A stretch of DNA of 64,000 nucleotides from Rhodanobacter sp. (GTDB taxonomy: Bacteria; Pseudomonadota; Gammaproteobacteria; Xanthomonadales; Rhodanobacteraceae). The position numbers and the translations under genes are program-made. Location: contig AP031382.1 in assembly GCA_040371205.1 (NCBI GenBank), positions 2,725,562 through 2,789,561 on the forward strand, written 5' to 3'. Of the stretch, positions 1 through 64,000 are shown one piece after another. The notes below the pieces were generated by a model. The model worked only from the letters and a program-made list of their open reading frames with translations, did no database searches and had not been told where the DNA came from. The stretch's first letter is position 1. Each line of letters opens with the position of its first letter.

Positions 1-1407
1 ACTGGCGTCGATGGACGGGCTCTGTGCGGGATGCACCTCGACCTTGCCATCCCGGCGCAGCTGCACCTGGCCATCGGCCGGCACCAGCAGGACTTCGCCG
101 CTGCGCGCACGGCTGCCCTGCATCGCCAACCGCACCGGCAGGACGGAGTGAGCGGAGAGGCGCTCCAGCACGGTCTCGACGGACTCGGCGCCGTAGTGCT
201 GGGTCAGCAGGATGGTATGGCGCGCGCCGACCGGCAGCTCGGCGAGGAATTCGCAGACCGAGGCCAGTCCGTCGGCGGCAGCGCCCAGCGCCACCACCCG
301 GCTCAGCGCGCTGTCGAGGTCGTCCAGCAGCATCTCGGCAGGCTCCCAGGCCTGCGGCGCCACGGCCTCCTCCATCGACAACAGTTCCAGGCTCAGCGTC
401 GGCTTGAAGTCTTCGGCCGTGGGCTCGACGTCCGGCGCGAGGAAATCCGCGGCACTGAGCTTCTCGATGCCGAAGTCGGCGGCCTTGGCCGGCGCGGAAG
501 CGGATGCGTCGTGCTCGACCAGCGCCCAGCCATCCGGTACCGCCGGCGCCCTGGGCTCCCCGGCCGATGCTGGCGTGGCGGCGGGCGCGTCCTGCCATGC
601 GTCGTCCTGCGAGGCCAAGCTGAAATCGCCGTCGTGCATCGGCACGTCCTGACTCGGCGCGGCGTGCACGGGCTGCTCATCGGGCAGCAGGTTGTCGTCC
701 GCGAGCATGGCGGCCAGTTCCGCCTCCAGGTTGTCCGTGGCGGCATGGTCGCGCGACGCAAGCGCATCGACTTCCTCGTGCGGGGTCGGCATGCCGGCGA
801 TGAGGCTTTCCAGTTCGGGATCGAGTGCCGGCATCTCGACCGTCTCCGCCGCAGGCGTGGACGGCTGGGGCTCGGCGAGCAGCGCCGCCAGTTCCGCCTC
901 CAGGTCGTCGGCCGTGGCGTCGGCATGCAGTCCCGGCGCGTCGTCCGTGTCGGGCAGCGCGGTCGCAGCGGGCTCGTAGGCTGCCACCGGCTCCGGCACA
1001 GGCGGTTCGACCGGCACGGCGACGGTCGCCGGCACCACCGCTTGCGCGTCGGCTGGACGCGGCGGATCGATGTCGCCATTGGCCAGCACCTTCACTGCGA
1101 AGTGGCGCGCCCAGCGCGCACGGTCCCAACCGCTCAGGTCGCGGCTGGCGCGGGCGTCGTTGAGCACCAGGCGCGGACGGTCGCCGTCGACCATGCCGAA
1201 CAGGCGATCGAAGGCCTCGTCGTCCTCGTCGTCCAGGTTCACCACCAGCACGTCGGGATCGTGCCGGTGCAACGTGGCGGCGTCGAAGCCCGCGACGCCG
1301 CCCTCGTGCACGATGCGCGCGCCGCACTCCTGCAGGACCTGGCGCAGTTGCGCGCCCAGCTCGGCGTCGTCGAACAGCAACGCCACCGAAGGCTGCGTTT
1401 CAACCAT
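1..1407 (-). CDS. chpB: CheB-like protein of the Pil-Chp system, partial and degenerate
   Basis: The gene runs off the left edge; 469 codons are visible from an ATG at 1407. It overlaps the chpA stop by 8 bp, so it is the last seen gene of the pilG-to-chpA operon. Residues 1-120 resemble a response-regulator receiver, with the acidic pair D13-D14 present but Asn at residue 57 where the phosphorylated Asp should be. Residues 120-370 are an acidic, Ala/Pro-rich linker. Near 268-285 the CheB methylesterase motif G-A-S-T-G-G reads GAAADG, so the nucleophilic Ser is replaced by Ala; the following QH (His of the triad) is kept. The fold assignment is from family knowledge plus context; loss of esterase and phosphotransfer activity is inferred. 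The catalytic Asp would lie outside the window. It probably acts as a structural or adaptor member of the twitching chemosensory array. Confidence 0.75.
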
Positions 1408-4400
1408 GGTGCGGCTCCTGCGCAAGCTGCTCGACGGCGCGGCGTTCCAGCGTCTCGGCGCGCTGGTCCAGCACTTCGGCGATCTGCGACAGCAGTTCGG
1501 CCTCCTGGTACGGCTTGCCGAGGTAGCGGTCCACGCCGATGTCGAACGCGCGCTGGCGGTGCTTCTCGCCGGTGCGCGAGGTGATCATGATGATCGGCAC
1601 GTCGCGCAGGCGCGGGTCCGCCTTCATGTGGGTGGCCAGCTCGTAACCGTCCATGCGCGGCATCTCGATGTCCAGCAGCATCAGGTCGGGCACGCGCTCG
1701 TGCAGTTTCTCCAGCGCGTCCACGCCGTCCTTTGCGGTGCCCACTTCGTACTCGTGGCGCTCCAGCACGCGGCCGGTGACCTTGCGCATGGTGATCGAAT
1801 CGTCCACCACCATGACCAGCGGGCGGGTGCGCTGTTCCTCGATCTTCGGCAGCTCGACCGCAGCAAGGCCTTCGGACAGGCGTTGCTCGCGACGCGCCAC
1901 GCCGCTGCGGACCAGCGGCGCCAGGTCGAGAATCACCAGCACCGAACCGTCGCCCATGATGGTGGCGCCCAACACGCCGGGCACCGAACTCACCTGCGGG
2001 CCGACCGACTTCACCACGATTTCGCGCGAGCCCAGCACTGCGTCGACACGGATCGCGGCGCGCAGCTCGCCCGCGCGTGCCAGCAGCAGAGGCGGCTGCT
2101 CGCCCTCCGGCACCGCACCCGGCGGCAGGCCGAGCAGTTCGGCCAGGTCGTGGATGCCGAACTGCTCGTCGCCGTGGCTGAACGCCGGCTCGTGTTCGGC
2201 CATGCGCGCGGACAGTTCGTCGGCGTTGACGCGCGCCACGCCCTGCACCGAGGTCATCGGGATGGCGAAGGTGCTCTCGCCGATGCGCACCAGGATCGCC
2301 TGGGTCACCGCGAGCGTGAACGGCAGGCGCAGCACGAAGGTGGTGCCCTGGCCCTGTTGCGATTCGATCGCGAGCGAACCGCCCAGTTGCTTGATCTCGT
2401 TCGCCACCACGTCCATGCCCACGCCGCGGCCGGCAAGCTGGGTGATCGTGCTGGCGGTGGAGAAGCCGGGCTGGGTGATGAGTGCGAGCACCTGGTCGTC
2501 GGTGAGGCGCGTGTCGGCGGCGATCAGGCCACGCTCCACGCCGCGCTTGCGGATGGCGTCGCGGTCGAGGCCGCGGCCGTCGTCGCTGACCCGCACCACC
2601 ACCTCGGTGGCTTCGCGCGTCACGCGGATGCGCACCGCACCCTCGGCCGGCTTGCCCGCCTTGCGGCGGTCCTCGGACGATTCCAGGCCGTGCGCCACCG
2701 CGTTGCGCAGCATGTGCTCGAACGGCGCCTTGATGCGGTCGAGCAGGTTGCGGTCCATTTCGCCGTGCGCGCCGTCCACGTAGAGCTGCGCGCTCTTGCC
2801 TTCTTCCTGCGCGGCCTGGCGCAGGGTGCGGCGCAGGTTCGGCACCATGGTGTCGAACGGCAGCATGCGCGTGCGCAGCAGGCCTTCCTGCAGCTCGGTG
2901 CTGACGCGGGACTGCTGCACCAGCAGGTTTTCGGCCTGGCGGGTGAGTTCGTCCAGCGTGCCCTGGATGGACACCAAGTCCGATACCGACTCGGCCAGCG
3001 CACGCGAGTACTGCTGCAGCTGGGAGAAACGGTCGAGTTCCAGCGGATCGAACGCGGCGACGCTGCCGGCCTCGCGGTGTTCGCGCTGGAAGCGCGCGAT
3101 GATCTGCGCTTCGGTTTCGATTTCCAGCATGCGCAACTGGCTGCGCAGGCGTTGCACGGTCTGGTCCAGTTCGACCAGGTTGTTGCGGTAGCCGCCCACC
3201 TGCTGTTCCAGGCGCGAGCGGTAGATCGCCACCTCGCCCGCATGGTTCACCAGGTTGTCGAGCAGTTCGGCGCGTACGCGGATCTGCTCCTGCGACGAGG
3301 GCGCCTCGACGGCCTGCTCGGTCATCAGCTCCGGCAGCGGCTCAGTCGCATCCGCGGCCTGCGCCTGCGGCTGCGCGACAGGCTGTGCCGACGGCGCCAT
3401 ATGCGCGGCCAAGGCCTCGTCGTCGGCGAACTGCTGCTGGCCGGCCAAGGCCAGCAAGTGGTCGACGACCGCCTTCGGGTAAGCCGGCACCTGGCCTTGC
3501 GAGACCTCCTGCACCATGGTGTGCAACTGGTCGAAGCTGGTTTCCAGCACGGCGATCAACGCCGCTGCCTGGACCGCATCGCCCACCGGCTTTTCCAGCA
3601 GCGTCTCGATGGCGTGCGCCAGATCGCCCACCGACATCATGCCGGCGATGCGCGCGCCGCCCTTGAGCGTGTGAAGGTCGCGCTGCAGCTCGCCCAGGTA
3701 GGCCGCCGCCGATGGCTCGGCATGCCATTGCGCCAGCACGCCGTCGGCGTGGTCGAGAATTTCGCGGGCCTCCTCGACGAAGATCTCCAACAGGTCGGCG
3801 TCGATGGGCAACGCATCGTTGACGGCCGGCACGTCGGCAGCAGGCGCAGCGCGCACGGCCTCGGCCGCGGCACGACGGGCCGCTTCGGCTGCGCGTGCGG
3901 CTTCCTCCCTGGCCTTTTGCGCGGCGGCTTCTTCCGCGGCGCGCTGCTCGGCCGCCGCCTTTTCTGCGGCGGCGCGCATCTGCGCTTCGGCAGCCTCGCG
4001 GACAGCGCGCTCCTGCGCCTGACGCGCCTGCTCGGCACGTTCCTGCTCGGCACGTTCCTGCTCGGCACGTTCCTGCTCGGCACGTTCCTGCTCGAGACGT
4101 TCCTGCTCGAGACGTTCCTGCTCGAGACGTTCCTGCTCGAGACGTTCCTGCTCGAGACGTTCCTGCTCGAGACGTTCCTGCTCGAGACGTTCCTGCTCGA
4201 GACGTTCCTGCTCGAGATGCTCCTGCTCGAGGCGCTCTTGCTCTAGGCGATCCTGCTCGGCCTGTTCGTGTGCGGCTTGATCGTGTGTTGCCAATTCAGC
4301 AGCCGCCTGGCCGCTCGAAGACTGTTCGCCGGCCTCGTCGGCGCCTTGCTCGGCCCCGGCAGGTTCGGATTCGGCCGAGGCGTCCGGTTCGAATGCACCA

Positions 4401-7400
4401 AGCGCGGCCATCAGTTCGTTGGCGAAGTGGTCGTGCTCGCCGTCCTCCAGCGAGGCAGCCGGCGTGGCCGGCTCCGCATCGAACTCGGCTTCGTGGACAT
4501 CCGGCTCGCCCGGCTCCATCGCGGCCTCCGCGGTCGCCGCTTCGGGTTCGGCAAGCGGTGGCGCGGCTTCCGGGTGGTGCTCGGCGATGACGTGAGCGCC
4601 CTGCACTTCCGGATAGCGGTCGCGCATCTCGATCAGTTGAAGGGCCAACTGGTCGACGTTCGGCAGCTGCGGCAAGGCCACGTCGAACTGGGCCATCGTC
4701 TGGTCGACCACATCGGCCGAACGATCCATCAGGCGCACGCCTTCGCTCGACAGCGGCTGACCCACATGGCGCAGGCGCTTGAGCAGGGATTCCAGCGGCG
4801 ACAGCAGTTGGATGAGCAGCGGGATCTCGACCATCGCGATGGCCCCGTGCAGCGTGTGCACGGCGCGCAGCAGGTCTTCGCCCACCGGCAGCTCGCCGCT
4901 ACTGCGCTGGATCGCGGTGCGGATGGTCTGCAGGTATTGCGCGACTTCGCTGCGCAGGATTTCCAGCAGGACCGGATCGACCGACGGCAGCGGCGAGATG
5001 GCCAGCGATACCGGCGGTTCGGCCGGCGCCGGTACCGGAGCGGCCGCGATGGCGGCATCGGTGATGGCTGCGGCGGGAATCGCGTCGACGGCGGCATCGA
5101 AGCGCGGCACGCGACGGCGCACGACGCGGCGCACGGTCTCCATCGCGGCCGGCGCGTGGTCCTCGATGCGCGCGGCGGCATTGCCCGCGGCAAGCTTGGT
5201 GGCGGTCTGCTGGATGGCCTCGATCGGCGCGGTCGGCACGCCTTCGCCCTTCAGCGAAGCCAGCACCTGCGGCAAGGCGGCGATGGCGTGGCGCACCAGC
5301 GCCTGCACGCCTGCGTGCGGCTCGATGGTGTGGTCGAGCACGCGGTTGAGCATGTCCTCCACCTTCCACGCGAATTCGCCCAGCGCAGGGATGCCGACCA
5401 ACCGGCCGGAACCCTTGAGCGTGTGGAAGGAACGGCGGATCGGCGTGAGCGCGGCAAGCTGTGCAGGATCGGCCAGCCAGGCGCCCTCGGCGGTCAGCAG
5501 ATTGTCGATTTCTTCCTGCATTTCCTCCAGGAAGATGTCGCGGATGTCGTCGTCGATGCCTTCGGCCTGCTGGTCGAAGCGGAAGCCTTCGGCGAGCGCG
5601 CCGTGCGCCGGCACCTGCTCCTCGATTTCTTCCTCGATCTCGACCCAGTCGGCATCGTCGCCGGCAGGCATGGGCGGCATGGTGGGTTCGGTCTGCGCCA
5701 GGCGCAGGCCGTCGACGTCATGCGTCGGCGCCTGCTGCGGCACTTCCGGCGCCACGAACAGCTGACTGGGGTCGTCGCCGGCAAACACGCTCACCGGCTC
5801 GGACAGGGTTTCCTGGGGACGTTCCGGGGCGGCCGCCTCCGCCACCGGCAGCGGACGTTCGTCCGGCAGCGGCCAGTAGCCAAGCTGGCTGAGGCTGTGC
5901 TCGGCCACGTCGATGATGTGCGCCAGGCCGCCGCGATGCTCGCGCGCCGCTTCCAGGTAGTACTCCAGCGCGGCCAACGCGTCCGCCAGGTGATCCATCT
6001 GCGTGCTGCTTGGCACGCGGCGGTCACCCAGCAGTTCGTTGTGGATGAAGCGGCCGATGCCTTCGGCCAGTTCGGCCGGGCGCTCGGCGGAAAGCATGCG
6101 CGCAGCACCGGCCACCTCGGCCATCTGCGCCGGGGCGTCGGCCAGTCCGGCGTGCTCCCAGCCGGACTCGACGAATGCGACGATGGCTTCCTTGACCTTG
6201 GCGGTGCTGCGGATTGCCTCCTGCATCACTGTGCTGAGGATGCCCTGCACCTCGGTGCGCGGCAGCGACGGCGTTTCCGTTTCGTGCGCTTCTTCGCCGG
6301 CGCCCAGGCTTTCGATGTGGTCGTCCAGCGACGCTTCCACGTAGAGCAGCGCGCCGGCCACGTCGAGCAGGGTTTCCTCGTCGACGTTGCGCAACTTGTT
6401 GGCGACCTCCTCGAGCACGCGACGCTGCTCGTCGACCACTCGGCGCGGCACGGCCAGCGCCAGCATGCCGAGGGTGTCGGCGACGCGACCCAGCAGCTCG
6501 CATTGCGGCGCCAGCGAGGCCGCATCGGCGTTCGGCTGGCGCTGGAACAGGTCGAGCGCTTCCTTGACGCGCAGCAGATCTTCCTTGAGCGCCTTGGCCA
6601 CCGAGTCGAGCAGCGCGCGGTTGTGTCCGGCCATCGAGCCGCGGGCGTGCTCCAGTTCCTCGGCGTCGGGCAGCAGGCTGTCCAGCGCGTAGGTGCGGCG
6701 CAACAGCTCCATGTGCGGGCTGTGCTGACGCGACTGCGCCACGATGTAGAGCAGGCGGTTGCACAGGTCGTCGGCATCGCCGCCGCGCAGGCCACCCTCG
6801 CCTTGTTCGATCAACTGGCGGACATGGCGGTCCACCTTGCCGAGCAACTGGCGCAGCTCGGTGGCGTAGGGGCCGAGCATGCCTTGCTCCAGTCCTTCCA
6901 CCACGCCGGCGGCGATCCACCACAGGCGGCGCCCGTGCACGTGGAAGCAGCGCGCGGCGATGGCCAGCAGCGTTTTGCGCATGCCGGCCAGCGGCTGCGC
7001 CTGGCTCTGGCCACGGAACCAGGCCAGCATGTGCTGCTGGAATTGCACGCGCAACGCGGCCAGCTCGCCGCGGCGCTCGTGCGCCTGGGCCTCGCTCATG
7101 GCGGCGGGCGCCTGGGCGGGCAGGAAGGCATCGAGGTTGGGGCGGAACAGCGCGGCCTCGGTCAACGCCTCCTCGTCGCGGCTGGCGCGCAGGTCGTTCA
7201 GCAGCGGCAGCAGCACCACCGGCACGTCGCGGTGGCCGCTGGCGACGCGTTCGAGGTAGTCGGGCAGCTGCATCAGCCCGCGCATCATCGCGGCGTAGGC
7301 ATCCTCGCGTTGCACGACCTTGTTCTGCAGCAGCGCGATGGCGAGCAATTCCATTTCCGTCGCCACCATCGCCGGGCCGGGCAGCTCGACCATGCGCAGC

Positions 7401-7567
7401 GTGCCCTGCACCTGGTGCAGGCAATCCGCGCACACGCGCATCGCGCCGGCGTCGGACGGGTTGCCGACGTAGGACTCCAGCGACTCGCGGGCATCAGACA
7501 GCGTCTGCTCCAGCTCGGGCCGGACCCACTGCAGCGTGGTGAAATCAATGTTGTCTTGAAGTCTCAT
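1400..7567 (-). CDS. chpA: Hybrid chemosensory histidine kinase ChpA (twitching motility)
   Basis: A 2055-residue CheA-type kinase of the type IV pilus chemosensory system; it phosphorylates PilG and PilH. Several Hpt modules lie in the N-terminal two thirds, with phosphorylatable His visible in HQVQG (about residue 50), HTLKG (about 714), HTLHG (about 905) and HTLKG (about 1298). Residues 1100-1185 are a charged LEQER-type repeat, followed by an Ala/Glu-rich coiled coil. The dimerisation helix, HATPase (N-box NAVAHGLE near 1620, GRGVGMD near 1712), CheW-like regulatory domain and a C-terminal receiver (about 1917-2035, DDS and LLDIEMP motifs) complete the usual ChpA order. The gene follows pilJ after 74 bp and overlaps the next gene by 8 bp. 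All catalytic parts look intact. Confidence 0.97.
4031..4255 (-). repeat. 15-bp in-frame tandem repeat inside chpA
   Basis: Fifteen consecutive 15-bp units lie head to tail. On the plus strand, four begin ctcggcacg, eight begin ctcgagacg and are identical, and three near 4211-4255 are degenerate. Each unit adds five residues of the series LEQER or AEQER, so any gain or loss of units keeps the reading frame and changes only the length of a charged helical linker between the Hpt modules. The eight identical copies point to recent expansion or homogenisation. Confidence 0.95.
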
Positions 7568-7641
7568 GCACTTCCCTCAGCGGTTGCGCGGCGCATCGCC
7601 ACGCCACCATCGAGACTGCCCCTAGTCAGTAAATGTCGCCG

Positions 7642-9678
7642 TCAGCCCGGCAGCTTGAAGTGGGCCACCGAACGACGCAGGTCGCTGGCCAACTGCGCCA
7701 ACGTACCGATCGAATCCGCCGTGCGGCTCGCACCCTGCGAAGTCTGCGAGGTGATCTCGCGGATGGCGTTCATGGATTGCGAGATGTCCGTCGCCGCCGC
7801 CGACTGCTGGCGCGCCGCGCTGGAGATGTTCTGAATCAGCGCGGACAGGTCGTGCGACACGCGCTCGATGTCGCCCAGCGCGCTGCCGGCGTCCTCCGCC
7901 TTGCGCGCACCGGCCACCACTTCGGCGGTGGTCTGCTCCATCGAGTTCACCGCTTCGTTGGTGTCGGACTGAATCGCCTGCACCAGCGTCTCGATTCGCT
8001 TCGTGGCGCTCGCCGAGCGTTCGGCGAGGCGCTGCACTTCGTCCGCCACCACCGCGAAGCCTCGGCCCGCCTCGCCGGCCGAGGCCGCCTGGATCGCCGC
8101 GTTCAAGGCGAGGATGTTGGTCTGCTCGGCGATGTCGTTGATCAGTTCCACGATCGAGCCGATCTCCTGCGAGGATTCGCCCAGGCGCTTGATGCGCTTG
8201 GACGTCTCCTGGATCTGGTCGCGGATCGAGTCCATGCCGGAGATCGTCTCGCGCACCACCTCGGCGCCGTGCGAGGCGATCTGCACCGAACGCTCGGCCA
8301 CGTCGGCCGATTCGGCGGAGTTCTTCGACACGTGGTCCAGCGAGCTGGCGATCTCGTTGATCGCGCCGGTGGCGGTACTGATCTGCTGCGCCTGCTGTTC
8401 GGCCGCGTCGGCCAGGTGGCGCGCGGTGGTCTGGGTTTCCTGCGCCGACGAGGACACCTGCTCGGAGGTCTCGTTGATGGTGGTCACCAGGGTGCGCAGC
8501 TCGTCGATGGCGTAGTTCACCGAGTCGGCGATGGCGCCGGTGATTTCCTCGGTCACCGTGGTCTTCACCGTCAGGTCGCCTTCGGCCAGCGCGCCCATTT
8601 CGTCCAGCAGGCGCATGATCGCCTCCTGGTTGCGCTGGTTGAGCGAGGTGGACTCGGCGAAGCGGCGGCGCTGGTCGCGCACCAGGCTGACCACCAGCAA
8701 GAGAGCGAAGGCCACCGCACCGATGGCGGCGAGCAGGCCCCACCACACGTTCGGGAAGAAGCGGCGCAGCGGCAGCTTGCCGATCTGGTCGGCGAGGTCG
8801 TTCGCGCGCAGCAGCACCGACTGCGAGTCCAGCGAGGCCTGGGTGCCGGCCTGCTTCACCGCGATGAGGTTGCCGGAAGCGGACACCAGCTTGGCCAACG
8901 GGTCGGCCAGCTTGTCCCAGTTGGTCTGCATGTCGTCGAGGATCTTGCGCGCGTTGGCGTCGGCGATCGGCTTGACGCCGCTGCCCGGATCGCTCTTGAC
9001 CAACGCCTGCAGCACGATGCCGTACTGCTGCGCGTCGCGCTGCAGGCCGTCGGCGGCGGCCTGGGCGTTGTCGCCGCCCTGCAGCACTTCCTGCACGCGG
9101 CGGATGATGCGGTCGGCCGACAGCATCTGGCGCGAGGTGCCGAGCATCTGGTCGGCGCTGCCGTTGCGCTGCTGCAGGATGGTGACCACCTGCTCCATGC
9201 TGGAATTGAGCAGCGGCATCTGCTGCGACACGGTGGCCGCGCGCTGTCCGGAGTCGAGCACCACGGCCTTGTTCGAGAGGATCTTGCCGATGTCCCCGTC
9301 GAGCTGCTTCCAGGCGCCGGCCAGCGCGCTGTCCGCGCGGCCGACCGGCGTGGCGTTGTTGTCGGAGTAGGCGTGCATGCCGGTCGACGCGTCGCCCCTG
9401 TTCAGCTTGCGCACCGCCGAGTCGATGGCGTTGCGCGTGCTTTCCAGCTCCTTGTACGACTCGGCGTTGCCGTCGGAGGATTCCAGCGCGAACTTCGCGG
9501 TCTGCTGCGACAGCACCTGGATCTGCGTGGTCAGCGCAACGGCCTGGCGGTCTTCGCCGTTCTTCACGTTGAGCTGCCAGAAATCCAGGGCCGCGAAACC
9601 GATCGCGACCAGCAACAGGACAATGAGTGCGGTGTTACCACGCTCCTTGCCGACGCCCCCAGTAGTGCTCATGTTCAC
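7642..9678 (-). CDS. pilJ: Methyl-accepting chemotaxis protein PilJ
   Basis: 678 residues; the membrane receptor of the Pil-Chp chemosensory array. A first transmembrane helix lies at about residues 18-37, a periplasmic ligand-binding region of about 270 residues follows, and a second transmembrane helix lies near 305-330. HAMP-like sequence and a long methyl-accepting coiled coil come next; the highly conserved hairpin tip contains ALNAAIQAA and [11 protein letters not shown]. The ATG at 9678 gives a short cytoplasmic N-terminus (MNMSTTGG) before the first helix, as usual. It sits between pilI and chpA in the standard order. Confidence 0.96.
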
Positions 9679-9807
9679 CTCGTCCGTCTACTTCGCAGGG
9701 TCGGCCGCGTCGTCGGACGGGCAAACCCTGAATCTGTCGTCGAATCTGTCGTCTTGGAGTTGCCGGCCCGTGACGGCACCGGACCTGCTGCCCGCAACCG
9801 CTCCGTA

Positions 9808-10353
9808 TCAGGCCGCGGCCTGGCGGAAATCGGGGGCGCGCACCAGCCTGCCCATGCTCAGTATCGCCATCTGCTGCCCGCTCTCGCCCACCCGCTGCTC
9901 GGCGAAGCGCGCCAGCCGCGGATCGTCTTCCTGCTCCGCCTCGCGCCGCTGCTCCGCGTCCACCGTGCGCTGGCCGAACACCTCGTCCACCAGCAGCGCC
10001 ACGCTGCCGGCGCCCTGGCGCACCACCAGCAGGCGCGCGCGGTCGGTCAGCTGCGTGCGCTCGCCGAACAGGAATCGTCCGAAATCCACCACCGGCATCA
10101 GGTTGCCGCGCACGTTGGCCACGCCGAGCAGCCACGGCTGCGTGCGCGGCACCGCAGTGAGCGGCGGCAATGCCAGCAGTTCGTTGATCTCGCCGATCTC
10201 GCTGACCAGGGTGCGCGCCCCGACGCGATAGCCGATGCCGCGCCACAGGCCGGGCGCGTCCATCCGATCGCGGGTGTCGGAGGCGTGCGCCAGCGACAGG
10301 CGCTCGTAGCGGGCCAGGATCTCGAACGGCGTAAGGACGGTGCTTGCGTTCAT
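9808..10353 (-). CDS. pilI: CheW-like adaptor PilI
   Basis: 181 residues. A single CheW domain couples the PilJ receptor to the ChpA kinase. The conserved CheW core is visible as WLLGVANVRGNLMPVVD near the middle, with a later LLVDEVFG strand. The start ATG at 10353 overlaps the pilH stop by 4 bp (ATGA), which supports this start and translational coupling. A 129-bp gap separates it from pilJ; nothing convincing was recognised in the gap. Confidence 0.93.
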   Translation of the reverse strand: MNASTVLTPFEILARYERLSLAHASDTRDRMDAPGLWRGIGYRVGARTLVSEIGEINELLALPPLTAVPRTQPWLLGVANVRGNLMPVVDFGRFLFGERTQLTDRARLLVVRQGAGSVALLVDEVFGQRTVDAEQRREAEQEDDPRLARFAEQRVGESGQQMAILSMGRLVRAPDFRQAAA

Positions 10354-10721
10354 GCCGCGCTCGACAGCAGTTGGCTGATGCAGGCGAGCAACTCGCCCTC
10401 GTTCACCGGCTTGGTGATGAAGGCGCGCGCACCCTGGCGCAGCCCCCACACGCGGTCGGTTTCCATCGCCTTGGTGGTGATCATCACGATGGGCACGCCG
10501 GCGGTGACCGGGTCGCGGGTCAGCGTGCGGGTGGCCTGGAAGCCGTTCATGCCGGGCATGATGACGTCCATGATGACCAGCGCGGGCGGCGTGCTGCGCA
10601 CGCGCTCGATGCCCTCCTCGGCGTTGCCGACGGAGGAGACTTGATGACCCGCACGTTCGAGCAGCGTGGTGAGCACGCGCACGTCGATGGGCGAGTCGTC
10701 GATGATGAGAATGTCGGCCAC
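10350..10721 (-). CDS. pilH: Response regulator PilH
   Basis: 123 residues, a single receiver domain. The acidic pocket (IIDDSP), the phosphoacceptor Asp in VIMDVIMPGMNG and the signalling Lys in FITKPV are all present. I chose a GTG start at 10721 because it begins the domain at the usual place (ADILIIDDS) and has AGGGG about 7 nt upstream; no suitable ATG lies nearby. It overlaps pilI by 4 bp and follows pilG by 23 bp. In characterised systems PilG and PilH have opposing effects on pilus extension and retraction. Confidence 0.92.
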   Translation of the reverse strand: MADILIIDDSPIDVRVLTTLLERAGHQVSSVGNAEEGIERVRSTPPALVIMDVIMPGMNGFQATRTLTRDPVTAGVPIVMITTKAMETDRVWGLRQGARAFITKPVNEGELLACISQLLSSAA

Positions 10722-10744
10722 AGTTTTCCCCTGAGTGCCTGTGG

Positions 10745-11155
10745 TCAGCGGCCGGCCGCCGCACCGACGTAATGCTGGATGGCACCCAGCAGTTCGTCGC
10801 GCGTGAACGGTTTGGTGAGGTATTGCTCGGCGCCCACGACGCGTCCGCGCGCCTTGTCGAACAGGCCGTCCTTGGAGCTGAGCATGATGACCGGCGTGGC
10901 CCGGAACTGCGGGTTGTTCTTGATCAGCGCGCAGGTCTGGTAGCCGTCCAGGCGCGGCATCATGATGTCGACGAAGATGATGGCCGGCTTCTGGTCGGCG
11001 ATCTTGGCCAGCGCCTCGAAGCCGTCCACGGCGGTCAGCACCTCGCAGCCCTCCTTCTTCAGAAGGGTTTCTGCCGTGCGACGGATGGTCTTGGAGTCGT
11101 CGATCACCATGACCCGCAGGCCGGCCAGACCATTCGCGTTCGCGTTCAGATTCAT
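10745..11155 (-). CDS. pilG: Response regulator PilG
   Basis: 136 residues: a short N-terminal extension and one CheY-like receiver. VIDDSKT, the phosphoacceptor Asp in IIFVDIMMPRLDGYQ and Lys in YLTKPF are intact. It is the first gene of the minus-strand chemosensory operon (pilG-pilH-pilI-pilJ-chpA-chpB), so the promoter for the group should lie in 11156-11493. The protein is highly typical of the family. Confidence 0.96.
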   Translation of the reverse strand: MNLNANANGLAGLRVMVIDDSKTIRRTAETLLKKEGCEVLTAVDGFEALAKIADQKPAIIFVDIMMPRLDGYQTCALIKNNPQFRATPVIMLSSKDGLFDKARGRVVGAEQYLTKPFTRDELLGAIQHYVGAAAGR

Positions 11156-11493
11156 TTACTCCCCCTGTTGCCCACCATGAGCCCAGGAAAACCAGCACGG
11201 CGAGCAACAAACGTGCCGCCGGGCTTGCATGATTAGACAACTTTGCTCGGTACTGTGCCCCGCAACCCCCGCCACACAGCGGGTTATGCATGGTGGTTGT
11301 TTACTGCCTGCCCGCGATTGCGTCAAGCAAGATTCGCCTTGCAGCGCGCCTTGCGGGTGCGCATTGTGCCGTATTTCGACACGGTCCAGCCTTCCGCGGC
11401 ACACGCGCTTGTCGCCGCCGCCGCCGTGGGCGAACATCGCCTTTCCCCCTCGTCCGACGCATGGCGTCGCAAAACCTTTCGCGGAGAACCCCG
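11156..11493. other. Divergent intergenic region pilG / gshB
   Basis: 338 bp separate the starts of pilG (minus) and gshB (plus) and must hold the promoters of both operons. An upstream extension of the gshB frame is possible but has no codon pattern of its own. I looked for a sigma54 motif for pilG and found only TGGC and TTGC elements with wrong spacing. I see no RNA element or clear operator. Confidence 0.5.
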
Positions 11494-12471
11494 ATGACGC
11501 TTGCCGTCGCGGTGCTGATGGACCCCATCGGCGCCATCAAGCCCGCCAAGGACACCAGCCTGGCCATGCTGCTGGAGGCGCAACGACGCGGCCACGCCCT
11601 GCACTACATGGAGCAGGGCGACCTGGCGCTGCGCGGCGGCGAACCATGGGCCCGGCTGCGTCCGCTGACGGTGCGCGACGATCCGCGCGACTGGTTCGCG
11701 CTGGGCGAGGCGCAATGGCGCGACCTGCGCGAGCTGGACGTGGTGTTGATGCGCAAGGATCCACCGGTCGACCCGCAGTTCGTCTACGACACCATGGTGC
11801 TGGAGGCCGCCCAGCGCGGCGGCGTGAACGTGGTCAACGACCCGCGCGCGCTGCGGGACTGCAACGAGAAGCTGTTCGCGCTGCAGTTTCCGCAATGCAT
11901 CGCGCCCACCCTGGTCAGCCGCGACGCCGGCGAGCTGCGCCGCTTCGTGGCCGAGTGCGGCGAGGCCGTGCTGAAGCCGCTGGACGGCATGGGCGGGCGC
12001 GGCATCTTCAAAGTCAAAGTCGGCGACGGCAACCTCAACTCCATGCTGGAAACCCTGCTGGCCGGCGGCCCGCATGGCGAGGGCCGGCAGTTCGCCATCG
12101 CGCAGAAGTTCATCCCGGCGATCAGCGCGGGCGACAAGCGCATCCTGCTGATCGACGGCGAACCGGTGCCCTACGCGCTGGCGCGCATCCCGCAGGGCGA
12201 CGAGTTCCGCGGCAACCTCGCCGCCGGCGGCCGCGGCGAGGGCGTGCCGCTGTCCGAACGCGACCGCTGGATCGCCGCCCAGGTTGCGCCGGAACTGCGC
12301 CGCCGCGGACTGCGCTTCGTGGGCCTGGACGTGATCGGCGACTACCTCACCGAGATCAACGTCACATCGCCGACCTGCGCACGCGAGCTGGACGCGCAGT
12401 TCGGGCTTAATATCGCCGGCCTGCTGTTCGATGCCATCGAGCAGCGCCCTGTTGGAAGCCCCGCTTCGTGA
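11494..12471 (+). CDS. gshB: Glutathione synthetase
   Basis: 325 residues. Ligates gamma-glutamylcysteine with glycine using ATP, the second step of glutathione synthesis. It has the ATP-grasp layout: N-terminal MDPIGAIKPAKDTSLAM, MRKDPPVD, the ATP-binding segment VLKPLDGMGGRGIF, and the C-terminal metal-binding EINVTSPT. The ATG at 11494 has GGAGA upstream and matches the family N-terminus; the open frame extends further upstream without support. It overlaps the next gene (GTGA), forming gshB-tonB-like. Confidence 0.97.
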   Translation: MTLAVAVLMDPIGAIKPAKDTSLAMLLEAQRRGHALHYMEQGDLALRGGEPWARLRPLTVRDDPRDWFALGEAQWRDLRELDVVLMRKDPPVDPQFVYDTMVLEAAQRGGVNVVNDPRALRDCNEKLFALQFPQCIAPTLVSRDAGELRRFVAECGEAVLKPLDGMGGRGIFKVKVGDGNLNSMLETLLAGGPHGEGRQFAIAQKFIPAISAGDKRILLIDGEPVPYALARIPQGDEFRGNLAAGGRGEGVPLSERDRWIAAQVAPELRRRGLRFVGLDVIGDYLTEINVTSPTCARELDAQFGLNIAGLLFDAIEQRPVGSPAS

Positions 12472-13325
12472 GTTCCGCCACCGCACGCCCCGCCGACCCC
12501 ATCGGCGCCACCCTGCTGTTTTCGCTGCTGCTGCACGGCGTGCTGCTGCTCGGCATCACCTTCCACTTCGCCAAGATCCAGCCGGGCCTGCCGACGCTGG
12601 ACGTCACCCTCGTCAACGTGGCGAACCGCGAGGCGCCGGACCAGGCCGACTTCCTGGCACAGGCAAATAACAGCGGCGGCGGCCAGAGCGACCGCGCCGC
12701 ACGGCCCTCGCAACCCTTCTCCGGCGCCTTGCCCAAGCCCATCCCCGGCACCACCATGCAGTCGGCAAGTGCCGCCACGCCACAGCCCCGCGACGCCACA
12801 CCGCAGCGCATGGTCACCACCAGCGGCCAGAGCAGCTTCAGTGTGGCCAGCGACACCGCGCAGACCGAAGTGCCGCCGCAGGATGCGCCCAGCGCCGCCG
12901 ACCTGCGTCGCCAGCAGGAGATGGCCCAACTGGCCGCCGAGGTGCGCGACCAGACCGAGGCCTATGCCAAGCGGCCGCGCAAGAAGTACATCTCGGCCAA
13001 CACCCGCGAATACGTCTACGCCGCCTACATGCGCGGCTGGTCCGACCGCGTCGAACGGGTGGGCAACCTCAACTACCCGGAAAAGGCGCGCCAGTTGGAC
13101 CTGCACGGCGACCTGCTGCTCACCGTGGGCATCAACCGCGACGGCAGCATCCACAGCATCGTCGTGATCCAGAGTTCCGGCCAGCCGCTGCTCGACGACG
13201 CCGCCAAACGCATCGTGCAGTTGGCCGCGCCCTTCCCGCCGCTGCCACCCTCGGCGAAGGTGGACCAGCTCTACATCACCCGCACCTGGCAGTTCCTGCC
13301 CGGCAACGTGCTGCGCAGCAAGTAA
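12468..13325 (+). CDS. TonB-family energy transducer
   Basis: 285 residues. The GTG start at 12468 overlaps the gshB stop by 4 bp. A single N-terminal membrane anchor (about residues 13-31, Leu-rich) is followed by a proline/alanine-containing periplasmic spacer and a C-terminal TonB domain that begins near YPEKARQLDLHGDLLLTV. The family couples inner-membrane proton motive force to outer-membrane TonB-dependent receptors. Its place between gshB and yqgE is a common arrangement in related genomes. No ExbB/ExbD genes are nearby, so the partner complex must be elsewhere. Confidence 0.88.
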   Translation: MSSATARPADPIGATLLFSLLLHGVLLLGITFHFAKIQPGLPTLDVTLVNVANREAPDQADFLAQANNSGGGQSDRAARPSQPFSGALPKPIPGTTMQSASAATPQPRDATPQRMVTTSGQSSFSVASDTAQTEVPPQDAPSAADLRRQQEMAQLAAEVRDQTEAYAKRPRKKYISANTREYVYAAYMRGWSDRVERVGNLNYPEKARQLDLHGDLLLTVGINRDGSIHSIVVIQSSGQPLLDDAAKRIVQLAAPFPPLPPSAKVDQLYITRTWQFLPGNVLRSK

Positions 13326-13354
13326 GCGGCGCCGCACCGGCTTACAATGGGCGC

Positions 13355-13924
13355 ATGAGCCGCACCGAACCGCCCACCCTCACCGGACACTTCCTGATCG
13401 CCATGCCCGGCCTGGCCGAGCCGCCGTTCTCGCGCGGCGTGGCCCTGCTGTGCCAACACAGCGAGGAGGGCGCGGTGGGCCTGCTGGTCAACCAGCTGTC
13501 GCACTACCGCTTCGGCGACGTGCTGGCGCAGATGAAGCTGGAATGCAGCGATCCGGAGCTGGCCGACGCGCCGGTGCTGATCGGCGGCCCGGTGCAGCAG
13601 GAGCGCGGCTTCGTGCTGCACCGCGAACCCGGCCACTGGGAATCCAGCTACCGCATCAACGCGCACTGGTCGGTGACCACCTCGCGCGACATCCTGGTGG
13701 CGATGGCCGCCGGCGAAGGCCCGCGCCAGGCGATCATGGCGCTGGGCTACGCGGGCTGGGACGCCGGCCAGCTCGAACAGGAGCTGATGGCCAACGCCTG
13801 GCTTACCGTGGAGGCCAGCGAGCGCGTGGTCTTCGACACGCCGCTGGAGGAGCGCTGGAGCGCCGCCGCCGGCCTGGTCGGCGTCGATCCGCTGCAGCTC
13901 GCCGGTTACGCGGGCCACGCATGA
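13355..13924 (+). CDS. yqgE: YqgE/AlgH family protein (UPF0301)
   Basis: 189 residues, the family's normal length. Conserved elements are the N-terminal LTGHFLIAMPGLAEPPFSR, GAVGLLVNQ, and IGGPVQQERGFVLH. The biochemical role is unsettled; AlgH has been linked to alginate regulation in Pseudomonas. The stop overlaps the start of ruvX by 4 bp (ATGA), the widely conserved yqgE-yqgF pairing. Confidence 0.94.
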   Translation: MSRTEPPTLTGHFLIAMPGLAEPPFSRGVALLCQHSEEGAVGLLVNQLSHYRFGDVLAQMKLECSDPELADAPVLIGGPVQQERGFVLHREPGHWESSYRINAHWSVTTSRDILVAMAAGEGPRQAIMALGYAGWDAGQLEQELMANAWLTVEASERVVFDTPLEERWSAAAGLVGVDPLQLAGYAGHA

Positions 13925-14373
13925 GCTGCGCCTTCGGCTTCGACGTCGGCAGCAAACTGATCGGCGTCGCCGTCGGCAACCGCCTTACCGCCAGCGCCCG
14001 TGCGCTGGGCATCGTGGCCGTGCGCGAAGGTTCGCCCGACTGGCCTGCGCTGGATGCCCTGCGCGCGCAGTGGCTGCCCGACACCCTGGTGGTGGGCCTG
14101 CCGCTCACCCTGGACGGCGAGGAGCAACCCGCCAGCCGGCGCGCGCGCCGCTTCGCCGACCAACTCCATAGCCGCTACGGCACCGCCGTGGCACTGGTGG
14201 ACGAACGCCACAGCTCGCAGGAAGCGGCGCACCGCTTCGCCGGTGCGCGCGCCGCCGGCCTCAAGCGCCGCCGCGATGCCGCCGCGCTCGACGCCGAGGC
14301 CGCCGCGGTGATTCTCGAACGCTGGCTTGCCGGCGCCCCCTCCGATCTTTCCATCCAAGCATCCACGCCATGA
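13921..14373 (+). CDS. ruvX: RuvX/YqgF RNase H-fold nuclease
   Basis: 150 residues. RNase H-like fold with the first catalytic Asp in FGFDVGSKLIGVAVG and the DERHSSQEA motif near the middle. The family has been described as a Holliday-junction resolvase homologue and as a factor needed for 16S rRNA 5' end processing. The start overlaps yqgE and the stop overlaps pyrB, both by ATGA, so yqgE-ruvX-pyrB are translationally coupled. Confidence 0.94.
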   Translation: MSCAFGFDVGSKLIGVAVGNRLTASARALGIVAVREGSPDWPALDALRAQWLPDTLVVGLPLTLDGEEQPASRRARRFADQLHSRYGTAVALVDERHSSQEAAHRFAGARAAGLKRRRDAAALDAEAAAVILERWLAGAPSDLSIQASTP

Positions 14374-15296
14374 GCCCACGCCTGCGCCACCTCACCACGC
14401 TGGAACACCTGCCGCGCGCCAGCATCGAACACCTGCTCGACCGCGCCATCGCGCTGCGCGACGCCTGCGCGCACGGCACCCGCAAGCTGGACACGCTGGC
14501 CGGGCGCACCGTGCTCAACCTGTTCTTCGAACCGTCCACGCGCACGCGCACCTCGTTCGAGCTGGCCGCGCGCCGGCTCGGCGCCGACGTGGTGAACTTC
14601 GACATCGGGTTCTCCTCGGCCAACAAGGGCGAAGCCCTGTACGACACCCTGCATACGCTGGAGGCCATGCACCTCGACGCCATCGTGGTGCGCCACAAGG
14701 TGTCCGGCACGCCCGACGAGCTGGTGCGCCACGCGATGAGCGGCGTGTCGGTGATCAACGCCGGCGACGGCAACCGCGCCCACCCCACCCAGGGCTTGCT
14801 CGACGCGCTGACCATCCGCCAGCACCGGCCGGACTTCGAGAACCTCACCGTGGCGATCTGCGGCGACATCCGCCACTCGCGCGTGGCGCGCTCCGACGTG
14901 CACGCGCTGGCCGCGCTGGGCGTGGGCGAAATCCGCCTGTGCGGCCCGGCCGCGTTGCTGCCGGAGGCCGCCGAGTTCCCGCAATGCCGCCTCACCGAGG
15001 ATTTCGACAGCGCCATCGCCGGCGCCGACGTGGCGATCATGTTGCGCCTGCAGAAGGAGCGCATGGCCTCCACCGACCTGCCCGACGAGGCCGCCTATTT
15101 CAGCCACTACGGCCTCGACACGCGGCGCCTCGCCCTGGCCGCCAAGGGTTGCCTGGTGATGCACCCCGGCCCGCTCAACCGCGGTATCGAGATCGCCGAC
15201 GCCGTGGCCGACGGCGCGCAGTCGCGCATCCTCGAACAAGTGGCCAACGGCGTGTTCGTGCGCATGGCCGTGCTGGGCGAGCTGCTGGCGCGCTGA
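14370..15296 (+). CDS. pyrB: Aspartate carbamoyltransferase catalytic chain
   Basis: 308 residues. Condenses carbamoyl phosphate and aspartate, the first committed step of pyrimidine synthesis. The carbamoyl-phosphate loop FFEPSTRTRTSFE, the 80s-loop Lys in SSANKGE, HPTQGLLD and the late HPGPLNRG are all present. No pyrI regulatory gene is adjacent. Start at 14370 by ATGA overlap with ruvX. Confidence 0.97.
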   Translation: MSPRLRHLTTLEHLPRASIEHLLDRAIALRDACAHGTRKLDTLAGRTVLNLFFEPSTRTRTSFELAARRLGADVVNFDIGFSSANKGEALYDTLHTLEAMHLDAIVVRHKVSGTPDELVRHAMSGVSVINAGDGNRAHPTQGLLDALTIRQHRPDFENLTVAICGDIRHSRVARSDVHALAALGVGEIRLCGPAALLPEAAEFPQCRLTEDFDSAIAGADVAIMLRLQKERMASTDLPDEAAYFSHYGLDTRRLALAAKGCLVMHPGPLNRGIEIADAVADGAQSRILEQVANGVFVRMAVLGELLAR

Positions 15297-15422
15297 CCCA
15301 GCGTACGGATCGCGCGACCGCGGCGCATGCAGGCGCGGGCGGCATGTCGAAAACGGCGGAGCCTGATCGTCGCCCCCGCAGAAAGGCCGTCTTCGCGGCC
15401 TGTCCCCGCCAAGGAACCCTGC

Positions 15423-16076
15423 ATGAGCCTGCAGCTTTACATGCACCCGCTGTCCTCGTTCTGCCACAAGGTGCTGATCGCCCTGTACGAGAACGGCACG
15501 CCGTTCGAGCCGCGCCTCGTGCGGCTGGACGACGAAACCTCGCGCGAGGCATTCCGCAAGGTGTGGCCGATCCTGCGCTTCCCGGTGCTGCGCGACGAGG
15601 CGCGCGACCGCACCGTGCCGGAGTCCAGCATCATCATCGAGTACCTGGAACTGCATTATCCGGGCCCGGTCGCCCTGCTTCCGCTCGGCCCGCAGGCCGC
15701 GCTGAACGTGCGCGAGCGCGACCGCTTCTTCGACCTCTATCTGCACGTGCCCACACAGAAGATCATCACCGACCGCCTGCGCCCGGAAGGCAGTCACGAT
15801 GCGTTGGGCGTGGAGCAGGCGCGGGCCCAGCTGCGCACGGCCTACGCGTTGCTCGATCAGGAAATGCGCGAACGTACCTGGGCCACCGGCGACGCGTTCA
15901 CCCTGGCCGACTGCGCGGCGGCGCCACCGTTGTTCTATTCCGCATGGGCGGAACCCGTGGACGATTTCCCGCACGTCGCCGCTTACCGGCAACGCCTGAT
16001 GGAACGGCCGTCCTTCGCCCGCGCCTTGCGCGAGGCGGAGCCGTACCTGCAGTTCGTGCCGAAGGCGAAGGCCTGA
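15423..16076 (+). CDS. Glutathione S-transferase family protein
   Basis: 217 residues. N-terminal thioredoxin-like domain begins MSLQLYMHPLSSFCHKV and contains the substrate-region ESSIIIEYLE, followed by an all-helical C-terminal domain with the N-capping-box sequence ATGDAFTLADCA. Substrate unknown. The ATG at 15423 is preferred over an in-frame start at 15327 because the family begins a few residues before the first beta strand. It is separated from pyrB by 126 bp and ends 3 bp before the convergent hom stop. Confidence 0.9.
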   Translation: MSLQLYMHPLSSFCHKVLIALYENGTPFEPRLVRLDDETSREAFRKVWPILRFPVLRDEARDRTVPESSIIIEYLELHYPGPVALLPLGPQAALNVRERDRFFDLYLHVPTQKIITDRLRPEGSHDALGVEQARAQLRTAYALLDQEMRERTWATGDAFTLADCAAAPPLFYSAWAEPVDDFPHVAAYRQRLMERPSFARALREAEPYLQFVPKAKA

Positions 16077-16079
16077 AAA

Positions 16080-17162
16080 TCAGCCCAGCGCCAGCACGTC
16101 GCCCAGCAGCGCCTGCGCCGTGACCTCCGGCCCCGCGCCCGGCCCCTGGATCACCAGCGGCTGCGTGTGATAACGGGTGGTGGTGAGCGCGAACTGGTTG
16201 TCGGTGCCGTAGAGGCGCGCGGCGGGATGGTCGACAGGCACCTCGACCAGGCCGACGCGGGCATGGCCGCGCTGGTTGAGGCGCGCGAGGAAGCGCAGCA
16301 CGTTGCCGCGCGACTTCGCCTCGGCATGCAGCGCAGCAAGCGGCGCGTCGAGTTCCTCGAGCCGGGCGAGGAACTGCTCGGTGCCGATCGCGCGCAGCGG
16401 CTCGGGCACCAGGCTTTCCACCTGCACCTCGTCCCAGCCCAAGGCGAAGCCGGCGTTGCGGGCGAGGATCAGCAGCTTGCGCGCCACGTCTTCGCCGGAA
16501 AGGTCGGCGCGCGGATCGGGTTCGGTGTAGCCGCGCTCGCGCGCCTCGCGCAGCAGCGCGGAGAACGGGCGGCTGCCGTCGTAGCCGTTGAACAGGTAGC
16601 TGAGCGAACCGGAAAACACGCCTTCCAGCGTGAGCAGCGCATCGCCGCACTGCCGCAACCGCCTCAGCGTGGAAAGCACCGGCAAGCCGGCGCCGACGGT
16701 GGCCGAATCGCCATAGCGCGCGCCATGCGCCAGTGCCGCCTGCAGGGCGCGCCAACCTGGCAGCGCGCCGCCGCCCAACGACTTGTTGGCGGTGACCACG
16801 TGATAGCCGCGATCCAGCCACTCCGCGTGGCGCACGGCCAGCTCGGCGCTGGCGGTGGCATCGACGATCACCTTGACCGCCGCATCGCTGGCATCGAGCG
16901 CGGCAAGCAACGCTGCGTCGTCGCGTTGCACACCGGCACGCTTGAGCAGCTCGCGCAGGTTGCGCTCGGCAAGCCGCGCGGGCTCGGTCTGCTGGCGGCG
17001 CGAATTGGCCGCGCCCACCAGCCGCAACGCGGCGGCGGCCGGCGTGTTGAGCAGCTTGAGGAAGGCGCCGCCGACCACGCCGGTGCCCAACAACACCACG
17101 GCGGCACCGGATGCCGCCTCGCGCTGCGCCGCAGGCACGGCTTCGGCCAGCACCGCGCTCAT
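16080..17162 (-). CDS. hom: Homoserine dehydrogenase (monofunctional)
   Basis: 360 residues. Reduces aspartate semialdehyde to homoserine, supplying MetX. Residues 20-35 form the nucleotide-binding GTGVVGGAFLKLL; VVTANKSL, the catalytic-region GVFSGSLSYLFN and PDPRADLSGEDVARK follow. There is no aspartokinase domain and no ACT domain, so it resembles the homoserine dehydrogenase half of ThrA/MetL. The ATG at 17162 overlaps the metB stop by 4 bp, making it the third gene of metX-metB-hom. No terminator was recognised in the 3 bp to the convergent GST gene. Confidence 0.95.
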   Translation of the reverse strand: MSAVLAEAVPAAQREAASGAAVVLLGTGVVGGAFLKLLNTPAAAALRLVGAANSRRQQTEPARLAERNLRELLKRAGVQRDDAALLAALDASDAAVKVIVDATASAELAVRHAEWLDRGYHVVTANKSLGGGALPGWRALQAALAHGARYGDSATVGAGLPVLSTLRRLRQCGDALLTLEGVFSGSLSYLFNGYDGSRPFSALLREARERGYTEPDPRADLSGEDVARKLLILARNAGFALGWDEVQVESLVPEPLRAIGTEQFLARLEELDAPLAALHAEAKSRGNVLRFLARLNQRGHARVGLVEVPVDHPAARLYGTDNQFALTTTRYHTQPLVIQGPGAGPEVTAQALLGDVLALG

Positions 17163-18349
17163 GCGCCCACCGCGCGTTTGGGTTTGCCCGCGGCCGCCGC
17201 GCGCGCCAGCGCGGCGTCGAGGTCGCGCAGCAGGTCGTCGCCGTCCTCGATGCCCACCGACACGCGCAGCAGGGTGTCGGCGATGCCGGCCTTGCGGCGC
17301 GCTTCCGGCGCCATCGCGGCATGCGTCATGGTGGCGGGATGCGCGATCAGGCTTTCCACGCCGCCCAGCGACTCGGCCAGCGAGAAATAGTCCAGGCCTT
17401 CGACGAAGGCGGCGATCTGCGCCTCGTCGCCATCCAGCTCGAAGCTGAGCATCGCGCCGAAGCCCTGCTGCTGGCGTGCGGCCAGCGCGTGGTACGGGTT
17501 GGACGCAAGGCCGGGGTAGTACACCTTGCGCACGGCGGCATGGCCGTCCAGGTGCGCGGCGATGCGTTCGGCGTTCTCCTGGTGCTGGCGCAGGCGCACG
17601 CCCAGCGTGCGCAATCCGCGCAGGGTGAGGTAGCTGTCGAACGGCGCACCGGTGAGGCCGTTGCAGTTGCCCCACCACTTGAGCTGATCGGCCAGCTCCG
17701 GCGTGCGCGCCACCACGGCGCCGCCCACCACGTCGCTGTGGCCGTTGATGTACTTGGTGGTGGAGTGCACCACCACGTCCGCGCCCAGCGCCAGCGGCTG
17801 CTGCAGCGCAGGGGAGAGGAAGGTGTTGTCCACCACCACCAGCGCGCCCGCGGCGTGCGCCGCCTGCGCCACATGGCGGATGTCGGTGATGCGCAGCAGC
17901 GGGTTGGACGGCGTTTCCACCCACACCAGCGCGGGCTTGGCGGCGAGGCCGGCGGCCAGCGCGGCGGGGTCGGTGAGATCGGCGAACTGCACCGCGAAGC
18001 GGCCCTTCTTCGCCCAGGCGTCGAGGATGCGCCAGGTGCCGCCGTAGCAGTCGTGCGCGGCCAGCACCGTGGCACCGGCCGGCACCAGCTCCAGCGCCAG
18101 CGCCACCGCCGCCATGCCACTGGCGGTGACCACCGCGCCGGCGCCCTGCTCCAGTTCCGCCAGCGCGTTCGCCAGCAGGTCGCGCGTCGGGTTGCCGCTG
18201 CGCGAGTAGTCATAGGCGCGCTTCTTGCCGAAACCCTCGAAGCTGTAGTTGGTCGAGAGGTGCAGCGGCGGCACCACCGCGCCATGCTGGGTGTCGCTCT
18301 CGATGCCGGCGCGCACGGCGCGGGTGCTGGAGGCGGTGCGGTCGCTCAT
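17159..18349 (-). CDS. metB: Cystathionine gamma-synthase (Cys/Met PLP enzyme)
   Basis: 396 residues. PLP-dependent; joins O-acylhomoserine with cysteine to give cystathionine. Visible motifs are YDYSRSGNPTRD, the cofactor-binding VVDNTFLSP, and the PLP-Lys in HSTTKYINGHSD. Position between metX and hom supports gamma-synthase over the lyase or sulfhydrylase members of the same fold, which cannot be fully excluded from sequence. 45 bp from metX. Confidence 0.93.
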   Translation of the reverse strand: MSDRTASSTRAVRAGIESDTQHGAVVPPLHLSTNYSFEGFGKKRAYDYSRSGNPTRDLLANALAELEQGAGAVVTASGMAAVALALELVPAGATVLAAHDCYGGTWRILDAWAKKGRFAVQFADLTDPAALAAGLAAKPALVWVETPSNPLLRITDIRHVAQAAHAAGALVVVDNTFLSPALQQPLALGADVVVHSTTKYINGHSDVVGGAVVARTPELADQLKWWGNCNGLTGAPFDSYLTLRGLRTLGVRLRQHQENAERIAAHLDGHAAVRKVYYPGLASNPYHALAARQQQGFGAMLSFELDGDEAQIAAFVEGLDYFSLAESLGGVESLIAHPATMTHAAMAPEARRKAGIADTLLRVSVGIEDGDDLLRDLDAALARAAAAGKPKRAVGA

Positions 18350-18394
18350 GGTGTTCTCCCGAAATCCAAGACTTTGTTATGTGCTGTGTGTGTT

Positions 18395-19411
18395 TCAGCG
18401 CAGGGCTTCGCGCAGCAGCGGCGCGAGTTGCTCCGGCTCCTTCAGGAAGGCGTCGTGGCCGTAGGGCGACTCGACCACTTCCAGCGTGGCCGGGCCGCGC
18501 AGGCGGCGCTGCAATTCGCAGAGGTCGGCCAGCGGCACCAGGCGATCCGACGGAAAGCCGATCAAGGTGGCCGGCAGCGGCACCTGCTCGGGTTGCACAT
18601 CGTGCAGGTCGATGGACTCGGAGAGCGCCAGGAAGCGCTCGGCATCGAAGCGCTCGACGAAACGCCGCCCCTGGTGTTCGAGGTAGTCCTCGACCGGAAA
18701 ATGGAAACGCTCGCCGCGCCACTCCGGCTCGCCGGCGAAGCGGCGGCCGAACTCGGCGCTGCCGCGATAGGTGGTGATGGCGAGCTGGCGCGCCAGTGCC
18801 AGCGCCTCGTCCAGTTGGCCGCTGGACTGGCCCAACCGCACGATGCCGCGCTGCACGCTGCGCTGTGCGGTGGACAAGGGATGGGCGCGGTGCGCGCCGG
18901 CCAGCAGCACCAGGCGGTCGACACGCTGCACGTGCCGCGCGGCGAAGGCCAGCCCCACCATCGCGCCGTAGGACGAACCCACGAAGGCATGCGCCTTGAC
19001 GATGCCCAGCGCGTCGAGCAGCGCGGCCAAGGCGTCGGCCTGGTCCTCGCTGGAGATGGTGGCGACACCGAGGTCCGCCGGCGTGAGCCAGTCGATGGCC
19101 AGCACGCGGAAACGGGCGAGGTCGATCGCCGCATCCTCGGCCACCAGCGCCTGCCACCAGCCCGCCGCGGCGCCGGCCGGCGCGGTGACATCGCGGTTGG
19201 CGGAAATGCCGCCCTGCACGATCACGGTAGGCGCGTCCGGCGCGCCGCACCACAGGTAACGCACGTCGGCCTCGCGCGAAGCGCTGCCGTACTTCGGCTT
19301 GAACGCCAACCGCCGCGTACTGCGCTGCGCCCCGAGCGCGCGCGGCGCCGGCGACGGCCCCATCACGTCGGCGGCACAGGGAATGCAGGTTTCGGGCAGC
19401 GGCTGGCTCAT
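18395..19411 (-). CDS. metX: Homoserine O-acyltransferase, MetX fold (probably succinyl)
   Basis: 338 residues, alpha/beta-hydrolase fold. Acylates homoserine to activate it for MetB. The nucleophile elbow is GSSYGAMVGL, the late Asp lies in PSDRLVPLADL and the His in YGHDAFLKEP. MetX enzymes of Xanthomonas relatives are known to use succinyl-CoA, which would fit a following cystathionine gamma-synthase; the acyl donor here is inferred. The ATG at 19411 sits 4 nt after GGAGAGAC, and that ribosome site lies in a hairpin downstream of a SAM-I riboswitch. First gene of metX-metB-hom. Confidence 0.95.
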   Translation of the reverse strand: MSQPLPETCIPCAADVMGPSPAPRALGAQRSTRRLAFKPKYGSASREADVRYLWCGAPDAPTVIVQGGISANRDVTAPAGAAAGWWQALVAEDAAIDLARFRVLAIDWLTPADLGVATISSEDQADALAALLDALGIVKAHAFVGSSYGAMVGLAFAARHVQRVDRLVLLAGAHRAHPLSTAQRSVQRGIVRLGQSSGQLDEALALARQLAITTYRGSAEFGRRFAGEPEWRGERFHFPVEDYLEHQGRRFVERFDAERFLALSESIDLHDVQPEQVPLPATLIGFPSDRLVPLADLCELQRRLRGPATLEVVESPYGHDAFLKEPEQLAPLLREALR

Positions 19412-19415
19412 GCGT

Positions 19416-19451
19416 CTCTCCGTTCGGCATCGTCCTGCGGATGCCGGAGAG
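19416..19451 (-). promoter_or_regulatory. Hairpin burying the metX ribosome binding site
   Basis: In the transcript CTCTCC followed by GGCAT (19451 to 19441) can pair with ATGCC and GGAGAG (19430 to 19416), with a four-base bulge. The pairing covers the metX Shine-Dalgarno sequence. Placed between the riboswitch and the start codon, it looks like a translational expression platform. Pairing is seen in the sequence; the switching mechanism is inferred. Confidence 0.7.
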
Positions 19452-19490
19452 GAGCCCCGCGCGAATACGGCACGGAAGCCGCTGCGCAAG

Positions 19491-19606
19491 CCGCCCATCT
19501 GCCGGGGCGCCGTTGCGCCGCCGCAGGAGTTGGCACCGTCGCGGAACATTCCGCAGGTTGCCCCGGCTTCAAAGGGCCTGTCCCTCAGCCGGTCTCGATG
19601 AGTGGG
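19491..19606 (-). ncRNA. SAM-I (S-box) riboswitch in the metX leader
   Basis: Reading the minus strand, CTCATC (5' P1) and GAGACC are followed by the core GCTGAGGGACAGGCCC, TTTGAAGCC, GGGGCAACC, a P3 helix GCGGAA/TTCCGC, GGTGCCAACTCCTGC, a P4 helix GGCGC/GCGCC, and AGATGG (3' P1). This matches the conserved S-box core almost base for base, including both strands of P1. It lies just downstream of the predicted transcription start and about 80 nt before the metX start. Expected to switch metX-metB-hom off when S-adenosylmethionine binds. Confidence 0.95.
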
Positions 19607-19610
19607 ACGG

Positions 19611-19639
19611 ATTCTGCATATGACTTTCCAACATGTCAA
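19611..19639 (-). promoter_or_regulatory. Sigma70-type promoter of metX-metB-hom
   Basis: A perfect -35 TTGACA (19639 to 19634) and a -10 CAGAAT (19616 to 19611) are separated by 17 bp. Transcription would start near 19604, at the 5' edge of the riboswitch. Four met boxes begin 1 bp upstream of the -35 element. Confidence 0.7.
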
Positions 19640-19640
19640 T

Positions 19641-19672
19641 AGACGTCTAAACGTCTGGACGTTCATATGTCC
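19641..19672. promoter_or_regulatory. Four tandem MetJ boxes upstream of metX
   Basis: Read on the plus strand in 8-bp steps the sequence is AGACGTCT, AAACGTCT, GGACGTTC, ATATGTCC. The first matches the MetJ consensus AGACGTCT at all 8 positions, the second at 7, the others at 5. Contiguous 8-bp spacing is the hallmark of MetJ operators, where dimers bind side by side. A metJ gene is present at 56022-56543 and has similar boxes upstream of it. Confidence 0.88.
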
Positions 19673-19878
19673 ATTCGTGATTTGCGATTCACGCAACATC
19701 GACAAGGTTCCGATGGCGGACTTGCGCCGCCGCCATCCGCAAGCAGCGCAGGGCGTGGATACCCAAGTACGCGCCAGCCCGTCCAGGCGCGCGCCGTTCG
19801 ACAGGAGCGGCGCCCCGCCCGCATTCCGCCTTCATCCAGCCAGTGTCGCTTCATCCGCGAACTGCTAGCTTTGTGCGG
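19673..19878. other. Rest of the intergenic region metX / 2OG oxygenase
   Basis: 206 bp upstream of the plus-strand oxygenase. A short inverted repeat TTGCG-N5-CGCAA lies at 19682-19696. I see no confident promoter; an upstream ATG at 19843 in frame with the oxygenase adds only 12 residues with no family support. Confidence 0.4.
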
Positions 19879-20598
19879 ATGAACCCCACCACCCCGCCCG
19901 ACCTGCATGCCGCGCTGCGGCACGACGGATTCGCCTTCGTCACCGCCGAGGCGATGCGGAATCTGCTGGACACCCCCACGCTCGCCGACTGGCCCGCGTT
20001 CGCCGCGAGCTGGAACCGCCTCGGCGACGACAGCTACCTTGCCGCGCGTGGCCGCCATCGCCGCCGCCGGCACGCCGTGTTCACTGCCGATGCCGACGGC
20101 GCGATCCGCCGCGAACCGCACCAGCCGCATTACCAGAGCCTGGCCTACAACAGCCTGCAGGGCGGCATCGAGCGCTGGTTCGAACCGATGGAGCCGGCGG
20201 TCGCGGACGGCGCCAGCCTGCTTCGCATCCTGGCCTTTTGCCGCGACGGCTTCGGCGCGCTGGCGCCGCAGGCGCGGAGCTGGCGCATCGAGGTGCACCA
20301 GTTCCGCATCGAGGCGCGCACCGGGGCGGCCGGCGAGCCCACCCCCGAAGGCGTGCACCGCGACGGCGTGGACTACGTGCTGGTGCTGCTGGTCGACCGC
20401 GAGAACATCGAACGCGGCACCACCACCATCCACGCCCCGGACGGCCGCGAACTGGGCCAGTTCACCCTTGCCCGCACCTTCGACGCGGCCCTGCTGGACG
20501 ACCGCCGCGTGTTCCACGGCGTCACCCCGGTGGTGCCGAAGGACCCGGCGCAAGCCGCGCACCGCGACGTGCTGGTGGTGACGTTCAAGGCCGCCTGA
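19879..20598 (+). CDS. 2OG-Fe(II) dioxygenase family protein
   Basis: 239 residues. It resembles the 2OG-Fe dioxygenase family that includes bacterial free amino acid hydroxylases. The metal-binding pair is visible as HRDG within EGVHRDGVDYVLV (His-x-Asp), and a distal His in FHGVTPV sits near the C-terminus before an Arg-containing strand. Substrate unknown; hydroxylation of a free amino acid is a family-based guess. The ATG at 19879 follows TGCGG and fits the N-terminal start of the domain. 26 bp upstream of the creatininase-like gene, so possibly cotranscribed. Confidence 0.8.
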   Translation: MNPTTPPDLHAALRHDGFAFVTAEAMRNLLDTPTLADWPAFAASWNRLGDDSYLAARGRHRRRRHAVFTADADGAIRREPHQPHYQSLAYNSLQGGIERWFEPMEPAVADGASLLRILAFCRDGFGALAPQARSWRIEVHQFRIEARTGAAGEPTPEGVHRDGVDYVLVLLVDRENIERGTTTIHAPDGRELGQFTLARTFDAALLDDRRVFHGVTPVVPKDPAQAAHRDVLVVTFKAA

Positions 20599-20624
20599 CT
20601 CTCGCACCACACCTGAGGAACACC

Positions 20625-21443
20625 ATGCTTCCACGCTTCATCAAACGCACACTCGCACTCGCCATGCTGCTGCTCGCCGCGCAGGCCGCGTTCGCGCAGA
20701 CACCCGCCACCGTGCAGTTGCAGGACCTCACCTGGACCGAGATCCGCGACCAGGTCCATGCCGGCAAGACCACCATCATCATTCCCATCGGCGGCACCGA
20801 GCAAAGCGGCCCCTACATCGCGGTGGGCAAGCACAACCGCCGCGCCACCGTGCTGGCGGAGCGCATCGCGCAGAAGCTGGGCAACGCGCTGGTGGCGCCC
20901 ACCGTCGACTACGTGCCCGAGGGCGGCTACGCGCCGCCGACTTCGCACATGCGCTTCCCAGGCACCATCACCATCCCGGACGCCACCTTCGAGCAGTTGC
21001 TGGAATCGGCCGCGAACAGTTTTGCCGTGCACGGCTTCCGCAACGTCGTCTTCCTCGGCGACCACGGCGGCTACCAGAAGGACCTGCGGCAAGTGGTCGC
21101 ACGGCTCAACAAACAATGGGCCGGCACGGCGGCGCACGCGTTCGCGCCGCCGGAGTACTACGCGGCAAGCTCCACCGGCTTCGCGCAGATCCTGCGCCGG
21201 CACGGCATCCGCGACGACGAGATCGGCACCCACGCCGGACTGGCCGATACTTCGCTGCAATTGGCCGTGGCGCCGCAGATGGTGCGGCAGGACCGCCTGC
21301 GCGATGCGCCGCCCCCCAGCCCCGCGCAAGGCATCTATGGCGGCGACCCGCGCCGCTCCAGCGCGGCGCTGGGCCAGCTCGGCGTCGACGCCATCGTGGC
21401 GCAGACCGTCGAGGCGATCCGCAAGGACACGTCTGCGCGATAA
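20625..21443 (+). CDS. Exported creatininase-family protein
   Basis: 272 residues. A signal peptide spans about residues 1-25 (Leu/Ala-rich, ending AFAQ). The mature part follows the creatininase/creatinine amidohydrolase fold: IIPIGGTEQSGP, GKHN, and LGDHGGYQKDL. Relative to classical creatininase, the motif EQHGPHL reads EQSGPYI and the next metal-ligand Asp region reads GKHN, so the metal site is altered although the TEQ Glu and the HGG His remain. GAGGA precedes the ATG. Enzymatic activity is uncertain. The next gene encodes another exported protein, suggesting a periplasmic pair. Confidence 0.8.
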   Translation: MLPRFIKRTLALAMLLLAAQAAFAQTPATVQLQDLTWTEIRDQVHAGKTTIIIPIGGTEQSGPYIAVGKHNRRATVLAERIAQKLGNALVAPTVDYVPEGGYAPPTSHMRFPGTITIPDATFEQLLESAANSFAVHGFRNVVFLGDHGGYQKDLRQVVARLNKQWAGTAAHAFAPPEYYAASSTGFAQILRRHGIRDDEIGTHAGLADTSLQLAVAPQMVRQDRLRDAPPPSPAQGIYGGDPRRSSAALGQLGVDAIVAQTVEAIRKDTSAR

Positions 21444-21484
21444 TGCCCCACTCGCTTCCCCCCGTTCCCACAGCGAACCCGAAC

Positions 21485-22642
21485 ATGACCCCACGCAACC
21501 GCTTCTCACGCATCGCCCTGCTCGCCGGTCTGTGCGCCGCGCCGCTGGCCGCCAGCGCCGCCTCGGCCGTCCACACCGTGCCCGGCATGCCGCCGGTGAC
21601 GAATCCGAACAATCTCTACAGCGACGCCGGCTACGACATGTTCAGCCCGGCGGTGGCGGGCGCGCTGCCGCGCATCTACGTGCCCAACCTGCGCGGCGAC
21701 AGCGTCACCGTGATCGACCCGGCCACCTACAAGGTGCTCTACACCTTCCCGGTGGGCCGCAGCCCGCAGCACGTGGTGCCCTCCTACGACCTCAAGACGC
21801 TGTGGGTCACCAACAACGCCGAAGGCCACACCGACGGCAGCCTCACCCCGATCGACCCGAAGACCGGCCGGCCCGGCAAGTCCATCCCGGTGGACGACCC
21901 GTACAACATGTACTTCACGCCCGACGGCAAGTACGCCATCGTGGTGGCCGAGGCGCACGCGCGGCTGGATTTCCGCGACCCGCACACCATGGCGCTGAAG
22001 TTCAGCGTGGAGGCCCCGGAGTGCAAGGGCATCAACCACGCCGACTTCTCCATCGACGGCCGCTACGCGATCTTCACCTGCGAGTTCGGCGGCAAGCTGG
22101 TCAAGATCGACATGGTCGACCACAAGGTGCTGGGCTACCTGGAACTCGACAAGCACGGCATGCCGCAGGACATCCGCGTCTCGCCCGACGGCAAGGTGTT
22201 CTACGTGGCCGACATGATGGCCGACGGCGTGTTCCTGATCGACGGCGACACCTTCACCAAGATCGGCTTCATCCGCACCGGCATCGGCACGCACGGCCTG
22301 TACCCGAGCCGCGACGGCACCAAGCTGTACGTCGCCAACCGCGGTTCCAACAAGGTGCACGGCCCGCATCACGGGCCGGGCAGCGTGTCGGTGATCGACT
22401 TCGCCACGCGCAAGGTCGTGGCCAACTGGCCGATCCCCGGCGGCGGCAGCCCGGACATGGGCAACGTCAGCGCGGACGGCAAGACGCTGTGGCTGTCCGG
22501 CCGCTTCGACGACGTGGCCTACGCCTTCGACACCACCACCGGCAAGGTGCGCATCATCAAGGTCGGCGCCGAGCCGCACGGCATCGCGGTGTGGCCGCAG
22601 CCGGGCCGCTACTCGCTGGGGCATACCGGCATCATGCGCTGA
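21485..22642 (+). CDS. Exported YVTN/YncE-type beta-propeller protein
   Basis: 385 residues. Signal peptide about residues 1-27 ending ASAAS. The rest is a repeat of four-stranded blades with phrases such as RIYVPNLRGDSVTVID, FYVADMMADGVFLID and KLYVANRGSNKV, typical of YVTN seven-bladed propellers. No catalytic motif is seen; these proteins often act as binding or scaffolding partners. 41 bp after the creatininase-like gene and followed by a strong terminator, so the two (or three) genes form one unit. Confidence 0.88.
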   Translation: MTPRNRFSRIALLAGLCAAPLAASAASAVHTVPGMPPVTNPNNLYSDAGYDMFSPAVAGALPRIYVPNLRGDSVTVIDPATYKVLYTFPVGRSPQHVVPSYDLKTLWVTNNAEGHTDGSLTPIDPKTGRPGKSIPVDDPYNMYFTPDGKYAIVVAEAHARLDFRDPHTMALKFSVEAPECKGINHADFSIDGRYAIFTCEFGGKLVKIDMVDHKVLGYLELDKHGMPQDIRVSPDGKVFYVADMMADGVFLIDGDTFTKIGFIRTGIGTHGLYPSRDGTKLYVANRGSNKVHGPHHGPGSVSVIDFATRKVVANWPIPGGGSPDMGNVSADGKTLWLSGRFDDVAYAFDTTTGKVRIIKVGAEPHGIAVWPQPGRYSLGHTGIMR

Positions 22643-22663
22643 CGTCCAGCCGCATGCCTCCAC

Positions 22664-22693
22664 GAAAGCCCGGGCCTCAGCCCGGGCTTTTCG
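22664..22693 (+). terminator. Intrinsic terminator after the beta-propeller gene
   Basis: GCCCGGGC at 22668-22675 pairs with GCCCGGGC at 22680-22687 across a CTCA loop, flanked by AAA and TTTT. Confidence 0.85.
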
Positions 22694-22818
22694 TTTCCGG
22701 CACTACGGCTGCGCCCCGCCTTTCGGCACGACGCCACCTCCTCCGTCTAGCTGAAGCGCTGCCGGCCAGAACCAAGCAGGCCGGCGCACGCTAGAATGCG
22801 CGGTTAGCCGAACGACCG

Positions 22819-24429
<1,611 letters not shown>

Positions 24430-24513
24430 CCTGCGGCAGGGCATGACCGGCGGCACGGTGCTGCCCGCCATGCCGTCTGCAAGACTGCGGCCCTCGTCCA
24501 TCACGGAGGTCGC

Positions 24514-25419
24514 ATGACTGTCAGCAACCCTGCCATTGCCTTTGTCACCCCTGCCGCGGCACCCGCCTGGAAGCGCTGGCTGCTGTATTCGCCGCTGGCC
24601 CGGCTGGTGATCTTCACCGCGTTGTTCATGGCCTGCGTGAAGCTCGCCGAGTGGGGCCTGCACGGCATCGGCTGGGGCAAGGGCGCGCCGCCGCTGCAAC
24701 GCGGACTGGCGCAGTTCCTTGGCCGCTCGCTGCCGCCGCTGCTCGCCTACCTCGTCGTGGTCAAGCTGATCGAACGTCGTCCGCTCGACGAACTGGCGCC
24801 ACGCAAGCTGCTGCCCGACGGCCTGCTCGGCCTGGCCGGCGGCGCCGCGCTGTTCAGCGCCATTGTCGGTGCGCTGTGGCTGGCGGGCAGTTACCACGTG
24901 ACGGGATTCAACCCGCATGCCGACTGGCTGCCGGCGCTGCTGATGGTCGGCCTGGGCGCCGGCATCGGCGAGGAGATCATGTTCCGCGGCATGCTGTTCC
25001 GCGTCCTCGAAGAGGGTCTGGGCACCTGGGCGGCGCTGCTGCTCTCGGCGCTGTTCTTCGGCTTCGCCCATGCGTACAACCCCGGCGCCACCACCTGGAG
25101 CTCGGCGGCCATCGCCATTGAGGCCGGCCTGCTGTTCGGCCTGCTCTATCACGCGACCCGCTCGCTGCCGCTCTGCATGGGCGTGCATGCGGCGTGGAAC
25201 TTCTGCCAGGGAACGGTCTACGGCATCCCGGTCTCGGGCCTGAAGGCCGACGGCTGGCTGGTGTCCACGCGTACCGGCCCGGATTGGCTCAGCGGCGGCG
25301 CGTTCGGCGCCGAGGCTTCGGTCGTGGCGCTGGCGCTGTGCACCTTGTGCTCGGCCGCCTTGCTGGTGTCGGCATGGCGCCAACGCTCGCTGGTACCGCC
25401 CAGCTGGCGGCGGTACTGA
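24514..25419 (+). CDS. CPBP-family intramembrane metalloprotease
   Basis: 301 residues with about six to eight hydrophobic segments. The three CPBP (Rce1-like) motifs are present: EEIMFRGMLFR, FGFAHAYN and HAAWNFCQG, providing the catalytic Glu pair and the metal-binding His residues. Members process prenylated or peptide substrates within membranes; substrate unknown. GGAGG lies upstream of the ATG at 24514. Confidence 0.9.
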   Translation: MTVSNPAIAFVTPAAAPAWKRWLLYSPLARLVIFTALFMACVKLAEWGLHGIGWGKGAPPLQRGLAQFLGRSLPPLLAYLVVVKLIERRPLDELAPRKLLPDGLLGLAGGAALFSAIVGALWLAGSYHVTGFNPHADWLPALLMVGLGAGIGEEIMFRGMLFRVLEEGLGTWAALLLSALFFGFAHAYNPGATTWSSAAIAIEAGLLFGLLYHATRSLPLCMGVHAAWNFCQGTVYGIPVSGLKADGWLVSTRTGPDWLSGGAFGAEASVVALALCTLCSAALLVSAWRQRSLVPPSWRRY

Positions 25420-25536
25420 CCTTCGGCCTATCGCCGCTATGGCTGGATGCCCGCAGCGGTTACGCTGTGGGCAATCGCCGCATGCCTGCCTGGATCATGC
25501 GGCGACCGGCCTATCGAAACGCTCGGCGAAACCACC

Positions 25537-29166
<3,630 letters not shown>

Positions 29167-29172
29167 GGCCCC

Positions 29173-30033
29173 ATGGAGCAAGTGCCGGACGACATCGAAC
29201 TGGAAGGCATCGAACTCGACCTGTTCGTCGAGGCGATGCGGCGGCGCCACGGTTACGACTTCGGCCAGTACGCGCCGGCTTCGCTGCTGCGCCGCGTGCG
29301 CCAGCTCGCCGCGGACTTCGGCGACGGCGCGATCAGCGCACTCACCCACCGCCTGCTGCACGAACCGAAGCTGCTGCCGCAGCTGTTGGAAGGGCTGTCG
29401 GTGCCGGCCTCGGACATGTTCCGCGACCCGTCCGTGTTCCGCGCACTGCGCGAGCACGTCTTGCCGCTGCTCGCCTCGTACCCGCGCATCACGGTCTGGC
29501 ACGCCGGTTGCGCGCGCGGGGAAGAGGTGTATTCGCTGGCGATCCTGCTGGAGGAAGCCGGGCTGTACGAACGCAGCCAGATCTTCGCCACCGACCTCAG
29601 CGCAAGTGCGCTCGAACACGCGCGCGAAGGCATCTACCCGCAGCGTTTGGCGCAAGAGTGGTCGCGCAATTATTCGTCGGCCGGTGGTAGCCACTCGCTG
29701 TCCGACTACTGCAGCGTGCGCTACGGACTGCTCAAATTCGACCGGCGGCTGTGCCGCAACGTCACCTTCGCCCAGCACAATCTGGCATCCGATGGCGTGT
29801 TCTGCGAAGCGCAGCTGGTGTTGTGCCGCAACGTGATGATCTACTTCACCGCCCCGCTGCAAGAGCGCTGCCTCGGCTTGTTCCGCGACTCGCTGGTGCG
29901 CGGCGGCTTCCTCTGCCTCGGTCTGCGCGAGCGCCCGGACGCTACCGCGGCCGCAGGCGATTTCGCCCCCGTCGACGCCAGGCTGAGGATCTACCGACGC
30001 ATCGGCGCCGCCGCCGCGGAGCGGCAACCATGA
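29173..30033 (+). CDS. CheR-type protein-glutamate methyltransferase
   Basis: 286 residues. The helical N-terminal CheR domain is followed by the SAM-binding domain with VWHAGCARGEEVYSLAI, FATDLSASAL and LVLCRNVMIYF. No TPR or other extension. Encoded 6 bp after the hybrid kinase and overlapping the CheB-like gene by ATGA. No methyl-accepting receptor lies nearby, so the methylation target may be the kinase's own coiled coil, as proposed for kinases of this type; this is inference. Confidence 0.92.
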   Translation: MEQVPDDIELEGIELDLFVEAMRRRHGYDFGQYAPASLLRRVRQLAADFGDGAISALTHRLLHEPKLLPQLLEGLSVPASDMFRDPSVFRALREHVLPLLASYPRITVWHAGCARGEEVYSLAILLEEAGLYERSQIFATDLSASALEHAREGIYPQRLAQEWSRNYSSAGGSHSLSDYCSVRYGLLKFDRRLCRNVTFAQHNLASDGVFCEAQLVLCRNVMIYFTAPLQERCLGLFRDSLVRGGFLCLGLRERPDATAAAGDFAPVDARLRIYRRIGAAAAERQP

Positions 30034-30599
30034 AGCGTCCGGCCGCCATCGTGATGGGCTGCTCGGCCGGCGGCCCCGAAGCGCTGAAGTCCGTGCTTGG
30101 CGGGCTCGACCCGCACCTGCCCCAACCGGTCCTGGTCTGCTGCCACACCGGTTCGGAAACCGTGGAACTGCTATGCGCGCTGCTTGGCAACGCTTCGCGC
30201 CTGCCGGTGGTCGAGGCCGCGGAACGGGAACCGGCACGCGGCGGCGTGGTGCACGTCGCTCCCGCCGGTTACCACCTGCTGGTGGAACGCGACCTGCATT
30301 TCGCACTGTCGATCGACGCGCGCGTCAATCTCTCGCGCCCATCGATCGACGTGCTCTTTGCTTCCGCCGCCGCCGCGTGGCGCGGAGACCTGGCCGGCGT
30401 GGTGCTCAGCGGCGCGAACGCCGACGGCGCCGACGGCCTGCACGAATTGCGCCGGCTCGGCGGTTGCGCCATCGTGCAATCGCCGGACAGTGCGTTGGCG
30501 CGCGCGATGCCGCAAGCGGCCATCGACCGCGCCGGAGCCGACCACTGCGTGCCGCTGGATGCCATAGCCCCCCTGCTCAACCGATTGTGCCTGCCATGA
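30030..30599 (+). CDS. CheB-type methylesterase domain protein without receiver
   Basis: 189 residues, catalytic domain only. The nucleophile region reads MGCSAGGPEAL (Ser present), His follows in CCHTGSE, and the Asp region reads VLSGANADGADGL. So unlike the CheB-like protein at 1-1407 this one looks active. Without a receiver it cannot be phosphorylated directly. Overlaps its neighbours by ATGA on both sides, coupling CheR, CheB and the REC-GGDEF gene. Confidence 0.9.
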   Translation: MKRPAAIVMGCSAGGPEALKSVLGGLDPHLPQPVLVCCHTGSETVELLCALLGNASRLPVVEAAEREPARGGVVHVAPAGYHLLVERDLHFALSIDARVNLSRPSIDVLFASAAAAWRGDLAGVVLSGANADGADGLHELRRLGGCAIVQSPDSALARAMPQAAIDRAGADHCVPLDAIAPLLNRLCLP

Positions 30600-31600
30600 A
30601 CGACATGCGCCCGAAGCTCCTGATCGTCGACGACACCCGCGCCAACCTGGTGGCGATGCGCCGCCTGCTCGGCGACTGCGGCGCCGAACTGGTCGAGGCG
30701 ACCAGCGGCAACGAGGCGCTGGCGCTGTGCCTGGAACATGCGTTCGCGCTGATCCTGCTCGACGTGAACATGCCCGACATGGACGGCTTCGAGGTGGCCA
30801 CCCTGCTCGGCGAAACCGAGCAGCTGCGCGACACGCCCATCATCTTCGTCACCGCGGCCCATGCCGACGACCTCAATCGCCTGAAGGGCTACAGCTCCGG
30901 TGCGGTGGATTACATCGCCAAGCCGATCAACGACGCCATCCTGCGTTCGAAGGTGCGCGTCTTCCTCGACCTCTACAGCGCACGCATGCAGTTGCGGCAG
31001 ACGCTGGCCGAGCTGTCCGAACGCAACCGCCTGCTGCAGGAGGAGATCGCCGAACGCCAGCGCGTCGAGGCCCAGGTGCGCCACCAGGCCACCCACGACA
31101 TGCTTACCGGCCTGCCGAACCGCGCGCTTTTCCACGAACGCCTGCGCGACGCCGTCGCGCCATCCACGGCGGACGGCCGCAGCTTCGCGCTGGCCATGGT
31201 CGACATCGACGGCTTCAAGGCCGTCAACGACACCCACGGCCACCCCGTCGGCGACGCCTTGCTCAAGGCCATTGCCGGCCGCCTGCGCGAACACGTGCGC
31301 GCAGATGACACCGTGGCCCGATTGGGCGGCGACGAGTTCGCGCTGATCCTCGAGGACGCCACCGAGCTGCCGTTGCTGCTCCAACGCTGCCAGCAACTGT
31401 GCGACACGCTCGCCGTGCCCTACCCCTTGACCGGCTCCGCCGGCGAGGTGCTGGCACGGGTCAGCGCGAGCATCGGCATTGCCCTGTGGCGCCCCGGCAT
31501 GACGTCGGACGAAGCCCTGATCCAGGCCGCCGACCACGCGCTCTACGACGCCAAGCGGGCCGGCAAGAACCGTTGCCTGCTGGCCGCGGCGGCCGCCTGA
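30596..31600 (+). CDS. Response regulator diguanylate cyclase (REC-GGDEF)
   Basis: 334 residues. Receiver (about residues 6-120) with VDDTRAN and LLDVNMPDMDG, a short coiled coil, then a GGDEF domain. LGGDEFAL is intact and an RxxD inhibitory site (RADD) lies five residues before it, so an active, product-inhibited c-di-GMP synthase is expected. It is the last gene of the hybrid kinase-cheR-cheB cluster and is the likely output of that phosphorelay. Confidence 0.95.
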   Translation: MNDMRPKLLIVDDTRANLVAMRRLLGDCGAELVEATSGNEALALCLEHAFALILLDVNMPDMDGFEVATLLGETEQLRDTPIIFVTAAHADDLNRLKGYSSGAVDYIAKPINDAILRSKVRVFLDLYSARMQLRQTLAELSERNRLLQEEIAERQRVEAQVRHQATHDMLTGLPNRALFHERLRDAVAPSTADGRSFALAMVDIDGFKAVNDTHGHPVGDALLKAIAGRLREHVRADDTVARLGGDEFALILEDATELPLLLQRCQQLCDTLAVPYPLTGSAGEVLARVSASIGIALWRPGMTSDEALIQAADHALYDAKRAGKNRCLLAAAAA

Positions 31601-31604
31601 CCGC

Positions 31605-32075
31605 TCAGTCCGCGCGCCGCGGCGACAGCCACATGTCGATACGTGCGCGGAACACTGCCGTGCCACGCCCGTCGCGCACATCGACCTGCACCGGCCAGGC
31701 ATAGCCGTCCGCAGACGCGTTCGCGGCGCGCTCCGGCACGGCTCGCGCATGCATGTGGCCCTTCGCCTTGGCCAGATACTCGACCGACATGCCTTTCGGT
31801 ATCCAACGCATGCCGTCCGGAATCGTGGCATCGGTCATCATGCCGGCGCAGAGTTCGGCCAGGTTGCACAGCGCGATCGCATGCACGGTGCCGATATGGT
31901 TACGCACGCGCCGGCGATCGCGTAGCGCGATTTCGCAGCGCCCAGGTTCCAGCGCCACGAACCGCGGTGCGATCGTGGCGAAGTACGGCGCCTTGAGGCA
32001 GATCAACCGGCCGTAAAGCCAGCGGCCGGCCGATGTCCCGGCGAGCCGGTTCCAGAGTTTCAATGCGGCACTCAT
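31605..32075 (-). CDS. DUF4442 hotdog-fold protein
   Basis: 156 residues, predicted hotdog fold related to PaaI-type thioesterases. GTVHAIALCNLAELCAGMM is the characteristic central helix region of DUF4442 proteins. Specific substrate unknown; an acyl-CoA thioesterase role would suit the nearby fadE but is unproven. Convergent with the REC-GGDEF gene with only 4 bp between stops. A terminator separates it from fadE. Confidence 0.82.
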   Translation of the reverse strand: MSAALKLWNRLAGTSAGRWLYGRLICLKAPYFATIAPRFVALEPGRCEIALRDRRRVRNHIGTVHAIALCNLAELCAGMMTDATIPDGMRWIPKGMSVEYLAKAKGHMHARAVPERAANASADGYAWPVQVDVRDGRGTAVFRARIDMWLSPRRAD

Positions 32076-32093
32076 GCCACTGCTCCCCGAAAA

Positions 32094-32119
32094 GGAACGG
32101 GGCGACCTGCGCCCCGTTC
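32094..32119 (-). terminator. Intrinsic terminator after fadE
   Basis: GAACGGGGCG and CGCCCCGTTC form a 10-bp stem around a 5-base loop; on the minus strand it is followed by CTTTTC. Confidence 0.75.
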
Positions 32120-32140
32120 GTCCATGCCCCAGCTGCCGGC

Positions 32141-34615
32141 TTATGCCGCGCCGGCCGCGTGCTCGCGGCGCTCGTCCGCCCGCGTCACCGCGGCACGCAG
32201 CTCGTTCGGATCGAAGTCGTCCACCGAGATGAATTCGAACGCCGCTTCATGCACGCGCTTGAGCAGATCGCGTTCGGCCTGGCTGATGACGTTGGCGGCC
32301 AACGCCTCATCCAGTTGACCGTTGTAGTCGTGCGCCTTGAACTGGCCGGCCTTCAGGCCTTTCAGGAACTTGCGCTCCACCGGCTCGGCGGCGATCACGT
32401 CGGGCAGCAGCGCGTTCATGCGGCCCACGGTGTTGTTCGGCGTGGGCGTGAGGTAGACCCATTCGGTGAGGCGCGCGCGGGCTTCGTTCGGCGCGGTGAG
32501 CAGCGCGGCGACGCGACGGCCGAGGCGGTCCGACGGCGGCACCTCGCGACGGCCGAACGGGAACACCAGCACGCGCAGCAGCCACGCCACCGGGCGCACC
32601 GGGAAGTTGCGGATCGCGCCGTCCAGTGCGTTCTGGATCAGCCACATGCACTCGTGGAAGCCCCAGGCGAGGAAGGGCCGATCCGCCTCCGGCCGGCCGG
32701 TATCCTCGTAGCGCTTGAGCATGGCACTGGCGATGTAGAGGTAGCTCAGCACGTCGCCGAGGCGCGCGGAAAGCTTCTCCTTGAACTTCAGCTTGCCGCC
32801 CAGCACGCCCATGAAGGTGTCGGCGCACAGCGCCAGTGCGGCGGAATAGCGGTTGAGCTTCCTGTAGTAGCGACGCGTGTAGGCATCGCCCGCGGCATCG
32901 CCCATGCGGCCGCCGCTGAGGCCCATCGTGAAGCTGCGCACAGCGTTGGAAAGACCGAAGCCGAGGTGGCCGAACAGTGCCTTGTCGAAGCTGCGCAGGC
33001 GCTCGCCGTAGTCGGCGACGGACAGCGCCTGCATTTCCTTCAGCACGTAGGGATGGCAGCGGATCGCGCCCTGGCCGAAGATCATCAGGCTGCGCGTCAT
33101 GATGTTGGCGCCTTCCACCGTGATCGCGATCGGCACGCTGTTCCAGCCGCGCCCCGCATAGTTCTTCGGGCCGAGCTGCACCGCCTTGCCGCCGTGCACG
33201 TCCATCGTGGCGCCGGCCACCACCCGCGCCCACTCGGTGGCGTGGTACTTGGCGATGGCCGAGGGCACCGCGGGCTTCTCGCCGCGATCCACCGCCGCCG
33301 CCGTGGCGCGCGACAACGCGGTGCTGGCGTAGGTGAGACCGCCGATGCGACCCAGCGCTTCTTCCACGCCTTCGAAGCGGGCGATGGCGAGGCCGAACTG
33401 CTTGCGCATGCGCGCATACGCGCCGGTGGCCGCGGCCGAGCCGCGCATCGCGCCGGTGGCGTTGGACGGCAGCGAGATCGCACGCCCCACCGACAGGCAT
33501 TCCACCAGCATGCGCCAGCCGTGGCCGGCCATGTGCGGGCCGCCGATCAGCGTGCTGAGCGGCGCGAATACGTCCTTGCCGTGGATCGGGCCGTTCTGGA
33601 ACGGGATGTTGAGCGGGAAATGGCGGCGGCCGATCTCGAGCCCCGGCGTGGAACGCGGCAGCAGCGCCAGGGTGATGCCAAGGTCTTCCTTGTCGCCCAG
33701 CAAGTGCTCCGGGTCGTACATGCGGAACGCCAGGCCGACCACGGTGGCGATCGGCGCCAGCGTGATGTAGCGCTTGTCGAAGGTGAGCCGGATGCCCAGC
33801 GTCTCGACGCCGTCGACCATCTGCTTGCACACGATGCCCACGTCGGGAATCGAGGTGGCATCGGAACCGGCATACGGGCCGGTGAGCGCGAAACAGGGAA
33901 TCTCCTCGCCCACCGCGAGGCGCGGCAGGTAGTGGTTCTTCTGTTCGTCCGAGCCATAGTGCAGCAGCAGCTCGGCCGGCCCCAGCGAGTTCGGCACCGC
34001 CACGGTGGACGCCACCGTGGCCGACATCGTGGAGAGCTTCTGCAGCACCGCCGAATGCGCCAGCGCGGAGAACTGCAGGCCGCCGTACTGCTTCGGGATG
34101 ATCATGCCGAAGAAGCGGTTCTTCTTGATGAAGTCCCAGATTTCCGGCGGCAGGTCGGCCAGTTCGTGGGTGATCTGCCAGTCGTCGATCATGCCGCAGA
34201 GTTCTTCCACCGGACCGTCGAGGAAGGCCTGTTCTTCCACGCTCAGTTCGGGCTTGGGCTGTTTCAGCAGCTCGTGCCAATCCGGCTTGCCGGAGAACAA
34301 CTCGCCTTCGAAACCGACCGTGCCGGCCTCCAGCGCGGTCTGCTCGGTCTCCGACAGCTTCGGCGTGACCTTGGCGAACATCTTCAGCAGCGGCGCGGTG
34401 ATCTGACTGCGGCGGAAACCGTCCATCAGCAGCGGCACGGCAATGCCCAGTTCGACGATCAACAGCAGGAGGGTCGTCCCGTGCGCACCGGTGACGAAAC
34501 CGACCACCAGCGTGGCCACCGGCGCGACGATGGCAAACGTGCGCAGACTGCTGCGGTGGTAGGCGCAGGCGCCGGTAGCGATCAGCGCTGCCAGCAGGGT
34601 GAGTATCACAGCCAT
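32141..34615 (-). CDS. fadE: Acyl-CoA dehydrogenase FadE
   Basis: 824 residues, close to the roughly 815 of E. coli FadE. Catalyses the first oxidation of fatty-acid beta-oxidation. An N-terminal hydrophobic segment (MAVILTLLAALIATGA) resembles the membrane-associated start of FadE. The dehydrogenase core contains FALTGPYAGSDATSIPD and NAVRSFTMGLSGGRMG; the extra C-terminal domain of the family is present. I chose the ATG at 34615 because it matches the FadE N-terminus; an in-frame ATG at 34657 would add 14 residues. 19 bp after the alpha/beta hydrolase gene, so the two are probably one operon under the divergent TetR regulator. Confidence 0.95.
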   Translation of the reverse strand: MAVILTLLAALIATGACAYHRSSLRTFAIVAPVATLVVGFVTGAHGTTLLLLIVELGIAVPLLMDGFRRSQITAPLLKMFAKVTPKLSETEQTALEAGTVGFEGELFSGKPDWHELLKQPKPELSVEEQAFLDGPVEELCGMIDDWQITHELADLPPEIWDFIKKNRFFGMIIPKQYGGLQFSALAHSAVLQKLSTMSATVASTVAVPNSLGPAELLLHYGSDEQKNHYLPRLAVGEEIPCFALTGPYAGSDATSIPDVGIVCKQMVDGVETLGIRLTFDKRYITLAPIATVVGLAFRMYDPEHLLGDKEDLGITLALLPRSTPGLEIGRRHFPLNIPFQNGPIHGKDVFAPLSTLIGGPHMAGHGWRMLVECLSVGRAISLPSNATGAMRGSAAATGAYARMRKQFGLAIARFEGVEEALGRIGGLTYASTALSRATAAAVDRGEKPAVPSAIAKYHATEWARVVAGATMDVHGGKAVQLGPKNYAGRGWNSVPIAITVEGANIMTRSLMIFGQGAIRCHPYVLKEMQALSVADYGERLRSFDKALFGHLGFGLSNAVRSFTMGLSGGRMGDAAGDAYTRRYYRKLNRYSAALALCADTFMGVLGGKLKFKEKLSARLGDVLSYLYIASAMLKRYEDTGRPEADRPFLAWGFHECMWLIQNALDGAIRNFPVRPVAWLLRVLVFPFGRREVPPSDRLGRRVAALLTAPNEARARLTEWVYLTPTPNNTVGRMNALLPDVIAAEPVERKFLKGLKAGQFKAHDYNGQLDEALAANVISQAERDLLKRVHEAAFEFISVDDFDPNELRAAVTRADERREHAAGAA

Positions 34616-34634
34616 CTCGACGTCCTCGTTGCGG

Positions 34635-35531
34635 TTAAGCGGCATGCCCGCCGGCACGGGCAGGGGTGCCGTCCAGCGAGTGGATGAAATGTGCGATTTC
34701 GCGGGTGAACGCGTCGTTGGCGTCGCCGGCCAGCATGTGCGTGGCGCCCGGCACTACGACATGACGGGCGTGCGGCACCAGTTGCAGGAATTCCGCGACG
34801 GTGGACTGCGACACGACGTCGCTGCGCTCGCCGGACAGCAGCAGCACCGGCACGTCCACCTGTGCGGCGGCGGCGAACAACCGCGGTTGGTAGCGCTCGC
34901 TTTCGGCGATCAGGTCGCCCGCCAGCAGTGCGGGGTCCCAGTGCCAGCGCAGACGACCGTCGTTGCCGGTGCGCAACAGCGGCCGCAGTTGTTCTTCGCT
35001 CTTGCGGCCGGGGCGATGCGGCAGGTAGGCGGCGATCTGTTCGGCGGCCTCGGCGTAATCGGCAAAGCCGTCCGGATGCGCCTGCATGAAGGCGAGGATG
35101 CGCTCCACGCCCTTGGTTTCCCAACGCGGCGTGATGTCCACCAGCACCAGTGCGCGGAACGGCGCAGGCCGCGCCTCGCCCGCCATCACCAGGCCCAGCA
35201 AGCCGCCCATGGACGCACCGACCAAGATCGGCGGCTGGGGTTGTGCGCGCGCCAGCATCGACAGGTCGTCCACGAATTGCTGCATGTGGTAGCCGCCGTC
35301 CGGCACGTGTCCGCTCTCGCCGTGGCCGCGTGCGTCGAAGCTGACGCAGCGATAGCCCCGTGCCGCCAGCGAGCCGACCGCACCATTCCAAGCCCCGCGG
35401 GTCTGCCCGAAGCCATGGGCGAACATCAAGGCGGGCGCGCCGCCTGCATGATGCGTTTCCACGGCCAGCAGCACGCCATCGCGTGCGACGACAAGTTCGG
35501 TGCGTGTAGAAATGGTTGGCAATGCGTCCAT
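34635..35531 (-). CDS. Alpha/beta hydrolase
   Basis: 298 residues. Oxyanion-hole region FAHGFGQTRGAW, nucleophile elbow VGASMGGLLG, and late His in GATHMLAGD. Carboxylesterase, lipase or thioesterase activity all possible. First gene of the hydrolase-fadE unit, divergent from tetR, with an inverted repeat over its start codon. Linkage suggests a lipid or acyl substrate; this is inference. Confidence 0.88.
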   Translation of the reverse strand: MDALPTISTRTELVVARDGVLLAVETHHAGGAPALMFAHGFGQTRGAWNGAVGSLAARGYRCVSFDARGHGESGHVPDGGYHMQQFVDDLSMLARAQPQPPILVGASMGGLLGLVMAGEARPAPFRALVLVDITPRWETKGVERILAFMQAHPDGFADYAEAAEQIAAYLPHRPGRKSEEQLRPLLRTGNDGRLRWHWDPALLAGDLIAESERYQPRLFAAAAQVDVPVLLLSGERSDVVSQSTVAEFLQLVPHARHVVVPGATHMLAGDANDAFTREIAHFIHSLDGTPARAGGHAA

Positions 35532-35546
35532 ACGGATGAGTATGGA
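35527..35546. promoter_or_regulatory. Inverted repeat over the hydrolase start (putative TetR operator 1)
   Basis: CCATAC at 35528-35533 and GTATGG at 35540-35545 flank a 6-bp centre, extended by T/A on the outside. The repeat covers the ATG of the hydrolase gene (35531). The same half-sites recur over the tetR start. Confidence 0.6.
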
Positions 35547-35605
35547 GTGCGGGATCGGCTGCCGTCAATCCTTGTCGTGGATTACAAAGCCCGGCGCAAC
35601 GGCTA

Positions 35606-35619
35606 CCATACGCGTATGG
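35606..35619. promoter_or_regulatory. Perfect palindrome over the tetR start (putative TetR operator 2)
   Basis: CCATACGCGTATGG is a perfect 14-bp palindrome covering the tetR start codon at 35616. Its half-sites are identical to those of the repeat at 35527-35546, with a 2-bp instead of a 6-bp centre. Confidence 0.6.
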
Positions 35620-36194
35620 ATTCAAGCCAGAAACCCGAACGCACCCGCCTCACCGCGGAGGACTGGGAAGTCGCCGCCCTTCAGATGATCGCCGACCAGG
35701 GCGTGGGTGCGCTGGCCGTCGAGGCCTTGGCCCGCCAACTGGGCGTCACCAAAGGCAGCTTCTACTGGCACTTCCGCACCCGGGAAGCCCTGCTGCAAGC
35801 GGCGCTTGAGCGCTGGGAGCAATACGGCGAAAACGAGGTGCTCGGCCAGATCGGACAGATCGCCGACCCGCATCAACGCCTGCCCGAGCTGTTCCGCCGC
35901 GCAGCGCATGAGGTGCAGCCGCACCGCGTCTACGCGGCCTTGCTGAAGGCACTGGATCACCCGCTGGTGGTGCCGGTGATGGCGCGCGTGTCGCAGCGCC
36001 GCACCGAATTCCTCAATACCGCGTACCGCGAGGCCGGCCTGCCGTCGCGCGAGGCGCTGAACCGGGCGCGGCTCACCTATGCCGCGTATGTCGGCTTCCT
36101 GCAGCTCAACTTCACCCTGGGCCTGCCGCGAATGAACCACGAGGAGTTCGACGCCTACGTGGAGCACATGATCGCCACCTTGATCCCGGCCTGA
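35616..36194 (+). CDS. TetR-family transcriptional regulator
   Basis: 192 residues. N-terminal helix-turn-helix: ALAVEALARQLGVTKGSFYWHF, the standard TetR signature, then a helical ligand-binding domain with the C-terminal YAAYVGFLQLNF. Divergent from hydrolase-fadE across 84 bp that carry two matching inverted repeats, so autoregulation and repression of the hydrolase-fadE operon are likely, possibly relieved by an acyl-CoA or fatty acid. The inducer is a guess from linkage. Confidence 0.93.
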   Translation: MDSSQKPERTRLTAEDWEVAALQMIADQGVGALAVEALARQLGVTKGSFYWHFRTREALLQAALERWEQYGENEVLGQIGQIADPHQRLPELFRRAAHEVQPHRVYAALLKALDHPLVVPVMARVSQRRTEFLNTAYREAGLPSREALNRARLTYAAYVGFLQLNFTLGLPRMNHEEFDAYVEHMIATLIPA

Positions 36195-36214
36195 CTTCCG
36201 CCGCGACACCTTCC

Positions 36215-36238
36215 GAACGGCGCCGCCCGGTGCCGTTC
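36215..36238 (+). terminator. Hairpin after tetR
   Basis: GAACGGCGCC pairs with GGTGCCGTTC (one G-U pair) around a GCCC loop. No T-run follows, so termination is only possible. Confidence 0.45.
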
Positions 36239-36369
36239 CCATGCCCAGCCTGGCCTTCCCGGTGCGCCAGCGCAGCAGCGCCGGCGCTTTGCTGCGCCTG
36301 TCCTTGCAATGCCAGTGCTTGCAAACTACGGTTCCTCCACCTTTTTTCCTGAAGACCAGTGAGGACACG

Positions 36370-38142
36370 ATGACAAGCACATGGGAAGCGCTCAAGCGCT
36401 GGGTGGACGACGTTGCGGCGCTGACCCGCCCTGCGGCCGTCCACTGGTGTGACGGCTCGGATGCCGAAAACCAGGCCTTGGTGCAGCAGATGCTGGCCGA
36501 TGGCACCCTGGTCGAGCTGAACCAGCAAACCCATCCGGGCTGCTATCTGCACCGCTCCCATCCCGGCGACGTGGCGCGCGTCGAGCACCTCACCTTCGTC
36601 TGCCACCGGAACCGCGAAGACGCCGGCCCCAACAACCACTGGATGGCGCCGGCCGAGGCGCACGCCAAGATGGACGCGCTGTTCGACGGCTGCATGGAAG
36701 GCCGCACGATGTACGTGATCCCGTACTGCATGGGCCCGATCGATTCGCCGCTGTCGCGCTGCGGCGTCGAGATCACCGACAGCCCCTACGTGGTCGCCAA
36801 CATGCGCATCATGACCCGCATGGGCGCCGCCGCGCAGGCACGCATCGAGCGCGAGGGCAGCTTCGTCAAGGGCCTGCACTCCACCGGCGAACTCGATCCC
36901 GAGCGCCGCTTCATCATGCATTTCCCCGAGGAACGCACGATCAAGTCCTACGGCTCCGGCTACGGCGGCAACGCCCTGCTGGGCAAGAAGTGCCATGCGC
37001 TGCGCATCGCCAGCCATCAGGCCCGCGACGAAGGCTGGCTGGCCGAGCACATGCTGATCGTCGGCATCGAGAACCCGCAGGGCGAAACGCACTACATCGC
37101 CGCGGCCTTCCCCTCGGCCTGCGGCAAGACCAACCTGGCCATGCTGATCCCGCCGGAAGGCTACCGCCGCGACGGCTGGAAAGTGTGGACGGTGGGCGAC
37201 GACATCTGCTGGATGCGCCCCGGCGAGGATGGCCGTCTGTACGCCATCAATCCCGAAGCCGGTTTCTTCGGCGTGGCGCCGGGCACCAGCTCTGCCACCA
37301 ATTCCAATGCGCTCAAGTCCATCGCATGCGACACCATCTTCACCAATGTCGCCGTCACCGCCGACAACCAGCCCTGGTGGGAAGGCCTGCCCGGCACCCC
37401 GGCCGTCGACTGGCAGGGACGTCCGTACGATCCCGCCAACGGCCCGGCGGCACACCCCAACTCGCGTTTCACGGTGAGCGCCAGGCAGTGCCCCACGTGG
37501 TCGCCCAAGGCCGAGGATGCCCGCGGCGTGCCGATCAGCGCCATCGTGTTCGGCGGCCGCCGTCCGTCCCTGCTGCCGCTGGTGATGGAAGCCCGCGACT
37601 GGACGCATGGCGTACTGATGGGCGCCGCGATGGGCTCGGAAACCACTGCCGCCGCCACCGGCGCGGTCGGCGTGCTGCGCCGCGACTCGATGGCGATGAA
37701 GCCGTTCTGCGGCTACCACTACGGCGACTACTTCCGGCACTGGCTGTCGTTCGACCGCCCCGGCGCGAAACTGCCCAAGATCTTTCACGTCAACTGGTTC
37801 CGCAAGGACCGCGACGGCAAGTTCCTGTGGCCGGGCTTCGGCGAAAACCTGCGCGTGCTGGAATGGATGATCGCGCGCGAGGAGGGCACGGTACGCGGCA
37901 TGGAGACGCCCATCGGCACCCTGCCCGCCCTCGGCGAACTCGAACTCGACGGGCTGAACCTCGACCCGTTCACGCTGGCCGAACTGCTGGCCGTGGATCA
38001 GGCCGGATGGCAGAACGAGCTTGCCGCCATCGGCGAATATCTGGACAGCTTCGCCCCGCGCCTGCCAGCGGCCCTGCGCAGTGAACAGCAGCGCGTGGCC
38101 CGCGCCCTGGAAACCACCGAGCGCGAAGCCGCCACGGCCTGA
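36370..38142 (+). CDS. pckG: Phosphoenolpyruvate carboxykinase (GTP)
   Basis: 590 residues, usual for the GTP-dependent enzyme. Converts oxaloacetate to PEP, the entry to gluconeogenesis. Substrate-binding YGGNALLGKKCHALRIAS, the P-loop AAFPSACGKTNLAML with its reactive Cys, and the metal-binding VGDDICWM are visible. GAGGA lies 4 nt upstream of the ATG at 36370; the frame is open further upstream but unlike the family. Monocistronic, ended by a perfect 30-bp palindrome. Confidence 0.97.
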   Translation: MTSTWEALKRWVDDVAALTRPAAVHWCDGSDAENQALVQQMLADGTLVELNQQTHPGCYLHRSHPGDVARVEHLTFVCHRNREDAGPNNHWMAPAEAHAKMDALFDGCMEGRTMYVIPYCMGPIDSPLSRCGVEITDSPYVVANMRIMTRMGAAAQARIEREGSFVKGLHSTGELDPERRFIMHFPEERTIKSYGSGYGGNALLGKKCHALRIASHQARDEGWLAEHMLIVGIENPQGETHYIAAAFPSACGKTNLAMLIPPEGYRRDGWKVWTVGDDICWMRPGEDGRLYAINPEAGFFGVAPGTSSATNSNALKSIACDTIFTNVAVTADNQPWWEGLPGTPAVDWQGRPYDPANGPAAHPNSRFTVSARQCPTWSPKAEDARGVPISAIVFGGRRPSLLPLVMEARDWTHGVLMGAAMGSETTAAATGAVGVLRRDSMAMKPFCGYHYGDYFRHWLSFDRPGAKLPKIFHVNWFRKDRDGKFLWPGFGENLRVLEWMIAREEGTVRGMETPIGTLPALGELELDGLNLDPFTLAELLAVDQAGWQNELAAIGEYLDSFAPRLPAALRSEQQRVARALETTEREAATA

Positions 38143-38153
38143 CGCTCCATCAC

Positions 38154-38183
38154 CCGCTCCGGGCGTGCGCACGCCCGGAGCGG
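38154..38183. terminator. Perfect 30-bp palindrome after pckG
   Basis: A 15-bp arm (CCGCTCCGGGCGTGC) is followed immediately by its exact complement, 11 bp after the pckG stop. No T-run follows on the plus strand. It could act as a terminator, an mRNA 3' stabiliser or a protein site. Confidence 0.55.
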
Positions 38184-38261
38184 AGTCGCAAGGCATCGCT
38201 GCCGGCGTCCGCCCGCAGCGGTGCAAACCCTTTCGGCGCAACGGGCATCCAAGCTGGCAAG

Positions 38262-38843
38262 ATGATCGCCGCCTGTCCCGCCACCGACCGCTCGATGCTG
38301 CCAGCCTCCGCTGCCGCCGACAACGACACCGACGATGCACGCGCTGCCGCATCCGGCGACCGGCACGCATTTCAACGCCTGTACCGACGTCACGTCGAAC
38401 GCATCCACGGCGCGCTCTACCGCCTGGCCGGCTACGACCACGCCCGCGCCGAGGATCTCACCCAGGAGGCGTTCGTGCGGGCGTGGCAGAAGCTGCCAGG
38501 CTTCCGACACGAAAGCGCGTTCGGTACCTGGCTGTACCGCCTCGCCGTCAATCTCGCGCTGATGGAAATCCGCGCCCGCCGCGCCGACCCGGTGGGTTTC
38601 GTGGACGAGGATCAACTGCCCGAACCTGCCGACACGCCGTTCTGTGCCGCCGAGCGCGAGGAACTGGAGCGCGCCATCGGCAAGCTGCCGCCGCGCGCCC
38701 GCGCCGTATTGGTGCTGCATGACGTCGAAGGCTGGCGGCACGAGGAGATCGGCGAGGAAATGGACATGGCGGTCGGCACTTCCAAAGCGCAATTGCACCG
38801 CGCGCGGCAGCTGCTGCGCCGCGCCCTGGGAGAAAGCTCATGA
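38262..38843 (+). CDS. ECF RNA polymerase sigma factor
   Basis: 193 residues. Region 2 shows HAFQRLYRRHVERI and EDLTQEAFVRAWQKL, and region 4 ends in GTSKAQLHRARQLLRRAL. A low-complexity N-terminal stretch of about 25 residues precedes region 2, so the true start could be a little downstream (the Met at residue 12). Overlaps the next gene by ATGA, the standard sigma/anti-sigma arrangement. Confidence 0.92.
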   Translation: MIAACPATDRSMLPASAAADNDTDDARAAASGDRHAFQRLYRRHVERIHGALYRLAGYDHARAEDLTQEAFVRAWQKLPGFRHESAFGTWLYRLAVNLALMEIRARRADPVGFVDEDQLPEPADTPFCAAEREELERAIGKLPPRARAVLVLHDVEGWRHEEIGEEMDMAVGTSKAQLHRARQLLRRALGESS

Positions 38844-39280
38844 ACGAATTCGAATGGCGCCAGCAGATGCGCAAGTTGCGCGAGCCGGTCGCTCCGCGCC
38901 GCGACCTGTGGGACGCGATCGAGACCACACTGGAAAATCGCGGCGCGCATCCGCTCCCGTCGGAGGCGGCACGACACGCGTCGCCGCACCCTTGGCTGGT
39001 GGCCGCCGCGCTGGCAGGCGCGTTCCTGTTGGTCGGCGGCTTCGGCCTGCGCATGCATCAGCGTTCCAGCGCCAGCTCCGGCACATCCGCACTGGCCGCG
39101 CTTCCGTGGAAACCCGCCGATCCGCGCCTCAGCGGCGCGGCCATCGAACTGAACGCCGCCCGCGCCGAACTGCAACAGGCCATGCTGCAGGCTCCGAATT
39201 CCCCCTCGCTGCAACGCCTGCTGGCGCGCACCGAGCAACAACAGACGCAATTGCGCCATCTCGCCCAGGAGGCCGGCTGA
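38840..39280 (+). CDS. Probable membrane-bound anti-sigma factor
   Basis: 146 residues. A cytoplasmic N-terminal part starts MNEFEWRQQMRKLREP, one transmembrane helix lies near residues 52-70, and the C-terminal periplasmic part is an Ala/Gln-rich helix. No zinc-binding HxxxCxxC motif is seen. The function is inferred from the overlap with the sigma gene and the topology. Confidence 0.75.
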   Translation: MNEFEWRQQMRKLREPVAPRRDLWDAIETTLENRGAHPLPSEAARHASPHPWLVAAALAGAFLLVGGFGLRMHQRSSASSGTSALAALPWKPADPRLSGAAIELNAARAELQQAMLQAPNSPSLQRLLARTEQQQTQLRHLAQEAG

Positions 39281-39297
39281 CCTCAGCCGGACACGAC

Positions 39298-40203
39298 ATG
39301 AAAACCGCCCGCTTCGTTCCGCTGCTGCTGTGCCTGTGCGTAGGCCAGGCCTTAGCCGACACCCCGATCGACCTGCAGCATGCCGCCACACCTACCGCTC
39401 ACATCAGCATCAGCAACGTGTCCGGCGAAGTGCACATCACGGCATGGGATCGTCCCTCGGTGCAGGTGGAAGGGCAACTCGGCGACGGCACCAAGCCGCT
39501 GACCATCACCGGCAGCAACGACAAGCTCTCCGTCGAAGTGCAGCCGCAAGACAAGGGCGGCGGCTGGTTCAACTGGGGCGGCGACAGCCGCATGGGTCCG
39601 ACCATGCTCGATCTGCACGTGCCGCGTGGCGCCACGCTCGACGTGCGCGTGGTCAGCGCACCGCTGGTGATCGACGGCATGAAGGGCGGCAAGATCTCCG
39701 TCAACACCGTCAGCGGCCGCGCACGCATCAACGCTGTCAGCCCGGCACTCGACATCCAGAGCGTGAGCGGCAACATCGAGCTGGCCGGCCATGTGACGCA
39801 GGCCAATCTGCAAACGGTGAGCGGCGACATCCTCGCCCCCGTGCTGGGGGACCAAGCGAAACTGCAGACGGTCTCGGGCCGCATCCAGGCCAGCGGCGGC
39901 CCATGGAGCCAAGCCACGCTGAGCACCGTGTCCGGCGACGTGGAGCTTGCTGGCGGCCTTGCGCCGGAGGGCAAACTGAGCGTGGACAGCATGAGTGGCA
40001 GCGTGCAGCTGCAACTGCCTGCCGGCACGAACGCCACGGTGCATGCCAGCAGCTTCAGCGGCGACCTGCACAGCGATGCCGGCACCGCGGTGAAGTCCGA
40101 GCACGGCCCCGGCAGCAAGCTCGATGCGACGCTCGGCAACGGCAAGGGAACGATCAGCATCGAAACCTTCAGCGGCGATGTGCGCATCCGCACGTCGGAC
40201 TGA
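39298..40203 (+). CDS. Exported DUF4097-type beta-helix protein
   Basis: 301 residues. Signal peptide residues 1-20 (ending ALA). The mature protein is a run of short strands with repeated phrases VSGDI, VSGRI, VSGDV, MSGSV, FSGDL and FSGDV, typical of DUF4097 (putative adhesin) right-handed repeats. Function unknown. 17 bp after the anti-sigma gene; the three genes look like a sigma/anti-sigma/envelope-protein cassette. Confidence 0.85.
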   Translation: MKTARFVPLLLCLCVGQALADTPIDLQHAATPTAHISISNVSGEVHITAWDRPSVQVEGQLGDGTKPLTITGSNDKLSVEVQPQDKGGGWFNWGGDSRMGPTMLDLHVPRGATLDVRVVSAPLVIDGMKGGKISVNTVSGRARINAVSPALDIQSVSGNIELAGHVTQANLQTVSGDILAPVLGDQAKLQTVSGRIQASGGPWSQATLSTVSGDVELAGGLAPEGKLSVDSMSGSVQLQLPAGTNATVHASSFSGDLHSDAGTAVKSEHGPGSKLDATLGNGKGTISIETFSGDVRIRTSD

Positions 40204-40356
40204 TCGAATCCCGCGCGTTCAATCAACGCCGTCCGGATCACGCTCCCATCATTGCCTGGATTGAAACCCTCACTGCCAATCTCAGCGAGTAGGATTTTCG
40301 TGGCTCGTCGTGACTTGATGCCGATCCGGCAATGATGCTCCCGGCAATGCATCCAT

Positions 40357-40388
40357 AAAAAAACCACCGGTCTCGCGACCGGTGGTTG
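40357..40388 (-). terminator. Intrinsic terminator after the Oar-like receptor gene
   Basis: AACCACCGGTC and GACCGGTTGG-type arms (40362-40372 with 40377-40387) form an 11-bp stem with a TCGC loop. On the minus strand the stem is followed by a run of seven T, so it serves the minus-strand receptor gene. Confidence 0.92.
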
Positions 40389-40411
40389 AGTTACATCAAC
40401 GAAGCGACTTA

Positions 40412-43400
40412 TCAGTAGTCGTAGGTCACCGACAGGCGCACCGTGCGCGGCGGCGTGCTGAACAGCGGCTGGCCGTAGTAGTTGTTGGTGTACAGGGTAC
40501 CCGTTGAGCCAGCATTCGCATCAAAGCCCGACTGATACGACGGATCGACCTGCAGTGCGCGCTGCTGGTTCAGCACATTGAAGATATCCAGGTTGAAGCC
40601 CAGCTTGTTGTCCGCGAACGCCGGATGGTAATGCACGCCCAGGTTGAGTATCTCCGTCCACGGCGTGTGGCCGATGGAGCCCGGCGTCACGCGCTGGCCA
40701 TTGCACCAGTGGTAATTGCCGGTGCCGGAGTTGTTGTACCCGGTCGGATCGTTGGCACCGCCCGGCTCATAGCCGCCCGGCCCCTGGGTATACGGACCGA
40801 AGTAGCCCAGACATTCCTTCGGTCCGCCAGACTGCGCCAACAAGGTCGCCGAGATCAGCCACTCCGGCGAAATCAGGTAATCGCCGCGGAACTTGATCTG
40901 GTGCTTGCGGACGTTGGCGAACTCGCCGTACTGACCGTCCATCAGCTGCCAGCTATCCCAGTCCTCCGTCTTGGAGACGTCATCCTGGCCAAAATCCGAA
41001 CGCACCTGGCCTTCGGTATTGCCGAAACCACGGGTGAAGGTGTAGTCGATACGACCGTACCACTTGCCGTCGAACGGGTGCTCAAGGTACATGTTCAGCG
41101 AACCGTACTTGCGCACGACGCCGCGGGTGAAGCCCCAGTCCTGGGTGGTCATGGGCACGATGACCTTGCTGCTGCCGTCGTCGGAGACCACCAGCATATT
41201 GTTGGTCAAACCGGGATTCATCAGGCGGCAATACGAGGCACCATAAAGCGAATTACCGTAGAGGCCCGGATCGAGGCCCATCTTGGTCATCTTGGCGGCG
41301 ATCTGACCAGGCTCACACTCGTCGTCAATGCCGGTCTTCAAATCGCGCCACATGGCCTTGGCGCCGTAGACCCAGTTGTCGCCCAGCTTCTTGTCGAAAC
41401 CGACGATGAACTCGTCCACGTATTCCGGCTTCAGGTTGCGCGCGGCGACCTGCATCGGATCCTTGGCCGCACCGTTTTCGCCATCGGGCGAACGCCACGC
41501 CGTGCAATCGGTGGCCGGATTCGCCACGTTGGGAATGCCGGTGGTTTCGTTGACCGAAGTGAACGTGCAGTTCGAGGTCAGGTAGGTCGAGCGGTTGGCC
41601 GCACGCTCCGCCGCATTGTTCGGCAGGGCCAAGTAGTAACGACCGGCATTGCCGTAAATCTTGAGCGACGAGTCGCCGAAGACGTCCCAACTGGCGCCGA
41701 GGCGGGGTTCCCACTGGTTCTTTTCGTCGACAAAGGCTTTGCCCAGGTCGTTGTAGTTGGTGAAGTGGTCGTTGCGCAGGCCGATGCTCAGGTACACGTT
41801 CTGAGCCACCTGCCAGTTGTCCTGCAGGTACCAGGCCTTCTGCGACATGGTCATGCTGGTCGCCCAACCGATCTGGCGCCGCTGGGCCGTCGTGGCGTTG
41901 ATGTAGCGCCAGTAATAGTCCTGCGAGCTAAACGGGTTCTGGAAGCTCGGACCCTGATCGGTAGCGCGATAATACATGTTGTCGATACCGGCCAACAGAT
42001 CGTGGTCGCCCAACTTGTAGTCGAAGTCCACGCGCAAGCCACGGGTGGAGTTCTTGGCGCCCGGCGAGGTCCAGGTGGTGTTGGTCTGGTCGTTATGCGG
42101 CTGATAGCCATCCGGTTGCACGCCTAGGCTGCCCCTGGAGATGAACGGCAGCGGGCTGGTGTTGCCGTACACGACCGGATCCTGGAAGTGCGCCTTGCCG
42201 CCCACGATGCTCAGGGTGGCGTTGTCGGTGATATAGCTGGTGAAATGCCCGATGTAGATCTGGGTATTGTCCTTGGTCACATCGTTCTTGGTGACGAATG
42301 CACCGCGCTGCAGGGTGTCGTAGTCGAAGGCGTAGGTGGAGCCTGCGCCGCGGCTATTGTTGTCCCTCAACGCGGTCAGTTCCAGGATATTGCTGTCGGT
42401 GATGTTCCAATCCAGCTTGCCGTAGAACTTGGTGTCCTTGTTGGCGAAATCCTGCACCTTGCCGTTGTCGTTGTTTTCGACATTGGTACCCTGGTCCTTG
42501 GTGGTTTCGCCAGCCAGGAACATGTACAGCTTGTCCTTGATCAGCGGACCGCCCACATACGCAGAGTAGATCGTCTCCCACTGGGTGTTGTCGTTACGGT
42601 ACTGGCGCAGCGTGCCGGGCGCATTCGGATCCGCCGCGTTGCCAACCAAGCTGCTCGATGGCACGGGGGTATTACCGTAGCGGTAATTGGTCGGCGTGCC
42701 TTCGAGCGAACGCGGCGCCCACGAAATCTGGCCGCCGAAGTGCCATTCGTTGGTGCCGCGCTTGCCAACCTGGTTGATCACACCGCCGTCGGAACGGCCG
42801 TACTTGGCGTCGTAGCCACCCGTGAGGGTTTCCTGCTGCTCGATGGCACCGTAGGGCAACTGGAAGCCGCCCAGGTTCTTGTAGGGTTCGCCGACGTTGT
42901 AGCCGTTCACGTAGTAGGCGTTCTCGGTCACGCTGGAGCCACCGAACGAAACCAGGGTCTGACCGCCCGGACCGGTAAAGAAGCCGCTGCCCCCGGTGGT
43001 GTTGGGCGACAGCAAGGCGATGGCCTCGGCGCTATGTCCCACCGGTAGACGCTTCAAATCAGCTGCGGTGATCACCGTGCTGGAATTGACGCTGGTCACG
43101 TCGATGGCCGGCAGCGCATTGGCCGTGACCGTCACCGAAGACAGCTGCGTGGCATTGGTGTTGCTGGCAGCCGTGGAGAAATCCACGCCGGCGGCGCCGC
43201 CGGAAGAAACATAGGCGTTGTCATGCGTGCTGACGACCTTGCCGTCCTGCTTCAGGCTGACCGTATAGTTGCCCACCGGCAGGTGGTCGACGCGGTAGTG
43301 GCCTGTGCTGTCCACCGGCACTTCGCGCATAAAGCCAGCCGCGTTGGTGACCATCACGGTTTCGCCCGACGCAACCGGCGCCGAACCGAAGATGCTGCCC

Positions 43401-43510
43401 GCGGTAGCCTGTGCAAGCACAGCACCGCTGAAGCTCAGACCCATGGCGATCGCCAGGGCGGTCGGGCGCCAACGCATGGCGTTAGCACTGGCGCGATAGC
43501 GAATACTCAT
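40412..43510 (-). CDS. Oar-like TonB-dependent outer-membrane receptor
   Basis: 1032 residues. A signal peptide ends near AVLAQA, followed by a small carboxypeptidase-regulatory-like domain (residues about 35-115), a plug domain containing ITAADLKRLPVGHS and a large beta-barrel that ends in the aromatic VRLSVTYDY. This is the Oar/TonB-plug-barrel arrangement found in multiple copies in Xanthomonadales and probably imports or senses peptides or glycans; substrate unknown. The ATG at 43510 follows GGGGAG by 7 nt; an in-frame ATG at 43537 lacks one. Divergent from the TPR-sulfotransferase gene. Confidence 0.92.
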   Translation of the reverse strand: MSIRYRASANAMRWRPTALAIAMGLSFSGAVLAQATAGSIFGSAPVASGETVMVTNAAGFMREVPVDSTGHYRVDHLPVGNYTVSLKQDGKVVSTHDNAYVSSGGAAGVDFSTAASNTNATQLSSVTVTANALPAIDVTSVNSSTVITAADLKRLPVGHSAEAIALLSPNTTGGSGFFTGPGGQTLVSFGGSSVTENAYYVNGYNVGEPYKNLGGFQLPYGAIEQQETLTGGYDAKYGRSDGGVINQVGKRGTNEWHFGGQISWAPRSLEGTPTNYRYGNTPVPSSSLVGNAADPNAPGTLRQYRNDNTQWETIYSAYVGGPLIKDKLYMFLAGETTKDQGTNVENNDNGKVQDFANKDTKFYGKLDWNITDSNILELTALRDNNSRGAGSTYAFDYDTLQRGAFVTKNDVTKDNTQIYIGHFTSYITDNATLSIVGGKAHFQDPVVYGNTSPLPFISRGSLGVQPDGYQPHNDQTNTTWTSPGAKNSTRGLRVDFDYKLGDHDLLAGIDNMYYRATDQGPSFQNPFSSQDYYWRYINATTAQRRQIGWATSMTMSQKAWYLQDNWQVAQNVYLSIGLRNDHFTNYNDLGKAFVDEKNQWEPRLGASWDVFGDSSLKIYGNAGRYYLALPNNAAERAANRSTYLTSNCTFTSVNETTGIPNVANPATDCTAWRSPDGENGAAKDPMQVAARNLKPEYVDEFIVGFDKKLGDNWVYGAKAMWRDLKTGIDDECEPGQIAAKMTKMGLDPGLYGNSLYGASYCRLMNPGLTNNMLVVSDDGSSKVIVPMTTQDWGFTRGVVRKYGSLNMYLEHPFDGKWYGRIDYTFTRGFGNTEGQVRSDFGQDDVSKTEDWDSWQLMDGQYGEFANVRKHQIKFRGDYLISPEWLISATLLAQSGGPKECLGYFGPYTQGPGGYEPGGANDPTGYNNSGTGNYHWCNGQRVTPGSIGHTPWTEILNLGVHYHPAFADNKLGFNLDIFNVLNQQRALQVDPSYQSGFDANAGSTGTLYTNNYYGQPLFSTPPRTVRLSVTYDY

Positions 43511-43860
43511 CGTGTATCTCCCCAAATGGATGTCCAAAACGGACGATTTGATGTAACCCTAGTGCATCGAAACGGCAGATCTGCAAGTCCTTACCGACTT
43601 CGCAAGCCTTGTATCGCAAAACCTCGCGCACCTCGCTGCGAAGGACCGCCTTACCGCAAAGTTATGACGTGCAAACATGCAGGTCAACAAAAATTTCATG
43701 ATTGACCGAGATTGATTGCGCGCACCGGCTTGCGAATGTTAATTTCTTGTCAACACGATCTTGCGCTTTTTGTGCTGGCGTCCCGGTACCACGCAGTCAC
43801 GGACTCCCCCGCAAGACCATCGAATTGAGCAAGCCAACCCAAGGCAACTACCATCCCGCA
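43511..43860. other. Divergent intergenic region receptor / sulfotransferase
   Basis: 350 bp with lower GC than the flanks, holding both promoters. A 10-bp palindrome GCAGATCTGC lies at 43575-43584. Several weak promoter-like elements are present on both strands but none is convincing. An in-frame ATG at 43702 could extend the sulfotransferase by 53 residues but the added sequence looks non-coding. Confidence 0.4.
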
Positions 43861-45465
43861 ATGACCTCGCCGCCCATCGCAGCCAACCCCTGGCTGGACT
43901 CCCAGGACCGCCAAGGCCCGGATGACCCCAAACTGGCTCTTGCACAACGATCGCTGGAGCTGCGGCTAGCCCAGGCGCCGAACGACACCGAGACGTTGAT
44001 CGAGCTGTCGGAAGTGCTGTTCCGGCGGGGGTATCTGCAGGCGTCCACCCGGCCCTTGCTGATGGCTGCCAGCCGGCTTCCGCGTAATGCGCCGTTGATC
44101 GTCTCGCTGGCGCAGAGACTCGTCGCCAATGGAGAAATTGTTGCGGCACGCGCATGCCTGGATCTGCTGGAGCAGGCGCCCGATGCACCAGCCGGGCTGC
44201 TGGTCGCGCAAGCTCACCTGCGCTTCATGATTGGCGACATCGCCCAGGCACTGGAACGCACCGAAAAAGCCCTCGGCAACGGTGCCGATTCGCCTGACCT
44301 GTGGCACATGCATGCCCAGCTGCTGCAATTCAGCGGCAGGATCGACGAAGCGCAGACCGTGCTGGAACGGGTTCTTGCGCGCTGGCCGCGATTCGGTGAC
44401 GCCATCACCGTGCTTGTCAACCTCCGCAAGCAACGCCCAGGATCGCACCAGCTTGACCAGGTCGACAAACAATTGCGTCAAATGCCTGAGGAGGCCAACA
44501 CGGCCGACCGCGACTTTGTGCGCGCAGAATTCGAATACGCACGCTTCAAGACGCTGGACGACCTGGGCCGGCACGAGGAGGCATGGGACGCGCTGTCGCG
44601 CTGCAATGCGATCATGCATGCTCTGAACCCCTACGACGCGGCCGCCGAAGAGGCGGTCGCCGCCGCACTGATCGGCCTGCCGCCCACTCGGCCAGACGCG
44701 AGCTTAGTGCGACCGGGCGGCCCCGTCCCCATCTTCGTCGTGGGCATGCCCCGTTCGGGAACGACCCTGCTGGAGCGCATACTCTCCAGCCACTCGCAGG
44801 TTGCCTCGGCCGGGGAGATCATCGACTTCTGGCGCCAACTGCACTGGGTGGCCGATGTTGCCCCGGCCCGATCCGCCGGCCTGCTCGAAATCATCCGACG
44901 CAGCGACCGCATCGACTACCGCGAACTCGGCGAGCGCTACCTGAGGCAGACCCAGTGGCGCGCCCACGGCAAGGCGTACTACATCGACAAGCTGCCCGCG
45001 AATATCCAGATGGTGTCCTTTATCCGCCGCGCCCTGCCGCACGCCCCCATCCTGCATCTGGTCCGCGCGCCCATGGATACCTGCTTTTCCAACTACAAGG
45101 CCATGTTCGGCAACATCTCGCCGTACAGCTACGAGATCCAAGCCTTGGCGCATTACTACGGGCAATACGCGCGTCTGACACAGCACTGGCGTGCTGCGCT
45201 GCCCGGGGCGATGCTCGACGTTCCCTACGATGCGCTGGTGCAAGACACCGAAGCGACGGTGCGCCGCGTATTGGATCATTGCGGCCTGACTGTCGAGGCC
45301 GCTTGCTTCAACCCGGAACGCAACGCCAGCCCGGTGGCCACACCCAGCAGCGCGCAGGTCCGCGAGTCCATCCATACACGCGGACTGGATCAATGGCGGA
45401 ACTACGAACGGCAGCTGGAGCCGTTGCGGCTTGCACTGGAAGCGCACGGGGTGCGTGCGACTTGA
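43861..45465 (+). CDS. TPR-repeat sulfotransferase family protein
   Basis: 534 residues. The N-terminal half is made of TPR-like helix pairs (about residues 20-270). The C-terminal half is a sulfotransferase domain with the 5'-phosphosulfate loop GMPRSGTTLLERILSSHSQV and a later LVRAPMDTCFSNYK, where the more usual RDP is RAP. PAPS would be the sulfate donor; the acceptor is unknown. Genes of this kind are often found beside TonB-dependent receptors in Xanthomonadales and sphingomonads, as here. Confidence 0.88.
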   Translation: MTSPPIAANPWLDSQDRQGPDDPKLALAQRSLELRLAQAPNDTETLIELSEVLFRRGYLQASTRPLLMAASRLPRNAPLIVSLAQRLVANGEIVAARACLDLLEQAPDAPAGLLVAQAHLRFMIGDIAQALERTEKALGNGADSPDLWHMHAQLLQFSGRIDEAQTVLERVLARWPRFGDAITVLVNLRKQRPGSHQLDQVDKQLRQMPEEANTADRDFVRAEFEYARFKTLDDLGRHEEAWDALSRCNAIMHALNPYDAAAEEAVAAALIGLPPTRPDASLVRPGGPVPIFVVGMPRSGTTLLERILSSHSQVASAGEIIDFWRQLHWVADVAPARSAGLLEIIRRSDRIDYRELGERYLRQTQWRAHGKAYYIDKLPANIQMVSFIRRALPHAPILHLVRAPMDTCFSNYKAMFGNISPYSYEIQALAHYYGQYARLTQHWRAALPGAMLDVPYDALVQDTEATVRRVLDHCGLTVEAACFNPERNASPVATPSSAQVRESIHTRGLDQWRNYERQLEPLRLALEAHGVRAT

Positions 45466-45474
45466 ACAAACGAA

Positions 45475-45498
45475 AACGTCGTCGCATGCGACGGCGTT
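45475..45498. terminator. Hairpin between convergent genes
   Basis: AACG-T-CGTCGC-AT-GCGACG-G-CGTT forms a near-perfect stem 10 bp after the sulfotransferase stop. It may terminate transcripts from either side. Confidence 0.5.
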
Positions 45499-45519
45499 GC
45501 TGTCCGCGCATCTTATGAG

Positions 45520-46434
45520 TCAAAGATCCTGGTGGTATTGCACGTAAGGCGTGCGCGACTGATCCGGCTCGGGGCCTGCCGGCGTGTTGGACGGCGTGCC
45601 GGACGACCACAGGTTCTGCGCACCCACGCTCAGCGATCCCTGCCAGGGCAGGTGCCAGGTCACGCCAAGGTCGATGCTGTTCCAGCGCCGGTCGGGGCTG
45701 TAGCCGTTGCCCGGCAAACCGGCCAGCGGCTGCATGGTGCGGCCAATGAGGGTGCCGCTGATGGGGCCGTGATCCACACCGAAACTGATCGCTTTCTGGT
45801 CCAGCGTGCTGACACCCAGCAGATTGCCCGGCAACAGGTGGATGCGACCGACGCTGGCGCCCAGATCGACCCCGCTGCTGGCGCCCAGGGCCAGACGTCC
45901 GCGCGCACTGAACTGCGAACTGTTGTCGAAACCGGACAGGCCATCGACGCTTGGCAGCACGCCGGGCAGCACTCGCGGCAGGCTGGGAATGTTGTTCGGC
46001 GTGCTGTTCGTGCCCACACTCACGCCCAGGCTATACGGCCCGTTGAGGTAGGTGGCACCCACTTCGCTGCCAACCACCTGCAGCGGGCTGTTGACCCAAG
46101 AGTGCTGGCTGACGCCGGCGTTTGCCTGCCAATTCGGCGAGAGGTTGTATTGCAGCCCCGCGCTCGCCACGTGGCTGGCATCGACGGCATGGAAGGATAG
46201 CGGCGTATCGCGTTGCGCCTGGCTGTTGCTGCGTTTGTCCACCTTGAGCGCAAACAGGCGGCCATCGGCACCGCGCCACAGGGGCATCATCAGGCCCGGC
46301 TGCACCTCGGCCATCTGGGCCGGCGGCTGTTTAAGCAGTTGTTGGGCCAGCTTGCCGTTGGCATTGTCCACGCCCTGGGCCACCGCCACGAACGGCAGCA
46401 GACACAAAAGCAGGAGAGCGAGCGGGCGGCGCAT
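45520..46434 (-). CDS. Exported protein, probable outer-membrane beta-barrel, unknown function
   Basis: 304 residues starting MRRPLALLLLCLLPFVAVAQG, a clear signal peptide. The mature part alternates polar and hydrophobic residues in short strands (for example GLQYNLSPNWQANAGVS, SLSVGAQNLW), like an outer-membrane barrel, although the C-terminus does not end in a typical aromatic residue. I do not recognise the family. The start at 46434 is set by the signal peptide; no strong ribosome site is seen. Convergent with the sulfotransferase gene and divergent from the GGDEF-EAL gene. Confidence 0.65.
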   Translation of the reverse strand: MRRPLALLLLCLLPFVAVAQGVDNANGKLAQQLLKQPPAQMAEVQPGLMMPLWRGADGRLFALKVDKRSNSQAQRDTPLSFHAVDASHVASAGLQYNLSPNWQANAGVSQHSWVNSPLQVVGSEVGATYLNGPYSLGVSVGTNSTPNNIPSLPRVLPGVLPSVDGLSGFDNSSQFSARGRLALGASSGVDLGASVGRIHLLPGNLLGVSTLDQKAISFGVDHGPISGTLIGRTMQPLAGLPGNGYSPDRRWNSIDLGVTWHLPWQGSLSVGAQNLWSSGTPSNTPAGPEPDQSRTPYVQYHQDL

Positions 46435-46553
46435 GATGGAAGGTTCGATGCAGTGGCGGCAGCCACATTCGGCCAAATTTCGGAATGACGACTATATTTT
46501 ACATTTAACTAACACCGATACAAGGCCCGGTACAGTTATTCCGTGCAGGTTGT

Positions 46554-46577
46554 GACCGGTTTCTCGATAGACCGGTC
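46554..46577. promoter_or_regulatory. Inverted repeat upstream of the GGDEF-EAL gene
   Basis: GACCGGT and ACCGGTC are separated by 10 bp, about 37 bp before the predicted start. It may be an operator or a leader hairpin; nothing in the sequence identifies a binding protein. Confidence 0.4.
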
Positions 46578-46613
46578 AACGCCAGACCAGGTTCCCGCTG
46601 GCGGCGGCGCCAT

Positions 46614-49562
46614 GTGCAGGATATAACGGACGCCTTGCCCAACCCGCTTTACCTGTCGCCCCGTTTGATGAATCCACCCTCGAACACCGTGCACCCCGTG
46701 CCTATGCCCGTCAAGGCAGAAGATCTGACGGGTGTGCCTGCGGCTATTGAGCAATTGCTGAAGGCGCAGGACAGTGCGAGCATTCTGGAAATCTGCAAAC
46801 GCATCCTGGGCGATTTCGGCATCGCCGGCCGGCTGCACTGGCAATCGTCCGCAAACCGCAGCGCAGAGTCCTCGGGCTGGCATCTCGATCTGGCGGAAGA
46901 CGTCGCGCACCAACTCGTACTCACACTGAGCCGGGACGAACCGGTAGCCGCATCGCTGCGCGGCCAGTTGGCTTGGCTGGGACGACTGGCCGACGCCCGC
47001 CTGGGCCAATTGGCCGAATCCAGCCGGCTTTACGAGGCCATCTCGCGACTGGCACTGGCCGAACGCCTGCAGCGCGCGCTGTACGCCATCGCCGAGCAGG
47101 CCAACACCGAGCAGGACATGCCCGCGCTGATGCGCTCGCTGCACACCATCGTCAGCAGCCTGATGTACGCGGAGAACTTCTACATCGCGCTGTACGACTC
47201 CGCCAGCGACAGCGTGCGCTTTCCGTATTACGTCGACGCCCTCGACACCGACCCACCCACGCCCGAGCGCAGCGTGCCGTTGCACGAACTGCTGCATGGC
47301 ATCACCTGGCACCTGCTGCGCCACGGCCGCCCGCTGTTCGGCGCGACCGACGAATTGGCGCAGGAACTCGGCGGGCAATTCCGCCTGCACGGACCGCGCT
47401 GCGAGCACTGCATCGGCGTGCCGTTGTTCCGTACCGGACAGGCGGTCGGCTGCATCGTGGTGCAGAGCTATCGCGCCAGCGTGCGCTACAGCCGGCACGA
47501 CCTCGACCTTCTCAGCTACGTGGCGCAACACGTGCAGACCGCGATAGAGCGGCGCGGCGCCCATGTGGAACTGGAACGCCGCGTGGCCGACCGCACCACC
47601 GCGCTGCGCGAGGCCAACCGCGTGCTGCGCCAGCAAGTGCTGCAGCGCCAGCGCGGCGAACGCCTGCAAACGGCGCTGTTCCGCATCGCCGAACTGGCCG
47701 GCACCACCGACAGCCTCGACGACTTCTACCCCGCCGTGCACCGCGTGATCGGCGGCCTGCTGTATGCGCGCAACTTCTATATTGCGCTGATCGACGAAGA
47801 AGACCAGCTCATCACCTTCCCCTATTCGGTGGACGAGGTGGACAGCGAGCGCCTGCCGCGCAGCCACGGCGGCGGCGCCACCGAATACGTGCAGCGCACC
47901 GGCAAGCCGCTGCTGGCCGACGCGGCGACGATAGACCGGCTGCTCGCCAGCGGCGAGATCACCCGCTTCGGCTCGCGCTCGGTGTGCTGGCTGGGCGTGC
48001 CGCTGAACTGGGGCGACAAGGTCCGCGGCGTGCTGGCGGTGCAGAGCTACAGCCCCGAGCATACCTACACCGAGCGCGACCAGGAGCTGCTCACCTTCGT
48101 CAGCTACCACGTCGCCAATGCGCTGCAGCGCAAGCATGCCGACGCCGCGCTCAAGCAGGCCTACGCCAGCCTGGAGCGGCGCGTGGCGGAGCGTACCCGG
48201 GCGCTGGGCCTGGCCAACCGCGACCTGCGCGAGCAAATCGCCGAGCGCGAACGCATCGAGCGGCGGCTGAAGTACGAAACCCTGCACGACTCGCTCACCG
48301 GACTGCCCAACCGCACGCTGCTGCTGCAGCGGCTGGAGCAGGCGCTGCAGCGCTACCACGTGAATCCCAAAGAGCAGTTCGCGGTGCTGTTCATCGACCT
48401 CGACCGCTTCAAGGTCATCAACGACTCGGTGGGCCACCTGGTCGGCGACGACCTGTTGTTCCAGGTCGGCGGCCGCGTCCGCGCCTGCCTGAAGACCCGC
48501 GACGTGGTGGCGCGCCTCGGCGGCGACGAGTTCGCCGTGCTGCTGGAGCACGTGCCCGACATCGCCGCGGCGCAGCACGTCGCCACGCTCGTACTGAACG
48601 AGCTGCAGACGCCGTTCCGGCTGGGCACGCGCGAAATCTTCACCTCCGCGTCCATCGGCATCGCGATGGTCGACCAGCACTACCGCCAGCCCGAGGAACT
48701 GCTGCGCGACGCCGACGCGGCGATGTACAACGCGAAGGACGGCGGCCGCCATCGCGTTGCCTTGTTCGACGACCGCTTGCGCCGCGAGGCGCTGTCGCAG
48801 CTGCGCATGGAAGGCGACCTGCGCCACGCGCTGGCGCGCCGCGAATTCGTGCCGTTCTACCAGCCCATCGTGTCGCTGGCCGACGGTCGCGTGGCCGGCT
48901 ACGAGGCGCTGCTGCGCTGGAACCACCCGGAGCGCGGCCTGATGCTGCCGCAGGATTTTCTGCTGATCGCCGAGGAAGCCGGCTGCGCCGAGGCCATCGA
49001 TTGGCTGCTCTTCGAGCAGGTCTGCGCGCAGGCCACGCAGCTGCTGGGCGACAAGGGCACCATCAGCATCAACGTATCCGGCTTGCATTTCCGCCATTCC
49101 GATTTCGACGTCCGCCTGCTGGCGATGCTGGAGAAGCACCACGTGCGGCCAGCCAGCATCCGCGTTGAGGTGATCGAACGCACGCTGCTGGACAACCCGG
49201 CCCAGGTGAAGCAGATGCTGCAGAACCTGCGCCAGAAGGGCATGGGCATCTCGCTGGACGATTTCGGCACCGGCTACTCCTCGCTGAGCTACCTGCACCA
49301 ATACCCGTTCGACTCGCTGAAGATCGACCGCTCTTTCGTCACCGAGCTGGACAGCGACCGCAACGACCAGGGCGCGGCGGTGATCCGCGCGATCCAGGTG
49401 CTGGCCGATGCGCTGGGCATGCAGGTGATCGCCGAGGGCATCGAGAACGCCGCGCAGCAGCAGACCCTGATCGACCTCGGCTGCCGCTACGGGCAGGGCT
49501 TCCTGTACGCGCGCGGCCAATCGGCCGAGTACTGGCTGCGGCCGGAAAACCAGCTGTCCTAG
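46614..49562 (+). CDS. GAF-GAF-GGDEF-EAL c-di-GMP signalling protein
   Basis: 982 residues from a GTG at 46614; ATGs at 46668 and 46704 are possible alternatives, none with a clear ribosome site. Two GAF domains (about 140-310 and 350-510) are related to each other, sharing NFYIAL and RFPYYVD/TFPYSVD phrases, each followed by a coiled coil. The GGDEF domain has LGGDEFAV intact, but the inhibitory RxxD site reads KTRD, so product inhibition may be lost. The EAL domain has YEALLRW and DDFGTGYSS intact, so phosphodiesterase activity is plausible. No transmembrane helices: a soluble, ligand-sensing bifunctional enzyme. Confidence 0.92.
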   Translation: MQDITDALPNPLYLSPRLMNPPSNTVHPVPMPVKAEDLTGVPAAIEQLLKAQDSASILEICKRILGDFGIAGRLHWQSSANRSAESSGWHLDLAEDVAHQLVLTLSRDEPVAASLRGQLAWLGRLADARLGQLAESSRLYEAISRLALAERLQRALYAIAEQANTEQDMPALMRSLHTIVSSLMYAENFYIALYDSASDSVRFPYYVDALDTDPPTPERSVPLHELLHGITWHLLRHGRPLFGATDELAQELGGQFRLHGPRCEHCIGVPLFRTGQAVGCIVVQSYRASVRYSRHDLDLLSYVAQHVQTAIERRGAHVELERRVADRTTALREANRVLRQQVLQRQRGERLQTALFRIAELAGTTDSLDDFYPAVHRVIGGLLYARNFYIALIDEEDQLITFPYSVDEVDSERLPRSHGGGATEYVQRTGKPLLADAATIDRLLASGEITRFGSRSVCWLGVPLNWGDKVRGVLAVQSYSPEHTYTERDQELLTFVSYHVANALQRKHADAALKQAYASLERRVAERTRALGLANRDLREQIAERERIERRLKYETLHDSLTGLPNRTLLLQRLEQALQRYHVNPKEQFAVLFIDLDRFKVINDSVGHLVGDDLLFQVGGRVRACLKTRDVVARLGGDEFAVLLEHVPDIAAAQHVATLVLNELQTPFRLGTREIFTSASIGIAMVDQHYRQPEELLRDADAAMYNAKDGGRHRVALFDDRLRREALSQLRMEGDLRHALARREFVPFYQPIVSLADGRVAGYEALLRWNHPERGLMLPQDFLLIAEEAGCAEAIDWLLFEQVCAQATQLLGDKGTISINVSGLHFRHSDFDVRLLAMLEKHHVRPASIRVEVIERTLLDNPAQVKQMLQNLRQKGMGISLDDFGTGYSSLSYLHQYPFDSLKIDRSFVTELDSDRNDQGAAVIRAIQVLADALGMQVIAEGIENAAQQQTLIDLGCRYGQGFLYARGQSAEYWLRPENQLS

Positions 49563-49608
49563 GCTCGCCGGGCGCACGGCGGGTTTCCGCGCCGCACGCG
49601 GCACGGCG

Positions 49609-50499
49609 TCACGCCGTGCCGGAAACGCCTCCGGCGCCGCGCAGCAGATGCTCCGCATCGATGCGGTCGAATTCGTAGCGCTGTGCGCAGAACTCGCAGT
49701 TCACTTCGATGCGGCCGCCCTGCTCCGCAAGCGTCGCCTCTACCTCCTCGCGGCCCAGCGAGCGCAGCATGGCCATCACGCGCTCGCGCGAACAGCTGCA
49801 GCCGAAGGCCAGCGGACGCGGCTCGTACAGGCGCACGGATTCCTCGTGGTACAGGCGGTACAACAACTGCTCCGGCGCAGTGGCCAGCAGCTCCTGTTTG
49901 CCCAGCGTGGCGGTAAGGTGCATCACGCGCGTCCACGCGTCGTCGTCCTGCGGCGCATCGTGACCGCCTTCGTCGGGCAGCTTCTGCAGCATCAGGCCAA
50001 CGGCATGCTCGCCATCGGCGGCAAGCAATAGGCGCGCGGGCAATTGCTCGGATTGCGCAAAGTAGTTTTCCAGCACGCCTGCCAGATTCGCGGCCCGCAA
50101 TTCGACCAGGCCCTGGTAACGCTGGCCGCGCTCCACGTTGCCGATGGTGATCGCCATCACCGCCTGCGGCAGCGATTCCAGCGACAGCGGCTCGGGCAGC
50201 GGCGCGTCCCAACGCGCCAGGCCGCGCAGGCGTCCCCGGTCGGTGCACTCGGCAAACAGCAGGCGCAGCGCGCCCGCGCTTTTCAGCTGCACCGACAACT
50301 CGCCATCGAGCTTGATGTTGGCGGTGAGCAGCGCACTGGCCGCCAGCGCCTCGCCCAGCAGGCTGCGCAATTCGGCGGGATAGTCGACCCGGCCGGCCAC
50401 CTCGCGCCAGGCCGGCCCCAGCCGCACCAGCGCTCCGCGCACGCCGGCGCGCTCGAGCAGGAAGCGGTGCAGCACGTCTTCGACAAGTACGGTTTCCAC
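49609..50499 (-). CDS. hslO: Redox-regulated chaperone Hsp33
   Basis: 296 residues. Holdase activated by oxidation. The C-terminal zinc-binding cysteines are visible as CSC (in FGCSCSRERV) and CEFC. I chose the GTG at 50499, preceded by GAGGTG, because it matches the family N-terminus (VLHRFLLERAGVRG); a GTG at 50562 would add 21 residues. A 10-bp-arm hairpin (49600-49620) overlaps the stop codon and may aid termination. Confidence 0.94.
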   Translation of the reverse strand: METVLVEDVLHRFLLERAGVRGALVRLGPAWREVAGRVDYPAELRSLLGEALAASALLTANIKLDGELSVQLKSAGALRLLFAECTDRGRLRGLARWDAPLPEPLSLESLPQAVMAITIGNVERGQRYQGLVELRAANLAGVLENYFAQSEQLPARLLLAADGEHAVGLMLQKLPDEGGHDAPQDDDAWTRVMHLTATLGKQELLATAPEQLLYRLYHEESVRLYEPRPLAFGCSCSRERVMAMLRSLGREEVEATLAEQGGRIEVNCEFCAQRYEFDRIDAEHLLRGAGGVSGTA

Positions 50500-50596
50500 G
50501 GGAGGCACCTCGCAAACAATCCGGCTATATGGGGACAGGCCGCCGGCACGCAATGGTCGCACCTATACTGTCGCGACTGCCCGCCATCCGCACGCC

Positions 50597-51307
50597 ATGC
50601 CCCGTCGCCCCACCCTCCGCCGCCTGCTGCGCTGGACCGCATTCGCCGCACTGGCGTGGCTGGGGGTGACCTGGCTGATGGTACTGGTGCTGCGCTTCGT
50701 GCCGCCCGTCACCTCGGCCGTGATGCTGGAACGCCATCTCGGCGCATGGCTGCATGGCGAGCGCGACTTCCATCTGCGCCAGCACTGGGTGCCGTGGTCG
50801 CAGGTATCGCCCTGGGCGCCCTTGGCCATGGTCGCCGGCGAAGACCAGAAGTTCCCCTATCACCATGGTTTCGACTTCGGCTCCATCCACCAGGCCATCG
50901 ACGCGGCCGACGACGGCGCGCGCCTGCGCGGCGCCAGCACGATCAGCCAGCAGACCGCGAAGAACCTGTTTCTGTGGAACGGCCGCAGCTTCGTGCGCAA
51001 GGGACTGGAGGCGTACTTCACCGTGCTGATCGAACTGACCTGGCCGAAGCGGCGCATCCTCGAGGTGTACATGAACATCGCCGAGCTGGGCGACGGCATC
51101 TACGGCGTGGGCGCGGCCAGCGAGATCTATTTCCACGAGCCGCCTTCGCGCCTCACGCCGGAACAATCGGCACGGCTGGCGGCGGTACTGCCGAGTCCCA
51201 GGCGCCTGCATGCGGACCGCCCCAGCGCCTATGTGCTGCGCCGCGCGGACTGGATCGAGCGGCAGATGCGCCAGCTTGGCGGACCGTCCTACATCGACAA
51301 GCACTGA
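50597..51307 (+). CDS. mtgA: Monofunctional peptidoglycan glycosyltransferase
   Basis: 236 residues. GT51 family: membrane helix near residues 12-35, then the catalytic EDQKFPYHHGFD, RGASTISQQTAKNLFLW and RRILEVYMNIAELG motifs. Polymerises lipid II glycan chains; there is no transpeptidase domain. Divergent from hslO. Confidence 0.96.
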   Translation: MPRRPTLRRLLRWTAFAALAWLGVTWLMVLVLRFVPPVTSAVMLERHLGAWLHGERDFHLRQHWVPWSQVSPWAPLAMVAGEDQKFPYHHGFDFGSIHQAIDAADDGARLRGASTISQQTAKNLFLWNGRSFVRKGLEAYFTVLIELTWPKRRILEVYMNIAELGDGIYGVGAASEIYFHEPPSRLTPEQSARLAAVLPSPRRLHADRPSAYVLRRADWIERQMRQLGGPSYIDKH

Positions 51308-51447
51308 GCTCCGCGATCGCCTCGATCGCAAGAACCAGGCACGCGGCCGTCCATGGTCCGTTTCGCGTGAGTGCGCTTCACGATGCGGCTACGCCGCCCG
51401 CGCATGGCGGCGCTAGACTGGTGGCGCCCCACCATCGGAGATCAGCC

Positions 51448-51876
51448 ATGCATCAGGTCAGGCATCTGCTGGAAAGCAAGGGCGGCACCATCCACGCCAT
51501 CGCACCCGACGCCCCCGTGCTCGATGCGATCAAGCGGATGGCCGAACACCGCATCGGCGCGCTGCTGGTGATGCGCGGCGACCAATTGCTGGGCGTGGTG
51601 TCCGAGCGCGACTACGCGCGCAAGGTGATCCTGCAGGGACGCTCTTCGTCGCAGGCCACGGTGGGCGAGATCATGCGCACCGACCCGCTCACCGTGGGAC
51701 CGTCGACCGACGTGCTGGACTGCATGCGCCTGTGCACCGACAGCCGCGTGCGCCACCTGCCCGTGATCGACGACGGCAAGGTGGTCGGCGTCATCTCGAT
51801 CGGCGACCTGGTGAAGGCGGTGATCGACGCGCAGGCCGAGCAGATCGAGCATCTGGAACGCTACATCACCGGCTAG
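51448..51876 (+). CDS. CBS-domain pair protein
   Basis: 142 residues: two CBS motifs back to back (GALLVMRGDQLLGVVSERD and HLPVIDDGKVVGVISIGDL). Such stand-alone pairs bind adenine nucleotides or related ligands and regulate other proteins. Target unknown. Convergent with the transporter gene, 14 bp apart. Confidence 0.92.
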   Translation: MHQVRHLLESKGGTIHAIAPDAPVLDAIKRMAEHRIGALLVMRGDQLLGVVSERDYARKVILQGRSSSQATVGEIMRTDPLTVGPSTDVLDCMRLCTDSRVRHLPVIDDGKVVGVISIGDLVKAVIDAQAEQIEHLERYITG

Positions 51877-51890
51877 GCCGGGCAGCGACG

Positions 51891-53240
51891 CTAGCCGGCG
51901 CGCCGCCGCTCGGGCGCGAGATCGCGGGACCAGCCTGCCCGCGCCGACACCCACGTGGCCAACGCGGCCACGCCGGCGCCCGCCAGCGCCAGCCCGCCCA
52001 CTCCCACGCCCAGCAGGCGCAGACCGCTCACGGCGCTGCTCACCACGAGGTCGCCGAAGCGCCACACCGCGGTCTCCACGAAGTTCTTGCCCTTGTAACG
52101 CGTCTCGCGCGGCACCCGCGTGTACAACGCATCCACCGCCGGCTTGGTCATGCCGTAAGCGAAGCCGCGCGTGGTCGCCATCATCACGGCCAGCATCGGC
52201 ACGGTGGCGCCCAGCACGGTGATGCTGCCTTGGCCGACCATCGTCACCGTCAGCAGCAACGCCACGTTCACCAGCGAAGGCAGCACCAGCCCCCAGCCTG
52301 GCCCGAAGCGCACCAGCAACCAGCGCGTGAGCGTGAGTTGCAGCACTACGCCAAGCGTATTGGTGGCAAAGTCCAAGTCGCTGAAGAACTCGGTGCGCGC
52401 CACGTTGCCCGCGAAATGCAGCTTCGCGTAATCGGCCACCAGCGCATAGGCCAAGGTGCCGACGCCATCGCCGAACAGCATCAGCAAGGCCATGTAGCGC
52501 AGGAACGGCCGCGACCACAGTTCGCGTGCGCCGGCCCACAACGAGCCGCCGATCGCCTCGTTGCCCGACTGCGCCTGCTCGTATGGCGCGGACACGCGCA
52601 GCAGCAACATGAGCGCCATCACGAGCGCCAACGCCGACACCGCCAGCAACGGCGGCACGCCCAACCCGTGCGCCAGCATGCGCGCGAGCAACGGGCCGCA
52701 GATCGCCCCAACCATCCCGCCCAAGGCAATCAGCGAGAACACGCGGCGCGCCCGTTCGCTGGAGAAGATGTCCGCCATCACGCTCCAGAACAGCGACACC
52801 ACGAACAGGTTGAACACGCTACCCCAGGCAAAGAACACCACGCCCAGCCCGCGCGCGCCAATGCGGTCCTGCGCCATGAAGGCGGGCACGAAGGCCAGCT
52901 GGCAGACCGCGAAGAAACCGTAGCTCCAGCCGAGCAGGCGCCGCCGCGAGAAACGCGCCACGAGCCAACCGAACAGCGGCGTGAACAACAGCATCACCGC
53001 GAACACCACGCCATAGAACAGCGGCAGCGAAGCCGACCCGACCGCACCGCTCAACTGTTCGCGCACCGGGCGGATGATGTAGTACGACGTCATCACGAAG
53101 AAGAACGCCAGCGCGGACAGCGCAGGCGCGGCGCCCTCGCGCGGCGCGGCGGTACGGATCGAACTCACTGGGGCATCCGGCGCGGGCAAGGCCCGGTAGG
53201 CCGCAAGGCTAGCACGCGCCTTTACGCATCGCGTGCGCAT
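51891..53240 (-). CDS. MFS-type transporter of the NTP/NDP exchanger-like group
   Basis: About 449 residues with about twelve hydrophobic segments. The first helix region contains FFFVMTSYYIIRPVREQL, resembling bacterial relatives of ATP/ADP translocases; nucleotide exchange itself is not established for free-living homologues. The start is uncertain: ATG at 53240 or GTG at 53168, the latter leaving a more typical 17-residue lead into helix 1. Divergent from the serine hydrolase gene. Confidence 0.78.
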   Translation of the reverse strand: MRTRCVKARASLAAYRALPAPDAPVSSIRTAAPREGAAPALSALAFFFVMTSYYIIRPVREQLSGAVGSASLPLFYGVVFAVMLLFTPLFGWLVARFSRRRLLGWSYGFFAVCQLAFVPAFMAQDRIGARGLGVVFFAWGSVFNLFVVSLFWSVMADIFSSERARRVFSLIALGGMVGAICGPLLARMLAHGLGVPPLLAVSALALVMALMLLLRVSAPYEQAQSGNEAIGGSLWAGARELWSRPFLRYMALLMLFGDGVGTLAYALVADYAKLHFAGNVARTEFFSDLDFATNTLGVVLQLTLTRWLLVRFGPGWGLVLPSLVNVALLLTVTMVGQGSITVLGATVPMLAVMMATTRGFAYGMTKPAVDALYTRVPRETRYKGKNFVETAVWRFGDLVVSSAVSGLRLLGVGVGGLALAGAGVAALATWVSARAGWSRDLAPERRRAG

Positions 53241-53355
53241 GGACGCATTGTCCCGGCGCGCGAAGTACCCGAAAATCGGCGCTCCCGCGCGGCCGCATGG
53301 ATCCTGGCCGCGCATCACGTCGCGGCGATACCGCCCCGGCCAGCCTGCGAAGAAG

Positions 53356-54636
53356 ATGCGGATTCGATACCTCCCCCTTGCCTGCATCATCAGCCTGGCC
53401 GCCGGCCGACTGCACGCCACGCAAACGACCCCGCCAGCCTCTCCACCGCCGCCCGCCGCGCAGGACGCCACGGCTATCGCAACCCTGCCGGCGGCGCGCG
53501 TGCAGGCCACGCTCGCCGACTACCAGCATTGGCTGGACCAACTCGATGCGCGCCACGGAGCCGCCGGCCTCGCCACGGCGGTGGTGATCGGCGACAAGGT
53601 GGTGTTCCAGCGCACCCTGGGCTACGCCGATGCCGCCACCCGGACGCCGGTGACGCCCGACACCGTGTTCCGGCTGGCCTCGCTGTCCAAGGCCTTTGCC
53701 AGTGCGATCACCGGCCTGATGGTCGACGACGGCAAGCTGAGCTGGAACACCCGATTGGCGAACGTGCTGCCCAACTTCCAGCTCAGGAACGCCCAGTACA
53801 CCGAACAGGCCACCGTCGCCGACGTGCTCGGCCAGCGCCTTGGCCTGCCGCACAACACTTACGACAACCTGCTCGAAGCCCGCGTGCCTTACGACGAACT
53901 GGTGAACGAGCTTGGCGAGGTGGACAACACCTGCGCGCCGGGCCAGTGCTACGGCTACCAGAACGTGGCCTTCAGCCTGATCGGCGACGTGCTCCTCGCC
54001 TGCACCGGCCATCCGTTCGACCAGCTCGTCGAACAGCACATCTTCCAGCCCCTGGGCATGCGGACCGCGAGCTACGGCCTGGCCGCCCTGGAATCCAGCC
54101 CGGACTGGGCGCACCCGCACCGCGCCGGAAAGCATCACCGCTGGATACCCTTCGCGCCGAACGACACGTACTACCGCGTGGCGCCGGCGGCCGGCATCAA
54201 TGCCAGCATCCGCGACATGGAGTTGTGGTTGATCGCCCAGATGGGCGGCCGCCCGGACGTACTCCCCGACGCGCTGCTCGACGTACTGCACGCACCCGGC
54301 GTGGACACCCCGACCGAGCTGCGCGCCACACCGTGGCGGCGCGCACGCCTCGAAAGCGCGCAATACGCGCTGGGCTGGCGTGTCTACACCTACGGCGGCG
54401 AAACGCTGATCTTCCACGCGGGCGCCGTGGCCGGCTACCGCACCATGATCGGCTTCTTCCCGAAATACCGCGTCGGCGTGGTCACGCTGTGGAACTCCAG
54501 CGGCGCGATGCCCAGCGGCCTGATGCCGATGGTGTTCGACGACCTGCTCGGCCTGCCGCACGTCGACTGGGCCAACCTGGACAAGCCGGACGAACCCGCC
54601 AAAGCCAGGCCTTCGCGCAGGCACGTGCGCCACTGA
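53356..54636 (+). CDS. Exported beta-lactamase-fold serine hydrolase
   Basis: 426 residues. Signal peptide about residues 1-21 (ending LHA), then a Pro-rich linker. Class C/DD-peptidase fold: the SxxK motif is LSK in RLASLSKAF, the second motif is YQN in CYGYQNVAF, and the third is HAG in IFHAGAVAGYR. Substrate could be a peptide, ester or beta-lactam; resistance cannot be claimed. The start at 53356 is fixed by the signal peptide and the preceding GAAGAAG. Shares a bidirectional terminator with the TonB-like gene. Confidence 0.9.
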   Translation: MRIRYLPLACIISLAAGRLHATQTTPPASPPPPAAQDATAIATLPAARVQATLADYQHWLDQLDARHGAAGLATAVVIGDKVVFQRTLGYADAATRTPVTPDTVFRLASLSKAFASAITGLMVDDGKLSWNTRLANVLPNFQLRNAQYTEQATVADVLGQRLGLPHNTYDNLLEARVPYDELVNELGEVDNTCAPGQCYGYQNVAFSLIGDVLLACTGHPFDQLVEQHIFQPLGMRTASYGLAALESSPDWAHPHRAGKHHRWIPFAPNDTYYRVAPAAGINASIRDMELWLIAQMGGRPDVLPDALLDVLHAPGVDTPTELRATPWRRARLESAQYALGWRVYTYGGETLIFHAGAVAGYRTMIGFFPKYRVGVVTLWNSSGAMPSGLMPMVFDDLLGLPHVDWANLDKPDEPAKARPSRRHVRH

Positions 54637-54649
54637 CGGAGCGGCCAAA

Positions 54650-54684
54650 CGAAAGCGGCGCATGCCAGGCATGCGCCGCTTTCG
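54650..54684. terminator. Bidirectional terminator between convergent genes
   Basis: A 16-bp stem (CGAAAGCGGCGCATGC with its complement) around a 3-base loop, with A-rich left and T-containing right flanks. Confidence 0.8.
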
Positions 54685-54707
54685 CCAACGTGCGGCTTGC
54701 CGTGCGG

Positions 54708-55733
54708 TCAGCGACCGGTACTGAACACGACCTTTTGCTGGCTGCTGCTTTCCACCGGATTGCCGTCGCGCATCGCCGGCTTGAAGCGGTAGTGGTCGAT
54801 CGCCTCCATGGCGGCGCGGTCGAACACGTGGCGCGGCTGCGCGTCGACCACATGCACATTGGTGGTGCGGCCATCCGTCGTCACCGTGAAGCCCACCATC
54901 ACCCAGCCGCTCAGGCCGGCACGCAAGGCCGCGGTCGGATACCTCGCCTGTTCCGCTTTGACCAGTACGGCCTCGCTGGTCTGGGTATTGGCCGCCGCAA
55001 CCGGAGCGGCCTGCGCCGGCTTCTTTTCGCCCGCGGCCTGCTGCTCGGCAAGCTTCTGCTCCTTGGCCTTGGCCTGTTCGGCGGCCAGCTGCTGTTGCTC
55101 GGCCTGCTTGGCGGCCGCCGCCTTGTCCTCGGCGGCCTTTTGCGCGGCGAGCTGCGCGGCCTTCTGCTGGTCCTGCGCCTGCTGTTGCTGCTGGTCGGCC
55201 AGCTTGCGCTGGGCGTCGAGCTTGGAACGCAGGATGGTCAGCGTGAAGTTCGCCGGGTCGGCCTTGGCCAGCAGGTCGATCTCGCGCTGCGCCTCGTCGA
55301 AGTTGCGCGAGTTGACCGCCTGCTCGGCATCCGACGCGGCATACGGGAAGGTTTCGCGCAATGCGCTGGTCGCCACCGGGTTGCCCGGCTGTTTGGCCAG
55401 CACGCGCAGGTAGAACTCGAACGCGTTGTTGCCCGCCGGCGCCAGGTAGCGCTGATCCTTCAGGGCCTTGCTGGCCTCGTCCAGCAACTGGTTCACGTCC
55501 AGCTCCTGCAGGTCGGCAGGCGCGGCGGCGGCCGCCTTGCTGCCGTTGCCGGCTGCGGCGCTTGCCACCGGCAGGCCTCCGCCGTCCAGTTGCCGCTGCT
55601 CGAGCACGCGGCGGATGATCAGGAAGTACGAGGCGGCGGCCAGCGCGGCGATGATGGCGACGATGAGTACCGCTTCAAGCTTGACGGCCCCGCGCGCGCG
55701 GCGCCGGGCAATGAATGTATTTCGGGTATCCAT
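54708..55733 (-). CDS. Membrane-anchored TonB-like protein with coiled coil
   Basis: 341 residues. Start MDTRNTFIARRRARG at 55733, then one transmembrane helix (about residues 22-42), a helical region (95-160) with repeat-like segments, an Ala/Gln/Lys-rich coiled coil (about 165-235), and a C-terminal TonB domain with YPTAALRAGLSGWVMVGFTV and HYRFKPAMRDG. Longer and more charged than the TonB at 12468, so it probably serves a different partner. The frame extends 82 codons upstream without support. Confidence 0.85.
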   Translation of the reverse strand: MDTRNTFIARRRARGAVKLEAVLIVAIIAALAAASYFLIIRRVLEQRQLDGGGLPVASAAAGNGSKAAAAAPADLQELDVNQLLDEASKALKDQRYLAPAGNNAFEFYLRVLAKQPGNPVATSALRETFPYAASDAEQAVNSRNFDEAQREIDLLAKADPANFTLTILRSKLDAQRKLADQQQQQAQDQQKAAQLAAQKAAEDKAAAAKQAEQQQLAAEQAKAKEQKLAEQQAAGEKKPAQAAPVAAANTQTSEAVLVKAEQARYPTAALRAGLSGWVMVGFTVTTDGRTTNVHVVDAQPRHVFDRAAMEAIDHYRFKPAMRDGNPVESSSQQKVVFSTGR

Positions 55734-55922
55734 GGCTTCTCGCTGAAGTATCGGTAGATACCCGCGCTTCCCCCCTGTGCATCCAGGATGCGGCCGTCGA
55801 GGACGCCGCGGCGCGGATAGGCGAAAGGTACCCGCATGCGTCGAGGTGCGCAAATAGCGACGGACGCCTCGGCAGCACGGTGGATATTCTGCTGGCGCCG
55901 GGACCGCCCGGACCTCGGAAAC

Positions 55923-55947
55923 GAAACGTCCCGGCAGGGCCGGGACG
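55923..55947 (-). terminator. Intrinsic terminator after metJ
   Basis: CGTCCCGGC and GCCGGGACG form a 9-bp stem around a 3-base loop; on the minus strand it is followed by TTTCGTTTCC. It lies 75 bp beyond the metJ stop. The remaining 55734-56021 holds no gene I can support. Confidence 0.7.
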
Positions 55948-56021
55948 AAGTTTCGAATCGGCCTCCCCGCGCTGGGCATCGCAGGGAGGCAAGTCGAGAA
56001 TGACGCTTGTTGTTGTGTCGC

Positions 56022-56543
56022 TTACTTCTTGGCAGCGGTCTTGACGGCCTTCACCACCTTGGCGGCGGCAGGCTTCTTCGCAGCAGCTTTCTTGGCTGCC
56101 GGCTTCTTGGCAACCTTCTTTGCAACAGCCTTCTTCGCGGCCGCCGGCTTCTTGGCGGCAGCCTTCTTCGGAGCGGCCTTCTTGGCAACCTTCTTCACGG
56201 CAGCCTTCTTGGCGACCGGCTTCTTGGCGGCGGCCTTCTTGGCGACCTTCTTCACAGCGGCCTTCTTGGCAGCCGGCTTCTTTGCAGCGGATTTCTTGGC
56301 AGTGGCCATGGTTCGTCTTAGCTCCTCATCGGTTGGCAGTGGTTGCCCAGTAAAAGCGTGGAGGAACGCCTCGACCAGCAAGTCGCTGTTCGTGGCATGC
56401 CTCAAATTCTTCACCTGACGTTCGGTACGCAGGTCGGACAGCGTTCGCAAAACATGGAGCGGAATCGAAACGGTGATCTTGCGTACTGCATTCGCTTTCT
56501 CGCCGTGCTCCACGTAAGGCTTGATGAATTTCGGTGATGCCAT
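56022..56543 (-). CDS. metJ: Met repressor MetJ fused to a histone H1-like tail
   Basis: 173 residues. Residues 1-78 are plain MetJ: PYVEHGEK, the DNA-contacting strand RKITVSIP, helix A, and the strongly conserved [25 protein letters not shown] that carries helix B and the SAM-binding residues. E. coli MetJ continues for about 27 more residues (helix C); here these are missing. Instead residues 79-173 are a Lys/Ala repeat ([16 protein letters not shown] and similar) with 37 Lys in 95 residues, like bacterial histone H1-type tails. The tail begins with its own Met (ATG at 56309) with AGGAG 12 nt before it, so a separate H1-like product is possible. Tandem met boxes lie upstream at 56695-56718. 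Confidence 0.93.
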
Positions 56544-56694
56544 GTTGCCGTTCCCCGTGAACTTGGGCGAAAGCTATTCCGTAAGATTTCAGCTGTCAAT
56601 GGATTTTGATTGACGAATCAAACCCTTTCGATCCGGGCCGCGCAACGCGCGCGCCGACCAGCCCCTCGGCGCGGCCAACCGCTTTTATTTGTTT

Positions 56695-56718
56695 GGATGT
56701 CTGGACGTCCAAACGTCG
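56695..56718. promoter_or_regulatory. Three tandem met boxes upstream of metJ
   Basis: In 8-bp steps on the plus strand: GGATGTCT, GGACGTCC, AAACGTCG, each matching the AGACGTCT consensus at 6 of 8 positions. They lie about 150 bp upstream of the metJ start and overlap a possible -35 element for metJ. Suggests autoregulation, as in enterobacteria. Confidence 0.7.
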
Positions 56719-57067
56719 ATTTGGACAACTACCGAACAGCGACGCGAATAACGCCTGAAACAAGGGGTTTTCCGTTTTCATCGACCATGGTGTCCGGCAC
56801 CAGGCCGTTCAATCGCGCCTGACGGATGCAACAGCGCCGCGCGACCGAAGGGGGCGTCCGGAGGAGATGAACGGTACACGACCGGAATTTTCCGGAGCGG
56901 ACGCCGGCGGGGGTGTTTTTCCGTCGGCGCGGATGCCGGATGCGCACCCACGGCCTCCGACGCCGCCACCGCAACGACACGACGGCGGCGACCGGAAATG
57001 CCCCGGCAACCGTGCCGCACAGGACAAATGGACGTCCATTTCAAAGAGCACCGGCACCCGGAAACGA

Positions 57068-57092
57068 CGACGGCCGCACCAGGCGGCCGTCG
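57068..57092 (-). terminator. Hairpin after gcvH
   Basis: CGACGGCCGC and GCGGCCGTCG arms around a 5-base loop, 24 bp after the gcvH stop; followed on the minus strand by a weak T-containing stretch. Confidence 0.55.
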
Positions 57093-57116
57093 CAGGAGCA
57101 CACCGCAACGATGCGG

Positions 57117-57512
57117 TCAGTGGTCTTCGTTCTCGACGACTTCCTCGTAGGCGCCGGCATCGAGCAGTTGGTCCAGCTCAGCGCGGTCGCTCATGCGCAC
57201 CACGTAGATCCAACCCTCGCCGAAGGCGTCCTCGTTGATCGTCTCGGGCTTGTCGCTGAGCGACTCGTTGACTTCCACCACCTCGCCGGACACCGGCGAG
57301 TAGATGTCGGAGGCCGCTTTCACCGACTCCACCACCGCGGCAGCGTTGCCGGCCGTGACGCTCGCACCGATCTCCGGCAGCTCGACGTAGACCAGGTCGC
57401 CCAGTTGGGCCTGCGCATGGTCGGAAATGCCCACGCGCACCAGGCCGCCATCCTCGACGCGGGCCCATTCGTGGGTTTTGTTGAACTTCAGGTCGCCGGG
57501 GATCTCGCTCAT
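57117..57512 (-). CDS. gcvH: Glycine cleavage system H protein
   Basis: 131 residues. Lipoyl carrier that shuttles the aminomethyl group between the P, T and L proteins. The lipoylated Lys is in [13 protein letters not shown], with [19 protein letters not shown] earlier. The ATG at 57512 ([10 protein letters not shown]) matches the family; an upstream frame extension is unsupported. 70 bp after gcvT; gcvP is not in the window. Confidence 0.97.
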
Positions 57513-57582
57513 GATCGGGTCCAGTGTCGGGTCGGGGGATGGCGGCCATTCTAGCCGCTGGAAATGCACAGGGAAGAGGCGG

Positions 57583-58683
57583 TCAGATGCCTTCGCAGGG
57601 CTTGCCGTCGCGCACGAAGGGATACTTGACCAGGCGCACCGGCAGTTCGCGGCCGCGGATGTCCACGCGCAACGCGCCGGGCTCGCCGGCGGGAATGCGC
57701 GCGAAGGCCACCGCCTTCTCCAGCGTGGGCGCGAAGCTGCCGGAGAGGATCTCGCCCTCGCCGTTCGCGGTGAGCACCTTCTGGCCGTGGCGCAGCACGC
57801 CCTTTTCGTCCAGCACCAGGCCCACCATCACGCGCTGCACGCCGTCGGCCTTCTGCTTTTCCAGCGCGGCGCGGCCGATGAAATCGCGGCCTTCGTCGAG
57901 GGCGACGGTCCAGCCGAGGTTGGCTTCCCAAGGCGACACGGTCTCGTCCATGTCCTGGCCGTAGAGGTTCATGCCGGCCTCCAGGCGCAGCGTGTCGCGC
58001 GCGCCGAGACCGGCCGGCGCCACGCCGGCGGCGGCCAATGCTTCCCACAAGGCCACGGCGTGCTCGGCCGGCACGATGATCTCGAAGCCGTCCTCGCCGG
58101 TATAACCGGTGCGCGCGACGAACAGCGGCATGCCGTGCGGCCCCTGCGCGGCGGCGGCGGCGAACTTGCCGAGCTTCTCGATGCGCGGGCGGTCCACCGC
58201 GTGCAGCAGGCCCAGCACCTTGGCGCGGGCATTCGGGCCTTGCACCGCGATCATCGCGAACTCGGGGCGCTCCTTCACTTCCACACCGAAGGCGGCGGCC
58301 TGCTGTTCGATCCACGCCAGATCCTTGGCGCGGGTGGCGGCGTTCACCACCAGGCGGTAATGCGCGTCGCCGAGAAAGTACACGATCAGGTCGTCGATCA
58401 CGCCGCCCTGCTCGTTGAGCATGCAGGTGTAGAGCGCCTTGCCGTGCACCTTGAGCTTGTCCACGCTGTTGGCCACGAGGTGGCGCAGGAAATCCTTCGT
58501 GCGCGCACCGTGCAGGTCGATCACCGTCATGTGCGAGACGTCGAACATGCCGGCGTCGCGGCGCACGGCATGGTGTTCCTCGATCTGCGAGCCGTAATTG
58601 ATCGGCATGTCCCAGCCGCCGAAATCGACCATGCGTGCGCCCAGCGCGCGATGGGTGGCGTTGAGTACGGTCTTCTCGGTCAT
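57583..58683 (-). CDS. gcvT: Glycine cleavage system T protein (aminomethyltransferase)
   Basis: 366 residues. Transfers the methylene group from H protein to tetrahydrofolate. Visible motifs include [28 protein letters not shown] and [13 protein letters not shown]. The upstream minus strand has a GATAAT -10-like element at 58722 to 58717, giving a leader of only about 30 nt, so there is no room for a glycine riboswitch. gcvT-gcvH form one unit. Confidence 0.96.
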
Positions 58684-58757
58684 CGCGGGGGCGCCTCGTG
58701 GGGAAGTCAGACGCCCATTATCCCCTGCCCCGGCGCGGCAAGCCACGCTGCAGGGCG

Positions 58758-59375
58758 TCAAGGCGGCGACGTATCGACCCGGCGGAAGGTGAGGTTGATG
58801 CGGGCCTCGGCCAGATGGCGCACGCGCGGGAGGTCGTGCTTGTACAACCGCTGCGTGTCGCCGGCCATGCGCAGCAGGCTGCCGTGCGGCAGCGTCAATT
58901 CCAGGGTGTCGCCGGGTTGCGCCGGCTCGCCGCGCGCGCGGCGGCGGCGCAGGCGGAAGCGGCGTTCCGCGCCCAGGCTCAATGAGGCGATCACCGGCTG
59001 AGCGCCCAGCTCCGGTTCGTCGTCGCTGTGCCAGCCCATCGCGTCGTTGCCGTCGCGGTAGAGGTTGGCCAGCACACTGTTGAAGCGCGCACCGCAGACC
59101 TGCTCGATCCGCGGTCGCAATGCAGCCAGCGTCATCGGCCAAGGCTGCGGCTCGAAGCGGTTGCGCGAATAGGTGTAGGCCGCGCCGGCATCGCCGATCC
59201 AGCAGCTCAGGCGCGGCGACGCGACCTCGCGCCCGAACAGGCGGATGCGGTGGGTCTCCCAGGCAATCGCCTGCCGCAACTCGGCGAACAGCGCATCCGC
59301 CTCGGCCACCCCCAGCCAGTGCGGCCACAGCTGCACGTCGGCCGCCGGCAAGGCGATGCGCTGCCAGCCGCCCAT
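58758..59375 (-). CDS. alkB: AlkB-family alkylated nucleic acid dioxygenase
   Basis: 205 residues. Fe(II)/2-oxoglutarate enzyme that removes methyl or etheno lesions. Metal-binding WHSDDE (HxD) and the distal His in LYKHDLPRV are present, with the 2-oxoglutarate-binding ARINLTFR near the C-terminus; [18 protein letters not shown] is the family signature. Probably belongs to the short AlkB group. 4 bp after cysNC, possibly the last gene of that transcript. Confidence 0.93.
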
Positions 59376-59379
59376 GGGC

Positions 59380-61263
59380 TCAGACGGCGTAATCGTCGTC
59401 GTGCGCCGGCGCAGCGATGCGTTCCAGCAGCTGCGCCGTCACCTGTTCGGCCAGCTGCTCGGCGCGCAGCCCGGCGGTGTGCAGGTGCACCTCGGGCGAC
59501 TCGGGCTGCTCGTAGGGCGCGTCGATGCCGGTGAAGTTGCGGATCTCGCCGGCGCGGGCCTTGCGGTACAGGCCCTTGGGATCGCGCTGCTCGCACTCGG
59601 CCAGCGGGGTGTCCACGAACACCTCGACGAACTCGCCCTCGTCGAACAGCTCGCGCACCGAGCGCCGCTCGCTGCGATAGGGCGAGATCGCGCTGACCAG
59701 CACGATCAGGCCGGCGTCCACCATCAGGTGCGCCACCTCGCCGATGCGGCGGATGTTCTCCACGCGGTCCTCGGGCGTGAAGCCGAGATCCTTGTTGATG
59801 CCATGGCGCACGTTGTCGCCGTCGAGCAGGTAGGTGTGGTGGCCCAGCGCGTGCAGTCGTTTCTCCACCAGGTTCGCGATGGTGGACTTGCCCGCGCCGG
59901 ACAGGCCGGTGAACCACAGGCACAGCGGGCGCTGCCCCATGCTGGCGCCGCGCACCGACTTGTCCACGTCCACGTGCTGCCAGTGCACGTTGGCGGAACG
60001 CGTCAATGCAAAGTCGATCATGCCGCAGGCCACGGTGGCGTTGCTCTGGCGGTCGATCAGGATGAAACCGCCCAGCGTGCGGTTGGCGGCGTACGGTTCG
60101 AACGCGATCGCCTCGTCCAGACCCACCGTGCAATAGCCCACTTCGTTGAGCGAGAGATGGCGGGCGGCCAGCTTGGCCTGGGTGTTGACGTCCACCTTGT
60201 GCTTGATCGACATCACCCGCGCGTTGACCGTGCGCGTGCCGATCTTCAGCGCATAGGTGCGGTTGGGCAGCAGCGCGTTGTCGCCCAGCCACACGATGTG
60301 GCAGGCGAACTGGTCGGCCACCGGCGCGGGACGCAGCGCATCGGCGATCACGTCGCCGCGGCTGGCGTCCAGCTCGCGGTCGAAGCACAGCGTCACCGCC
60401 TGGCCCTCACCCGCACTCTCCAGGTCGCCGCCGGCGGTGACGATGCGTTCGATGCGCGCGCGCTGCACACCGGGTTGCACTACCACCTCGTCGCCGCGCG
60501 CCACGCGGCCGCCGCAGATCGTGCCGGCGTAGCCGCGGAAGTTCTGGTCGGGACGATTCACCCATTGCACGGGCATGCGGAAATCCTCCGCACGCGCGGG
60601 CGTGGCGTCGGCGGCTTCCAGCAACTCCAGCAGGGTCGGCCCCTGGTACCACGGCAGGCGCGCGGAGCGCGTGCCCACGTTGTCGCCGCCCGGCGCGATC
60701 ACCGGCAGACAGTCGACCCTGGCGATGCCCAGCGTTTTCGCCAACCCCCGATACGCCTCGGTGATCTCGCGATAGACGACCTCGTCGCAACCGACCAGAT
60801 CCATCTTGTTCACCGCCAGCACCACCTGGCGGATGCCGAGCAGGCTGCATATATAGCTGTGGCGGCGCGTCTGCGGCAGCAGGCCCTTGCGCGCGTCCAC
60901 CAGCACCACCGCGAGATCGGCGTTGGAGGCGCCAGTGGCCATGTTGCGCGTGTACTGCTCGTGTCCGGGGCAGTCGGCCACGATGAAGTTGCGCCGCGCG
61001 GTGTGGAAATAGCGGTAGGCCACGTCGATGGTGATGCCCTGCTCGCGCTCGGCGTCGAGGCCGTCGGTGAGCAGGGCGAAGTCCAGCGCGCCGCCGCTCT
61101 CGGCGTGCAGCTTGCGGCTGTCGCGTTCGAGCGCGGCGAGCTGGTCGTCCGGCACCATGCCGGCGTCGTACAGCAGGCGGCCGAGCAGGGTGCTCTTGCC
61201 GTCGTCCACGCTGCCGCAGGTGATGAAGCGCAGCAGGCCATGGCTGGTGTCGGGGGCGGCCAT
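59380..61263 (-). CDS. cysN: Bifunctional sulfate adenylyltransferase large subunit / APS kinase
   Basis: 627 residues; CysN and CysC fused. The N-terminal GTPase has [15 protein letters not shown], the EREQGITID switch region, [12 protein letters not shown] and NKMDL. The C-terminal APS kinase (from about residue 430) has the P-loop [15 protein letters not shown] and [17 protein letters not shown]. With CysD it activates sulfate to APS and then PAPS, the donor needed by sulfotransferases such as that at 43861-45465. The start overlaps the cysD stop by one base (TGATG). Confidence 0.97.
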
Positions 61264-62180
61264 CAGAAATAGCCCTCCTGCTTCTTGCGCTCCATCGAGG
61301 CGGTGGGATCGTGGTCGATCACCCGCCCCTGCCGCTCGGAACTGCGCGACTCGACCATCTCGTCGATGATCTCGTCCAGCGTGGCCGCGGTGGATTCCAC
61401 CGCACCGGTGAGCGGATAGCAGCCCAGCGTGCGGAAGCGCACCATGCGCGTCTCCACCTGCTCGCCTTCGCGCAGGGTGAAGCGTTCGTCGTCCACCATG
61501 ATCAGCGCGCCGTCGCGCGCCACCACCGGGCGCGGCTTGGCGAAATACAGCGGCACCACCGGGATGTTTTCGCGGCGGATGTACTGCCATACATCCATTT
61601 CGGTCCAGTTGGAGATCGGGAACACGCGCACGCTCTCGCCCTTGCGGATCTGCGTGTTGAAGGTGTGCCAGAACTCCGGGCGCTGATGCTTGGGGTCCCA
61701 GCGGTGCTGCGCGTTGCGGAACGAGAACACGCGCTCCTTGGCGCGGGACTTCTCCTCGTCGCGCCGCGCGCCGCCGATGGCCGCGTCGAACTGGTACTGG
61801 TCCAGCGCCTGCTTCAGGCCCTGCGTCTTCATCACATCGGTGTGCACGGTGGCGCCGTGGGTCAGCGGCGAGATGCCCTGGCGCACGCCGTCCTGGTTGA
61901 TGTGCACCAGCACCTCGACGTCGCCCTCGGCGGCCACCTGGTCGCGGAAGGCGATCATCTCGCGGAACTTCCAGGTGGTGTCCACGTGCAGCAGCGGGAT
62001 CGGCGACCTGGCCGGATAGAACGCCTTGCGCAGCAGGTGCAGCAGCACCGAGGAGTCCTTGCCGATGGAATACAGCATCACCGGCCGGCGGAAGCTGGCG
62101 GCCACCTCGCGGAAGATGTGGATGCTTTCGGCTTCGAGCTCGTCGAGATGACCGGTACGTGGAGCAAGGCGTGCGTTCAT
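61263..62180 (-). CDS. cysD: Sulfate adenylyltransferase small subunit
   Basis: 305 residues. PP-loop ATP sulfurylase catalytic subunit: [43 protein letters not shown] and [15 protein letters not shown]. Works in complex with CysN. The ATG at 62180 matches the family N-terminus but lacks an evident ribosome site. First gene of cysD-cysNC. Confidence 0.97.
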
Positions 62181-62223
62181 GGAGGACCGACTTCGTAAAC
62201 GGTATGCGGCCCGCTACCCGCCA

Positions 62224-62264
62224 GGCCGATTGGGCATCCTACGCGAGCAGGGCCGATTGCCCAA
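62224..62264. promoter_or_regulatory. Repeats upstream of cysD
   Basis: GGCCGATTG occurs twice as a direct repeat (62224-62232 and 62251-62259), and TTGGGCA (62230-62236) with TGCCCAA (62258-62264) forms an inverted repeat. The cluster is about 45-85 bp upstream of cysD, where a CysB-like regulator could act. The assignment to any regulator is a guess. Confidence 0.4.
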
Positions 62265-62328
62265 ACAACCATGCCGATGAAGCTGCGCGGCGGACGGCAT
62301 ATGCCGCCGCGCCGGGCAAGCCGCACGA

Positions 62329-63726
62329 TCAGGCGATTGCCGGATAGGCCGGATCGGCGTCCAGCGTCGCTGCGCACACCGCCGCCAGTTCCAGCAGTCG
62401 CAAGTCGGAGCCGCGCGCGCCGACCAGTTGCAGGCCCACCGGCAGGCCGTTCGGCAAGGTGCCCATCGGCAGGCTCACCGCGGGACAGCCGGCCAGGCTG
62501 GCGAAGCTGGTGAGGTCGGCATGGCCGGCCGGCTCCGCCGCACCCAGCGGGAACGCGCCGCACGGCGTGGTGGGCAGCACCAGCACATCGATCTGCGCAA
62601 ACAGCCGGCGCATCTTCAAGGTGGCCGCGTCGAGCACGCGATCGGCCTTGGCGTAGTCCGCCGCGCTCTTGCGCCCGGCATAACCCAGCATCTCGCGGAA
62701 GCGCGGCGAGACCGGACGCGCCGTATCCGCCAGGTCGGCGGCGAAGGTGCCCAGCATCTCCGCCTCCATCAGCAGCAGGCCGGCGCGACGGGTGCGCGCG
62801 AAGTCCCAATCGGCGAAATCCACCGTGCGGCGGTTGCCCAGCGCCAGCGCGAGCTTTTCCAGCGCCGACTCGAACAAAGCCGCCACCTCCGGCTCGACGC
62901 CGACCGCGGCGAGGTCGGGCAGCACGCCGGTGCGCAACTTGCCCGGCTCCCAGTCCGGCAGGTCCAGCGCCACGCGGCGACGGCGCGAGCGCGCGTCGTC
63001 GGCGTCGTAGCCTGCCAGTACCTGCAACAGCACCGTGAGGTCGTCCACGCTGCGCGCGAGCAGGCCCACGGCATCCAGCCGCCGCGCCGCCGGCACCAGG
63101 CCGCGCGCGGAGATCTCGCCATGGGTGGGCTTGAGCGCATACACGCCGCAATAGCTGGCAGGAATGCGGATGGAACCGAGGCTGTCCGAACCCACGGCCG
63201 CCGCGGCCAGACCGGCCGCCACCGCCGCCGCCGCGCCGCCCGACGAGCCGCCGGCACTGAAACCGTGCTTCCATGGATTGTGGGTGGGGCCGTGGTGCGG
63301 GTTGTCGGTAGCCGCACCCAGCGCGCCTTCGTCCATGTTGGTCTTGCCCAACAGCACCGCGCCGGAGGCACGCAGCCGCGCCACCGCGTGCGCATCGTCC
63401 GCGGCGGGCGTGTCGCGTCCCGGCAATCCGGCACGGGTAGGCCAACCGGCGATGTCCAGGTTGTCCTTGACCGCCACCGGAATGCCATCGAGGCGACCGA
63501 TCACGCCTTCGCGGCGGCGATGTTCGGCCGTGCGCGCCTGTTCCTGCAGCATGGCCGGACTCAAGCCCACGTAGGCATTCAACTGCGGATCGATGCGCGC
63601 GATGGCTTCCGCGTACGCCTCGGCCACGGCCTGCGGGTTGGTACGCCCGATCGCCATCCAGTGCAGCAGCTGGCACACGGTGGCACGGCGCAGGTCCCGA
63701 TCGGCGACTGGCGGCAACGAACTCAT
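62329..63726 (-). CDS. Amidase-signature family hydrolase
   Basis: 465 residues. Ser-cisSer-Lys amidase: Lys in IPVAVKDNLD, the cis-Ser in FSAGGSSGGAAAAVAAG, and the nucleophile Ser in GSDSLGSIRIPAS. The last motif usually reads G-T-D-T-G-G-S; the change of GG to LG is unusual. GatA itself is unlikely, since no gatB or gatC is adjacent. AAGGAGA precedes the ATG at 63726, which decides the start. Amide substrate unknown. Confidence 0.88.
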   Translation of the reverse strand: MSSLPPVADRDLRRATVCQLLHWMAIGRTNPQAVAEAYAEAIARIDPQLNAYVGLSPAMLQEQARTAEHRRREGVIGRLDGIPVAVKDNLDIAGWPTRAGLPGRDTPAADDAHAVARLRASGAVLLGKTNMDEGALGAATDNPHHGPTHNPWKHGFSAGGSSGGAAAAVAAGLAAAAVGSDSLGSIRIPASYCGVYALKPTHGEISARGLVPAARRLDAVGLLARSVDDLTVLLQVLAGYDADDARSRRRRVALDLPDWEPGKLRTGVLPDLAAVGVEPEVAALFESALEKLALALGNRRTVDFADWDFARTRRAGLLLMEAEMLGTFAADLADTARPVSPRFREMLGYAGRKSAADYAKADRVLDAATLKMRRLFAQIDVLVLPTTPCGAFPLGAAEPAGHADLTSFASLAGCPAVSLPMGTLPNGLPVGLQLVGARGSDLRLLELAAVCAATLDADPAYPAIA

Positions 63727-63831
63727 GCTTTCTCCTTGTGGCGGTATGAGGGGATTATGGCCGCCCCACGTGAAGCCGTTGCAAGCGTGTTTGCCGCGCA
63801 GCGCGCGAAAACGGACAATACCGCACCGAAT

Positions 63832-63849
63832 GTGTCGCACGGGCGACAC
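63832..63849. promoter_or_regulatory. Inverted repeat upstream of ETF-QO
   Basis: GTGTCGC-ACGG-GCGACAC, 7-bp arms, ending 26 bp before the ETF-QO start. A possible operator in the divergent region between the amidase gene and the ETF-QO gene. Confidence 0.45.
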
Positions 63850-63875
63850 CGTCCATCTTGAATGCCGGGGAAGCC

Positions 63876-64000
63876 ATGAGCGAACGCGAAACCATGGAAT
63901 ACGACGTCGTCGTGGTCGGCGCCGGGCCGGCCGGGCTGTCGTTCGCGATACGCCTGAAGCAGCTCAAGCCCGACACCACGGTGTGCGTGATCGAGAAGGC
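63876..64000 (+). CDS. Electron-transfer flavoprotein-ubiquinone oxidoreductase, partial
   Basis: Only the first 41 codons are in the window. [20 protein letters not shown] is the FAD-binding Rossmann motif, and the following [17 protein letters not shown] matches the start of ETF-QO, which passes electrons from acyl-CoA dehydrogenases through ETF to ubiquinone. The wider FAD-oxidoreductase group cannot be fully excluded from so short a piece. Confidence 0.75.

Follow-up and report, generated by a model that had tools for sequence, protein, structure and literature searches.

Tandem met boxes over a SAM-I riboswitch leader: probable two-layer control of the metX-metB-hom operon in Rhodanobacteraceae

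The metX-metB-hom locus in the window (the whole 64-kb stretch of DNA analysed here) raises the question whether a single methionine operon may be controlled by SAM twice, by the repressor MetJ at the promoter and by a riboswitch in the leader. The three genes form a minus-strand operon in which metX (18395..19411) codes for a homoserine O-succinyltransferase of 338 aa (NCBIfam NF006449, 365.5 bits against a cut-off of 296), metB (17159..18349) for a cystathionine gamma-synthase of 396 aa (TIGR02080, 603.6 bits, cut-off 504.55) and hom (16080..17162) for a homoserine dehydrogenase of 360 aa (PF00742, 153.9 bits, cut-off 22.9), the overlap of metB and hom being 4 bases. The closest named relatives of this metX, up to 94% identical, include Rhodanobacter (Rhodanobacteraceae at NCBI), and this family is called the family below. 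The metX start codon (19411-19409) and its Shine-Dalgarno sequence (SD) GGAGAG (19421-19416) both lie at the low end of 19409-19672. Upstream on the same minus strand are a -35 element TTGACA (19634..19639) and a -10 element CAGAAT (19611..19616) with a spacer of 17, a promoter that matches at 10/12 (shuffle mean 0.1) and whose spacing would place the transcription start near 19604, where the aptamer begins. A divergent 2OG-Fe oxygenase gene (PF10014) begins at about 19879 on the plus strand and has its intergenic region in common with the operon. We consider it quite probable that the operon is under two-layer feedback control by MetJ and a SAM-I riboswitch. MetJ would bind the tandem met boxes adjoining the -35 element and block initiation, the mRNA would begin at the 5' end of the riboswitch or close to it, and the SAM-bound riboswitch would hold the metX SD in a hairpin, blocking translation of the transcripts that escape MetJ.

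The candidate MetJ operator, GGACATAT GAACGTCC AGACGTTT AGACGTCT, occupies 19641..19672 on the minus strand (19672-19641 when read toward metX). For scoring we used two tandem copies of AGACGTCT, which we take to be the met-box consensus; the proximal two boxes match it at 15/16, and the outer two are weak (5/8 each, counted by eye). The proximal box is followed by a single A and then by the -35 hexamer (19639-19634). When up to 3 mismatches are allowed, the doubled consensus has a single match in the 64-kb window, the shuffles having 0.09 on average and 8 of 100 having at least one, and a stricter pattern, GACGTYTRGACGTYT, which was composed after the site had been seen, gives one match in the window and none in 100 shuffles. 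The 110-120 bases upstream of S-boxes were scored against the doubled consensus in other genomes also. In a first set of 31 loci, made up of the window and the top 30 S-box hits in the family, every locus has a best score of 13 to 16, whereas 100 shuffles per locus peak at 10 to 14, and 20 of 20 further family leaders, chosen for other genera, score at least 13. All 51 family leaders examined, the window included, score at least 13/16, and their genomes span 24 of the 26 genera (g9 and g15 absent). The named S-box metX loci give a similar picture, with 72 of 78 scoring at least 13 and the remaining six scoring 7 to 12, for a first-order Markov null of 0.0003 for a score of at least 13 in this set.

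These boxes coincide with the presence of metJ. A MetJ search in 36 named genomes was positive in 32 and negative in L198, L199, L200 and L202; 30 of the 32 MetJ-positive named S-box loci score at least 13, and the three MetJ-negative loci with an S-box score 9, 10 and 7. The two MetJ-positive loci with poor boxes (L179, 11/16; L192, 12/16) count against the two-layer reading. None of 20 S-box leaders of a sister family (f2) reaches 13, their best score being 9. Conservation was also calculated in 89 of 94 leaders, after removal of duplicates and of those without TTGAC in range; the mean information is 1.25 bits over 24 box positions as against 0.06 at -60 to -37, and as the leaders were anchored on TTGAC, the invariance of the -35 element in this comparison is by construction. 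The boxes would thus be a MetJ operator, judged from their sequence and its coincidence with metJ, and MetJ presumably binds them. They might instead serve the oxygenase gene, or serve it besides the met operon, the intergenic region being shared by both genes; but the spacing of the boxes to the -35 element of the met operon is fixed in the 89 leaders and the sequence farther upstream is unconserved, and we hold this reading to be highly improbable.

The second layer is found in the leader itself. Rfam model RF00162 matches 19492..19604 on the minus strand over its full length (model 1-108 of 108) with 80.9 bits and an E value of 1.8e-17 (gathering 44.4), and this is its sole match in a search of the genome. 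Standard pairs are present at 32 of the 33 consensus pairs, and the aptamer ends 80 nt from the metX start codon, which places it in the leader of a methionine gene. By covariance model, therefore, the element classifies as a SAM-I (S-box) riboswitch, and the leader would be expected to respond to SAM. An S-box lies upstream of metX in 78 of 80 named loci; of the exceptions, the L193 sequence begins inside metX and L199 carries SAM_alpha instead of an S-box. The claim of the first-pass annotation that met boxes and an S-box stand on one metX promoter and leader is thus borne out by the 15/16 boxes at 19641-19672 and the RF00162 match.

Downstream of the aptamer a strong hairpin (19416..19451, minus strand) takes up the metX SD, which pairs there with an anti-SD CTCTCC; on folding with the aptamer formed, the SD is occluded. 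Intrinsic termination as the mode of the platform was rejected, as no terminator-like site was found at 19300-19900. The platform looks to act on translation, from its predicted fold and by analogy with the SAM-I switch of Xanthomonas campestris, where the leader of the corresponding operon is reported from experiments to act mainly on translation (PMC7270179; PMC6230763). The two leaders share the corresponding three-gene operon, the riboswitch class and an apparently translational platform, and they are 190 nt long there and, by our predicted start, 193 nt here. The hairpin loop, CCGCAGGA (19440-19433, minus strand), belongs to a CCGCAGG-CGATG motif which recurs with a shifting stem register in relatives, these being picked by that loop. 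Its CCGCAGG is complementary to the aptamer segment CCUGCGG (19521..19527, minus strand). The family leaders have CGCAGG or CCGCAG in 66 of 94 cases (Markov-shuffled platforms: 11%), and those of the f2 group have it in 5 of 24 (shuffles: 7%). An excess over chance in the length of the aptamer-platform complement was considered and rejected, the lengths overlapping those of the shuffles, whose tail runs longer. As only the CGCAGG/CCGCAG motif is enriched, an antisequestor remains an idea. A MAFFT alignment of the window with 39 of 43 distinct loop-motif platforms (L160, L151, L156 and L163 left out) mixes two SD-stem registers and misplaces L128, and no pair counts were made on it; the invariance of its loop columns partly reflects the choice of platforms, which had been picked for that motif.

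Folding calculations gave a further complication. When the antisequestor is enforced, 4 of the 6 bases of the SD become free, and the structure is more favourable by 4.5 kcal/mol than the one with the aptamer enforced. Yet the unconstrained fold beats both and keeps the SD hairpin with P1 and P4 broken, so that folding by itself does not account for the ON state, and the persistence of this hairpin in spite of the broken P1 and P4 weighs against the two-layer reading. The Xanthomonas leader poses a similar folding puzzle, which has been explained by uncharged initiator tRNA (PMC7270179). By analogy, the leader here might also bind uncharged initiator tRNA as a third input, beside MetJ and the SAM read by the riboswitch. 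The operon and the position of the leader correspond to those of Xanthomonas, whose platform is reported to bind uncharged tRNA-fMet, and the free fold leaves the SD sequestered, which matches what was published for the SAM-free state (PMC7270179); but the platform sequences differ, CCGCAGG-CGATG here as against CTCGATGG in many f2 leaders (by eye), and we regard a tRNA input as unlikely.

The distribution of the two elements was then considered for the family as a whole. Among 197 family genomes the S-box is found in 180, MetJ in 193 and both in 178; MetJ only is found in 15, the S-box only in 2 and neither in 2. The curated cut-off is passed by 192 of the 193 MetJ matches, and the S-box and MetJ are each present in all 26 sampled genera. 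The first-pass annotation had proposed a check of co-occurrence upstream of metX; with boxes of at least 13/16 in 51 leaders and with 178 of 197 genomes having both S-box and MetJ, stacked candidate met boxes and S-box are, as judged by motif and model matches, a standing feature of Rhodanobacteraceae. The 15 genomes with MetJ and no detected S-box speak against the two-layer reading. Of the 17 genomes without a detected S-box, 10 belong to genus g9, and 9 of these 10 have a MetJ match (one weak); because the filters of the large RNA searches were set more strictly and can drop weak matches, some of these absences may be misses. A sample of 299 genomes from the order has the S-box in 217 and MetJ in 96, and 76 family genomes in it carry both. 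Outside the family the S-box occurs in 1 of 20 MetJ genomes of this sample and MetJ in 1 of 141 S-box genomes. A sample of 276 genomes from the class has the S-box in 9 and MetJ in 3, the window's genome alone having both. Outside the family, MetJ and the S-box are mostly alternatives in these samples. From this rarity of coexistence, and from the S-box-less genomes of g9 that retain MetJ, it might be argued that MetJ regulates the operon and that the S-box is a remnant. However, the aptamer is intact, it is present in 26 sampled genera and the platform motif is enriched as given above, while neutral decay would be expected to erase the aptamer in many genera. A vestigial riboswitch is in our judgement very unlikely.

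The two-layer reading also depends on the MetJ protein, for which the genome has a single gene, inside the same window as the operon (56022..56543, minus strand). It codes for 173 aa, with a core at residues 5-89 and a K/A-rich tail, and both PF01340 and NF003622 match above cut-off (120.5 bits against a cut-off of 25 in the genome search, and 125.6 bits against 110). The likeness to E. coli MetJ (1cma; PMC3228920) lies in the tandem 8-bp boxes and in a core that is identical at 52 of 75 residues. The differences here are the K/A-rich tail, Leu39, Glu42 and the position of the boxes over a SAM riboswitch. From about residue 78 the tail (56022..56312, minus strand) replaces the C-terminal part of E. 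coli MetJ. The description of this protein as a MetJ with an H1-like tail is supported inasmuch as the K/A-rich tail is present, but the histone H1-like models match below cut-off (NF038053, 26.2 against 80; PF07382, 28.3 against 40), and the tail is H1-like in composition only. All 76 family MetJs of the order sample have a basic tail and a stop codon (74 by script, and G054 and G004, which the tail pattern of the script missed, by reading), and no such tail was seen in the five MetJ loci read, of 13, from family f9.

The residues of the core are informative for the SAM response. The window MetJ keeps Lys23 and Thr25, which we take to be DNA-contact residues, in the segment RKITVSIP, and it keeps Arg43, Asn53 and Glu59. 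Arg40, reported as a further DNA contact (PMC2775130), is kept in SDLRTERQ. In the same simulation of E. coli MetJ, Glu39 and Arg42 are strong partners of the adenosyl group of SAM, and a lower co-repression is predicted for mutants of the two (PMC2775130). In the window MetJ, by E. coli numbering, Glu39 is replaced by Leu and Arg42 by Glu. Both residues are kept in 47 of the 76 family MetJs, both are replaced in 28 and only Arg42 is replaced in 1; the 28 are all the sampled members of five genera, including all 5 of the window's genus. Luteibacter (L256) is one relative in which both residues are retained. With both contacts replaced in the window's clade, SAM co-repression is the weakest step of the double-SAM reading, and the two affinities that the first-pass annotation proposed for the layers are a conjecture. 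The response of this clade's MetJ to SAM may be poor, altered or absent, although by the curated models and the boxes the protein is still filed as MetJ. It is accordingly conceivable that the MetJ of the Rhodanobacter clade has lost or changed its SAM response, that it represses constitutively or on another signal with affinity lent by the Lys-rich tail, and that the riboswitch alone reads SAM. The replacement of both contacts throughout five sampled genera would fit this, and the boxes stay conserved in the clade (the window, and L030 and L032 of its genus), from which DNA binding is probably kept. Yet the retained Lys23, Thr25, Arg40, Arg43, Asn53 and Glu59 leave room for a working fold and a largely working pocket, the substitutions may retune instead of abolishing SAM binding, the contact residues come from one simulation study (PMC2775130), and the change of Thr37 to Ser, seen in nearly all of the family MetJs examined, is not special to the clade. 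We regard such a division of labour as possible, if somewhat unlikely, and keep two-layer feedback by SAM as the preferred reading. These natural variants make the SAM-contact residues of MetJ testable.

The sister family f2 offers a comparison in which the riboswitch is the same and the operator is another. It is probably Xanthomonadaceae (now Lysobacteraceae at NCBI), because L202, a named member of Xanthomonadaceae, shows the same promoter. Its leaders carry variants of the palindrome ATCGCTTCATNNGNATGAAGCGAT at the position of the met boxes, running into the same TTGAC. Of the 24 leaders in the f2 group (20 of f2 together with L197, L198, L200 and L202), 23 have the form ATC-18-GATTGAC, the exception being L198; it is present in 0 of 94 others. 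On searching genomes for the palindrome with up to 3 mismatches, it was found in 12 of 12 f2 genomes and in 1 of 10 family genomes (G022), where it stands beside a cobalamin-riboswitch-like leader (label by eye) and away from the met operon; in the window's genome no SamR-type site was found within 3 mismatches. SamR has been described with a 24-bp palindrome and with predicted targets in Xanthomonadales that include metB, metX2 and hom (PMC4239095), and from the ATC...GAT form described there the f2 palindrome is a probable SamR site. The SamR regulon thus resembles the present case in its predicted target genes and in the place of the operator, whereas the protein and the operator differ from MetJ and its boxes. 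The operator of one repressor may have been swapped for that of the other while the riboswitch stayed, and the direction may have been either way.

No f2 genome is among the MetJ matches of the order and class samples. This agrees with the report that metJ is missing in X. campestris 8004 (PMC6230763), and not with the introduction of PMC7270179, according to which MetR/MetJ appears conserved in Gram-negatives including Xanthomonas. A Xanthomonas met promoter is also reported to have given no response to methionine (PMC6230763), and the Xanthomonas operon would differ in both respects from the one here. A conserved palindrome over an S-box is for this reason no proof of methionine-responsive transcription. 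The observations on the two families may be combined in a history in which different operators (SamR-like in f2, MetJ in Rhodanobacteraceae) came to stand over one retained SAM-I riboswitch, and the MetJ of the Rhodanobacter clade then lost its SAM contacts and kept its H1-like tail, so that the layers read different signals, MetJ acting on another signal or as a constant brake and the RNA reading SAM. We put this forward tentatively, and think it rather unlikely as a whole.

Several known systems bear on how new such an arrangement would be. At btuB, met boxes occur with a B12 riboswitch, as tested in Yersinia, and the authors indicate that no other gene there seemed to be riboswitch-controlled as well (PMC3228920); the MetJ operator stands likewise at the start of a riboswitch leader, but the layers of btuB read different ligands. 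The hom-metXC operon of Oceanicaulis alexandrii is predicted to have both SahR and SAM_alpha (PMC4239095), which is again a repressor and a SAM riboswitch on one methionine operon, with SahR and SAM-II in place of MetJ and SAM-I and with one genome named. In E. coli mntP, MntR and a manganese riboswitch (PMC11647493) give a transcription factor and a translational riboswitch for the same ligand on one transcript, though for activation by metal and not for repression by SAM. The earlier claim that MetJ and the S-box are alternatives stands outside the family in our samples, while stacking of a regulator and a riboswitch in general has precedents in btuB and hom-metXC. The comparative study of Proteobacteria reports MetJ in six other gammaproteobacterial groups, and none in four Xanthomonadales genomes, saw no indication that it had been transferred to other lineages, and has SAM-I outside its reconstructed regulons (PMC4239095). 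MetJ is mentioned as a putative repressor in Rhodanobacter (PMC12146267). Searches of the open-licence literature found no operon described as combining MetJ boxes with SAM-I, and no 'SAM riboswitch' report for Rhodanobacter. From the sequence comparisons, the pairing of MetJ with SAM-I would be a new, family-wide combination within a known kind of stacking. The whole family would stack a basic-tailed MetJ on a SAM-I leader, and the sister family another operator on the same kind of leader. Genomes with both elements, with the RNA only and with MetJ only offer a natural comparison of what a riboswitch gains from an added protein repressor.

In the window's genome as a whole, the met operon included, there are 16 places with tandem boxes when up to 3 mismatches are allowed, as against 4 for the reversed control. 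Of 15 sites examined, 7 fall at 6 promoters whose genes belong to methionine, sulfur or aspartate-family metabolism, namely the met operon, metQ, an aspartokinase, a second homoserine dehydrogenase, cysJ and a CysB-like gene, and the other 8 look incidental. Genes cut by the end of a locus or below a model cut-off were named by their best family match, and the neighbours cysG and a transporter at candidate sites were named by eye; gene calling by longest ORF near the sites was dropped as misleading in a GC-rich genome, and codon-position GC was used instead. Summed over 12 family genomes, the boxes number 141 as against 83 in the control, and over 12 f2 genomes 11 as against 60. They are not above control in 3 of the 12 family genomes (G013, G016 and G044), a point against the two-layer reading. 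The metJ gene of the window has weak tandem met boxes of its own (12/16) at 56695..56718 on the minus strand, 175-152 nt upstream, by which autoregulation is possible.

Pattern counts over the S-box leaders separate the f2 group, whose 24 leaders comprise those of the sister family f2, probably Xanthomonadaceae (L223-L242), together with L197, L198, L200 and L202. The palindrome ATC-18-GATTGAC was found in 23 of these 24 leaders (all except L198) as against 0 of the 94 others. It occupies the same position as the met boxes of Rhodanobacteraceae and, judged by its sequence, is probably the operator of SamR, a regulator predicted in Xanthomonadales. It may be noted that in the window's own genus a SamR-like palindrome immediately precedes a leader that by eye was labelled cobalamin-riboswitch-like (L273 near 1500, genome G022).

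On searching other genomes, the S-box was not detected in ten genomes of g9, a genus of Rhodanobacteraceae (G075, G088, G100, G122, G151, G160, G169, G177, G184 and G191). A MetJ match was found in 9 of the 10, and the S-box-negative genomes with MetJ provide a natural MetJ-only comparison; the match in G151 is weak (E 8.6e-4 only). The leader of a metX locus labelled Gemmatimonadetes (L199) is SAM_alpha (SAM-II) in place of SAM-I, and a MetJ search of that genome found none.

The MetJ of the window (56022-56543) was compared with 76 MetJs of the family, of which 28, spanning five genera, have both Glu39 and Arg42 replaced, residues whose role as SAM contacts comes from modelling. Weak met boxes lie upstream of metJ (56695-56718), and 41 of 76 family metJ genes have a box score of at least 12 out of 16 within 350 nt upstream, a raw count that includes the chance level. 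Tandem met boxes were also listed in the window's genome at cysJ, aspartokinase, metQ, a CysB-like gene and a second homoserine dehydrogenase (L112, L117, L119, L120 and L121), so placed that a possible MetJ regulon would extend to sulfate assimilation and the aspartate family. In the metX leader, the aptamer segment CCUGCGG (19521-19527) is complementary to the expression platform loop CCGCAGG (19433-19440), and their pairing may act as an antisequestor.
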